Below are positions 1 through 34,390 of a stretch of DNA of 34,390 nucleotides, piece by piece (the stretch's first letter is position 1; every line of letters begins with the position of its first letter). The DNA lies in the IMG/VR virus record IMGVR_UViG_3300037325_000012, positions 1 to 34,390 of that record; one strand, written 5' to 3'. A model generated the notes under the pieces. It searched no databases. It was not told the DNA's origin and saw nothing but the letters and a program-made list of their open reading frames with translations. Source of the DNA: a virus. The position numbers were made by a program, and so were the translations under genes.

Positions 1-127
1 TGGCAAGATAGAGTTAATCGCTCGTATATTTGCCGAGACTGGTGTCAAGAGTTTATTCGCTGGCATCTTGCAACTAGTGTGTAAGTATCAGGATAAGCCA
101 ACTATCATTCGGTTACGCGGGAAATAC
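1..127. repeat. Terminal direct repeat, left copy (circle closure)
   Basis: Bases 1-127 are identical to 34264-34390, and the portal reading frame runs through the join without a break. The simplest reading is a circular or circularly permuted genome of about 34,263 bp. A length of exactly 127 matches a k-mer size commonly used by short-read assemblers, so this is more likely an assembly overlap than a packaged terminal repeat. Confidence 0.93.
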
Positions 128-721
128 GTTCCTATTGACCCAAGATTGTGGTCGAACCAATATGATCTATCAATAAACGTTGGGCTTGGCACAGGCAACA
201 GGCAAGAACAGATGGCGATGTTGCAGATGGTTTTATCTAAGCAAGAAACGATTATCCAACAATACGGGCCAAGCAACCCACTTTGCTCAGTAGGACAGTA
301 CCGTGCAACTTTGGGCAGATTTATAGAGGCAGCGGGGTTCACGGACTCAGCAGAATTCTTTAAAGAGGTGACGCCAGAGGTAGACGCACAGTTAGCACAG
401 CCACAAGAGCCCAAGCAAGACCCAGCAATGCAAGCGTTATTACAACAGGCGCAAGCACAATTGCAAATTGCACAACAGAAAGCGGTTGCTGATATTGAAG
501 CAAGGCAAATGAAAGCACAGGCTGATATTCAGTTAGAGCGCGAAAAGGCAACGGTTGATATTCAGATACAGCGCGAGAAGTTGGCAGCGGAGTTACAAAT
601 GCAACGTGAAAAGTACGCGCTTGAGTTACAATTTAGACAGCAAGAATTACAGGCTGAGATTGCTCTTAAACAAATTAAACTAGGTGCTGACATAACCAGC
701 GATGTGAGGATACCCGGGTGA
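2..721 (+). CDS. Portal protein, C-terminal part (gene is cut by the window ends)
   Basis: This is the downstream part of the portal gene that begins at 32897. The frame is continuous across the circle join, giving a protein of about 695 residues. The section here finishes the portal core, then ends in a long Gln/Glu/Lys/Ala-rich helix (about the last 110 residues) with repeated pieces such as ADIQLEREKATVDIQIQREK, which looks like a coiled coil. The stop TGA at 719-721 overlaps the GTG start of the next gene. The portal is the dodecameric ring through which DNA enters and leaves the capsid. The long helical tail may form the barrel seen in P22-like portals; that is inference. Confidence 0.85.
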   Translation, partial: GKIELIARIFAETGVKSLFAGILQLVCKYQDKPTIIRLRGKYVPIDPRLWSNQYDLSINVGLGTGNRQEQMAMLQMVLSKQETIIQQYGPSNPLCSVGQYRATLGRFIEAAGFTDSAEFFKEVTPEVDAQLAQPQEPKQDPAMQALLQQAQAQLQIAQQKAVADIEARQMKAQADIQLEREKATVDIQIQREKLAAELQMQREKYALELQFRQQELQAEIALKQIKLGADITSDVRIPG

Positions 722-1158
722 GTGGAAATCAACAATTAGATTCGCAATTAATGGCGTCGTTGCAATCAAGCATGCAACAGCCTAGGCAACAACCTTTGCA
801 ACAAATGCAACAATCAATGCAACCGATGCAACAACCTTTGCAACAAATGCAACAATCAATGCAACCGATGCAACAATTTGGACAGCAACAAAGCGCATAC
901 AACCCGTTCGATGCTATTGCCCAGATGCAACGTCAACCGATGCAACAACCAGTGATGAATCCATTTTTTGGTGGTCAAATACCCATGAACTTTGGTTTAC
1001 CTGAGGCATCACGTATACCCGCAGACTTTCAATCTGCGTTGCAAAACTTTGAACGTGGTACTCCTCCTCCGCCTCCTCCTGTTGATAATTCCATGGGTAC
1101 AATTTTTGATTCTGGAAATTTGATCGGTGGAAATTTTAACGGTGGGAATAACAATTAA
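718..1158 (+). CDS. Glutamine/methionine-rich low-complexity protein
   Basis: A 146-residue protein of unknown function starting at GTG, overlapping the portal stop by 4 bases. Residues 20-60 are almost only Q, M, P and S, with the 14-residue unit QQPLQQMQQSMQPM present twice. The second half carries a run of six prolines and an Asn/Gly-rich tail. No domain is recognisable. Its place between portal and scaffold in a tightly packed operon suggests a head-assembly or minor virion role. The stop TAA shares its last A with the next ATG. Confidence 0.7.
   Translation: MSGNQQLDSQLMASLQSSMQQPRQQPLQQMQQSMQPMQQPLQQMQQSMQPMQQFGQQQSAYNPFDAIAQMQRQPMQQPVMNPFFGGQIPMNFGLPEASRIPADFQSALQNFERGTPPPPPPVDNSMGTIFDSGNLIGGNFNGGNNN
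787..870 (+). repeat. Two perfect 42-bp tandem repeats inside the Gln-rich gene
   Basis: Copies at 787-828 and 829-870 are identical at the DNA level, including third codon positions. This points to a recent duplication or slippage, not selection for the protein repeat alone. The unit is 14 codons, so gain or loss keeps the frame. Confidence 0.95.
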
Positions 1159-1388
1159 TGGACAAGGCGCAATTGTCAATCAATTTACTGCGCGATGAGT
1201 TTTTCATGGGTGAAATGAAAGCGATTAAAGATAATTGTTTACAGCAAATTGTTAACAGTAACGAATCAGATGTAAATGTGCGTGAAGATTATTACCGACT
1301 ACATAAACAGATAGATTCGGTCATATCCCACTTTCAATCTTTAGCGGATAGCAAGCAGATTGATAGCAAGAGATGGAAGATATTTTAA
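1158..1388 (+). CDS. Small helical protein between portal and scaffold, unknown function
   Basis: A 76-residue charged, probably all-helical protein with no domain I recognise. The ATG overlaps the previous stop (TAATG), so translation is probably coupled. Pieces such as REDYYRLHKQIDSVISHFQS suggest a short helical bundle. Similar small proteins often sit between portal and scaffold in podoviruses. The ending RWKIF is followed by a 58-base gap before the scaffold gene. Confidence 0.7.
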   Translation: MDKAQLSINLLRDEFFMGEMKAIKDNCLQQIVNSNESDVNVREDYYRLHKQIDSVISHFQSLADSKQIDSKRWKIF

Positions 1389-1446
1389 GAATTGCTGACT
1401 TATCAGCACACCGAGCCAAACGGATTTTTGGCAGTAGGGGTTTAAG

Positions 1447-2403
1447 ATGAGCGAAAACATGACACCCGATACGGGTAATGGTACGCTAACGGTAGATAGT
1501 GCCGCTGGTGCGATGCTTGGTTTGATGGGCGGTGATGACTCGCAAGAGCAACAGGTAGCCGAACAGGAAGGCGAAGAGATTGCAACTGAGTCGGGGGTTG
1601 AAGAGTATGCAACCGATGACAGCGAAGAGGAAGAGGGCGAACAAGTTGAGCAACCAAAATATCGCGTCAGAGTTTCGGGCGAAGATATAGAGGTCACGCA
1701 AGACGAATTAGTCCGAGGATATCAACGCGAGGCAGACTACACAAAGAAAACCCAAGCACTTGCAGAAGCGCGTAAATCTCTGGATACGGAGAAAGCGGGC
1801 GTAGAGCAAGCAAAAGGATTGAGAGATACATACGCGCAACGTCTAGGAATGATTGAGCAGATGCTCACAAACCAAAACAAAGCCGAGAATCTTGATGAGT
1901 TAAAAGATATAGACCCGATTGGGTATGCTGTAAAAGTAGCAGAGCTGTCACAGCGCAAAGATCAATTGCAAGCCATTCAATTCGAACGTCAACGCATTGC
2001 CGAACAGCAACAAGCGGAACACAAAGAAATGATTGGCAAACATGTTGCGCTAGAGGCTGAGAAGTTATCTGCTTACATACCTGAATTTTTAGACCCTGAA
2101 AAAGGCGAAACAGTCCGCAAAGACATTCGTAATTTTGCTAAGTCTATTGGGTGGACAGATCAAGAATTGGCTAGTGTTTATGATTCTCGCGCTGTTATGA
2201 CACTTTACAAAGCCATGCAGTACGACAAGTTAATAGCATCAAAACCGGGTATGCAAAAGAAAGTTTCTCAAGCACCCAAAATGCTAAAAGCAGGCGTATC
2301 ACAAGGCAAAGGGGCGTCAGAACAGAGTAAAGCAAACATGCAACAATTGCGACGCACAGGCAGGGTTGCCGATGCCGCTAATGTTTTCGAACAATTTATA
2401 TAA
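1447..2403 (+). CDS. Capsid scaffolding protein (probable)
   Basis: A 318-residue protein. The first ~75 residues are very acidic (runs of D and E), followed by the pattern YRVRVSGEDIEVTQDELVRG, then a long helical region rich in Q, E, K and A. Together with a position directly upstream of the capsid gene, this is typical of podovirus scaffolding proteins, which fill the procapsid and leave before packaging. The C-terminal end (about 280-318) is basic and could contact the capsid protein. The 9-base gap to the capsid gene contains its Shine-Dalgarno (AAGGA). No protease domain is visible, so exit without cleavage is likely. Confidence 0.82.
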   Translation: MSENMTPDTGNGTLTVDSAAGAMLGLMGGDDSQEQQVAEQEGEEIATESGVEEYATDDSEEEEGEQVEQPKYRVRVSGEDIEVTQDELVRGYQREADYTKKTQALAEARKSLDTEKAGVEQAKGLRDTYAQRLGMIEQMLTNQNKAENLDELKDIDPIGYAVKVAELSQRKDQLQAIQFERQRIAEQQQAEHKEMIGKHVALEAEKLSAYIPEFLDPEKGETVRKDIRNFAKSIGWTDQELASVYDSRAVMTLYKAMQYDKLIASKPGMQKKVSQAPKMLKAGVSQGKGASEQSKANMQQLRRTGRVADAANVFEQFI

Positions 2404-2412
2404 GGATTTATC

Positions 2413-3357
2413 ATGGCTACATTTACCGCACACACTGCCATTGGGCAACGTGAAGATTTAAGCGATGTTATTTATAACATTTCGCCAACCGAGACCCCAC
2501 TCTTAAATACACTAGCGCGTAGCAAAGCTACTGCTGTATTCCATGAATGGCAGACTGATAGTTTAACTGCGGTTAACACTGCAAACGCAGCAGTAGAGGG
2601 CGCAGATGCATCGTCTGCTACTCTATCACCAACAGTTCGCTTAGGTAACTATTGCCAAATTGTGCAAAAGACTATTCAGGTCTCTGGCACGCTTGACTCG
2701 GTTAACAAAGCTGGTCGCAAGAGTGAAAAAGCATACCAACTTGCCCGTGCTTCGAGCGAGTTAAAGCGTGACATCGAGGGCATTCTTTGCTCAAACCAAG
2801 CAAGCTCGGCAGGCTCTAGCACTGTTGCTCGCAAGCTAGGTTCTGTATTGGCTTGGCTTGACAGCAATACTTCGTTTGGTTCTGGCGGTGCTGACCCTAC
2901 TACTATTGGTTCAACTACCCGCACAGATGGCACAGTCCGAGAGTTTACTGAAGCACTGTTAAAAACTGTTATTGCAAGCGTTTACACTAACGGTGGCATG
3001 CCTAAAGTGTTGATGGTTGGCGCAGCAGGTAAGCAGAAAGTATCAACCTTTGCTGGTATCGCTCAACAACGCTACATGGCACCAGCCGATGCACCAACGA
3101 CTATCATTGGCGCAGCTGATATTTATTTGAGCGACTTCGGTTCTGTGTCTGTTGTACCTAACAGGTTCATGCGTGTGCGTGACGCTTTGGTGCTAGACCC
3201 TGAGTACGCAGCAGTTGCTTATTTGCGCCCATTCGCTACAAATGAATTGGCAAAAACTGGTGACAGCGACAAGACTCAGATTCTTGCTGAGTTAACGTTG
3301 GAAATGCGTAACGAAGCTGCACATGGTGGCGTGTTTGATTTAAACATGGCTCTTTAA
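2413..3357 (+). CDS. Major capsid protein, SU10-like (DUF5309 family)
   Basis: A 314-residue HK97-fold capsid subunit. The opening MATFTAHTAIGQREDLSDVI followed by the pattern SPTETPLLN, the Q-rich GNYCQIVQKTIQVSGT and the C-terminal LDPEYAAVAYLRPF and TLEMRNEAAHG are hallmarks of the DUF5309/SU10 major capsid family. There is no long N-terminal delta domain, which agrees with the separate scaffold gene upstream. Codon use looks like its neighbours, and a strong hairpin follows the stop. Confidence 0.93.
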   Translation: MATFTAHTAIGQREDLSDVIYNISPTETPLLNTLARSKATAVFHEWQTDSLTAVNTANAAVEGADASSATLSPTVRLGNYCQIVQKTIQVSGTLDSVNKAGRKSEKAYQLARASSELKRDIEGILCSNQASSAGSSTVARKLGSVLAWLDSNTSFGSGGADPTTIGSTTRTDGTVREFTEALLKTVIASVYTNGGMPKVLMVGAAGKQKVSTFAGIAQQRYMAPADAPTTIIGAADIYLSDFGSVSVVPNRFMRVRDALVLDPEYAAVAYLRPFATNELAKTGDSDKTQILAELTLEMRNEAAHGGVFDLNMAL

Positions 3358-3368
3358 ACTGTAAAAGT

Positions 3369-3390
3369 GGGTGGGGGGAAACTCTCACCC
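3369..3390 (+). terminator. GNRA-capped hairpin after the capsid gene
   Basis: GGGTGGGGG (3369-3377) pairs with CTCTCACCC (3382-3390) around a GAAA loop: nine base pairs, two of them G-U. The following bases TAATTAAACT lack a T-run. It may therefore protect the 3' end of capsid mRNA, or attenuate transcription, more than act as a full terminator. Confidence 0.6.
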
Positions 3391-3400
3391 TAATTAAACT

Positions 3401-3721
3401 ATGAACAAAATATTAAACGTTGATGAATTTGCAGGTAGACACACCGTTGCCCATTCTGATGGAGATGGTGGTTTAATACTAGAAACAAAACAAGATGTTA
3501 GCCATATAATTGAGGCTAACAAATTAATGTTTAATCAAGTAAAATCACAAGATAAGTACGGCGATATGACGCATGTTGCTCGGTTGCCACTTACTGTGAT
3601 TGATGACTTAAACCGCAAAGGTATTATGCGCGGGTTTGCTGTTATTAATGAACCTGAAATGAAACTGTTTTTGAATGACCCTGATAATCGTTTCTTTAGA
3701 ACAAGACCTGGTAGAGTTTAA
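3401..3721 (+). CDS. Conserved phage head-module protein, unknown function
   Basis: A 106-residue protein. The second half, with MTHVARLPLTVIDDLNRKGI and the ending LNDPDNRFFRTRPGRV, resembles small proteins that follow the capsid gene in SU10-like podoviruses and many metagenomic phages. No enzymatic motif is visible. Position between capsid and head-tail adaptor suggests a virion or head-completion role. It starts 10 bases after the capsid hairpin. Confidence 0.75.
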   Translation: MNKILNVDEFAGRHTVAHSDGDGGLILETKQDVSHIIEANKLMFNQVKSQDKYGDMTHVARLPLTVIDDLNRKGIMRGFAVINEPEMKLFLNDPDNRFFRTRPGRV

Positions 3722-3736
3722 TCATATGGACATAAT

Positions 3737-4357
3737 ATGGGCATAACGAACTACACAGACTTACAGTCTACGATTGCAAGCTACCTTGCACGTTCTGATT
3801 TGACTGCTCAAATACCTGACTTTATACGATTAGCAGAAGTGCGCCTTAGACGTGATATACGGATACGGCAAATGCTAAATTCTTCGACCACCACGACTAC
3901 TGGTGGAGATGACACAATATCGTTGCCGATTGATTTTTTAGAGCTGCGTGATCTATTTGTTGTCACCAACCCAATACGTGATTTGAAATATTTATCACCA
4001 AGCATATTTTCTAGAAATGGGCGCGTAACCGAATCAGGTTTGCCTGTTTTTTATACTATCATTGCAAACGAGTTTAAGTTTGCACCAGCTCCTGATGCTG
4101 AATACACGGTACGAATGTTGTATTACGCATCTCCGAGCTACTTAACAGATACAAATCAAAGCAATGTTTTTCTTGCTTACTGTCCAGATTTATTACTATA
4201 TGGAGCTTTAATTGAAGCAGAACCATATTTAATGAATGATGCCAGAATTCAACTGTGGGCTGGAATGTATGATCGTGGATTATCATCACTAACAAGTGCC
4301 GATGATTCATCTGAGCATAGTGCTGTCCCGTTAACAATGACTTTATCCGCGAGGTAA
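3737..4357 (+). CDS. Head-tail adaptor protein, SU10-like
   Basis: A 206-residue protein expected to form the ring below the portal. The N-terminal helical part (YTDLQSTIASYLARSDLTAQ, then IRLAEVRLRRDIRIRQML), the middle ISLPIDFLELRDL, and a beta-rich part ending in a helical YGALIEAEPYL are the usual order in SU10/P22-type adaptor proteins. Gene order capsid - small protein - adaptor - fibre agrees. The stop is 2 bases before the next start. Confidence 0.85.
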   Translation: MGITNYTDLQSTIASYLARSDLTAQIPDFIRLAEVRLRRDIRIRQMLNSSTTTTTGGDDTISLPIDFLELRDLFVVTNPIRDLKYLSPSIFSRNGRVTESGLPVFYTIIANEFKFAPAPDAEYTVRMLYYASPSYLTDTNQSNVFLAYCPDLLLYGALIEAEPYLMNDARIQLWAGMYDRGLSSLTSADDSSEHSAVPLTMTLSAR

Positions 4358-4359
4358 TT

Positions 4360-4746
4360 ATGGCTGCAATGTCGAACTTCCTAGAAAACGCTTTAATCAA
4401 TGCTACTCTGCGTAACACCACTTACACTAGCCCTACTGTCGTGTACGTTGGTCTATACACTACTGACCCAACAGATGCCAATACTGGTACGCAAGTAACT
4501 GGTGGATCTTATGCACGACAATCAGCAACGTTTGGTGCGCCAGCAGACGGTGGTTCTACCACTACTGCTGATATTACTTTTCCTACAGCAACGGCTGATT
4601 GGGGAACTATTCCTTATTTCGCCATATTTGATGCCGTATCGGCTGGCAATATGCTTTATTACGGTGCGCTAAACAATAGCAAGACTATTGAAACAGGCGA
4701 CATCTTAAAGATTGAAACAGGCAATCTAACTGTAACCCTAGCTTAA
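4360..4746 (+). CDS. Tail/fibre-associated structural protein (Gp80-like)
   Basis: A 128-residue protein beginning MAAMSNFLENALINATLRNT, followed by VVYVGLYTTDPTD and ending in GDILKIETGNLTV. This pattern is common in phage proteins annotated as tail-fibre or Gp80-like virion proteins, although the exact role is unclear. It is mostly beta-strand with Thr/Gly/Ala. It lies directly before two appendage genes, which supports a baseplate or fibre-attachment role. Confidence 0.72.
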   Translation: MAAMSNFLENALINATLRNTTYTSPTVVYVGLYTTDPTDANTGTQVTGGSYARQSATFGAPADGGSTTTADITFPTATADWGTIPYFAIFDAVSAGNMLYYGALNNSKTIETGDILKIETGNLTVTLA

Positions 4747-4756
4747 AGGTAACAAA

Positions 4757-5551
4757 ATGGCACTCATAGCAGACCGCGTAAAAGAAACAAGCGTTACAAC
4801 AGGTACTGGAACGGTAACGCTTGGCGGTGCTGTTTCTGGGTTTCAATCATTTGCGGCGATTGGTGATGGTAACGAGTGTTACTACATTATTGTTGGAACG
4901 GCAGTTGTAACCGAGTGGGAAATAGGCATCGGTGTATATACTGCATCGGGTACGACGTTATCAAGAAATACGGTTCTTCAATCGTCTAACGCAGATTCTT
5001 TGGTGTCTTTCTCTGCGGGTAACAAAGAGGTGTTTGTTACTTACCCTGCTCAACAAGCTGTAACCCAAGCGGGATTATTGTTAGATATCGGCACAGACCC
5101 GAACCAGATACCGTTGAATCAGTTTTTAGGCACAATGGCTTATCAGGATTCAATTGCTGTTGCAGTGACAGGCGGTACGCTAACAAATGTTACGTCAAGT
5201 GGTTACTCAATTCAACTAGCTGTCACAGCGATTACTACTGCTGGCTCTACCACACTTACTATTGCACAGATACAAACGTTAATTGCTACTGTCACACAGA
5301 CAGCCGCAGTTACTTTGGTCTTGCCTACAGGCACGTTAACAGATGCAGGTGTTTTAAATGGCCTGAGCGCGGTTGGTACAGCCTTGCGCTGGACTGTTAT
5401 TAATCTAGGTTCGGCCTCAGGTGCTGTCACGATGTCAGGGGGCACAGGACATACTTATGTTGGTAACGCCACGGTAGCCATTGCTACATCGGCCCGATTT
5501 AAAACGGTTAAGACAGCGACTAACACGTTTGTTACTTACAGGATTGCATAA
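4757..5551 (+). CDS. Tail appendage protein with fibre N-terminal domain
   Basis: A 264-residue protein. Residues 1-100 (opening [20 protein letters not shown], then [20 protein letters not shown] and EVFVTYPAQ) form an attachment domain commonly found at the N-terminus of phage fibres and spikes. The rest is Thr/Ala/Val-rich beta structure. It probably docks on the nozzle or adaptor and carries a partner. The stop TAA shares its last A with the ATG of the next gene (5551), so expression of the two appendage genes is probably coupled. Confidence 0.75.
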
Positions 5552-7395
5552 TGTCTATTAAAAACAATTTTCCAAGCACACGCCCATCGTTAATTTCTGA
5601 CTTCAGGAATTCTGAAACACTTGACCCACGGTTTGTATCCGCACGAGCCTCTACAGCGACATATACAGACAAGTTCGGTGTTATCCAGACAGCTGTCGCT
5701 AATGAGCCGAGGATTACTTTTGATGCAGTGACAGGTGAGTGTCTAGGGTTGATGCGGGAAGCGCAGAGGACTAATTTAGTACTAAACAGCGCGGTGCTAG
5801 TAACTCAGAACGTAACGGTCACAGCAGTTGCCTACACACTTAGTTTTTATGGCACAGGTACGGTAACGTTATCAGGCACAGCAACAGCCACAGTCGTTGG
5901 TTTAGGTGCTTACCCATCACGCAAGACTTTAACTTTTACACCAACCGCAGGTACTTTGACATTAACCGTTACGGGTTCTGTGACTTTAGCGCAACTAGAA
6001 GTTGGCGCATACGCTTCCTCATACATTCCAACATTGGCCTCACAAGTCACCCGTGCGGTAGACGCTTTTACTCTCTCAGGCTCAAACTTCACTCAATGGT
6101 ATAACCAATCGGGTCAAGGCACACTTGTAGCAGACGTAGACACACCCGAAGCGGGCATCATTGTTACAGCAGGTACATCTAATTTAAGAGCACCTGTTAT
6201 CGCTAATAGATCATACGGCTTACCCTTTTATCCACAAGTTACGACTTCTCTTACCCTCGGTGTCGGTACACATAAGAAACTAAGCTACTACCCTGCCGAT
6301 GTTGAGTATCGTAACTTAATAACGCCTGTCAATGCACCGTCTAATGCGTTTGTAATGACCGTGTTTATCTCAGCTAATGGTGGTACATTCCAATGGCCTA
6401 ATCGTACAGGTACTCGTGACGCAGTTATTAATTGGGGTGATGGTACTAGTGAAACCAGTGTTGGTAATCTAGGCGTTAAAACTTATGCGCTTGCGGGTTA
6501 CTACGATATCAGTGTAACGGGTACATATACTGCGCCATTTTTTAATAATGGTGGTGACAGGCTTAAATGTGTTGATGTACGCCAGTGGGGTCAAGTAACA
6601 GGCATGACTACTTGGGATGCATCGTTTTATGGTTGCGCTAATTTAGTTGGGACAGCTACTGACGCACCTGTTTTAATTGGCGCTTTATCCAGTATGTTTC
6701 GAAACTGTACAGTATTTAACGGTGCTATTGGTAACTGGAACACAAGTGCAGTGACTGATATGTCTAATATGTTCTACGCTGCGTCAGCATTTAACCAAAA
6801 CATTGGTTCGTGGGACACAAGTGCAGTTACTAATATGGCTTATATGTTCTACTATGCAATAGCATTTAACCAAGACATCGGTTCGTGGAACACTAGTTCG
6901 GTTACTAATATGTCTAATATGTTCTACGTTGCAATAGCATTTAACCAAGACATCGGTTCGTGGAACACTAGTTCGGTTACTACTATGGGTCAAATGTTCC
7001 AAAACGCAATAGCATTTAACCAAGACATCGGTTCGTGGGACACAGGTGCAGTTACTACTATGGCTATTATGTTCCACGTTGCATCAGCATTTAACAACGG
7101 TGGTAGCGCAACTATAAACAACTGGAACACAAGTGCAGTTACTAATATGGACAGATTATTCCTAAGCGCAATAGCATTTAACCAAGACATCGGCTCTTGG
7201 AACACAGGTGCAGTTACTAATATGTCTCAAATGTTCCGCGGTGCATCAGCATTTAACCAAGACTTATCGGGCATGGTAACGGGTCTAACAGCACAGCCAT
7301 TATTATTCTCTGCAGGCGCAAACGCTACTTTTGCTGACAACGCCAATGGGCTTAAGCCATACCTGTCGGGTGGCGTGACTCAAATCAACACATAA
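5551..7395 (+). CDS. Tail fibre / receptor-binding protein with PKD-like and BspA (DUF285) repeats
   Basis: A 614-residue modular protein. Residues 1-75 carry a fibre-type N-terminal region ([34 protein letters not shown]). Residues 75-155 are beta-rich and end in [14 protein letters not shown], a lectin-like pattern. Around 270-330 a PKD-like segment shows [14 protein letters not shown] and INWGDGTSE. From about 385 there are seven 25-residue units of the form [20 protein letters not shown], the BspA/DUF285 leucine-rich type known mainly from surface proteins of host-associated bacteria and protists. The repeats probably form the exposed receptor-binding or spacing part. Repeat DNA is nearly identical between units, so the array may vary in length. 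Confidence 0.82.
6706..7242 (+). repeat. Seven in-frame BspA-type repeat units (75 bp each, one of 87 bp)
   Basis: Units start at 6706, 6781, 6856, 6931, 7006, 7081 and 7168. All are 75 bp except the 7081 unit, which carries a 12-bp insertion. The pieces GCATTTAACCAAGACATCGG and GTTACTAATATG recur almost unchanged. The units at 6856 and 6931 begin with the same 49 or more bases. Such close DNA identity suggests recent expansion or ongoing recombination. Confidence 0.93.
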
Positions 7396-7405
7396 GGAAA
7401 ACAAA

Positions 7406-7717
7406 ATGTCTGATTTTTACCTAAAATTCGTTGACGAAGAGCAAGCGCAAGAGGTTCTCTACACTAAAGTAGTAGACGAGTGGAGCGAAGACCCTGACGT
7501 TGAGCCTATCCCTTTGCGGTGGCATTATGTGCCGAATTATGTGAACATTGACACGATTGGGGTTATCTACGAGCCACAGCCTGACACAGAGCCACTACCA
7601 GAGCCTGTACCGTATGAAGGTTGGTTTGTAAATGTTAGGGTAGTTAGCGAAGACCCTGACCCTCTGTTACCGTTTAGTATCGACCCACAGCCGTATCCTA
7701 TTAGAATTTGGGCTTAA
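7406..7717 (+). CDS. Acidic, proline-rich tail-region protein, unknown function
   Basis: A 103-residue acidic protein. It opens MSDFYLKFVDEEQAQEVLYT and contains a Pro/Glu-rich linker (EPQPDTEPLPEPVPYEG), then the segment GWFVNVRV. Small proteins of this kind are frequent between fibre and tail genes and may be chaperones or minor tail parts; I see no diagnostic motif. It has its own Shine-Dalgarno (AAGGAAAA) and stops 3 bases before the next gene. Confidence 0.68.
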   Translation: MSDFYLKFVDEEQAQEVLYTKVVDEWSEDPDVEPIPLRWHYVPNYVNIDTIGVIYEPQPDTEPLPEPVPYEGWFVNVRVVSEDPDPLLPFSIDPQPYPIRIWA

Positions 7718-7720
7718 CAA

Positions 7721-8131
7721 ATGTTAGGTTTCTCGCCATTATCAACCTACCCAATATCAACAGTACCTTTGCAAGATAAGGTAAGTGCAAGTGTGTCTGC
7801 AAACGCTACTGTGTTTCTTGACGCAATAAGGTTTGCTTTTGATAATGCATCTGTTTCAGCTAGTGCGACAGTGGACGGTGATAGTATTAGGCTACGACTT
7901 GTTGCGTCATCGGTCAACGGTACGGCTACAATAGTGGCGCAACCCAATGCAATATTCACATTTGTATCAGACATAAACGGTATTGCCGTTGCTGATTTGA
8001 CACCTAATATCATAGCTTCTGCGGGTGCTAATATTAATGGTAACGCGGTCTATGTTATTAACGCTGAACTTGTTGGCGAAAATTGGTCAGTTGTGCCACA
8101 AGGTGAGAATATATGGCTACGAAGAGGTTAG
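7721..8131 (+). CDS. Small beta-rich tail protein, unknown function
   Basis: A 136-residue protein opening MLGFSPLSTYPISTVPL and closing WSVVPQGENIWLRRG, with Ala/Val/Ser-rich repeats of ASVSANATV type between. Both end patterns are common in small structural proteins encoded next to tail nozzle or fibre genes in podoviruses. It overlaps the nozzle gene by 19 bases, so the two are probably translated together. Confidence 0.68.
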   Translation: MLGFSPLSTYPISTVPLQDKVSASVSANATVFLDAIRFAFDNASVSASATVDGDSIRLRLVASSVNGTATIVAQPNAIFTFVSDINGIAVADLTPNIIASAGANINGNAVYVINAELVGENWSVVPQGENIWLRRG

Positions 8132-9534
8132 TGTTAGGCGAGTGGTTGCCAGACCAGCCAGGTTTAACTGGTGCGATTACAAAAGCATTCAACGTTATCC
8201 CATTGTTGAACGGTTATGGACAACTGCCGTCTATAAAAGCGTTTTCAGACAATGCAAGCGAGCCTTTGACTAATGTTGTTGCAGGAAAGTTTGGTGACAC
8301 AGTCCAGTTATTCGCCGCGAGTGAAACAAAGATTTTTAAATACGACCCTAATGATTTAAGTTTAGATGATGTTTCAAAAGCGGGTGGGTATACCGCATCA
8401 AGTGGTTGGAATTTTACACAGTATGGAAAATCTTTGATCGGTGCAAACGGTTCAAACGTTTTACAGTACTGGCAGTTAGGCGTATCTACTGCTTGGGCAG
8501 ATGTGTCAGCAAGCGCACCAATTTCTAGCTTTGTAACTGTTGTGCGTGACTTTGTGGTAGCAGCGAACAACAGTAGTAACCCTAATCGCGTGTTTTGGTC
8601 GGATATAAATGATGAAACAAATTGGGTTTCTGGGGCAACGTCACAATCTGATTTTCAAGATTTACCCGATGGCGGCAATATTCAGGGCGTAACGGGTGGC
8701 GAATTTGGGATAGTGTTCTTAGAGCATGCAATTTATAGAATGAGCTATCAGGGTTCACCATTATTTTTCCAATTTGATGCTATTTCAAGAACGCTAGGTT
8801 GCTATGAGCCGAATTCTATTGTGCAACAAGGTGCAAGAACGTTCTTTTTGTCAGACGATGGATTTTACGTATGCGATGGTCAAACAGTTACTGCAATCGG
8901 TGCTGAAAAAATAGACCGATGGTTTTTTGAAGATGTCAGTGAAGGTTCATTAGATAAGATGTCGGCTGCAATTGACCCTGAACGCCATTTAATTGTGTGG
9001 TGTTACCCGAATGCAAACGCCACTCAAACCATTTTATTTTACAACTGGCAAACAGGGAAATGGTCGTATGGAATTACAACCGCTGATTACATAGCTAACG
9101 CTACGACTGTTGGAACGACACTAGAACAACTTAATATCTACACAAGTTTAGAGGGTATACCCGCATCGCTTGATTCTCGGCTATGGGCTGGTGGAAAGCC
9201 TCTATTTGCGGGCACTAGTGGCTCACAAATTGTTCTATTCGGTGGCGTAGCAAGACCAGCAGAAATCGAAACAGGAGATATTGAGGAAGGTAGTCAATCA
9301 ATCGTAAAACTAGCATACCCGCAAGTTGATGGTGGCTCTGCAAGCGTAGCTGTTGCATCAAGATTTAGATTAGATAACTCTATAGTTTACACGCCTGATA
9401 TAAATGCAGATGATGAAAATCGAGTTTCATTGCGAAGCCTTGGTAAATATCACAGACTTCTAATTAAGCCTACAGGTCAGTGGCAAACAATTATGGCTGT
9501 TGATATTGAAATACAGCCAGTGAGTAGTCGATAA
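8113..9534 (+). CDS. Tail nozzle / stabilisation protein (P22 gp10-like)
   Basis: A 473-residue protein with the beta-propeller-like repeats of podovirus nozzle or stabilisation proteins: LPDQPGLTGAITKAFNVIPL, then RDFVVAANNSSNPNRVFWSD, GGEFGIVFLEHAIYRMSY, FFLSDDGFYVCDG, TILFYNWQTGKWSYG and LRSLGKYHRLLIKPTGQW. In SU10 and P22 such proteins form the hexameric tube below the adaptor, close the channel and hold fibres. Length is normal for the family. Its stop shares a base with the next ATG (TAATG). Confidence 0.85.
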   Translation: MATKRLVLGEWLPDQPGLTGAITKAFNVIPLLNGYGQLPSIKAFSDNASEPLTNVVAGKFGDTVQLFAASETKIFKYDPNDLSLDDVSKAGGYTASSGWNFTQYGKSLIGANGSNVLQYWQLGVSTAWADVSASAPISSFVTVVRDFVVAANNSSNPNRVFWSDINDETNWVSGATSQSDFQDLPDGGNIQGVTGGEFGIVFLEHAIYRMSYQGSPLFFQFDAISRTLGCYEPNSIVQQGARTFFLSDDGFYVCDGQTVTAIGAEKIDRWFFEDVSEGSLDKMSAAIDPERHLIVWCYPNANATQTILFYNWQTGKWSYGITTADYIANATTVGTTLEQLNIYTSLEGIPASLDSRLWAGGKPLFAGTSGSQIVLFGGVARPAEIETGDIEEGSQSIVKLAYPQVDGGSASVAVASRFRLDNSIVYTPDINADDENRVSLRSLGKYHRLLIKPTGQWQTIMAVDIEIQPVSSR

Positions 9535-9833
9535 TGTTTAGACGCTTGCCACAGCAAGGCGGTCAACCTAGAGACATTTCTGAGGTTGTCAACGGCATAA
9601 TTGATGGCAAAACAAACAACACGGGTTCAGTAACGTTAGCAACGGGTGATACAACAATTTTGACAGACGAGCGCATAAGTCCAAGCAGTAAGATTGTGTT
9701 AATTCCAAAGACTTCAGATTCTGCGGGTGCAACTGGAGTCTATGTATCAGCTCAAACATTTGGTTCAGCAACTATATCGGATATAGGTAATGTTTCAACT
9801 AATAAAATTTATGATTATATTGTGGTAGGTTGA
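9534..9833 (+). CDS. Small virion protein after the nozzle, unknown function
   Basis: A 99-residue beta-rich protein. It starts MFRRLPQQGGQPRDISEVVN, then a Thr-rich segment TGSVTLATGDTTILTDERIS and a C-terminal YDYIVVG. The arrangement IIDGK-N-TGS-TL is common in short tail proteins of podoviruses found beside the nozzle gene. It is flanked by TAATG and TGATG overlaps, so it is in the middle of a coupled set. Confidence 0.68.
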   Translation: MFRRLPQQGGQPRDISEVVNGIIDGKTNNTGSVTLATGDTTILTDERISPSSKIVLIPKTSDSAGATGVYVSAQTFGSATISDIGNVSTNKIYDYIVVG

Positions 9834-10222
9834 TGTTTACATACATACAACCTAAAGATGTAAGAGCTAATTGGGCTTTTGTAAAAAAAGGGCTTGAACA
9901 TATTTTACGCAAATCTCCTGAAAATTGGATACCAGAGGACATTTACGCAAGCTGTGTTAACAATACTGCTGTGTTGTGGTTGGCTATGGAAAAAGACAAA
10001 CCGATAGGTTTTGTTGTTGGTTATAGAGAAGGCGATGCTTTCCATATATGGTGCGCCCACGGAAATTTAGGTGGAAAACTAGCAGAATGGTTTAAAATGG
10101 TTGAAAGCATAGCAAAAAGCATGGAATGTAAGCAAATTACTTTTGCATCGTGGCGACCTGCATGGAACAAGGTTGCCGTTGAGTTGGGTTTTAAGACCCG
10201 AAGCTGGATTAAGGAGTTATAG
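9833..10222 (+). CDS. GNAT-like acetyltransferase-fold protein in the virion operon
   Basis: A 129-residue protein. The core AVLWLAMEKDKPIGFVVGYR is the beta-bulge part of a GNAT fold, and WRPAWNKVAVELGFKTRSWI fits the C-terminal motif of acetyltransferases. T7 gp13-type proteins and other podovirus proteins encoded just before internal virion proteins have a similar fold. Whether it acetylates anything is unknown; the glycine-rich acetyl-CoA loop is weak (HGNLGGKLAEW). I chose the ATG at 9833, which overlaps the previous TGA. Confidence 0.72.
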   Translation: MFTYIQPKDVRANWAFVKKGLEHILRKSPENWIPEDIYASCVNNTAVLWLAMEKDKPIGFVVGYREGDAFHIWCAHGNLGGKLAEWFKMVESIAKSMECKQITFASWRPAWNKVAVELGFKTRSWIKEL

Positions 10223-10224
10223 AT

Positions 10225-11604
10225 ATGTCAATGGGCGGCGGCGGCGGTAGTGACAAACAAACAGTCACAACGGAACTTGACCCGATGGTTAAGCCTTTTG
10301 TTGAATTCGGTTTAAACGAAGCACAACGATTATATGATACGGGTGGTCCGAGTTTTTTCCCAGGGCAAACATACGTTGGCCCGTCATCGCAAACTCAGCA
10401 AGGTTTGCAGATGGCGCAAGACCGAGCGTTAGCGGGTAGCCCATTACTGCGAGGCGCACAAGATACGGTAGGCGCATTACAAACAGCGACTAACCCTGCA
10501 TTGGGTGGGTTTGCAGACGTATATGGTCGGGCAATGCAAGACCCTGCGTCTAACTTTTATAGTTCACTTGCAAGCGGTGGCGGGTCTGACATTCTTAACC
10601 AGTACCGAGCAAATCAGTTGTACGGTCAAGCCTCTATGGGCGACCCATCGGCAAACTTTTACGGTGCTATGCAAGGTGGTGCGTTTCAGAACGCAGCAAT
10701 GCCCGGCACGCAAGCCGTATCAGAAGGTGCTTACTTAGGCAGCAACCCGTTCTTTCAAGGTGCATTTCAACCTGCGGCTCGTGCGGCACAAGACACATTC
10801 AACCAAGGCATACAAGGCGTTTCTAGCCAAGCCTCAAGAGCGGGTCGATATGGCTCAGGGGCAATGGGGCAACTTGAAGATAGAGCATCTAATCAGTTCG
10901 CACAGGCATTGTCAGATACAGCGGGACAGTTGGCTTATCAGAACTACGGTCAAGAGCGTGGCTTGCAAGAAAATGCACGTCAACAATTGGCAGGGTTGTC
11001 ACAACAGGACTTGTCTAACCGATTAACTGGCGCTCAGAACATTAGCCAAGGCGCACAACAAACGTTAAATAATCAGCTTGGCATGATGAACGCAAGCGCA
11101 GGTCTGAACCAACAAGACTTGGCTAACCGTATGTCAGGCGCAAGTGCATTGTCAGGCATCAATCAACAAGGCTTGCAGACCCAACTTGCAGCAACATCGG
11201 GTGTAGGTCAAACGGCATCAGACGATTTTGCACGACAGCTACAAGCTGCTGGCATGTCACCTGATATGGCTTCGCAAGATTATGCTGACATTCAGAGACT
11301 TATTGATCTTGGACAGACGCAAGAGAATTACCAGCAACTTGCTTTGGGTGATGCGATGCAAAGATTTAACTTTGAGCAGAACGCACCTTACGCTGGTCTG
11401 CAAACGTTCTTATCAGCAGCGTATGGGGCTCCTATGGGCAGCCAGGTGTCTCAACCCATCTATAACAACCAGTTAGGTGGCGCTGTATCAGGTGGGCTGT
11501 TAGGCGCAGGGCTGGGCACTAGAATGGCAGGTGCAGATGGCAATCAACTAGGATATGGGGCAGGTGGAGCTGCTCTTGGAGCGTTAGCAGGAGCATTCGC
11601 ATAA
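10225..11604 (+). CDS. Probable internal virion / DNA-ejection protein 1
   Basis: A 459-residue protein rich in Gln, Ala and Gly. It opens with a glycine run (MSMGGGGGSDKQTVTTELDP) and contains PSSQTQQGLQMAQDRALAG, then long Gln/Ala helices with repeated NQQDLANRMSGA-type units (about 270-330), and ends in a glycine-zipper (GGLLGAGLGTR ... GAGGAALGALAGAF) that could cross a membrane. Large low-complexity proteins with glycine zippers between tail and lysis genes are typical ejection-channel candidates. Its TAA overlaps the next ATG. Confidence 0.68.
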   Translation: MSMGGGGGSDKQTVTTELDPMVKPFVEFGLNEAQRLYDTGGPSFFPGQTYVGPSSQTQQGLQMAQDRALAGSPLLRGAQDTVGALQTATNPALGGFADVYGRAMQDPASNFYSSLASGGGSDILNQYRANQLYGQASMGDPSANFYGAMQGGAFQNAAMPGTQAVSEGAYLGSNPFFQGAFQPAARAAQDTFNQGIQGVSSQASRAGRYGSGAMGQLEDRASNQFAQALSDTAGQLAYQNYGQERGLQENARQQLAGLSQQDLSNRLTGAQNISQGAQQTLNNQLGMMNASAGLNQQDLANRMSGASALSGINQQGLQTQLAATSGVGQTASDDFARQLQAAGMSPDMASQDYADIQRLIDLGQTQENYQQLALGDAMQRFNFEQNAPYAGLQTFLSAAYGAPMGSQVSQPIYNNQLGGAVSGGLLGAGLGTRMAGADGNQLGYGAGGAALGALAGAFA

Positions 11605-12266
11605 TGAGCGGGATAGAACCTTTACTGATCGGTGCAGCGTTGGGCGCAGGAGTAGGCGGTGCTACCGCTAGTTTGTCGGGTGGCGATGTGTTACAGGGTG
11701 CGCTTATGGGCGGTGTAACTGGTGGCGCAACGGGCGGTTTAGGTGGCCTAGGAGGTGGCGCAGCAGCAGGAGGTGCAACCGCATCGGGCGCAGGTTCAGC
11801 ACTAGGTGGCGCGGGTGCACTAGCATTCCCCGTTTCTGCTGGGACATCATTTGCAACACCTTTAGCAACAGGGCTCACAAGTGGTGCTGGTAGTATTGCA
11901 CTTAACCCTGCATTAAGTAGTTTCATGCCATCTATTCCGTCTGCGATCAATCAAGTGCCAATGGGTGCAATGCCGTTTCAAGTGGGTACTGTACCAAGTG
12001 GTCTTGGGCCAACAATGAGTGCTGGGCAATCAGGAATTATGCAAGGCGTTACGGAAGTAGCAAATCCTAGCATGATGGATAGTTTTATAAAATACGGTGA
12101 TGTTGCAAAGCAGATGATGCCAAAGCAACAACAAAAACAAGGGCAACAGTTAACACCTGGTAGGATTCGTCAAGGGCAGGCTGTGAACATGACAGCCCCT
12201 TACGCGAGTCTATTACAAGAGCAGATGGCGATGCAACAACCGCGTCGTCGGCTGTCTTTACTGTGA
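11604..12266 (+). CDS. Glycine-zipper protein, probable ejection/internal virion protein 2
   Basis: A 220-residue protein. Residues 5-75 are nearly all Gly, Ala, Ser and Leu in GxxxG spacing (LLIGAALGAGVGGATASLSG, GGVTGGATGGLGGLGGGAAA), a pattern that packs helices inside membranes. The C-terminal part is Gln/Met-rich with a basic end (PRRRLSLL). It may insert in the host envelope during DNA entry; this is inference from composition and position. GC content is higher than in the neighbouring genes because of the Gly/Ala codons. Confidence 0.65.
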   Translation: MSGIEPLLIGAALGAGVGGATASLSGGDVLQGALMGGVTGGATGGLGGLGGGAAAGGATASGAGSALGGAGALAFPVSAGTSFATPLATGLTSGAGSIALNPALSSFMPSIPSAINQVPMGAMPFQVGTVPSGLGPTMSAGQSGIMQGVTEVANPSMMDSFIKYGDVAKQMMPKQQQKQGQQLTPGRIRQGQAVNMTAPYASLLQEQMAMQQPRRRLSLL

Positions 12267-12273
12267 GAATATA

Positions 12274-13374
12274 ATGGCTAATTATTTAGAAAGTTTGCTT
12301 GGCGAAGATGAATTACAACAAGCAAAAAACCAAGCGTTAAGCTCTGGGTTAATGCAAGCGGGATTTGCTGGCCTGTTAGGTAGTGGGCCATCTTTATTGC
12401 CAACGAGTGCCGGGCAAGCGATTGGTCAAGCTGGGCTTGCTGGAATGAGCGCATATGACAGTGTTTTACAAGGTGCTGAAGACCAAGCTGTTAAAGGCAT
12501 GGAAATGCGTGGTTTACAAAACGAAAAAGCACAAGAACAAATGTTTATGCAAGAATTGCAGGGGCTACAAGGTAAAGGGCAAATTAGGCAATCCGATATT
12601 TTAAATTTGGTTACAAAGTACCCAACTTTATCTAAAAATATTATTCCTACTTTGCAGGGCATGATGCCAAAAGAATCTGCACCAGTTAACTTGCAGTTTG
12701 ACGCAGCTACAGGCACAGTATTTAACCCGCGCACAGGTAAAATTCAATACAATCAAAACCCTAATCAGCCAACAGCATCAAATATAGTAGGTTCGCCACA
12801 AGAAAAAGCCACACAAATGCGAGCAATTGGTGATACGTTTGCTGCCACTGACCCTAAAAAAGCTGAGTCTTATTACAATGCTGCTGAAAAAATGTCACCA
12901 CAAGAGAAAGTTACAAAAGCAACGGACACTCAATTAGCGGCAACTGGTTACTTTAACCGTATGTCGCAAGCAGAAAGCATCTTAAATCCGCTAGAAGAGC
13001 AAAAAGAATACCCAATGTACGGTGCAGGGTTGGCGGGAAGTTTGCCGTTTGTCGGTGATGTTGCGCGTAACGCAGTTATGTCCGCAGGTCAACAACAGTA
13101 CCAACAGGCCGCAATGGATTGGGTGCGTTCAAAGTTACGCAAAGAATCAGGCGCAGTTATTGGCGAGGACGAGGCTAGAGATGAATTTAAACTTTACTTC
13201 CCTCAAGTTGGGGATACTGACAAGGTTATTGAGCAAAAACGTCAAGCGCGAGCAACAGCAACAAAAGCTATGAAAGAGCAATCATCGTTAGCAAAAGTGC
13301 AAGAATCAGCACCTCCTGACATGGCTACGCAAGCTAGGCAGGAATTAGAGCGACGTGCAAGGGGTGGTCAATAA
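12274..13374 (+). CDS. Probable internal virion / DNA-ejection protein 3
   Basis: A 366-residue helical protein. Its C-terminal region, with YQQAAMDWVRSKLRKESGAV, IGEDEARDEFKLYFPQVGDT and a following basic Q/A/T helix, is a recognisable conserved piece of podovirus internal virion proteins. The N-terminal part (AKNQALSSGLMQAGFAGLLG) has short hydrophobic helices. It probably travels with the DNA through the tail into the cell. The final TAATG-type junction couples it to the next gene. Confidence 0.72.
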   Translation: MANYLESLLGEDELQQAKNQALSSGLMQAGFAGLLGSGPSLLPTSAGQAIGQAGLAGMSAYDSVLQGAEDQAVKGMEMRGLQNEKAQEQMFMQELQGLQGKGQIRQSDILNLVTKYPTLSKNIIPTLQGMMPKESAPVNLQFDAATGTVFNPRTGKIQYNQNPNQPTASNIVGSPQEKATQMRAIGDTFAATDPKKAESYYNAAEKMSPQEKVTKATDTQLAATGYFNRMSQAESILNPLEEQKEYPMYGAGLAGSLPFVGDVARNAVMSAGQQQYQQAAMDWVRSKLRKESGAVIGEDEARDEFKLYFPQVGDTDKVIEQKRQARATATKAMKEQSSLAKVQESAPPDMATQARQELERRARGGQ

Positions 13375-15296
13375 TGGACTTTAGCAAATTATCTGATGAC
13401 GATTTAAAAGCTATTGCAAGCAACAACTTTCAAGGTATGTCTGATGATGGTTTGCGTATGCTGTCTGGCTCAGCAGAAGTCCCGCAAGGCACACCTATGG
13501 GGCAAGAGATTGTCGTGACACCGCAGGGGGCAAGCGTTGAGGGTAAACCCGTACAACAAGAAAACCTTGGTTTACCACAACGTTCGATAGCTGAAGACAT
13601 TGGTCGCCAATTAGGTTTAACTGCTCGAGCAGGGGTTACAGGTTTATCAGCGTTGCCAACTATGGCAGCAGATGCGCTTAACTTAGGATTGAATTTTTTG
13701 CCGGGCGTGAATATACAACCTGCATCGAAGTCTTTGCAACAGCTAATGAATTCTCTAAATTTACCCCAACCTGAAACGGCAACTGAGCGCGTATCACAAG
13801 ATATTGCTTCAGCCATGTCAGGTGTAGGCGGGGCTGTAAAATTAGCGTCAAGGTTGCCACAACAAATGGCAGCACCATTTGTTAATAATGCTGGTCTACA
13901 AACTGCGGGTGCAGCGAGTGGCTCTTTAGCCTCTGGTGTTGCGCGTGAAAATGATGCAAGTCCAATAACGCAGGCTTTGTCTGCCTTGTTAATTGGCTCG
14001 CTTGCACCGACCACAGCAACCACAGCCGTGGCACGCACAGCAGAGGGCGCAAAACGCTTAGTACAGCCATTTACTCAAGGTGGCCGAGAAAAGGTCACAG
14101 GCGAGGTTCTGCGGTCTTTAGCACGAAATCCTGATGAGGCCGCAAAAGTTGCTCAATCGTACACGACATCAATAAAAGGTTATCAACCTACAACCGCACA
14201 GGCAACGCGAGATGTCGGCTTAGTCGCTGCGGAAACGCCTATCCGAGCGCTAGACACTACTGGCAGATTTGCGGAACAAGCAAGCGTGGCCAACCAAGCA
14301 CGCATAAGCATACTAGATAGAATGGCAAAAGACGAAGACGCTGTATTGAAAGCGTTAACTAAACGTGAAGAGGTTACTGCACCGTTACGAGAGCAGTCAT
14401 TTGCTCAGTCAGTAGTAACGCCAGAAATGTTTAAATCGGCAGTTACATTAACGGTCGGTAAGGTGGCTAACAATATTGCCAATTCACCCTCTGGTAAGCG
14501 TGAAACAGTTATAAACGTTATTGATGATTCGGTCAGAATGATTCAGCGTGCTAATACGCCACAAGATTTGTATGAGATACGCAAAGACTTAAGAGCAGCC
14601 GCTCAGGGTTTGTTAGACAAGTCTGGTTCAGGTGGGCCAAGCGCAGGGTCTTTTAAGGTAGCAAAAAACGAATTAAACCAAATTATTCGTGCGGTTGATG
14701 ATGCGATTGAAGCGGCAGCGCCAGGCTATAAAAACTACTTGGACAAGTATTCAAAACTGAGTAAAAGTATTGAGAGCATGGAAGCGGCTCAAACTTTTAG
14801 AAATAAGGTTTTGACCACTACGCCAGACCCCATGAATGCGGGTAACTTTTTAATATCACAACCTGCATTTGCTAGAACTATTCGTAACTTGGAATCTACT
14901 AAATCCCTGAAAGGTTTATCAAAACCACAAATTTCTGTTTTGAAAAATGTTTCTAAAGACTTAGACGAGGGCGTACTTAATCGTGCGACAAAAGTGCCGG
15001 GTTCAGATACATTTAAAAATATGTCGACTGCCAACGTGATCGGTGGAATTATTGGTAAACAATTATTTGGTGAAGTTAGTCCTTTATTGCAAAAAATTAG
15101 TGCACCCATGAACTGGCTTTATAACGGCACAGATGATGCTATTCGTGAGCTAATTGTTTCTTCTATGCTTGACCCTAAATTAGCAAGTAGATTGATGGCG
15201 AACGCGACTCAAACTACAATGGAAACAATAGGCAAAGAACTTCAACGCAAAGCTCTTACGATGGGCTTTGGAGCAACATTCGGAATAGGTCAATAA
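13374..15296 (+). CDS. Large probable internal virion / DNA-ejection protein 4
   Basis: A 640-residue protein. The N-terminus has two similar pieces, MDFSKLSDDDLKAIASNNF and GMSDDGLRMLSG, a double short motif seen at the start of many large phage virion proteins. Residues 85-215 hold amphipathic Ala/Gly helices (TARAGVTGLSALPTMAADAL, SGSLASGVARENDASPITQA); the remainder is long charged helices. No lysozyme or protease motif is visible. Position and size fit the largest ejection protein of this module. It ends 1 base before the fibre gene. Confidence 0.68.
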   Translation: MDFSKLSDDDLKAIASNNFQGMSDDGLRMLSGSAEVPQGTPMGQEIVVTPQGASVEGKPVQQENLGLPQRSIAEDIGRQLGLTARAGVTGLSALPTMAADALNLGLNFLPGVNIQPASKSLQQLMNSLNLPQPETATERVSQDIASAMSGVGGAVKLASRLPQQMAAPFVNNAGLQTAGAASGSLASGVARENDASPITQALSALLIGSLAPTTATTAVARTAEGAKRLVQPFTQGGREKVTGEVLRSLARNPDEAAKVAQSYTTSIKGYQPTTAQATRDVGLVAAETPIRALDTTGRFAEQASVANQARISILDRMAKDEDAVLKALTKREEVTAPLREQSFAQSVVTPEMFKSAVTLTVGKVANNIANSPSGKRETVINVIDDSVRMIQRANTPQDLYEIRKDLRAAAQGLLDKSGSGGPSAGSFKVAKNELNQIIRAVDDAIEAAAPGYKNYLDKYSKLSKSIESMEAAQTFRNKVLTTTPDPMNAGNFLISQPAFARTIRNLESTKSLKGLSKPQISVLKNVSKDLDEGVLNRATKVPGSDTFKNMSTANVIGGIIGKQLFGEVSPLLQKISAPMNWLYNGTDDAIRELIVSSMLDPKLASRLMANATQTTMETIGKELQRKALTMGFGATFGIGQ

Positions 15297-15297
15297 A

Positions 15298-16266
15298 ATG
15301 GCAAAGATTAAAATCTCGCAGTTTGATACAGACCCAGCAAATAACACAGATATTGATGGAATTAACTTGGCCGAGGGTATGGCTCCCGGTCTTGTCAACA
15401 ATGCTATTCGCACACTAATGGCACAGCTAAAGAATCAGTTGACTGGCACAGACGATGATAACCGCACAATCGGTGGCAATCTTGTTGTTGATGGTACGTC
15501 TACGTTAACGGGAAATGTTGGTGTTACGGGAACGTTAACAATTGGCGGTAGGTTGGCTGATGCGTTCCCATCTGGCACAAAAATGCTGTTTAACCAAACT
15601 TCTGCACCTGTTGGCTGGGTCAAAGATGTTACGCATGACAACAAAGCACTACGTGTCGTTACAGGAACTGCGGGTACAGGCGGTTCGGTTAACTTTACTA
15701 CCGCATTCGCAAACCAAAGTTTGTCAGGTTCAACAGGTGACACAACAGCTACTGGCACAGTTGATGACACTACTCTAACAGCGGCGCAAATTCCTGCTCA
15801 TACACATTCTATTGCGGGTTCAGGCACAACTAGCGGAGCAAGTAACGACCATTTCCACGCATTTAGCGCATCAACTGGCGCAGCTGGTAGCCATAGCCAT
15901 AGCGTTACTGACCCTAGCCACGCTCATAGTCTTACTGCTTGGCATACAGCAGCTGCCCCTGGTTCAGGTGGTGGTGGCGATGCTACACAGAGACTTAGTG
16001 GTAATGGTGCTGTAGGTACAGCAGGTGCTACCACAGGCATATCTATTAACGATATTGGCGACCACGCTCACTCTGTGTCAGGCAATACTGCGGGGATAAG
16101 CGATACCCATACGCACACATATTCATTCTCAGGTACGTCTGGCTCAATTGGTAGTAGCCAAGCGCATACGCACGGTTTTACGAGTACAGCGCATAACCAC
16201 ACTATTACTAGTTCAGTTAACCTAGCCGTTCAATACGTTGACGTTATTATTTGCACAAAATCATAA
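15298..16266 (+). CDS. Histidine-rich tail fibre with many HxH motifs
   Basis: A 322-residue protein. The first ~100 residues (QFDTDPANNTDIDGINLAEG, NNAIRTLMAQLKNQL, then GNLVVDGTSTLTGNVGVTGT) form a fibre shaft typical of many phages. The tail-collar-like TKMLFNQTSAPVGWVKD follows. Residues 160-310 have at least eight HxH motifs: HTH, HFH, HSH, HAH (twice), HTH (twice) and HNH. In T4 gp37, such motifs bind iron along a trimeric needle, so a metal-stabilised tip is likely here. This is a second appendage locus, 8 kb from the first. Confidence 0.8.
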   Translation: MAKIKISQFDTDPANNTDIDGINLAEGMAPGLVNNAIRTLMAQLKNQLTGTDDDNRTIGGNLVVDGTSTLTGNVGVTGTLTIGGRLADAFPSGTKMLFNQTSAPVGWVKDVTHDNKALRVVTGTAGTGGSVNFTTAFANQSLSGSTGDTTATGTVDDTTLTAAQIPAHTHSIAGSGTTSGASNDHFHAFSASTGAAGSHSHSVTDPSHAHSLTAWHTAAAPGSGGGGDATQRLSGNGAVGTAGATTGISINDIGDHAHSVSGNTAGISDTHTHTYSFSGTSGSIGSSQAHTHGFTSTAHNHTITSSVNLAVQYVDVIICTKS

Positions 16267-16523
16267 TGAAAATAGAATCAAAAGCTAATTGCCCGTTAGA
16301 CGGGTTTAAACCGTGCCGACAGCTAAACTGTGCGTGGTTTACGCAATTGCGTGGCAATAACCCAAATACGGGTGAACCAGTAGACGAGTGGGGTTGCGCT
16401 ATTGCATGGTTGCCAATACTTACAATTGAGAACAGTCAACAGCAGCGTCAAACTGGTGCGGCAATAGAATCGTTTAGAAATGAAACGGTACAAATTAACG
16501 AACAACTTAAACTTGTAGAGTAA
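16266..16523 (+). CDS. Conserved cysteine-containing phage protein near lysis genes
   Basis: An 85-residue protein. The pattern CPLDGFKPCRQLNCAWF, then GEPVDEWGCAIAWLP and QQQRQTGAAIESFRNE is a recurrent small phage protein of unknown function. Four cysteines (two CxnC-like pairs) could bind a metal. I chose the ATG at 16266, which overlaps the fibre stop; an earlier TTG exists but is unlikely. It lies between the fibre and the lysis cassette. Confidence 0.75.
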   Translation: MKIESKANCPLDGFKPCRQLNCAWFTQLRGNNPNTGEPVDEWGCAIAWLPILTIENSQQQRQTGAAIESFRNETVQINEQLKLVE

Positions 16524-16525
16524 TT

Positions 16526-16777
16526 ATGAGCCAAGAAATTTTTAATATTGCAATTGGAATAATCTCGACTCTTGGCGGTTGGTGGCTAAAAGTGATGTGG
16601 GATTCTTTAAAAGAGTTGCAAGCCGCAGACAAAGAGCTAGTCGACAAACTTAGCCGTATTGAAATTCTTGTGGCAGGTAATTATGTTAGACGAGAAGAGT
16701 TTGACCGAGTGGTTGAACGCCTATTTATCAAGCTAGACCACATTGAACTCAAGATTGACGCCAAGGCTGACAAATGA
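16526..16777 (+). CDS. Membrane protein with one TM helix and coiled coil, probable lysis accessory
   Basis: An 83-residue protein: one hydrophobic segment (about 5-25, IFNIAIGIISTLGGWWLKVM), then a charged helix with heptad character (LQAADKELVDKLSRIEILVA ... IELKIDAKADK). The layout is common next to holins in phage lysis cassettes. It could be a second holin, an antiholin or an Rz-like part; the sequence does not decide. Its TGA overlaps the ATG of the holin gene. Confidence 0.7.
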   Translation: MSQEIFNIAIGIISTLGGWWLKVMWDSLKELQAADKELVDKLSRIEILVAGNYVRREEFDRVVERLFIKLDHIELKIDAKADK

Positions 16778-17271
16778 TATTTCCATTACTTGCACCACTA
16801 CTTGCTACCCTTGCCCAAAACGGGCTTGAGTTAATTGCTGATGCGGTAACAAAGAAAGGTCAACAAGTAGTTGAGGATACGCTTGGTATTGATTTAACAC
16901 CTACACCATCGCCTGACCAATTAGTAGAATGGAAGATTGCGGCACAATCGCATGAGAAAGCATTGCTTGAAATGGTGTACGCAGACCGTTCTAATGCTAG
17001 AGAGCGAGAGGTACAAATAGCCACAAGTGATGCCGCACCATTATTTAATAAACTAGTGACGCCTGTTTTGGCTGTCGGCACTATTGGGCTTTCCTTCGTG
17101 TTGTTTGCGGTGCTTATATTTGTTGATGTGCAACCAGTCAGCAAAGACATTTTGATTTATATTCTTGGCGTACTGTCTGCAGCTGTCACTCAAATATTAT
17201 CTTATTACTTTGGAAGCAGTCAGGGGAGCAAAGACAAAGCAGACGAACTCGCACATCTAACTAAAAAATGA
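16774..17271 (+). CDS. Holin of the 3TM (GTA holin) family
   Basis: A 165-residue protein. It has an N-terminal hydrophobic helix (about 1-22), a helical linker with VEWKIAAQSHEKALLEMVYA and DRSNAREREVQ, then two TM helices (about 92-117 and 126-148). The SNAREREVQ motif and the C-terminal YYFGSSQGSKDK are typical of the 3TM holin family. It would form the membrane lesion that releases the endolysin. ATGA junctions on both sides tie it to the neighbouring lysis genes. Confidence 0.85.
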   Translation: MIFPLLAPLLATLAQNGLELIADAVTKKGQQVVEDTLGIDLTPTPSPDQLVEWKIAAQSHEKALLEMVYADRSNAREREVQIATSDAAPLFNKLVTPVLAVGTIGLSFVLFAVLIFVDVQPVSKDILIYILGVLSAAVTQILSYYFGSSQGSKDKADELAHLTKK

Positions 17272-17873
17272 TTGTAGAAGAGTCGTTACTAGCTTGCGGT
17301 GTTAGTGAACGTAACGCACATAAATGGTTGCCGTATCTTAACGAGGCTTTGCTTAAATATGATATTGACACACCGTTTCGGCAAGCAGGTTTTATCTCGC
17401 AAATATGTCACGAATCTGGCAACCTACAATTCGTTGTTGAAAACCTCAACTACTCTTCCGCAGGATTACAAAAAGTATTTAGTAAGTACTTCACCAAAAA
17501 ACTAGCAAAAGAGTACGAACGCCAACCCGAACGCATTGCTAACCGTGTGTATGCAAACCGAATGGGCAACGGTGACGAGCAATCGGGTGACGGGTGGAAA
17601 TACAGAGGTCGTGGGTTGATTCAATTAACAGGCAAGACAAACTATATGCTTTTCACAATGGAAGCCGACAACGAGGCTCTAATCAAGCCTAATGCGGTTT
17701 CTGAGCCTGACTTGGCGTGCGAATCTGCGGCATGGTTTTGGAATCGCAACGATTTAAACAGTTTCGCTGATAAACAAGACGTGCGAGGCATGACACGCAG
17801 AATAAATGGCGGCTTTAATGGGTTACAAGACCGCCAGATAAAGTACAACAAAGTTTTAGCTACGTTGAAATAA
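17268..17873 (+). CDS. Endolysin, glycoside hydrolase family 19 type
   Basis: A 201-residue enzyme predicted to cleave peptidoglycan glycan strands. It has the family pattern FISQICHESGNL with probable catalytic Glu49, then NRMGNGDEQSGDGWKYRGRG, LIQLTGKTNY, and CESAAWFWNRNDLN with a final RINGGFNGL. No signal peptide is present, so it needs the holin upstream. Its 3' end overlaps the end of a small convergent gene on the other strand by 14 bases. Confidence 0.9.
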   Translation: MIVEESLLACGVSERNAHKWLPYLNEALLKYDIDTPFRQAGFISQICHESGNLQFVVENLNYSSAGLQKVFSKYFTKKLAKEYERQPERIANRVYANRMGNGDEQSGDGWKYRGRGLIQLTGKTNYMLFTMEADNEALIKPNAVSEPDLACESAAWFWNRNDLNSFADKQDVRGMTRRINGGFNGLQDRQIKYNKVLATLK

Positions 17874-17946
17874 TTGATACAAGCGTAACTACCCATGCAA
17901 GCACGTTTATAAATATAACTGCGGCTATAAAGTGTAAGCGGTTCAT
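17860..17946 (-). CDS. 28-residue single-TM membrane peptide, convergent with the endolysin
   Basis: Reading minus from ATG at 17946 to TAG at 17860 gives MNRLHFIAAVIFINVLAWVV plus a short tail. Basic residues sit in front of one hydrophobic helix. The start overlaps the stop of the upstream 275-residue gene as ATGA, the junction used all along this operon, which is the main reason to believe it. The stop lies inside the end of the endolysin gene. Function is unknown. Confidence 0.5.
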   Translation of the reverse strand: MNRLHFIAAVIFINVLAWVVTLVSIIST

Positions 17947-18770
17947 TGGTTTTTTCCTTTAATAGATTCAATCGCATCTTGCAAATCAGCCAGAGCATGA
18001 AGCCGCACCAATACCATTCTTCCTGTTTCAAATGCGTCGCACACGGGTGGTCGATGTGCGGCTTCAGTCCAGTCTATGACGTTTTTTGCCGCCATATAAA
18101 GTTCGTTTAACTCTTCTATCTCTTGGAATGCTGGTGGTGGTGCTGTGTATAGATCAACGCCCCCTTCAGGATAAGACCCTTTTGGGTAAACTAAAATGTG
18201 GCTGTAGTCATCTGAAATAAATCCCTGCAAATCATTACTTTCAACCGACCCAATAGGTTCTTGGCTTTCTGCATCTGACATTTCTTCTCCTTTAAGAACT
18301 TCTTGAATGCGTTGATACAACTGATGTCGCATGAAGTTATCTTCTTGTCTGACATCCCACCCAGCGTATCTCATCTCCGTTTCTGCGTGTCTTAGTATTG
18401 CGTACAGTAAATCATTGTCTGCTGAGAAGGCGTCCATCATGTCGCGGTAGGAATCGCACTCGTCTTTCATTTGTTCCAACTCAGAGTATTCAACCGCCCC
18501 AACGGGTTCTTGGCTTTCTGATTGTTCAGATATTTCTTTTGCAAAAAAATGCGGTTTCTCAGAAAAACGTTTTCTAATTTCATCGGCGCACCAAGTCGCC
18601 AATACATCTTCACCCGCATAATCTTTATCAATTTCGTAGCAAATATCTATGCACTCTTTAACAATCAACTTAGCAAATCTTTCGAGCTCTTTGCCATCGG
18701 ACACTACATACATCTCGTCAAACTTAGGAAACCCTGCCTCAAGAATTAACTCTTTGATTCGTTCGTTCAT
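17943..18770 (-). CDS. 275-residue protein with internal repeats, unknown function
   Basis: Residues 1-70 (MNERIKELILEAGF, ERFAKLIVKECIDICYEIDK, WCADEIRKRFS) are clearly related to the 76-residue protein two genes upstream (start 19176). Two copies of a short motif follow, ESQEPVGAVEYSELEQ near 84 and ESQEPIGSVESNDLQ near 168, then VDLYTAPPP, a pattern common in small phage proteins. The protein looks assembled from duplicated modules. A perfect AGGAGG Shine-Dalgarno precedes ATG 18770. No enzyme motif is visible. Confidence 0.72.
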   Translation of the reverse strand: MNERIKELILEAGFPKFDEMYVVSDGKELERFAKLIVKECIDICYEIDKDYAGEDVLATWCADEIRKRFSEKPHFFAKEISEQSESQEPVGAVEYSELEQMKDECDSYRDMMDAFSADNDLLYAILRHAETEMRYAGWDVRQEDNFMRHQLYQRIQEVLKGEEMSDAESQEPIGSVESNDLQGFISDDYSHILVYPKGSYPEGGVDLYTAPPPAFQEIEELNELYMAAKNVIDWTEAAHRPPVCDAFETGRMVLVRLHALADLQDAIESIKGKNQ

Positions 18771-18949
18771 TTCGCCTCCTGTTTTATTGGGGTTCCTTGC
18801 TCATCTAGCCACCAAGGCCAAGGTGCGTCAGGGAAATCGTCACGCAAGCAATGCGGGGTTGTTGATGGGTATGAAAGTTGGTTGTGCCCGTCTTTGCATA
18901 GACGGTGTATTGGCTGGTGTGATTGGCAGGTGCGACAGGTTGCGTTCAT
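18767..18949 (-). CDS. 60-residue Cys/His-containing protein, possible zinc-binding
   Basis: The N-terminal half CRTCQSHQPIHRLCKDGHNQ has a CxxC pair, then Cys and several His spaced like a small zinc site; the C-terminal half contains DFPDAPWPWWLDEQG. It is joined by ATGA overlaps on both sides. I do not recognise a named family. Confidence 0.65.
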   Translation of the reverse strand: MNATCRTCQSHQPIHRLCKDGHNQLSYPSTTPHCLRDDFPDAPWPWWLDEQGTPIKQEAK

Positions 18950-19176
18950 TTCTCTACTCCAAAATGTTTATGAATTTCGTGGGCGCACCAAATAGCAGAT
19001 GCGTATACGTCTTCATCTTCATATTCTCTATTAACTTCATAACAAACCTCTACACACTCTTTAATAATCAACCTAGAATACTTTTCAATAAATATAGCCA
19101 AGCCTTTTTCATGTGAGGCATCATTGGGTATGAATTTTATAGCTTGCTCGGCAAGTTCTTTTATTCGGTTGCTCAT
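18946..19176 (-). CDS. 76-residue protein, paralogue of the N-terminus of the 275-residue protein
   Basis: The segments SNRIKELAEQAIKF, YSRLIIKECVEVCYEVNREY and IWCAHEIHKHFG match the same order of motifs in the 275-residue protein at 17943-18770. The shared element is KLI(V/I)KEC-(I/V)-CYE(I/V) followed by WCA-EI-K-F. Function is unknown. ATGA overlaps join it to both neighbours. Confidence 0.7.
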   Translation of the reverse strand: MSNRIKELAEQAIKFIPNDASHEKGLAIFIEKYSRLIIKECVEVCYEVNREYEDEDVYASAIWCAHEIHKHFGVEK

Positions 19177-19355
19177 TTGTTTTCTCTTGGTGGATTAACA
19201 GGTTTTGTACCGATTGCGTAATGCAGGTGAGGACACGCAAGAACTTCCCATAGGTATGACAAACGCCATGTTTTGGTTTCGTTTAACCAAACCCAAATGT
19301 TTCTAGATGTGTTTTCTAACCACAAGCTAAGTACAAATTGTTGTGGGTGTTTCAT
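19173..19355 (-). CDS. 60-residue protein, paralogue of the N-terminus of the next gene upstream
   Basis: It opens MKHPQQFVLSLWLENTSRNI and continues with KTWRLSYLWEVLACPHLHYA. The upstream 187-residue protein opens MKHPQSELIKQWLEDTDQCI and continues KTWSESYLEEVLVCPNLSYA. This is a clear tandem duplication of one domain. Both start from an ATGA junction. Function is unknown. Confidence 0.7.
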   Translation of the reverse strand: MKHPQQFVLSLWLENTSRNIWVWLNETKTWRLSYLWEVLACPHLHYAIGTKPVNPPRENK

Positions 19356-19915
19356 AGCTCAAACTCCTTGGCTGACACGACGATTTTTTCAACTGTAAAT
19401 GACGGGAATTTATCACTCGCTTCTTCATACGTTAAATGGTCGTTTGTCATAGAGCAGTAATCACCTCGGCTAATTGCATACCTGTGCTTAATGATTATCG
19501 ACGGCTTGACTCTATACTCTGTTGCTTGCAAGTTGGCCGCCATCAACGCTTGGCTGTGTTGGTCTGCGGCTTTTCTTGTTAAGTGAATTAAGCCTGCATC
19601 AAGAATTTTACAATCAATAGATTCATCATACCAAGACACAGAATAAGAATGTCCAGATGCGTCAGCTATAAAGTATAGGGCGTGTTTAGTTAATGCTTTA
19701 TTGTTTGGCGCAGGAAACTTTACCCCTGCTAACTCGCACATCGTGACTGGTGGTGCGGTTGGCTTTATGTCTATTGCGTAACTTAAATTAGGGCAAACAA
19801 GCACCTCTTCTAAGTAAGATTCTGACCAAGTTTTTGAATCTGCTAACAAAACCCATATGCACTGATCGGTATCCTCAAGCCATTGCTTGATGAGTTCTGA
19901 TTGTGGGTGTTTCAT
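19352..19915 (-). CDS. 187-residue protein with N-terminal MKHPQ domain, unknown function
   Basis: Residues 1-56 form the domain shared with the following 60-residue gene. The rest (CELAGVKFPAPNNKALTKHA, YFIADASGHSYSVSWYDESI, then a Tyr/Lys-rich C-terminus ending EKIVVSAKEFEL) is unlike anything I recognise. Beta-rich and soluble. It probably has an early, host-directed role by position only. Confidence 0.68.
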   Translation of the reverse strand: MKHPQSELIKQWLEDTDQCIWVLLADSKTWSESYLEEVLVCPNLSYAIDIKPTAPPVTMCELAGVKFPAPNNKALTKHALYFIADASGHSYSVSWYDESIDCKILDAGLIHLTRKAADQHSQALMAANLQATEYRVKPSIIIKHRYAISRGDYCSMTNDHLTYEEASDKFPSFTVEKIVVSAKEFEL

Positions 19916-20364
19916 CTTATTCCTTGAATGTGGTTTAAATACCTGAGATTAACGACACGTTGTTGCTTCATGTTTCTGACAGGTACAAGTGCACGATTAA
20001 TGGCATCAAATCGTTTACATAGTGTTTCAAAATCACTTGCTTCATCAATTAACTTTTTTGCCGCAATAGTTTTTTTAAGAGGCATAGGGGCATCTTTTTT
20101 GTTGCCCAGTTTATATACAGCACATTGGCGGTTTTTGTTTGATAGTTTCCAATGAGAGATATAAACCAGTTTTTTCACTTTTAATCGGTTGATAACTATG
20201 GCAATTGTTGTTTCGTGAAAAACACGCTTTGCGGCAATTTCACGCGGTTGTACACCATCACTATCGTCTAAAAATGCTTTGTACACAGCTTGTTCGCCAG
20301 AGTTTTTAGACAGTTTCAAACAATCTAGCGAGTTTATGTTTTGAGTTAATGTCCCGTTGCTCAT
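19912..20364 (-). CDS. Winged-helix-like DNA-binding protein (probable regulator)
   Basis: A 150-residue protein. Residues 23-75 (NSGEQAVYKAFLDDSDGVQP, REIAAKRVFHETTIAIVINR, LKVKKLVYISHW) have the helix-turn-helix and wing order of phage winged-helix regulators. The rest is basic. I chose ATG 20364 because it overlaps the stop of the upstream 50-residue gene as ATGA; a GTG at 20394 would extend it by 10 residues and overlap that gene more. Confidence 0.68.
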   Translation of the reverse strand: MSNGTLTQNINSLDCLKLSKNSGEQAVYKAFLDDSDGVQPREIAAKRVFHETTIAIVINRLKVKKLVYISHWKLSNKNRQCAVYKLGNKKDAPMPLKKTIAAKKLIDEASDFETLCKRFDAINRALVPVRNMKQQRVVNLRYLNHIQGIR

Positions 20365-20513
20365 AACGACCCCAGCGATTTGTAGTAATTCCACTTTGCT
20401 TGGTACTCAGGCAACTCAGAGGGTGGCACAAAGCCAAGCCTTTTGAGTGTGGCAAGCACATCGGTTGCTGCTGCTGGCACGTATGCTTTATGATCTTTCG
20501 GGTAGTTCAACAT
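20361..20513 (-). CDS. 50-residue protein, first gene after an internal gap, strong GGAGAAACC site
   Basis: The frame runs from ATG 20513 to TGA 20361 and reads MLNYPKDHKAYVPAAATDVL ... SELPEYQAKWNYYKSLGSL. The start has AAAGGAGAAACC directly in front, one of the extended ribosome-binding sites shared by several genes of this phage. Its stop forms the ATGA junction that sets the start of the next gene. Function is unknown. Confidence 0.68.
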   Translation of the reverse strand: MLNYPKDHKAYVPAAATDVLATLKRLGFVPPSELPEYQAKWNYYKSLGSL

Positions 20514-20529
20514 GGTTTCTCCTTTGGTT

Positions 20530-20718
20530 TTACTTCAATTTGTATCTATCACGACACGGCGCACAAGCACCATCTATTAATCGGCTTGTCCATTCTCCGC
20601 AAAGTTCACAATCACCCTCTGTGCCAGGGTCGAGCTTTGCGGCATCGCTGATTTCTTGCAACTTTGCGTCAATTGCAAGCTGTGTTCGGTCATTTGCTAT
20701 ATCTACGTCATCGCTCAT
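20530..20718 (-). CDS. TraR/DksA-type C4 zinc-finger protein
   Basis: A 62-residue protein with an N-terminal helix (DDVDIANDRTQLAIDAKLQE) and a C4 zinc site CELCGEW...CAPCRDRYK. This fits the short TraR branch of the DksA/TraR family, which binds the secondary channel of host RNA polymerase and mimics ppGpp effects. It starts inside the end of the upstream gene (11-base overlap). Placed in an early operon, it may shift host transcription; the family is confident, the effect is inference. Confidence 0.82.
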   Translation of the reverse strand: MSDDVDIANDRTQLAIDAKLQEISDAAKLDPGTEGDCELCGEWTSRLIDGACAPCRDRYKLK

Positions 20719-20926
20719 ATTTATTTGACTCCTCTACCATATGAAAAGCATAAAGATAAGCATCTTCACATTCTTGTTCTGGTGAAGAGTATTCATTTCC
20801 TTTATGTTTTAAAATAATTGCGGGCAAGGCTTTTGCTGCAAAATAATCAAGCATAGTCATGCCATCATCATTTGGCGAACAAACTTCAGATGATGGAAAT
20901 GCTTTAAGAATTTTTACTAATTTCAT
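20708..20926 (-). CDS. 72-residue early protein, unknown function
   Basis: It contains DDGMTMLDYFAAKALPAIIL and ECEDAYLYAFHMVEESNKYE, an arrangement common in short phage proteins (an MTLRDYFAAKA-type core followed by a helix with AYxxADAM-like spacing). It is AT-richer than its neighbours. ATG 20926 overlaps the upstream TGA. Confidence 0.68.
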   Translation of the reverse strand: MKLVKILKAFPSSEVCSPNDDGMTMLDYFAAKALPAIILKHKGNEYSSPEQECEDAYLYAFHMVEESNKYER

Positions 20927-21222
20927 TTTGTTTCCCTTAAAAAATATTTAATTTCAACCGTTTTGGCGGCATCACGCAATTTAGATGGGTTAGTCTTTTT
21001 AAACACTTCTAAAGCAACAGCTACAAACGTTTCTATCTCTGCTCGTTCATCGTCACCCCAACCGATTAGCTCAGCAACGCACGACTTTAAACGCTCGTCT
21101 TTCAATTTAGCAACCGCTTGCACCGTGTACTCTAAGTCATCACGATTAAGCGTGTGGCGGTCTTTTAGCAACCGAATCATGTCTTGCGTGATTGCGGACA
21201 CAATTGCTTCTGCGGGTTTCAT
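20923..21222 (-). CDS. 99-residue helical protein, unknown function
   Basis: The protein is MKPAEAIVSAITQDMIRLLK and onward, all-helical, with repeated acidic stretches (GWGDDERAEIETFVAVALEV). A longer open frame exists upstream, but ATG 21222 is supported by the ATGA overlap with the 37-residue gene in front of it. No recognisable family. Confidence 0.65.
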   Translation of the reverse strand: MKPAEAIVSAITQDMIRLLKDRHTLNRDDLEYTVQAVAKLKDERLKSCVAELIGWGDDERAEIETFVAVALEVFKKTNPSKLRDAAKTVEIKYFLRETK

Positions 21223-21332
21223 GCAAAGCAAGCCAGTAGAAGCGTCAGGAACGCCATAGAAGCCACAACGTATGCTTGGGTTGGTATTGTGTTGGCTATG
21301 CGTTTTTCTTTGCTGTATTCGCCTGTAATCAT
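21219..21332 (-). CDS. 37-residue single-TM membrane protein
   Basis: The frame runs from ATG 21332 to TGA 21219: MITGEYSKEKRIANTIPTQA followed by a hydrophobic helix YVVASMAFLTLLLACFA at the very C-terminus. That layout (charged soluble start, tail anchor) suggests insertion in the inner membrane. Both junctions are ATGA overlaps with neighbours, which supports it as a real gene despite its size. Function is unknown. Confidence 0.55.
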   Translation of the reverse strand: MITGEYSKEKRIANTIPTQAYVVASMAFLTLLLACFA

Positions 21333-21730
21333 AATTGCACCTGATAATTTGTACGAACCACTTTATACACGATGGCGTCTTGGGCATCCGTCAAACTAAG
21401 TATTTTTTTCCCACCGTCTTTGTAAATTTTGGTTGAAACCGCATCAGTTAAAAACCAACCAGTTGGTTTACGCGTCAGAGTAACGCGCGTACCGTCGCGA
21501 GAATATTTGTAAGCATTCGGCACTGATGAGCCACTAGTCGCATCAAATATCGCGCCAGGAAAATGCTTTTTTGCGCTGAGTAGTTTGATCAATCGGCTTT
21601 CAGCGTCAGCAACGAGCGCCTCGATTTGATCAAAGCGCACATAAGTATGCGCGGTCGATTTTTGGTTGACTTCGCGCAAAACTGCTTCTATTTTTTGTGC
21701 GTTTGCTTGTGTGATTTTGATTTCTTTCAT
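21329..21730 (-). CDS. 133-residue first gene of the second minus-strand run, unknown function
   Basis: It starts MKEIKITQANAQKIEAVLRE after a strong site (CGGAGAAACACA) and contains THTYVRFDQ-like and RVTLTRKPTGWFLTDAV pieces, with a mixed alpha/beta look. The segment YKYSRDGTRVTLTRKPTGWF could be a small beta sheet. No family recognised. It follows directly behind the operator cluster at 21750-21795, so it is the promoter-proximal gene of this operon. Confidence 0.72.
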   Translation of the reverse strand: MKEIKITQANAQKIEAVLREVNQKSTAHTYVRFDQIEALVADAESRLIKLLSAKKHFPGAIFDATSGSSVPNAYKYSRDGTRVTLTRKPTGWFLTDAVSTKIYKDGGKKILSLTDAQDAIVYKVVRTNYQVQL

Positions 21731-21749
21731 TGTGTTTCTCCGTTAATGT

Positions 21750-21795
21750 GTAAACAATATTAACACACTATTTACACTATTTAGTAGGTGTTTAC
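21750..21795 (-). promoter_or_regulatory. Operator cluster of the second minus-strand run
   Basis: On the + strand: GTAAACA (21750-21756), ACACTATTTACAC (21765-21777), TGTTTAC (21789-21795). The same three elements in the same order and similar spacing lie at 25261-25307 in front of the other minus-strand operon. On the minus strand, GTGTAAATAGTGT is followed in both cases by a purine then TTA. No clean sigma70 -35/-10 pair is visible, so an activator or repressor site is likely. Confidence 0.6.
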
Positions 21796-21814
21796 CCTAG
21801 ATTACGGTAGCATC

Positions 21815-22021
21815 TTAAGTCAAGTAATACACATAAATTTGCTTCGGCCCACAAACGTATTGCTCTTTGTCAACTTTCTTGCGATTTACTTTGTTTGACT
21901 TTACATAGCGCACCAAAGTGCATTGAACGGTAGACATCATTAGATTTAAACTTGTCGCAATTTCTTGCGTGTCGCAATTTGGGTGTTTACGAATGTAATC
22001 AATAATTTGTGATGAAATCAT
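21815..22021 (-). CDS. Small winged-helix-like DNA-binding protein
   Basis: A 68-residue protein: SSQIIDYIRKHPNCDTQEIA, TSLNLMMSTVQCTLVRYVKS, NKVNRKKVDKEQYVCG. This is the plain order of a MarR/winged-helix domain (helix, recognition helix, wing). It is the last gene of the first minus-strand run, right before the operator cluster that starts the second. It could be the regulator of that cluster. Strong Shine-Dalgarno (GAGGAAAAA). Confidence 0.7.
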   Translation of the reverse strand: MISSQIIDYIRKHPNCDTQEIATSLNLMMSTVQCTLVRYVKSNKVNRKKVDKEQYVCGPKQIYVYYLT

Positions 22022-22030
22022 AGTTTTTCC

Positions 22031-22339
22031 TCAAAATTCAAAAGTTTTTAATTCGTAGCGGTTGCTAGAATTTTTCCACCAGCCATGCACAATGACACGC
22101 CAGTTGCTTCGTATCATCTCAGGCAACGCAGGTGCGTTCTCAATTTTTTTAATGCGTGCTGACATATTACTTTTGCTTGTTACCTGTACCGCAAGCGTTT
22201 CACCGTTGCCAACAGCTAGTAAATCTATGCAACCGTACAGGTCGTGTTTGCGTTTAGTGAAAGCGTTGTAATACTCTACTGTCGCAACGGTGTAGCCATC
22301 TTTCTCTAGCATTTTTTTTGAGCGCAACGATAAACTCAT
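22031..22339 (-). CDS. Nuclease-like protein (possible PD-(D/E)XK relative)
   Basis: A 102-residue protein: SLSLRSKKMLEKDGYTVATV, then DLYGCIDLLAVGNGETLAVQ, VTSKSNMSARIKKI, and RSNWRVIVHGWWKNS. The order helix, D-(L)-GCIDLLAV, then strand V-Q-VTS resembles restriction-endonuclease-fold proteins found in phages, but the usual E-x-K is replaced by Q-V-T. It could be inactive or work with another metal site. It overlaps the HNH gene upstream by ATGA. Confidence 0.6.
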   Translation of the reverse strand: MSLSLRSKKMLEKDGYTVATVEYYNAFTKRKHDLYGCIDLLAVGNGETLAVQVTSKSNMSARIKKIENAPALPEMIRSNWRVIVHGWWKNSSNRYELKTFEF

Positions 22340-22590
22340 AGTATTTGACCTAAAACTTTGTTAAGCGCATCAAGCTCGGTCATTTTCATTACCCGCCACA
22401 TATTTTTCTGCCCATGAATGCCATTTAAAGAGCCTTGGTGGCAATCTTTGCAAAGAGGCAAGCATAAGTACTGCTTGTGTTGCTCAATGTGGTGTGCATC
22501 GCTTGGTGGGGGCGCATCGCACACAACGCATGGCAAAGACTTAATCATGCCAAGGTGCTTGCGCTCTTTTGCGTTCAATTTATTGTTCAT
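22336..22590 (-). CDS. HNH nuclease, Ref-like (RecA-dependent type)
   Basis: An 84-residue protein: NAKERKHLGMIKSLPCVVCD, then DAHHIEQHKQYLCLPLCKDC and HQGSLNGIHGQKNMWRV. CxxC, HH, and CxxCH fit the HNH core of the P1 Ref family, RecA-dependent nucleases that cut at D-loops. I chose ATG 22590 because the frame upstream is poor and the real core starts there. It belongs to the recombination operon with exonuclease, annealing protein and SSB. Confidence 0.78.
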   Translation of the reverse strand: MNNKLNAKERKHLGMIKSLPCVVCDAPPPSDAHHIEQHKQYLCLPLCKDCHQGSLNGIHGQKNMWRVMKMTELDALNKVLGQIL

Positions 22591-22756
22591 CGCCGTACAT
22601 CTTTTGTAGTTCATCGTCATGCATCTTTTGTAGTAGCACAAATGCATCTTTCAATATGTCTAACCTTGTACTAGTATCCTCGTTACTAAAATATTCACTA
22701 CTTTTTAACGTTACTTCGTATTTTTCTTCATCAAAGAATATTGCAATCGCTCTCAT
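22580..22756 (-). CDS. 58-residue protein in the recombination operon, unknown function
   Basis: It reads MRAIAIFFDEEKYEVTLKSS and continues with a helical acidic C-terminus (FVLLQKMHDDELQKMYGDEQ). ATG 22756 is chosen because ACGGAG sits at good distance in front; a longer frame exists upstream. It overlaps both neighbours. No family recognised. Confidence 0.62.
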   Translation of the reverse strand: MRAIAIFFDEEKYEVTLKSSEYFSNEDTSTRLDILKDAFVLLQKMHDDELQKMYGDEQ

Positions 22757-22940
22757 TTTTCTGCTCCGTAAATTCGTTATAAAGGGTTGCTCGGTCAATG
22801 CGTGTCGCGTGTTCTAAAAAGTCAAACATTCTTGCGCCTTGAGTTTTGTCTGGGTACGCAGATTTAACTAGTCGATAGCGGCAACCTACACATTTATTGT
22901 CGTAGATTGAACCGCTAAGGTCACATTTGTTGCATTGCAT
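22731..22940 (-). CDS. 69-residue small zinc-finger-like protein
   Basis: The N-terminus MQCNKCDLSGSIYDNKCVGC has two CxxC pairs and should bind zinc. The second half (GARMFDFLEHATRIDRATLY) is helical. The ATG shares one base with the SSB stop (TGATG). Similar short CxxC...CxxC proteins are frequent beside phage replication genes. Role unknown. Confidence 0.68.
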   Translation of the reverse strand: MQCNKCDLSGSIYDNKCVGCRYRLVKSAYPDKTQGARMFDFLEHATRIDRATLYNEFTEQKNESDCNIL

Positions 22941-23320
22941 CAGAAAGGTAAATCTGAACCTATATCAGCCAATTCTTGTCGAGCTGGCTTTGCTTGCTGA
23001 GCTGGCTTTTCTTGCGTATCACCTTTACCAGTTAGCCCGACTTCCTGAACAATCCCCTCTAACGCAACACCTTGCTTACCGTCTTTGCTTGTAAATTCAT
23101 TCAAATGCACATCTGATATCTCAGCGTAGATCAATTGTCCTTTGCCGAGATATGGCGCAAGAGATTCCGCACGTTTACCAAATAGTGATGCACGCACCCA
23201 TTGTGATTTTTTTTCTTTGCCATAATTGTACGCAAGACTTAACTGCAAAATAGCCATGCTACTCGATGAATACCTAAGTTCAGGCTCATTCCCGATTCGT
23301 GCTAATCCTAATAATTTCAT
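22940..23320 (-). CDS. ssb: Single-stranded DNA-binding protein
   Basis: A 126-residue OB-fold protein. The N-terminus KLLGLARIGNEPELRYSSSS, then QWVRASLFGKRAESLAPYLG and KGQLIYAEISDVHLNEF follow the SSB order, and the flexible Gln/Pro/Ala linker ends in the acidic tip DIGSDLPF that recruits partner proteins. Shorter than host SSB, typical for phages. Strong Shine-Dalgarno (CGGAGGAAGT). It coats ssDNA made by the exonuclease next door. Confidence 0.92.
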   Translation of the reverse strand: MKLLGLARIGNEPELRYSSSSMAILQLSLAYNYGKEKKSQWVRASLFGKRAESLAPYLGKGQLIYAEISDVHLNEFTSKDGKQGVALEGIVQEVGLTGKGDTQEKPAQQAKPARQELADIGSDLPF

Positions 23321-23943
23321 ACTTCCTCCGTTGTTAACTGCTCAAACATCTGTTCAACTTCATCTAAAAACTTTACAGCTTCAGCTTCCACATTTTTAAT
23401 TTCCTCGGCTGTCGGTTCGTACAACCTAATAAATAACTGCTGTTTAGCAGGCAATCGTGGGTCAAATGATGCGAACCATACTGATTTCCCTGTGCAGGCG
23501 GATTGCGTACACATTTGCGGTTTGTATTCATCTGGAATTACACCACCAAGCAAATACTTAAGATGCGTTGAAGTAGTTGGGCATTTAATCTCAATCGCAC
23601 GACCATCTGACACAAAACCATCGGGGCTTGCACCAAAGTACTCAATCATAGGGTGGTCAATAAATCCTACGTCTGTAACCTTTAACCCAGTCTTTGACTC
23701 AAATGCTTCTTTAGCCATCGATTCGTGGTCGATGCCCCACTGCATTGCACCGTTTACAAACTTCGGCACAATGTTATCAGTCAACCGTTCCGCAAGAATC
23801 TCAATCTTAAGGTCTTTGCGTGCAGCAGAATCGCCCCCACCTTTTAAGTACGACATTGCCGAGGCCATGCGTGAAGCTGTAAGTGCGCCACACCTTGCGC
23901 TAAACCAAGCACCTGTACCCTGTTGTGCGTTTTCCTCTCTCAT
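23317..23943 (-). CDS. YqaJ/lambda-exonuclease-family recombination exonuclease
   Basis: A 208-residue enzyme of the PD-(D/E)XK superfamily, expected to resect dsDNA ends 5' to 3'. It shows WFSARCGALTASRMASAMSY at the start, GIDHES near 71-76, then GASPDG with Asp108 and the catalytic EIKCP with Glu118 and Lys120. With the annealing protein upstream it makes a two-component recombinase pair as in lambda Red. ATGA junctions on both sides. Confidence 0.9.
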   Translation of the reverse strand: MREENAQQGTGAWFSARCGALTASRMASAMSYLKGGGDSAARKDLKIEILAERLTDNIVPKFVNGAMQWGIDHESMAKEAFESKTGLKVTDVGFIDHPMIEYFGASPDGFVSDGRAIEIKCPTTSTHLKYLLGGVIPDEYKPQMCTQSACTGKSVWFASFDPRLPAKQQLFIRLYEPTAEEIKNVEAEAVKFLDEVEQMFEQLTTEEV

Positions 23944-24473
23944 GCTTCACCTTTAATTTGTTTACCCAATGTGGCAACCTCTGTTTTGATAGACGCACGC
24001 TCAGGCGCAGTCAATTCAGCCCACAAGCCCTTAATTTCAACTTCCGTAGTCATGCCTGACAAAATTGCTAAAAGTTCAGGCTTACCGCGTGGCTCAGGTT
24101 CTGCTACAGGCTCAATATGTGGCAAGTCTTCACCCGCATAAATATACAATCCTAACCCGTGACCAGCTATGGCTTTTACTAAGCAACGCATCATATTTTT
24201 ATTAACTTGAAACGCATCGGGGTTTTTAATTGCTTGATTGCGATTATCCATGACAGGTAAGTGCATGGTAATTGGCTTTTCAAACGCGGTAACAGTACAA
24301 CTTACCATCATACTTTCACCGTACATAACTGGTTCATTGAACACCCAGTTAGCGGTTGGGTCTTGACGCATAATCTGATCGACAGCCCAAGCCCATGACA
24401 AGTAAGACAGGTTGGCTTTCTTTTCAACGTGTTTGGAAACGTCAATTTTAGCTAATTGTTCAAAGTGGTTCAT
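23940..24473 (-). CDS. Single-strand annealing protein, Sak/DUF1071-like (Rad52 superfamily)
   Basis: A 177-residue protein. KKANLSYLSWAWAVDQIM, PVMYGESMMVSCTVTAFEKP, then KNPDAFQVNKNMMRCLVKAI and GHGLGLYIYAGEDLP are the family pattern. The C-terminal part after about residue 120 is a Pro/Glu-rich linker and a short helix (GLWAELTAPERASIKTEVAT). It would anneal ssDNA covered by the SSB during recombination or concatemer formation. Confidence 0.88.
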   Translation of the reverse strand: MNHFEQLAKIDVSKHVEKKANLSYLSWAWAVDQIMRQDPTANWVFNEPVMYGESMMVSCTVTAFEKPITMHLPVMDNRNQAIKNPDAFQVNKNMMRCLVKAIAGHGLGLYIYAGEDLPHIEPVAEPEPRGKPELLAILSGMTTEVEIKGLWAELTAPERASIKTEVATLGKQIKGEA

Positions 24474-24670
24474 TCTTTTGCCTTGTTAAGTTTATATTGT
24501 GCATATTTTGTGCCATTGCCGTCTAACATTATGGTTTCAATGTCATAACCTTGTCCGCGTAGCTTAAAAATTACATCTGCTAGTCGGGTAATTTGAAACT
24601 TGCTAAACGCTTGCATACTTGTTAGCTTGGCTTTTTTTAGGTGAGCATACACCTGTGCAACTTGGCTCAT
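24470..24670 (-). CDS. Small helix-turn-helix protein (HTH_39 type)
   Basis: A 66-residue protein: AQVYAHLKKAKLTSMQAFSK, FQITRLADVIFKLRGQGYDI, ETIMLDGNGTKYAQYKL. This is a complete HTH_39 domain: helix, TSMQAFxxFxITRLAxxIFxLR core, then the beta wing. Such proteins are common in front of phage recombination genes. It is a candidate regulator of this operon. Joined by ATGA junctions. Confidence 0.8.
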   Translation of the reverse strand: MSQVAQVYAHLKKAKLTSMQAFSKFQITRLADVIFKLRGQGYDIETIMLDGNGTKYAQYKLNKAKE

Positions 24671-24855
24671 AGCGCCTCCACGGTTATGCGGTACACAGTA
24701 CCGTTCTTGTCGACAACCTCTAGCAGGCGCTTGCCCACCTGAGAATAAACGTCATACGCGTGTTCTACGTGCTCTACACGGTCAGATGTACGCAAAGCGT
24801 TTAGGCACACGTCAGCAAGCTGGTCAGCGTAAACAAACATGGATTTAGTTTTCAT
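24667..24855 (-). CDS. 62-residue early protein, unknown function
   Basis: It starts MKTKSMFVYADQLADVCLNA and includes VEHAYDVYSQVGKRLLEVVD and TVYRITVEAL, mixed alpha/beta. A perfect GGAGGATATCA site sets ATG 24855. The start overlaps the end of the upstream gene by 11 bases. No family recognised. Confidence 0.65.
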   Translation of the reverse strand: MKTKSMFVYADQLADVCLNALRTSDRVEHVEHAYDVYSQVGKRLLEVVDKNGTVYRITVEAL

Positions 24856-25048
24856 TGATATCCTCCAAATATTCATTACGATTTACACCGAAGTATTGCT
24901 CAACTTCTTCGGGTTCAATAGATTGGATAACTTCCCATCCATCAGGAGTCACGTCTAGCAACGCATCATCAATATGGTCATCGTCTTTTGCGTACACAAC
25001 AGCGCACACTTTTTGCACGCGGGTACTGTAAATTTTGTACATTGGCAT
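24845..25048 (-). CDS. 67-residue early protein, unknown function
   Basis: It reads MPMYKIYSTRVQKVCAVVYA, then an acidic segment (KDDDHIDDALLDVTPDGWEV) and a C-terminal EPEEVEQYFGVNRNEYLEDI. Small acidic alpha/beta protein. ATG 25048 is set by a TAATG overlap with the gene in front. It could be a DNA mimic by charge, but nothing proves it. Confidence 0.65.
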   Translation of the reverse strand: MPMYKIYSTRVQKVCAVVYAKDDDHIDDALLDVTPDGWEVIQSIEPEEVEQYFGVNRNEYLEDINEN

Positions 25049-25221
25049 TATTGGCTCACTAAGGTAGGTTGAACAAATAATTCGAAACACATCTTAGCTT
25101 CTTTAATAAATGCTTTATCAGAGCATTCTGAAAAGTCAATGCACATTTCGTCTTGAACACGCATTGCTGTTTCAGCATCAATGTTAAGAGCTTGCATAAT
25201 ATCTTTTGTGTAGATGTTCAT
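25048..25221 (-). CDS. 57-residue first gene of the recombination operon
   Basis: It reads MNIYTKDIMQALNIDAETAM and onward, helical, with DFSECSDKAFIKEAKMCF in the middle. ATG 25221 is preceded by AAACGGAGAAACCAAA, the fullest copy of the extended ribosome-binding site. An in-frame ATG at 25260 is unlikely because no site is in front. It lies directly behind the operator cluster. Confidence 0.68.
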   Translation of the reverse strand: MNIYTKDIMQALNIDAETAMRVQDEMCIDFSECSDKAFIKEAKMCFELFVQPTLVSQ

Positions 25222-25258
25222 TTTGGTTTCTCCGTTTGAGTCAGCTAATTTGCTAACC

Positions 25259-25309
25259 ATGTAAACATTGTAATACACTATTTACACATTGTGTAAGCAT
25301 TGTTTACAT
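25259..25309 (-). promoter_or_regulatory. Operator cluster of the recombination operon
   Basis: ATGTAAACA (25259-25267) and TGTTTACAT (25301-25309) form a 9-bp perfect inverted repeat. Between them is ACACTATTTACAC (25275-25287), and the perfect dyad TTACACA-T-TGTGTAA (25282-25296) partly overlaps it. The whole set is repeated in simpler form at 21750-21795. It lies between the operon's first gene and the small-RNA promoter on the other strand, so one protein could control both directions. Confidence 0.68.
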
Positions 25310-25324
25310 TTATTTTTATAGGTT

Positions 25325-25353
25325 TTGCACAAGCTATAAATTTTAGCTATAAT
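25325..25353 (+). promoter_or_regulatory. Sigma70-like promoter of small RNA 1
   Basis: TTGCAC (25325-25330), 17 bases, TATAAT (25348-25353). Start of transcription expected near 25359-25360. Five of six -35 bases and all -10 bases match the consensus with ideal spacing, the best promoter I can see in this window. It starts 16 bases after the operator cluster. Confidence 0.75.
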
Positions 25354-25358
25354 TGGTC

Positions 25359-25412
25359 AGGTTTCTCCGACCTGTGGCTCGCAAGTGGTTACTCCTTGCG
25401 GGTCTTTTTTTT
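25359..25412 (+). ncRNA. Candidate small RNA 1: anti-ribosome-binding-site RNA (~54 nt)
   Basis: Predicted from the promoter above and a terminator below. Hairpin 1: AGGT (25359-25362), loop TTCTCCG, ACCT (25370-25373). Hairpin 2 is the terminator. GGTTTCTCCG (25360-25369) is fully complementary to CGGAGAAACC, the extended ribosome-binding sequence at 25225-25234 (minus) and 27683-27692 (plus), and matches 9 bases at 20514-20522, 21734-21742 and 25953-25961. No start codon follows on the opposite strand, so it is not itself a ribosome site. I infer a trans-acting antisense RNA; there is no expression evidence. Confidence 0.6.
25380..25412 (+). terminator. Rho-independent terminator of small RNA 1
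   Basis: CGCAAG (25380-25385), 9-base loop, CTTGCG (25395-25400), then GGTC and eight T (25405-25412). GACC (25369-25372) could extend the stem with GGTC (25401-25404), which would compete with hairpin 1 for the same bases. Confidence 0.85.
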
Positions 25413-25424
25413 ATGGTATATAAT
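25396..25424 (+). promoter_or_regulatory. Sigma70-like promoter of small RNA 2
   Basis: TTGCGG (25396-25401), 17 bases, TATAAT (25419-25424), transcription expected near 25431. The -35 box lies inside the terminator stem of RNA 1, so the two units are packed as tightly as possible. Confidence 0.6.
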
Positions 25425-25430
25425 TAACGT

Positions 25431-25584
25431 ATGCAATGGATTGGTAACCCAGAGCAGAGTTTAAGAGAGCGAACAGAACGCCTAAATTATGGCGGCTTCG
25501 TCAAAAGCTAGTAGTCAGATGCTCTTACATCACTACTTAGTGGCAAACCAAGCCTAAAGCCCCATAATTTAGGTGTTTTTTTTT
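25431..25584 (+). ncRNA. Candidate structured RNA 2 (~150 nt), closed by a long helix and T-run
   Basis: AACGCCTAAATTATGG (25477-25492) pairs with CCATAATTTAGGTGTT (25562-25577): 16 pairs with one G-U, followed by T-run to 25584. Inside, GGCTT (25494-25498) pairs with AAGCC (25550-25554), and an apical hairpin is made by CTAGTAGT (25508-25515) and GATG (25518-25521) with CATC (25528-25531) and ACTAC-T-TAG (25532-25540). The first 46 bases are unpaired. A 26-codon frame from the ATG at 25431 exists but would run through the main helix. The family is unknown to me. Confidence 0.62.
25477..25584 (+). terminator. Long-range rho-independent terminator of RNA 2
   Basis: The outer 16-bp helix of RNA 2 is directly followed by nine T (25576-25584, the first two of which close the stem). 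It differs from a usual terminator because a ~69-base structured domain fills the loop, so termination may depend on folding of that domain. Confidence 0.68.
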
Positions 25585-25612
25585 GCCATTTACCCGTACT
25601 CCGCACGATAGT
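25583..25612 (+). promoter_or_regulatory. Possible rightward promoter for the replication genes
   Basis: TTGCCA (25583-25588), 18 bases, GATAGT (25607-25612). The -10 box is only a 4/6 match. If used, it gives a leader of about 340 bases ahead of the first replication gene. Confidence 0.35.
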
Positions 25613-25617
25613 AAGCA

Positions 25618-25830
25618 CCTAGATGGGTGGCGCGGAATTAAACATTGGCTGGTCTACACCCGACAGCAAGCCAACGCGGACTTAAATGGGTATCGCAACA
25701 AGTTTACAGGGCAAGCGGTGAGACAACCTGTAATCGAATAGAACATTAACTTCGGTAGCAATAGTCTATATCTAGAATTACAAGATACAGATGGTTGAGG
25801 AAAGATAGTCATAGCTATCACCCTTGGGGA
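25618..25830 (+). other. Non-coding, strongly folded region (possible structured leader or RNA 3)
   Basis: Supported helices: TTGGCT (25645-25650) with AGCCAA (25669-25674); TTACAGG (25704-25710) with CCTGTAA (25727-25733); TATCT (25769-25773) with AGATA (25783-25787); GATAG (25804-25808) with CTATC (25815-25819). GGGTG (25625-25629) could close the whole domain with CACCC (25819-25823). No frame longer than about 20 codons on the + strand begins with a good site. It does not match tRNA. Confidence 0.5.
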
Positions 25831-25894
25831 AACTATAAAAAAAATAAATAACAAAAAAGATTAGAAAAAAAACCTTCAAAACAATTTAAAAAAG
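25830..25894. other. A-rich tract, candidate replication origin or bent DNA
   Basis: This stretch is almost only A and T on the + strand, with A-runs of 6-8 (AAAAAAAATAAATAACAAAAAAG and similar, spaced about one helix turn). Phage origins often have such easily melted DNA close to or inside the O-like initiator gene, which begins at 25962. No initiator repeats (iterons) are clear. Confidence 0.35.
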
Positions 25895-25961
25895 TTTACT
25901 TTATCGTGTTTATTTGTGTTGTAATGTGTATAGGGTGATTAACACCTACAAGGGAGAAACC

Positions 25962-26489
25962 ATGAAAGATGTATTTGTAAATATTCGCATGACACAAGAG
26001 CTTAAAGAACAATTAGAGGCTATTGCAGAAAAGGAAGAACGGTCATTATCAAAGCAAATTTTGGTTTATATTAAATCGGGCATTAGTAAAAAAGAACGTA
26101 AACCAAAAGCTGAAATCAACCAAAGCGATTTTAATGAGTTTTGGCAAGCCTACCCTAAAAAGATAAGCAAACCGTTAGCATTAACTGCATATGCAAAAGT
26201 CATGCAACACCATGAAGACATCATGCAAGCCTTAAAGTGGCAACGTGTTTGCGACCAATGGACTAAAGACGGTGTTCAATTTATACCTAACCCTGCAACA
26301 TACCTTAACCAACAGAAATGGCTAGACGAGCAACCATTGCCTACACCTGTATACGAAACCCCATATCAAAAGTCTATGCGTAAACGAGTAGAAGAAATAA
26401 GCCCAAACATTGCACGAAAAGTCGGCACTACATATAACCCTAACTTTGTTGACGAGGTTAAAGATGCCATTACCGACCAAAGCAATTGA
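25962..26489 (+). CDS. Ribbon-helix-helix domain fused to an O-like replication protein
   Basis: A 175-residue protein. Residues 1-48 (VFVNIRMTQELKEQLEAIAE, then ERSLSKQILVYIKSGI) are an Arc-type ribbon-helix-helix DNA-binding domain. Residues 60-130 show FNEFWQAYPKKISKPLALTA and FIPNPATYLNQQKWLDE, the C-terminal signature of phage replication initiators/helicase-loading partners. It begins at ATG 25962 with AGGGAGAAACC in front. Normally the initiator N-terminus is a winged helix, so the RHH is unusual. It overlaps the P-like gene by 26 bases. Confidence 0.78.
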   Translation: MKDVFVNIRMTQELKEQLEAIAEKEERSLSKQILVYIKSGISKKERKPKAEINQSDFNEFWQAYPKKISKPLALTAYAKVMQHHEDIMQALKWQRVCDQWTKDGVQFIPNPATYLNQQKWLDEQPLPTPVYETPYQKSMRKRVEEISPNIARKVGTTYNPNFVDEVKDAITDQSN

Positions 26490-26928
26490 TAGATTATTCG
26501 AGCGTTTAATGCTGACATACGGCAGCGAATGGACAATGAAGTTTGAGGGCATAGACATGAATGATGTTAAATCAATGTGGGCGCACGAACTTTCATCATT
26601 TGCTGACAACCTAAAAGTTCTTGGCTGGGCATTGGAAAACTTGCCTGCAAAATGCCCTAATGTTATTGAGTTTAAACAACTATGCCGACAAGCACCGAAG
26701 CCTGATACAAAGATGCTAGACGTTGACAAAGCGCCCACACACATCGTAGATGCACAAATTGCGGAGATGGTGCGCGTGGTAACAGAGCAAACAAACCCAA
26801 ATGACAGCAAGCGTGATTACAAAGCCTGGGCGAAAAAGTTAAAGTCTCGGCACGATGCGGGCGAGAAGCTAGAAATATTTCAAGTACGCTCGTATAAGGT
26901 TGCCTTGGGCATAACGGAGAAATACTAA
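26464..26928 (+). CDS. Lambda P-like replicative helicase loader
   Basis: A 154-residue protein. AIDRLFERLMLTYGSEWTMK, then MWAHELSSFADNLKVLGWAL, ENLPAKCPNVIEFKQLCRQA are the order of P-like proteins, which bring host DnaB helicase to the origin. It ends with a basic helix (AWAKKLKSRHDAGEKLEIFQ). The true start is ATG 26464. This and the protein in front suggest lambda-type theta replication with host polymerases, since no phage polymerase is present. Confidence 0.82.
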   Translation: MPLPTKAIDRLFERLMLTYGSEWTMKFEGIDMNDVKSMWAHELSSFADNLKVLGWALENLPAKCPNVIEFKQLCRQAPKPDTKMLDVDKAPTHIVDAQIAEMVRVVTEQTNPNDSKRDYKAWAKKLKSRHDAGEKLEIFQVRSYKVALGITEKY

Positions 26929-27353
26929 TGAATACAAACGAAATTTACAAATTGATAGATGAACACTTAAAAAAACTAGATGAGCCAAAAAATGTCAGTA
27001 TAGCTTTAGTTGCGGATAAAGAATGGGAAGTAAGAGTTATTGGTAAAAGATATTCAATTTGGATTGGAAATTATACAAATTATGATGAAACAATAAAAAT
27101 TGCAGAAATCGTAAGTCAATATTTAACAAGCAAAAAAATCAACAACACAAACGAAAAACAAGTAAACGGCACACATTACAAATCCAAGATTCAATGTTGG
27201 GATTACATAATTGCAAACAACATTGGCTACTTAGAGGGTAACGTGATCAAGTACGTTACACGGCACAAAAGCAAGGGCGGGCGTGCGGACATACTTAAGG
27301 CGATTCACTATCTTGAGAAAATACTTGAAGTTCAGTATAAGGGTGAATCATGA
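26928..27353 (+). CDS. DUF3310 protein with an extra AT-rich N-terminal domain
   Basis: A 141-residue protein. Residues 80-138 (KQVNGTHYKSKIQCWDYIIA, GNVIKYVTRHKSKGGRADIL, KAIHYLEKIL) are a DUF3310 domain, sometimes linked with nucleotide metabolism. Residues 1-75 (LIDEHLKKLDEPKNVSIALV, EVRVIGKRYSIWIGNYTNYD) are unrelated and encoded in clearly more AT-rich DNA. The two parts were probably joined by recombination. ATG 26928 overlaps the previous TAA, with CGGAGAAA in front. Confidence 0.75.
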   Translation: MNTNEIYKLIDEHLKKLDEPKNVSIALVADKEWEVRVIGKRYSIWIGNYTNYDETIKIAEIVSQYLTSKKINNTNEKQVNGTHYKSKIQCWDYIIANNIGYLEGNVIKYVTRHKSKGGRADILKAIHYLEKILEVQYKGES

Positions 27354-27526
27354 AAGAAAAAGTTTACTTTGACATTGTTGATAAGCGAATCGTATGCAAA
27401 GAATGCAGTACGCAAGAGTGTGTCAATTTCCCGATTGATGCGAAGCTACTGCAAGCCCAGTTCGATTTATTTGCGCGTAATCACATCGGGTGCGTGCGTA
27501 ACCTGTACCGCCCACTGGCTGATTGA
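27350..27526 (+). CDS. 58-residue cysteine protein, possible zinc finger
   Basis: The frame begins at ATG 27350, overlapping the DUF3310 stop (ATGA). It contains VYFDIVDKRIVCKECSTQEC and later HIGCVRNLYRPLAD. CxxC...C plus HxxC could hold a zinc ion. Function is unknown. Confidence 0.6.
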   Translation: MKEKVYFDIVDKRIVCKECSTQECVNFPIDAKLLQAQFDLFARNHIGCVRNLYRPLAD

Positions 27527-27531
27527 TTACA

Positions 27532-27699
27532 ATGATATTTCAGATAACCAAAGAGCATATAGAGCAGGAAAGTCTTGCGTACACAAGCGTCGGTTCTTGG
27601 TGTTACATATCACCTCAATCAAAGGTATGGCACATAAGACCCACAAGAGATGAAGTACAACAAATAGTATTTTATTTACAAACGGAGAAACCAAAATGA
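27532..27699 (+). CDS. 55-residue protein, unknown function
   Basis: The frame begins at ATG 27532 and reads MIFQITKEHIEQESLAYTSV ... SWCYISPQSKVWHIRPTRDE. Its end includes the extended ribosome site of the next gene and closes with an ATGA overlap. That overlap is the best evidence it is real. Confidence 0.55.
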   Translation: MIFQITKEHIEQESLAYTSVGSWCYISPQSKVWHIRPTRDEVQQIVFYLQTEKPK

Positions 27700-27842
27700 A
27701 AAAATTATTAGCAATCATTCTTATGACATTTTCAGTAAGTGCTTTTGCTTACTGCACAACTCAGGTTATATTTGCGGGGGGTAAAACTATTGTTTGCTCA
27801 ACTTGTTGTACAGGAAACGTTTGCACAACAACCTGCACATAG
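27696..27842 (+). CDS. Small exported cysteine-rich peptide
   Basis: The 48-residue product has a clear signal peptide (MKKLLAIILMTFSVSAFA, probable cut after AFA) and a mature part of about 30 residues with six cysteines (YC..., VCSTCC, NVCTTTC). It should be secreted to the periplasm or outside, where disulfides can form. CGGAGAAACC lies directly before the ATG at 27696. Similar short peptides occur in other phage genomes without known function; possible roles are superinfection exclusion or envelope effects, which is speculation. Confidence 0.68.
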   Translation: MKKLLAIILMTFSVSAFAYCTTQVIFAGGKTIVCSTCCTGNVCTTTCT

Positions 27843-27843
27843 T

Positions 27844-27852
27844 TGTTATAAT
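27844..27852 (+). promoter_or_regulatory. Extended -10 promoter candidate for the late cluster
   Basis: TGTTATAAT (27844-27852) is a complete extended -10 element. A TTGCAC -35-like box lies at 27821-27826, but with 20-base spacing. Transcription would start near 27859 and run into the small basic proteins, the polyvalent protein and the late genes. Confidence 0.45.
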
Positions 27853-27875
27853 GTCAATAACAAGGAGATTACAAA

Positions 27876-27995
27876 ATGAAAAAATGTACGGACAACGGTA
27901 ATCGTGTAAAAGCTGCGGTCAAAGCTGCAGGAAAAAAGCCAATGGGTAAAATGCCTGCGGACAAAATGCCTGCGGACAAAAAGACAAAGTATTAA
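27876..27995 (+). CDS. 39-residue basic protein with duplicated MPADK
   Basis: It begins MKKCTDNGNRVKAAVKAAGK and ends with MPADK twice, encoded by two identical 15-bp units (27951-27965 and 27966-27980). Strong Shine-Dalgarno (AAGGAGATTACAAA). Highly basic, so nucleic-acid or membrane contact is plausible. Unknown function. Confidence 0.65.
   Translation: MKKCTDNGNRVKAAVKAAGKKPMGKMPADKMPADKKTKY
27951..27980 (+). repeat. Two 15-bp perfect tandem repeats
   Basis: ATGCCTGCGGACAAA occurs twice in a row, encoding MPADK twice, inside the 39-residue gene. Confidence 0.95.
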
Positions 27996-28004
27996 GGTGA
28001 TCAT

Positions 28005-28148
28005 ATGAAAGGTTTGTATGCGAACATTAAAGCAAAGAAAGACCGCATAAAAGCGGGTTCAGGCGAGAAAATGAACAAGGTAGGTAGCAAGAATGCACCG
28101 TCGGCTAAAGATTTCAAGACTGCTGCAAAGACTGCTAAAAAGAAATAA
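28005..28148 (+). CDS. 47-residue basic phage protein
   Basis: It opens MKGLYANIKAKKDRIKAGSG and contains APSAKDFKTAAKTAKKK. The pattern MKGLYANI-AK--RI-AGSGEKM is common in short basic proteins of phages and metagenomic contigs, often located close to terminase or polyvalent protein genes. Function is unknown. Confidence 0.7.
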   Translation: MKGLYANIKAKKDRIKAGSGEKMNKVGSKNAPSAKDFKTAAKTAKKK

Positions 28149-28150
28149 GC

Positions 28151-29914
28151 ATGACGCTTGAAGAGTATTTGCAACAGTTACTTCCTGCACAACAGCCTGT
28201 TTATCAACCGACTGCTGTTCAGGGATTACTGACGCCTCGGCAAGATGAGGTTACTGCGTATGACCCATCACTACGCAGACAAGGCTCAGACGTCACACAA
28301 GGGCTACTAGAAAGCATAGGAATGGATAGGGGATACTCACGCAGGGTAGCCCAGAATTTATTGGGTGGCGAGAGTAGCGTCATGCCCGGCGGTATCGGCA
28401 TTGCGGACTTTGTGCCATTTGTGGGCTATGGTTTAGGCGCAGGGGAAGCTGTAGAAGGCGTAGGTCAAGCCAAGAAAGACTTTGAGGCGGGCAACTATGG
28501 TTCTGCGGCATTGAATTACGCGCTGTCTAGCCTGGGGTTGTTGCCTGCTGTTGGTGCTACTGTTGCGGGTAAGGGTGCAGTTAAAAACGTAACAAATTTA
28601 TCAACACAGCCACAACAAGTTATGTCTGAATTTGTGCCAAATGTTGAACGTGGCTCAGAAATGTATGTAAACCACAATTTAAGAGGCAATAGCGTTTTGT
28701 TTGCTGAAGAATTTGGTGGCTTACCTGCCCCAAGTTTAGCGGTATCAAAAAGAATGTCAGAACCATTGCAACAATATGGCGAAATTTCTTTAATTGGTAC
28801 GCCCGGAATGGCAATTCCGTCTGCTAAAAACCCAGTTTACCCTTTTGATGCGTACACAAAAAGAAATCCAAAAGTGTACACAAGCGTAAAGCCAGAATTT
28901 GAAAAAGAAATACAAACAGATTTATTAGGTGGGTTAGGTAAATTTAGCAATGACAGGTCAGCTACTTATTTAGCAGAAGAAACAACAAAAAACTTGCGTT
29001 CAAACTTAGATTCTGATTTAGGAAGAATACAATTTTTGCGTGAAATAAATCAATTACCTGACATCAATCAATTTGATAATTTTAATGATTTTAATAGAGC
29101 GTCAAGAGAAAAGTTGGCAATAATGCAACAAGACGATTTTGATATTTACAATAAACAAGAAAAGTGGGCAAACAATAAATTTAAAGAAATTAAAAATAGA
29201 GGTGCTACGGAAGATAAAATTTACAAAGGAAGAACAGCCTCAGGAAAAGAAAGGTACATTCCTGCAACTATGGAATCTATAGTAAAAGAAACCATAGGCA
29301 ACGCAGGCGATGAATCTATGCAAGCAACTTTAGGTGCTATTAGAGCAAAAATTTCACCTAAATTTACAAATTCAAAACAAGTAAAAGCAGCACGAGATAA
29401 AATTGTATCAGCCGATGATTTTAATGCTGCGAGAGAGAAAGTGCAATCACAAGAAGAGAAAATTCTCTATGATTTAATGAGTGTTGCTGATGATGTTAAA
29501 GTAAGGCTTAGCATAGATGGCATTTCAGATTTAAGACAAGACATTATGACTGGTCAATTAGGCAAGTATGATTACTCCAAGCCTTTTGTCGGCAAAATAC
29601 CGCAAACTGTTTTAGACAATATCCAAAGTTTTAAAAAGAACTTATCTGCTTTGCCAACAGAGTATTTTGAAGTAAAGCCTAAGCGTGGTGTACCATTATC
29701 TGAATTTGCGGGTGCAATAGTTCCTCAAGAAACCTCACAAAATGTATTGGATTCATTAAAACGTCAAGGCATTACAAATATTCAATATTACAAAAACGCA
29801 GATGAGCGTAAAAAGTTAATTGACAAATTTGGCGATAAAATGTTTCAAATTGGAGCAGGCACAGGTGTTGGTGTAGCAGGGCTTTTATCACTTCAAGAAG
29901 ATGAAGGCTTATAA
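28151..29914 (+). CDS. Large polyvalent-domain (LPD-like) protein, possible injected effector
   Basis: A 587-residue protein. Residues 80-145 are Gly/Ala-rich and hydrophobic (GIGIADFVPFVGYGLGAGEA, NYALSSLGLLPAVGATVAGK), as in proteins that pass through the virion. Residues 182-240 (VLFAEEFGGLPAPSLAVSKR, YGEISLIG, NPVYPFDAYTKRNPKV) resemble polyvalent protein-associated domains of phages and plasmids. Residues 505-572 with EVKPKRGVPLSEFAGAIVP and the following helix match the end module of large phage and MuF-type toxin-carrying proteins. No catalytic motif is clear. AT content rises after about position 28600. Confidence 0.6.
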   Translation: MTLEEYLQQLLPAQQPVYQPTAVQGLLTPRQDEVTAYDPSLRRQGSDVTQGLLESIGMDRGYSRRVAQNLLGGESSVMPGGIGIADFVPFVGYGLGAGEAVEGVGQAKKDFEAGNYGSAALNYALSSLGLLPAVGATVAGKGAVKNVTNLSTQPQQVMSEFVPNVERGSEMYVNHNLRGNSVLFAEEFGGLPAPSLAVSKRMSEPLQQYGEISLIGTPGMAIPSAKNPVYPFDAYTKRNPKVYTSVKPEFEKEIQTDLLGGLGKFSNDRSATYLAEETTKNLRSNLDSDLGRIQFLREINQLPDINQFDNFNDFNRASREKLAIMQQDDFDIYNKQEKWANNKFKEIKNRGATEDKIYKGRTASGKERYIPATMESIVKETIGNAGDESMQATLGAIRAKISPKFTNSKQVKAARDKIVSADDFNAAREKVQSQEEKILYDLMSVADDVKVRLSIDGISDLRQDIMTGQLGKYDYSKPFVGKIPQTVLDNIQSFKKNLSALPTEYFEVKPKRGVPLSEFAGAIVPQETSQNVLDSLKRQGITNIQYYKNADERKKLIDKFGDKMFQIGAGTGVGVAGLLSLQEDEGL

Positions 29915-29949
29915 GTTTAACTTAACTCGATGACCCGTTAGGAGTCGAA

Positions 29950-30462
29950 ATGAAGCAAGAAATAGTACATAAGTCCATTGCGGGCTTAATTCCTTATGCA
30001 AACAACGCCAGGACACACTCTGACGAACAAATAGCGCAGATAGCAGCCAGCATAAAAGAGTTTGGGTTTACTAATCCAATACTAATAGACGGCACAAACG
30101 GAATCATTGCAGGGCATGGCAGATTGATGGCAGCACGCAAGCTAAGTCTTGACACCGTACCCTGCATAGAGCTATCACACCTAAGCGACAAACAAAGAAA
30201 AGCATACATTCTTGCGGACAACCGCTTGGCTATGAATAGTGGCTGGGATACACAATTGTTAACGCTAGAGTTAAAAGGGCTAGATGACGAAGGCTTTGAC
30301 TTAGAGATGCTAGGTTTTGATGCAGATGAGTTAAGAGAATTAATGTCAGATGTTAATTTTGACCCTGCTACAGAAGATGAACAAGGAAAATTAGATGAGT
30401 TAGACCCAAAATGGATAATTTGCCCTAAATGTGGAAGCGAATTTGATGCAAGAAAAAATTAA
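29950..30462 (+). CDS. ParB-like protein with C-terminal CxxC tail, upstream of Mom
   Basis: A 170-residue protein. PYANNARTHSDEQIAQIAAS, then FGFTNPILIDGTNGIIAGHG, RLMAARKL and YILADNRLAMNSGWD are the ParB/sulfiredoxin-fold nuclease domain, usually followed by a methylase in phages. Here the methylase is missing and the protein ends in DPKWIICPKCGSEFDARKN, half of a zinc ribbon. Its end overlaps the Mom gene by 17 bases. In phage Mu, the zinc protein Com opens the mom mRNA for translation from the same position, so a link is possible (inference). Confidence 0.8.
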   Translation: MKQEIVHKSIAGLIPYANNARTHSDEQIAQIAASIKEFGFTNPILIDGTNGIIAGHGRLMAARKLSLDTVPCIELSHLSDKQRKAYILADNRLAMNSGWDTQLLTLELKGLDDEGFDLEMLGFDADELRELMSDVNFDPATEDEQGKLDELDPKWIICPKCGSEFDARKN

Positions 30463-31153
30463 CTTACAAATTGATTGGGCTAGTCATGAATCAGCAAAGT
30501 TTGCTTGTTTAAATTGGCATTACAGTAAATGCTTGCCTGTTGGCAAATTAGTTAAAGTAGGCGTATGGGAAGATAAAAAATTTATAGGTGTAGTTTTGTT
30601 TTCTCGCGGTGCAAGTCCTACTTTAGGAAATGCTTATAATTTAAATCAAACTGAATGTTGTGAGCTTACAAGAGTTGCTTTAAATAAACATTTAACACCT
30701 GTATCTAGAATACTATCAATAGCTATTAAGTTTTTAAAAAATAACAACCCTAATTTAAAATTAATTGTTAGTTTTGCAGACGCTAATCAAAATCATTATG
30801 GAGGAATTTATCAAGCTAATAACTGGTTATATGCAGGAAAATCTAATCCTAAAAAAGATTACATCGGGCCTGATGGCAAAAAATACTTATCCAGACAAAT
30901 TGCAGAATCAGGTTATGTCATGCAATTTGGGAAAAAAACAAAAGCATACAAACCGAGTGAATGTTTAGCAATTCCTGTTAAAGGTAAGCACAGATATTTA
31001 ATGCCTTTAAATAACAAAATAAAACAGCATATAATGCCACTAAGTAAGCCATACCCTAAGCGTGTCAAAAAGCAGGACTCTGAGAACCCCTCAGAACTGG
31101 GCGGGGCAGTACCGACCGACACGCTCCATTTATTGCGAGAAACTAATGGCTAA
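30446..31153 (+). CDS. mom: Mom-like DNA adenine modification protein (anti-restriction)
   Basis: A 235-residue GNAT-like protein. LNWHYSKCLPVGKLVKVGVW with His25-Tyr26, GVVLFSRGASPTLG, ECCELTRVALN with Arg76, and IVSFADANQNHYGGIYQANN with Asp112 and Tyr122 are the order of conserved residues in the phage Mu Mom family, which converts adenine to an acetamido-adenine form that blocks many restriction enzymes. I use ATG 30446; a GTG at 30431 is also in frame. The gene is AT-rich (one 60-base line I counted has about 30 percent G+C against about 42 in terminase), a sign of transfer. Confidence 0.85.
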   Translation: MQEKINLQIDWASHESAKFACLNWHYSKCLPVGKLVKVGVWEDKKFIGVVLFSRGASPTLGNAYNLNQTECCELTRVALNKHLTPVSRILSIAIKFLKNNNPNLKLIVSFADANQNHYGGIYQANNWLYAGKSNPKKDYIGPDGKKYLSRQIAESGYVMQFGKKTKAYKPSECLAIPVKGKHRYLMPLNNKIKQHIMPLSKPYPKRVKKQDSENPSELGGAVPTDTLHLLRETNG

Positions 31154-31514
31154 GAACGGCAGACAAGGTGAAGGGGGCGGTAGACCACTAGTAGTGTTTG
31201 ATGAAAAGCAAATAAACCAAGTGGAATCACTCGCTGCTGTGCTAAACAAATCACAGTTAGCAGATTATTTCAGCATAAGTGAAAATACACTTCGAGAAAT
31301 AGAGCAAAGACAGCCAGAAGTTTCTGAGGCGTATAAAAGGGGCAAATCAAAAGCTATTGGAAATGTAGCTAAAAACCTTATTTCACAGGCGCAAGCAGGT
31401 AATGTATCAGCAGCCATCTTTTATTTAAAGACGCAAGCTGGTTGGAAAGAAACACAGGTTAACGAAATAACTGGAGCTGACGGGCAACCGTTTATAGTCA
31501 AATGGGGGCAGTAA
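31146..31514 (+). CDS. terS: Terminase small subunit
   Basis: A 122-residue protein. It holds a helix-turn-helix (LNKSQLADYFSISENTLREI) and the following helical pieces KRGKSKAIGNVAKNLISQAQ and AAIFYLKTQAGWKE, an order common in small terminases, which recognise phage DNA for packaging. ATG 31146 overlaps the end of Mom by 8 bases. The end overlaps the large subunit by 13 bases. Confidence 0.85.
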   Translation: MAKNGRQGEGGGRPLVVFDEKQINQVESLAAVLNKSQLADYFSISENTLREIEQRQPEVSEAYKRGKSKAIGNVAKNLISQAQAGNVSAAIFYLKTQAGWKETQVNEITGADGQPFIVKWGQ

Positions 31515-32767
31515 GAGAGATAATTATTCCGTATCAACCTAGAGTGCCTCAGGTTGAGATGCATAACGCTGCGGACAAGCACCGTTTTACCGTAGTAGTC
31601 GCTCACAGACGTATGGGCAAGACAGTAAGCGCAATTAATGAGCTAATCAAATCAGCTATAAATTGTGAGTTAGAACGCCCAAGAATGGCATACATTGCGC
31701 CCACTTACGGTCAAGCTAAACGTGTCGCTTGGGACTACTTGCTACACTACACACGACCACTTGGTGCTGTGGCAAACATTGCCGAGCTACGGGTAGACTT
31801 TTGGGACAGACGTATACAGTTATTTGGTTCAGATAACCCTGATTCATTGCGCGGGCAGTATTTTGATCTTGTAGTCCTAGATGAGATAGCAGATCAAAAC
31901 CCAAAGATATGGAATGAGATTATCCGACCTGCACTAGCTGATCGCAAAGGGAGAGCAATATTTATTGGCACACCAAAGGGTCAGAACCACTTTAAGGAGC
32001 TAAGAGACAGGGCAGAAGTTGAGCCTGATTGGGCTTTACTTGAGTTTAAGGCAAGCGAAACCGGCATAATAGATACAGAAGAGCTAGAAGCAGCTAAGCG
32101 CGAGATGGGTGACGACAAATATAACCAAGAGTTTGAGTGTTCATTTAACGCAGCGATAGAGGGCAGTTACTATGGCAAGCTCATGAATGACCTAGAAGAG
32201 CAGGGTAGGTTTAAAGAAATCGTGCGCGATGACCTATGCAGAACATACACTGCGTGGGACTTAGGAATGGGGGATTCAACCGCTATCTGGGTTGTCCAGG
32301 TATCAGGGCAAGAATACAGATTCATGGACTTTATAGAAAACCATGGGGTTGGACTTGATTGGTATGTACGTGAACTAACTGAGCGAGGCTGGCATAAAGC
32401 TGAACACATCTTGCCACACGACGTGCAAGTCAGAGAACTAGGGACAGGGCGAAGCAGGCTAGAAGTGTTACAAGAAGCAGGACTATCTTGCACTGTTGCG
32501 CCACGACTTGGCATAGACGATGGTATACAAGCATTGCGTAGGCTATTGCCAAACTGTTGGTTTAATATGCCAAAAGTCCAGCAGGGTGTAGAATGTCTTA
32601 GGAATTACAGACGCGAGTATGACGAGAAGCGTAATATATTCTATGATAAGCCATTGCATGACTGGTCATCTCACGGGGCAGATTCTGCTAGATATTTTGC
32701 AGTAGGAGTGTTTGATTTCAGTTCTTGGTCGAAACCGTTGAAAATTAACACAGGTTGGGTCGTATAA
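31502..32767 (+). CDS. terL: Terminase large subunit (packaging ATPase/nuclease)
   Basis: A 421-residue motor. Walker A is AHRRMGKT (34-41), Walker B LVVLDEIAD with Asp127-Glu128, coupling motif IFIGTPKG (153-160). The nuclease part begins with YTAWDLGMGDST (Asp253, Asp258) and ends with HGADSARYF. It cuts concatemers and pumps DNA through the portal. The Walker A is the variant form typical of phage terminases. Its stop overlaps the next ATG (TAATG). Confidence 0.93.
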   Translation: MGAVREIIIPYQPRVPQVEMHNAADKHRFTVVVAHRRMGKTVSAINELIKSAINCELERPRMAYIAPTYGQAKRVAWDYLLHYTRPLGAVANIAELRVDFWDRRIQLFGSDNPDSLRGQYFDLVVLDEIADQNPKIWNEIIRPALADRKGRAIFIGTPKGQNHFKELRDRAEVEPDWALLEFKASETGIIDTEELEAAKREMGDDKYNQEFECSFNAAIEGSYYGKLMNDLEEQGRFKEIVRDDLCRTYTAWDLGMGDSTAIWVVQVSGQEYRFMDFIENHGVGLDWYVRELTERGWHKAEHILPHDVQVRELGTGRSRLEVLQEAGLSCTVAPRLGIDDGIQALRRLLPNCWFNMPKVQQGVECLRNYRREYDEKRNIFYDKPLHDWSSHGADSARYFAVGVFDFSSWSKPLKINTGWVV

Positions 32768-32907
32768 TGTGGTTACAGCAGCAGGGAAATAAACTAGATC
32801 AATCTATATTAGACCGCTTAATAGAAAGAATAGAGAAGCTAGAGGAAAAGATTAAACTGTTAGAACGCAAGCGTATCAATCAAAAGGATACAAAGCATGT
32901 CAACTGA
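32767..32907 (+). CDS. 46-residue coiled-coil protein between terminase and portal
   Basis: The frame begins at ATG 32767 and reads MWLQQQGNKLDQSILDRLIE, then heptads RIEKLEEKIKLLERKR. A short dimeric or trimeric coil is likely. It overlaps the terminase stop by 1 base and the portal start by 11, which supports it as real. Possibly an assembly factor. Confidence 0.68.
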   Translation: MWLQQQGNKLDQSILDRLIERIEKLEEKIKLLERKRINQKDTKHVN

Positions 32908-34390
32908 AATGAAACTTAAAGCGATTATTGATTCAGAAATTGATAACGCGATTGGGTATCTTGAAAGCGAAACGACGCTAGACCGAGCTAAGGCTCTTGA
33001 GTTTTATCTGCGCCAACCTTATGGTAATGAGGTAGAGGGTCGCTCACAAGTAGTAACGGGCGAGGTTGCTGAGTCAATTGATGGCGCATTGCCAAGTTTA
33101 GTGCGCGTGTTTACACAATCAGATGATATTGTGCGATTTGAACCAAAAAGCCCAGGCGATGAAGAGGGCGCAAAGCAAGCAACAGAGTATGCCAATTGGG
33201 TGTTTTATGCACAGAATTCAGGATTTACAATACTGCACGACTGGTTCAAAGATGCTTTGATGCAAAAGGTTGGCGTCATCAAAGCGTACTGGGACACAAA
33301 GGTAGACGTTACAAAAGAGACCTATGAAAATTTGACTGACGATGAACTGATGCTTTTACTGTCAGACGATTCGCTTGATGTTCTTGAGCAAGACACTACG
33401 GAGATTGAGGGTCAAGTTGACGAAATGGGTCAACCTATGATGTTTAGATCACACAACATTGTCGTAAGTAAAAAAACAAGCCGAGGCTCAGTTAAGATTG
33501 AAAACGTGCCTCCAGAGGAATTTCTTATAAGTAAGCGTGCAAGAAATATTGAAGATTCGCCATTTATTGCACACAGGAAATTGCTTCCACGTTCGGATTT
33601 AATAGCAATGGGTTTTGACCCTGAAGTCGTTGAGAGATTATCTGCTTTTGACGAACTTAGCTTTACATCGGAACGATTGGCTCGATATTCACGCGGTGAG
33701 CAACCTTTTCAGCAGGCAAGTATTGACAGAGCGATGCAAGAAATTGAAGTATATGAATGTTACATAAAAGTCGATATTGATGACGATGGAATAGCAGAAT
33801 TGCGCCAAGTATTTTATGCGGGTTCAGACATACTAAGTGATATCGAAACGGATTATGTGCCTTTTCATTCACTATGCCCAATACCCATCCCGCATAAGTT
33901 TTTCGGTGAGTCTATGGCTGACCGAACAATGGACATTCAGCTAATCAAATCAACAGTTGTGCGCCAAATGTTGGACAACTTATATCTAAGCAACAACGGG
34001 CGAATGGGTGTGGTAGAGGGTCAAGTTAATCTTGACGACATGCTTTCGGTAACGCCCGGCGGTGTGATTCGCATGAAGAATCCAAACGCTATTGTGCCGA
34101 TTGTTGTTCCACAGGTTGCTGGTCAAGCGTTCCCGATGTTAGAGTATTTGGATAATCAGCAAAGTAAGCGAACAGGTATTTCTGAGGCGCAACAAGGGTT
34201 AAACCCCGATGTGTTGCAAAACGTTACCGCAGCCGCAGTCGCAGCGGCATCACAAGCAGCGGGTGGCAAGATAGAGTTAATCGCTCGTATATTTGCCGAG
34301 ACTGGTGTCAAGAGTTTATTCGCTGGCATCTTGCAACTAGTGTGTAAGTATCAGGATAAGCCAACTATCATTCGGTTACGCGGGAAATAC
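32897..34390 (+). CDS. Portal protein, N-terminal part (continues at base 1)
   Basis: Begins at ATG 32897 (AAGGA in front) and is open to the window end; it continues as 2-721 after closing the circle, total about 695 residues. It has the SU10/P22-like portal order: RAKALEFYLRQPYGNEVEGR with SQVVTGEVAESIDGALPSLV, then NWVFYAQNSGFTILHDWFKD, GVIKAYWD, VPPEEFLISKRARNIEDSPF, KFFGESMADRTMDIQLIKST and GISEAQQGLNPDVLQNVTAA. It forms the DNA gate of the head and docks the terminase. Confidence 0.92.
   Translation, partial: MSTEMKLKAIIDSEIDNAIGYLESETTLDRAKALEFYLRQPYGNEVEGRSQVVTGEVAESIDGALPSLVRVFTQSDDIVRFEPKSPGDEEGAKQATEYANWVFYAQNSGFTILHDWFKDALMQKVGVIKAYWDTKVDVTKETYENLTDDELMLLLSDDSLDVLEQDTTEIEGQVDEMGQPMMFRSHNIVVSKKTSRGSVKIENVPPEEFLISKRARNIEDSPFIAHRKLLPRSDLIAMGFDPEVVERLSAFDELSFTSERLARYSRGEQPFQQASIDRAMQEIEVYECYIKVDIDDDGIAELRQVFYAGSDILSDIETDYVPFHSLCPIPIPHKFFGESMADRTMDIQLIKSTVVRQMLDNLYLSNNGRMGVVEGQVNLDDMLSVTPGGVIRMKNPNAIVPIVVPQVAGQAFPMLEYLDNQQSKRTGISEAQQGLNPDVLQNVTAAAVAAASQAAGGKIELIARIFAETGVKSLFAGILQLVCKYQDKPTIIRLRGKY
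34264..34390. repeat. Terminal direct repeat, right copy (circle closure)
   Basis: Identical to bases 1-127; see the left copy. The portal frame passes through unchanged. Confidence 0.93.

Follow-up and report, generated by a model that had tools for sequence, protein, structure and literature searches.

The small transcription unit at 25325-25412 of the window (the whole 34,390-nucleotide stretch analysed, IMG/VR virus record IMGVR_UViG_3300037325_000012) probably encodes a trans-acting, multi-target antisense RNA that would block the start of translation across an early regulon of the phage itself. An earlier note, made from the sequence alone, had proposed such an arrangement of one RNA and many ribosome-binding sites (RBSs), and comparison bore it out: the unit was conserved, its seed was invariant, and the extended complement of the seed was enriched at early-gene starts. 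The unit was interpreted as a candidate small RNA (sRNA) gene carried by a group of environmental phages, possessing its own promoter and intrinsic terminator and predicted to give a short non-coding transcript. Its elements were:

25325-25353 (+): small-RNA promoter, sigma-70-like, TTGCAC (25325-25330), 17-nt spacer, TATAAT (25348-25353)
25359-25412 (+): putative small non-coding RNA, ~54 nt, predicted start at 25359/25360 and end at the T8 tract
25360-25369 (+): seed GGUUUCUCCG at the 5' end of the small RNA, exact complement of CGGAGAAACC
25376-25404 (+): terminator hairpin of 10 bp, 25376-25385 with 25395-25404, then T8 at 25405-25412

The promoter, the ~54-nt unit and the hairpin with its run of eight T all lay where the earlier note had placed them. 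Positions 25360-25369 are occupied by GGTTTCTCCG, and the predicted start of the RNA coincides with the first base of GGUUUCUCC. It had also been claimed that a 5' hairpin exposes TTCTCCG. The complementarity stood, but the pairing bases are more aptly called a 5'-terminal seed than a loop, and the hairpin enclosing them is only partly conserved. Five seed bases (UCUCC) were predicted to be unpaired, while the GGUU portion was mostly paired in a short hairpin. Rfam covariance models, applied at the gathering score, produced no family match anywhere in the window.

Sites complementary to the seed were found at the starts of six early genes:

25225-25234 (-): target 1, CGGAGAAACC, RBS of the first gene (25048-25221, 57 aa) of the leftward (recombination) operon
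27683-27692 (+): target 2, CGGAGAAACC, RBS of a 48-aa exported Cys-rich peptide (27696-27842)
25953-25961 (+): target 3, GGAGAAACC, RBS of an RHH-domain/replication-initiation-like protein (25962-26489)
20514-20522 (-): target 4, GGAGAAACC, RBS of a 50-aa early protein (20361-20513)
21734-21742 (-): target 5, CGGAGAAAC, RBS of a 133-aa early protein (21329-21730)
26915-26922 (+): target 6, CGGAGAAA, RBS of a DUF3310 gene (26928-27353)

The two full-length CGGAGAAACC sites, before the recombination-operon leader and the Cys-rich peptide, had been reported correctly, as had the shorter sites before the initiator and two minus-strand genes; the DUF3310 site (ACGGAGAAAUACUAAUG, about 26914-26930, +) was absent from that earlier list and is added here. 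Near-matches to CGGAGAAACC occurred at 25952-25961 (+), 20514-20523 (-) and 21733-21742 (-). When up to one mismatch was allowed, the window held eight CGGAGAAACC sites against 0.98 expected, a number that shuffles never reached; one was the copy inside the RNA and five were early-gene RBSs. Near-matches at 1787 and 18553 were not taken as targets. None of the structural genes in the window carried the motif in its RBS.

Comparison with shuffled RNAs was likewise favourable to the proposed pairing. The RNA paired over at least 8 contiguous nt with 7 of the 59 gene starts in the window, against a mean of 0.64 for dinucleotide-shuffled RNAs, and the observed count was matched in about 0.1-0.2% of trials. 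One of the seven starts, that of the gene at 19173-19355, was rejected as a target, its 8-bp match using the terminator arm and not the seed. Predicted duplex energies for the six seed targets ranged from -18.6 to -14.1 kcal/mol, against a median of -8.1 over all starts, and all six ranked among the top eight of the 59.

The unit, with promoter and terminator, was present in ten further IMG/VR contigs. A promoter pattern and a terminator pattern, each searched independently through 2.9 million viral contigs, retrieved the identical ten. The terminator pattern was absent from all 84,980 GTDB genomes scanned, and the 1.5-kb region at 24700-26200 had no blastn match among 50,697 annotated phage records. 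Promoter and terminator were almost invariant in the alignment of the eleven RNAs: the promoter spacer (AAGCTATAAATTTTAGC) was near-identical across all 11 genomes, and every pair of the terminator stem was retained in every genome. The first nine bases (GGUUUCUCC; GGTTTCTCC) were invariant (11/11), with variable bases on both sides. The base following the seed was G in seven RNAs (group 1, comprising seven sRNA-bearing genomes); the four RNAs of group 2 (G002, G005, G006 and G010) had T in three cases and A in the fourth.

The first hairpin was less constant. Its pairs were present in 87% of alignment cells, mostly through G-U changes; it was weak and partly broken in group 2, and showed no statistically supported covariation among the aligned sRNAs. 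The suggestion that GACC (25369-25372) could alternatively pair with GGTC at the base of the terminator, such that target binding might remodel the RNA, was not upheld, three of the four pairs being lost without compensation in 3-4 of 10 distinct sequences. A small reading frame within the RNA was also discarded; AAG-TGG in the window reads AAG-TGA in the other ten, and the frame is not conserved. A scan for a wider family (TATAAT-N4-8-GGTTTCTCC-...-T6) gave new matches that were without the terminator hairpin, resembled coding DNA and belonged to unrelated contigs, and most exact GGTTTCTCCGACCTG matches in viral contigs resembled chance coding matches; neither set was retained. Close relatives without the unit were short contig fragments that seemingly ended before its position, and therefore provided no clean natural knock-out among near relatives. 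The exonuclease had only relatives of at most 44% identity in GTDB genomes (Sutterella, Bartonella, Psychrobacter, Acinetobacter and others), and so no host was assigned.

The complement of the seed, GGAGAAA(C)(C), served as the RBS of several early genes in each group-1 genome. Across this group, (N)GGAGAAAC preceded about ten unrelated early gene families. These were the genes for Sak, the initiator and the Cys-rich exported peptide, those encoding proteins of 133, 67, 50 and 37 aa, and the differing genes that open the leftward operon; before the DUF3310 gene the sequence was CGGAGAAAU. Upstream of the 50-aa gene, GGAGAAACC was invariant in 9/9 close orthologues, although its spacing to the ATG was either 0 or 3 nt and the base ahead of it was variable. 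The 67-aa gene kept (C/A)GGAGAAACC despite four dissimilar upstream settings; two genomes, the window and G008, have a new gene ahead of the 67-aa gene, and there it is this new gene that the motif precedes. The complement reads as a regulon tag on unrelated early genes. Nearly every phage (window, G001-G010) had a different gene at the head of its leftward operon, the 5' UTR and RBS of that gene being largely kept within group 1; this position appears to be a slot for the swapping of early genes.

Enrichment of the extended complement was evaluated at GGAG-type RBSs. GGAGAAAC was found at 21 of 68 such sites in group 1 but at 5 of 159 in seed-less relatives (Fisher p = 1.6e-8), CGGAGAAAC at 12/68 against 0/159 (p = 2.5e-7) and GGAGAAACC at 13/68 against 0/159 (p = 6.5e-8), the entries being partly related and so not fully independent. 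The comparison relatives had exonucleases 51-72% identical, and the contigs examined contained no GGTTTCTCC. Within the window by itself the three motifs occupied 5/20, 3/20 and 4/20 sites respectively. These values agree with the earlier contention that the flanks beyond the GGAG core matter, and point to a conserved, accessible seed that is complementary, beyond chance, to initiation regions encoded elsewhere.

The seed and its targets changed together to a limited extent. In group 1, the G following the invariant bases lay opposite a target C at most sites, while in three of the four group-2 genomes (G005, G006 and G010) a seed U lay opposite a target A. G002, with a seed A opposite a target A, broke this pattern. 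Three of the four group-2 leader sites read GGAGAUAC against the unchanged UUU, leaving a mismatch in the duplex (an unpaired U), and one further group-2 gene also read GGAGAUAC. Hence, the expectation that loop and targets would vary jointly across relatives held for three of four group-2 phages and failed for G002 and for the GGAGAUAC leaders; covariation was only partial, amounting to one change between two clades. GGAGAAAC occurred at only 1 of 32 group-2 sites and leader pairings there were predicted at about -10 to -14 kcal/mol; the group-2 regulon appears weak and its target set thin.

Two further elements flank the unit:

25267-25295 (-): candidate leftward promoter, TACACA-17-TACAAT, overlapped by repeated TGTAAACA/TTTACACA operator-like half-sites
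25419-25427 (+): TATAATTAA (TATAATTA kept in 11/11 genomes), after the terminator; candidate second -10 for the rightward operon

Direct and inverted TGTAAACA/TTTACACA repeats are clustered at 25256-25310, between the divergent promoters, and similar TTTACA sequences occur just upstream of several sRNA-target genes; both probably serve as operators for one shared transcriptional regulator. Another divergent promoter region, at 3900-4100 of contig L100 (G011), had similar TTAGCTAA/TTTACA operator-like repeats; no small RNA was seen in this region and its RBS was without GGAGAAAC. TATAATTA marks a candidate second promoter that overlaps the terminator, but its distance to any -35-like sequence in the terminator arm varied between 14 and 17 nt. 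Between the sRNA and the initiator, a second, very stable structured RNA with a long terminator hairpin was predicted at 25430-25590 (+) (-53 kcal/mol, z = -5.05). G003 and G008 share its opening sequence; what G001, G004 and G007 carry at that place is also structured and terminator-ended but unrelated to it, the arms apparently being interleaved in G004 and G007. It is possible that this second RNA is a leader attenuator or antiterminator. Elsewhere in the window, a Mom-like DNA modification protein (30446-31153, +; PHROG 1384, E = 5e-59) adjoins a ParB-like nuclease (29950-30462) and the terminase genes.

Complementarity of this kind might be a by-product of Shine-Dalgarno (SD) use, given that an RNA containing CUCC pairs with any strong RBS and that the phage favours A-rich spacers; indeed, the GGAG core is common to all strong sites and many genes have an A-rich spacer. 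However, it was the flanks rather than the core that were enriched, CGGAGAAAC and GGAGAAACC being wholly absent from the sites of seed-less relatives. The C before GGAG lies outside the SD consensus, yet it was the commonest base in that position at group-1 target sites (12/21), and GGAGAAAC dominated the GGAG-type start 8-mers of the window, with 5 sites where each of the others had a single one. An origin in SD use was considered improbable for these reasons. Standing slightly higher, though still unlikely, is the idea that (C)GGAGAAACC is the site of a RegA-like translational repressor or a DNA operator, the copy that opens the sRNA being a reversed operator that controls its promoter. Relative to that promoter the copy does occupy exactly positions +1 to +10, and the TTTACA-type sequences upstream of several target genes are operator-like. 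Against this, the motif stood at SD distance from the ATG in every target gene, operon-internal genes included, which fits a role at the RNA level, and the copy in the sRNA is antisense and lies within a terminated non-coding unit whose terminator is conserved.

The position of the terminator, directly upstream of the rightward genes, would also suit a cis-acting leader or attenuator of the rightward operon that is read through under some condition, and in several genomes another terminator-ended structured RNA comes next. But the -10-like TATAATTA follows the terminator as a separate element in all 11 genomes, the alternative pairing involving the terminator is not conserved, and complementary RBSs elsewhere would be left unexplained; such a leader was judged less probable again than a by-product of SD use. 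Least likely of all was a host-directed anti-SD mimic, repressing host mRNAs or sponging a host sRNA, for which the matches in the phage would be incidental. The phage trans-acting sRNAs PreS and VpdS do act on host mRNAs (PMC12197685), but phage RBSs should avoid a host-shutoff RNA rather than match it, and by predicted duplex energy the strongest matches were to phage early genes.

Antisense control of the phage's own early genes was preferred, and would operate as follows. The sRNA would be transcribed from its own promoter and terminated at the intrinsic terminator; its 5' seed, GGUUUCUCC(G), would pair with the non-canonical extended RBS, (C)GGAGAAAC(C). The regulon would extend over both divergent operons, taking in the leftward first gene, the initiator, the DUF3310 gene, the Cys-rich peptide and several small early proteins, as well as the gene for the Sak annealing protein in some phages. 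Pairing would cover the SD sequence, block 30S binding and lower translation across the early set simultaneously, so that one RNA probably turns down about half a dozen early genes together, while structural genes, without the motif, would continue to be translated. The production of the sRNA, the repression and its time of action are what we infer. Shut-off of the early programme is the likeliest role, because structural genes would escape and the subset of proteins scanned included no recognisable integrase or repressor; the phage may nonetheless be capable of lysogeny. A fuller proposal, plausible but held with rather less than even confidence, is that one sRNA and a bespoke extended RBS constitute a private translational regulon, in which the RBS is a portable tag through which any newly acquired first gene would join, and which would silence the early genes once the late programme begins.

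Among known systems, the c4 RNA of P1/P7 and the sar RNA of P22 are phage antisense RNAs that lie over the RBS region of a phage mRNA and block its translation, c4 using sequences in RNA loops (PMC12197685). The candidate sRNA would be alike in its action over phage RBS regions. It differs in being an independent, terminator-ended unit of ~54 nt, and in that c4 and sar are described for one target (ant), while here one extended site is shared by about six or more unrelated genes; dedication to a single ant mRNA does not fit sites that stand before unrelated early genes of about ten families in the group. VpdS of vibriophage VP882 is a trans-acting phage sRNA of ~50 nt, reported to affect the levels of phage and host mRNAs, and both it and PreS have been studied mainly through Hfq and host targets (PMC12197685). 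The resemblance to VpdS is that of a phage-encoded trans-acting sRNA of similar length; VpdS belongs to an Hfq-bound, quorum-sensing-responsive network, and a shared extended RBS regulon is not described for it (PMC12197685). For PreS, of phage lambda, the described target is the host gene dnaN, as opposed to a phage regulon. Bacterial multi-target anti-SD sRNAs, such as the Neisseria sibling sRNAs and other sRNAs with C/U-rich loops, pair a C/U-rich seed with the SD region of many mRNAs. These are chromosomal and control metabolic and other host genes, whereas here the regulator and the matched extended RBS are both phage-borne. Phage trans-acting sRNAs and anti-SD sRNAs are known separately; the new element would be an intraphage regulon whose members share an extended RBS, distinguished by the matched pair of one phage RNA and a bespoke site common to many unrelated genes.

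Phage antisense RNAs in the literature considered mostly address one phage mRNA each, and the trans-acting ones mainly host mRNAs. Here, one RNA of ~54 nt seems to coordinate many of the phage's own early genes post-transcriptionally, with the shared extended RBS as an address tag. If true, early shut-off or the control of copy number could be achieved through a small RNA, and a simple sequence rule would become available for recognising comparable regulons in other uncultured phages: a terminator-ended RNA complementary to the phage's own over-represented RBS.
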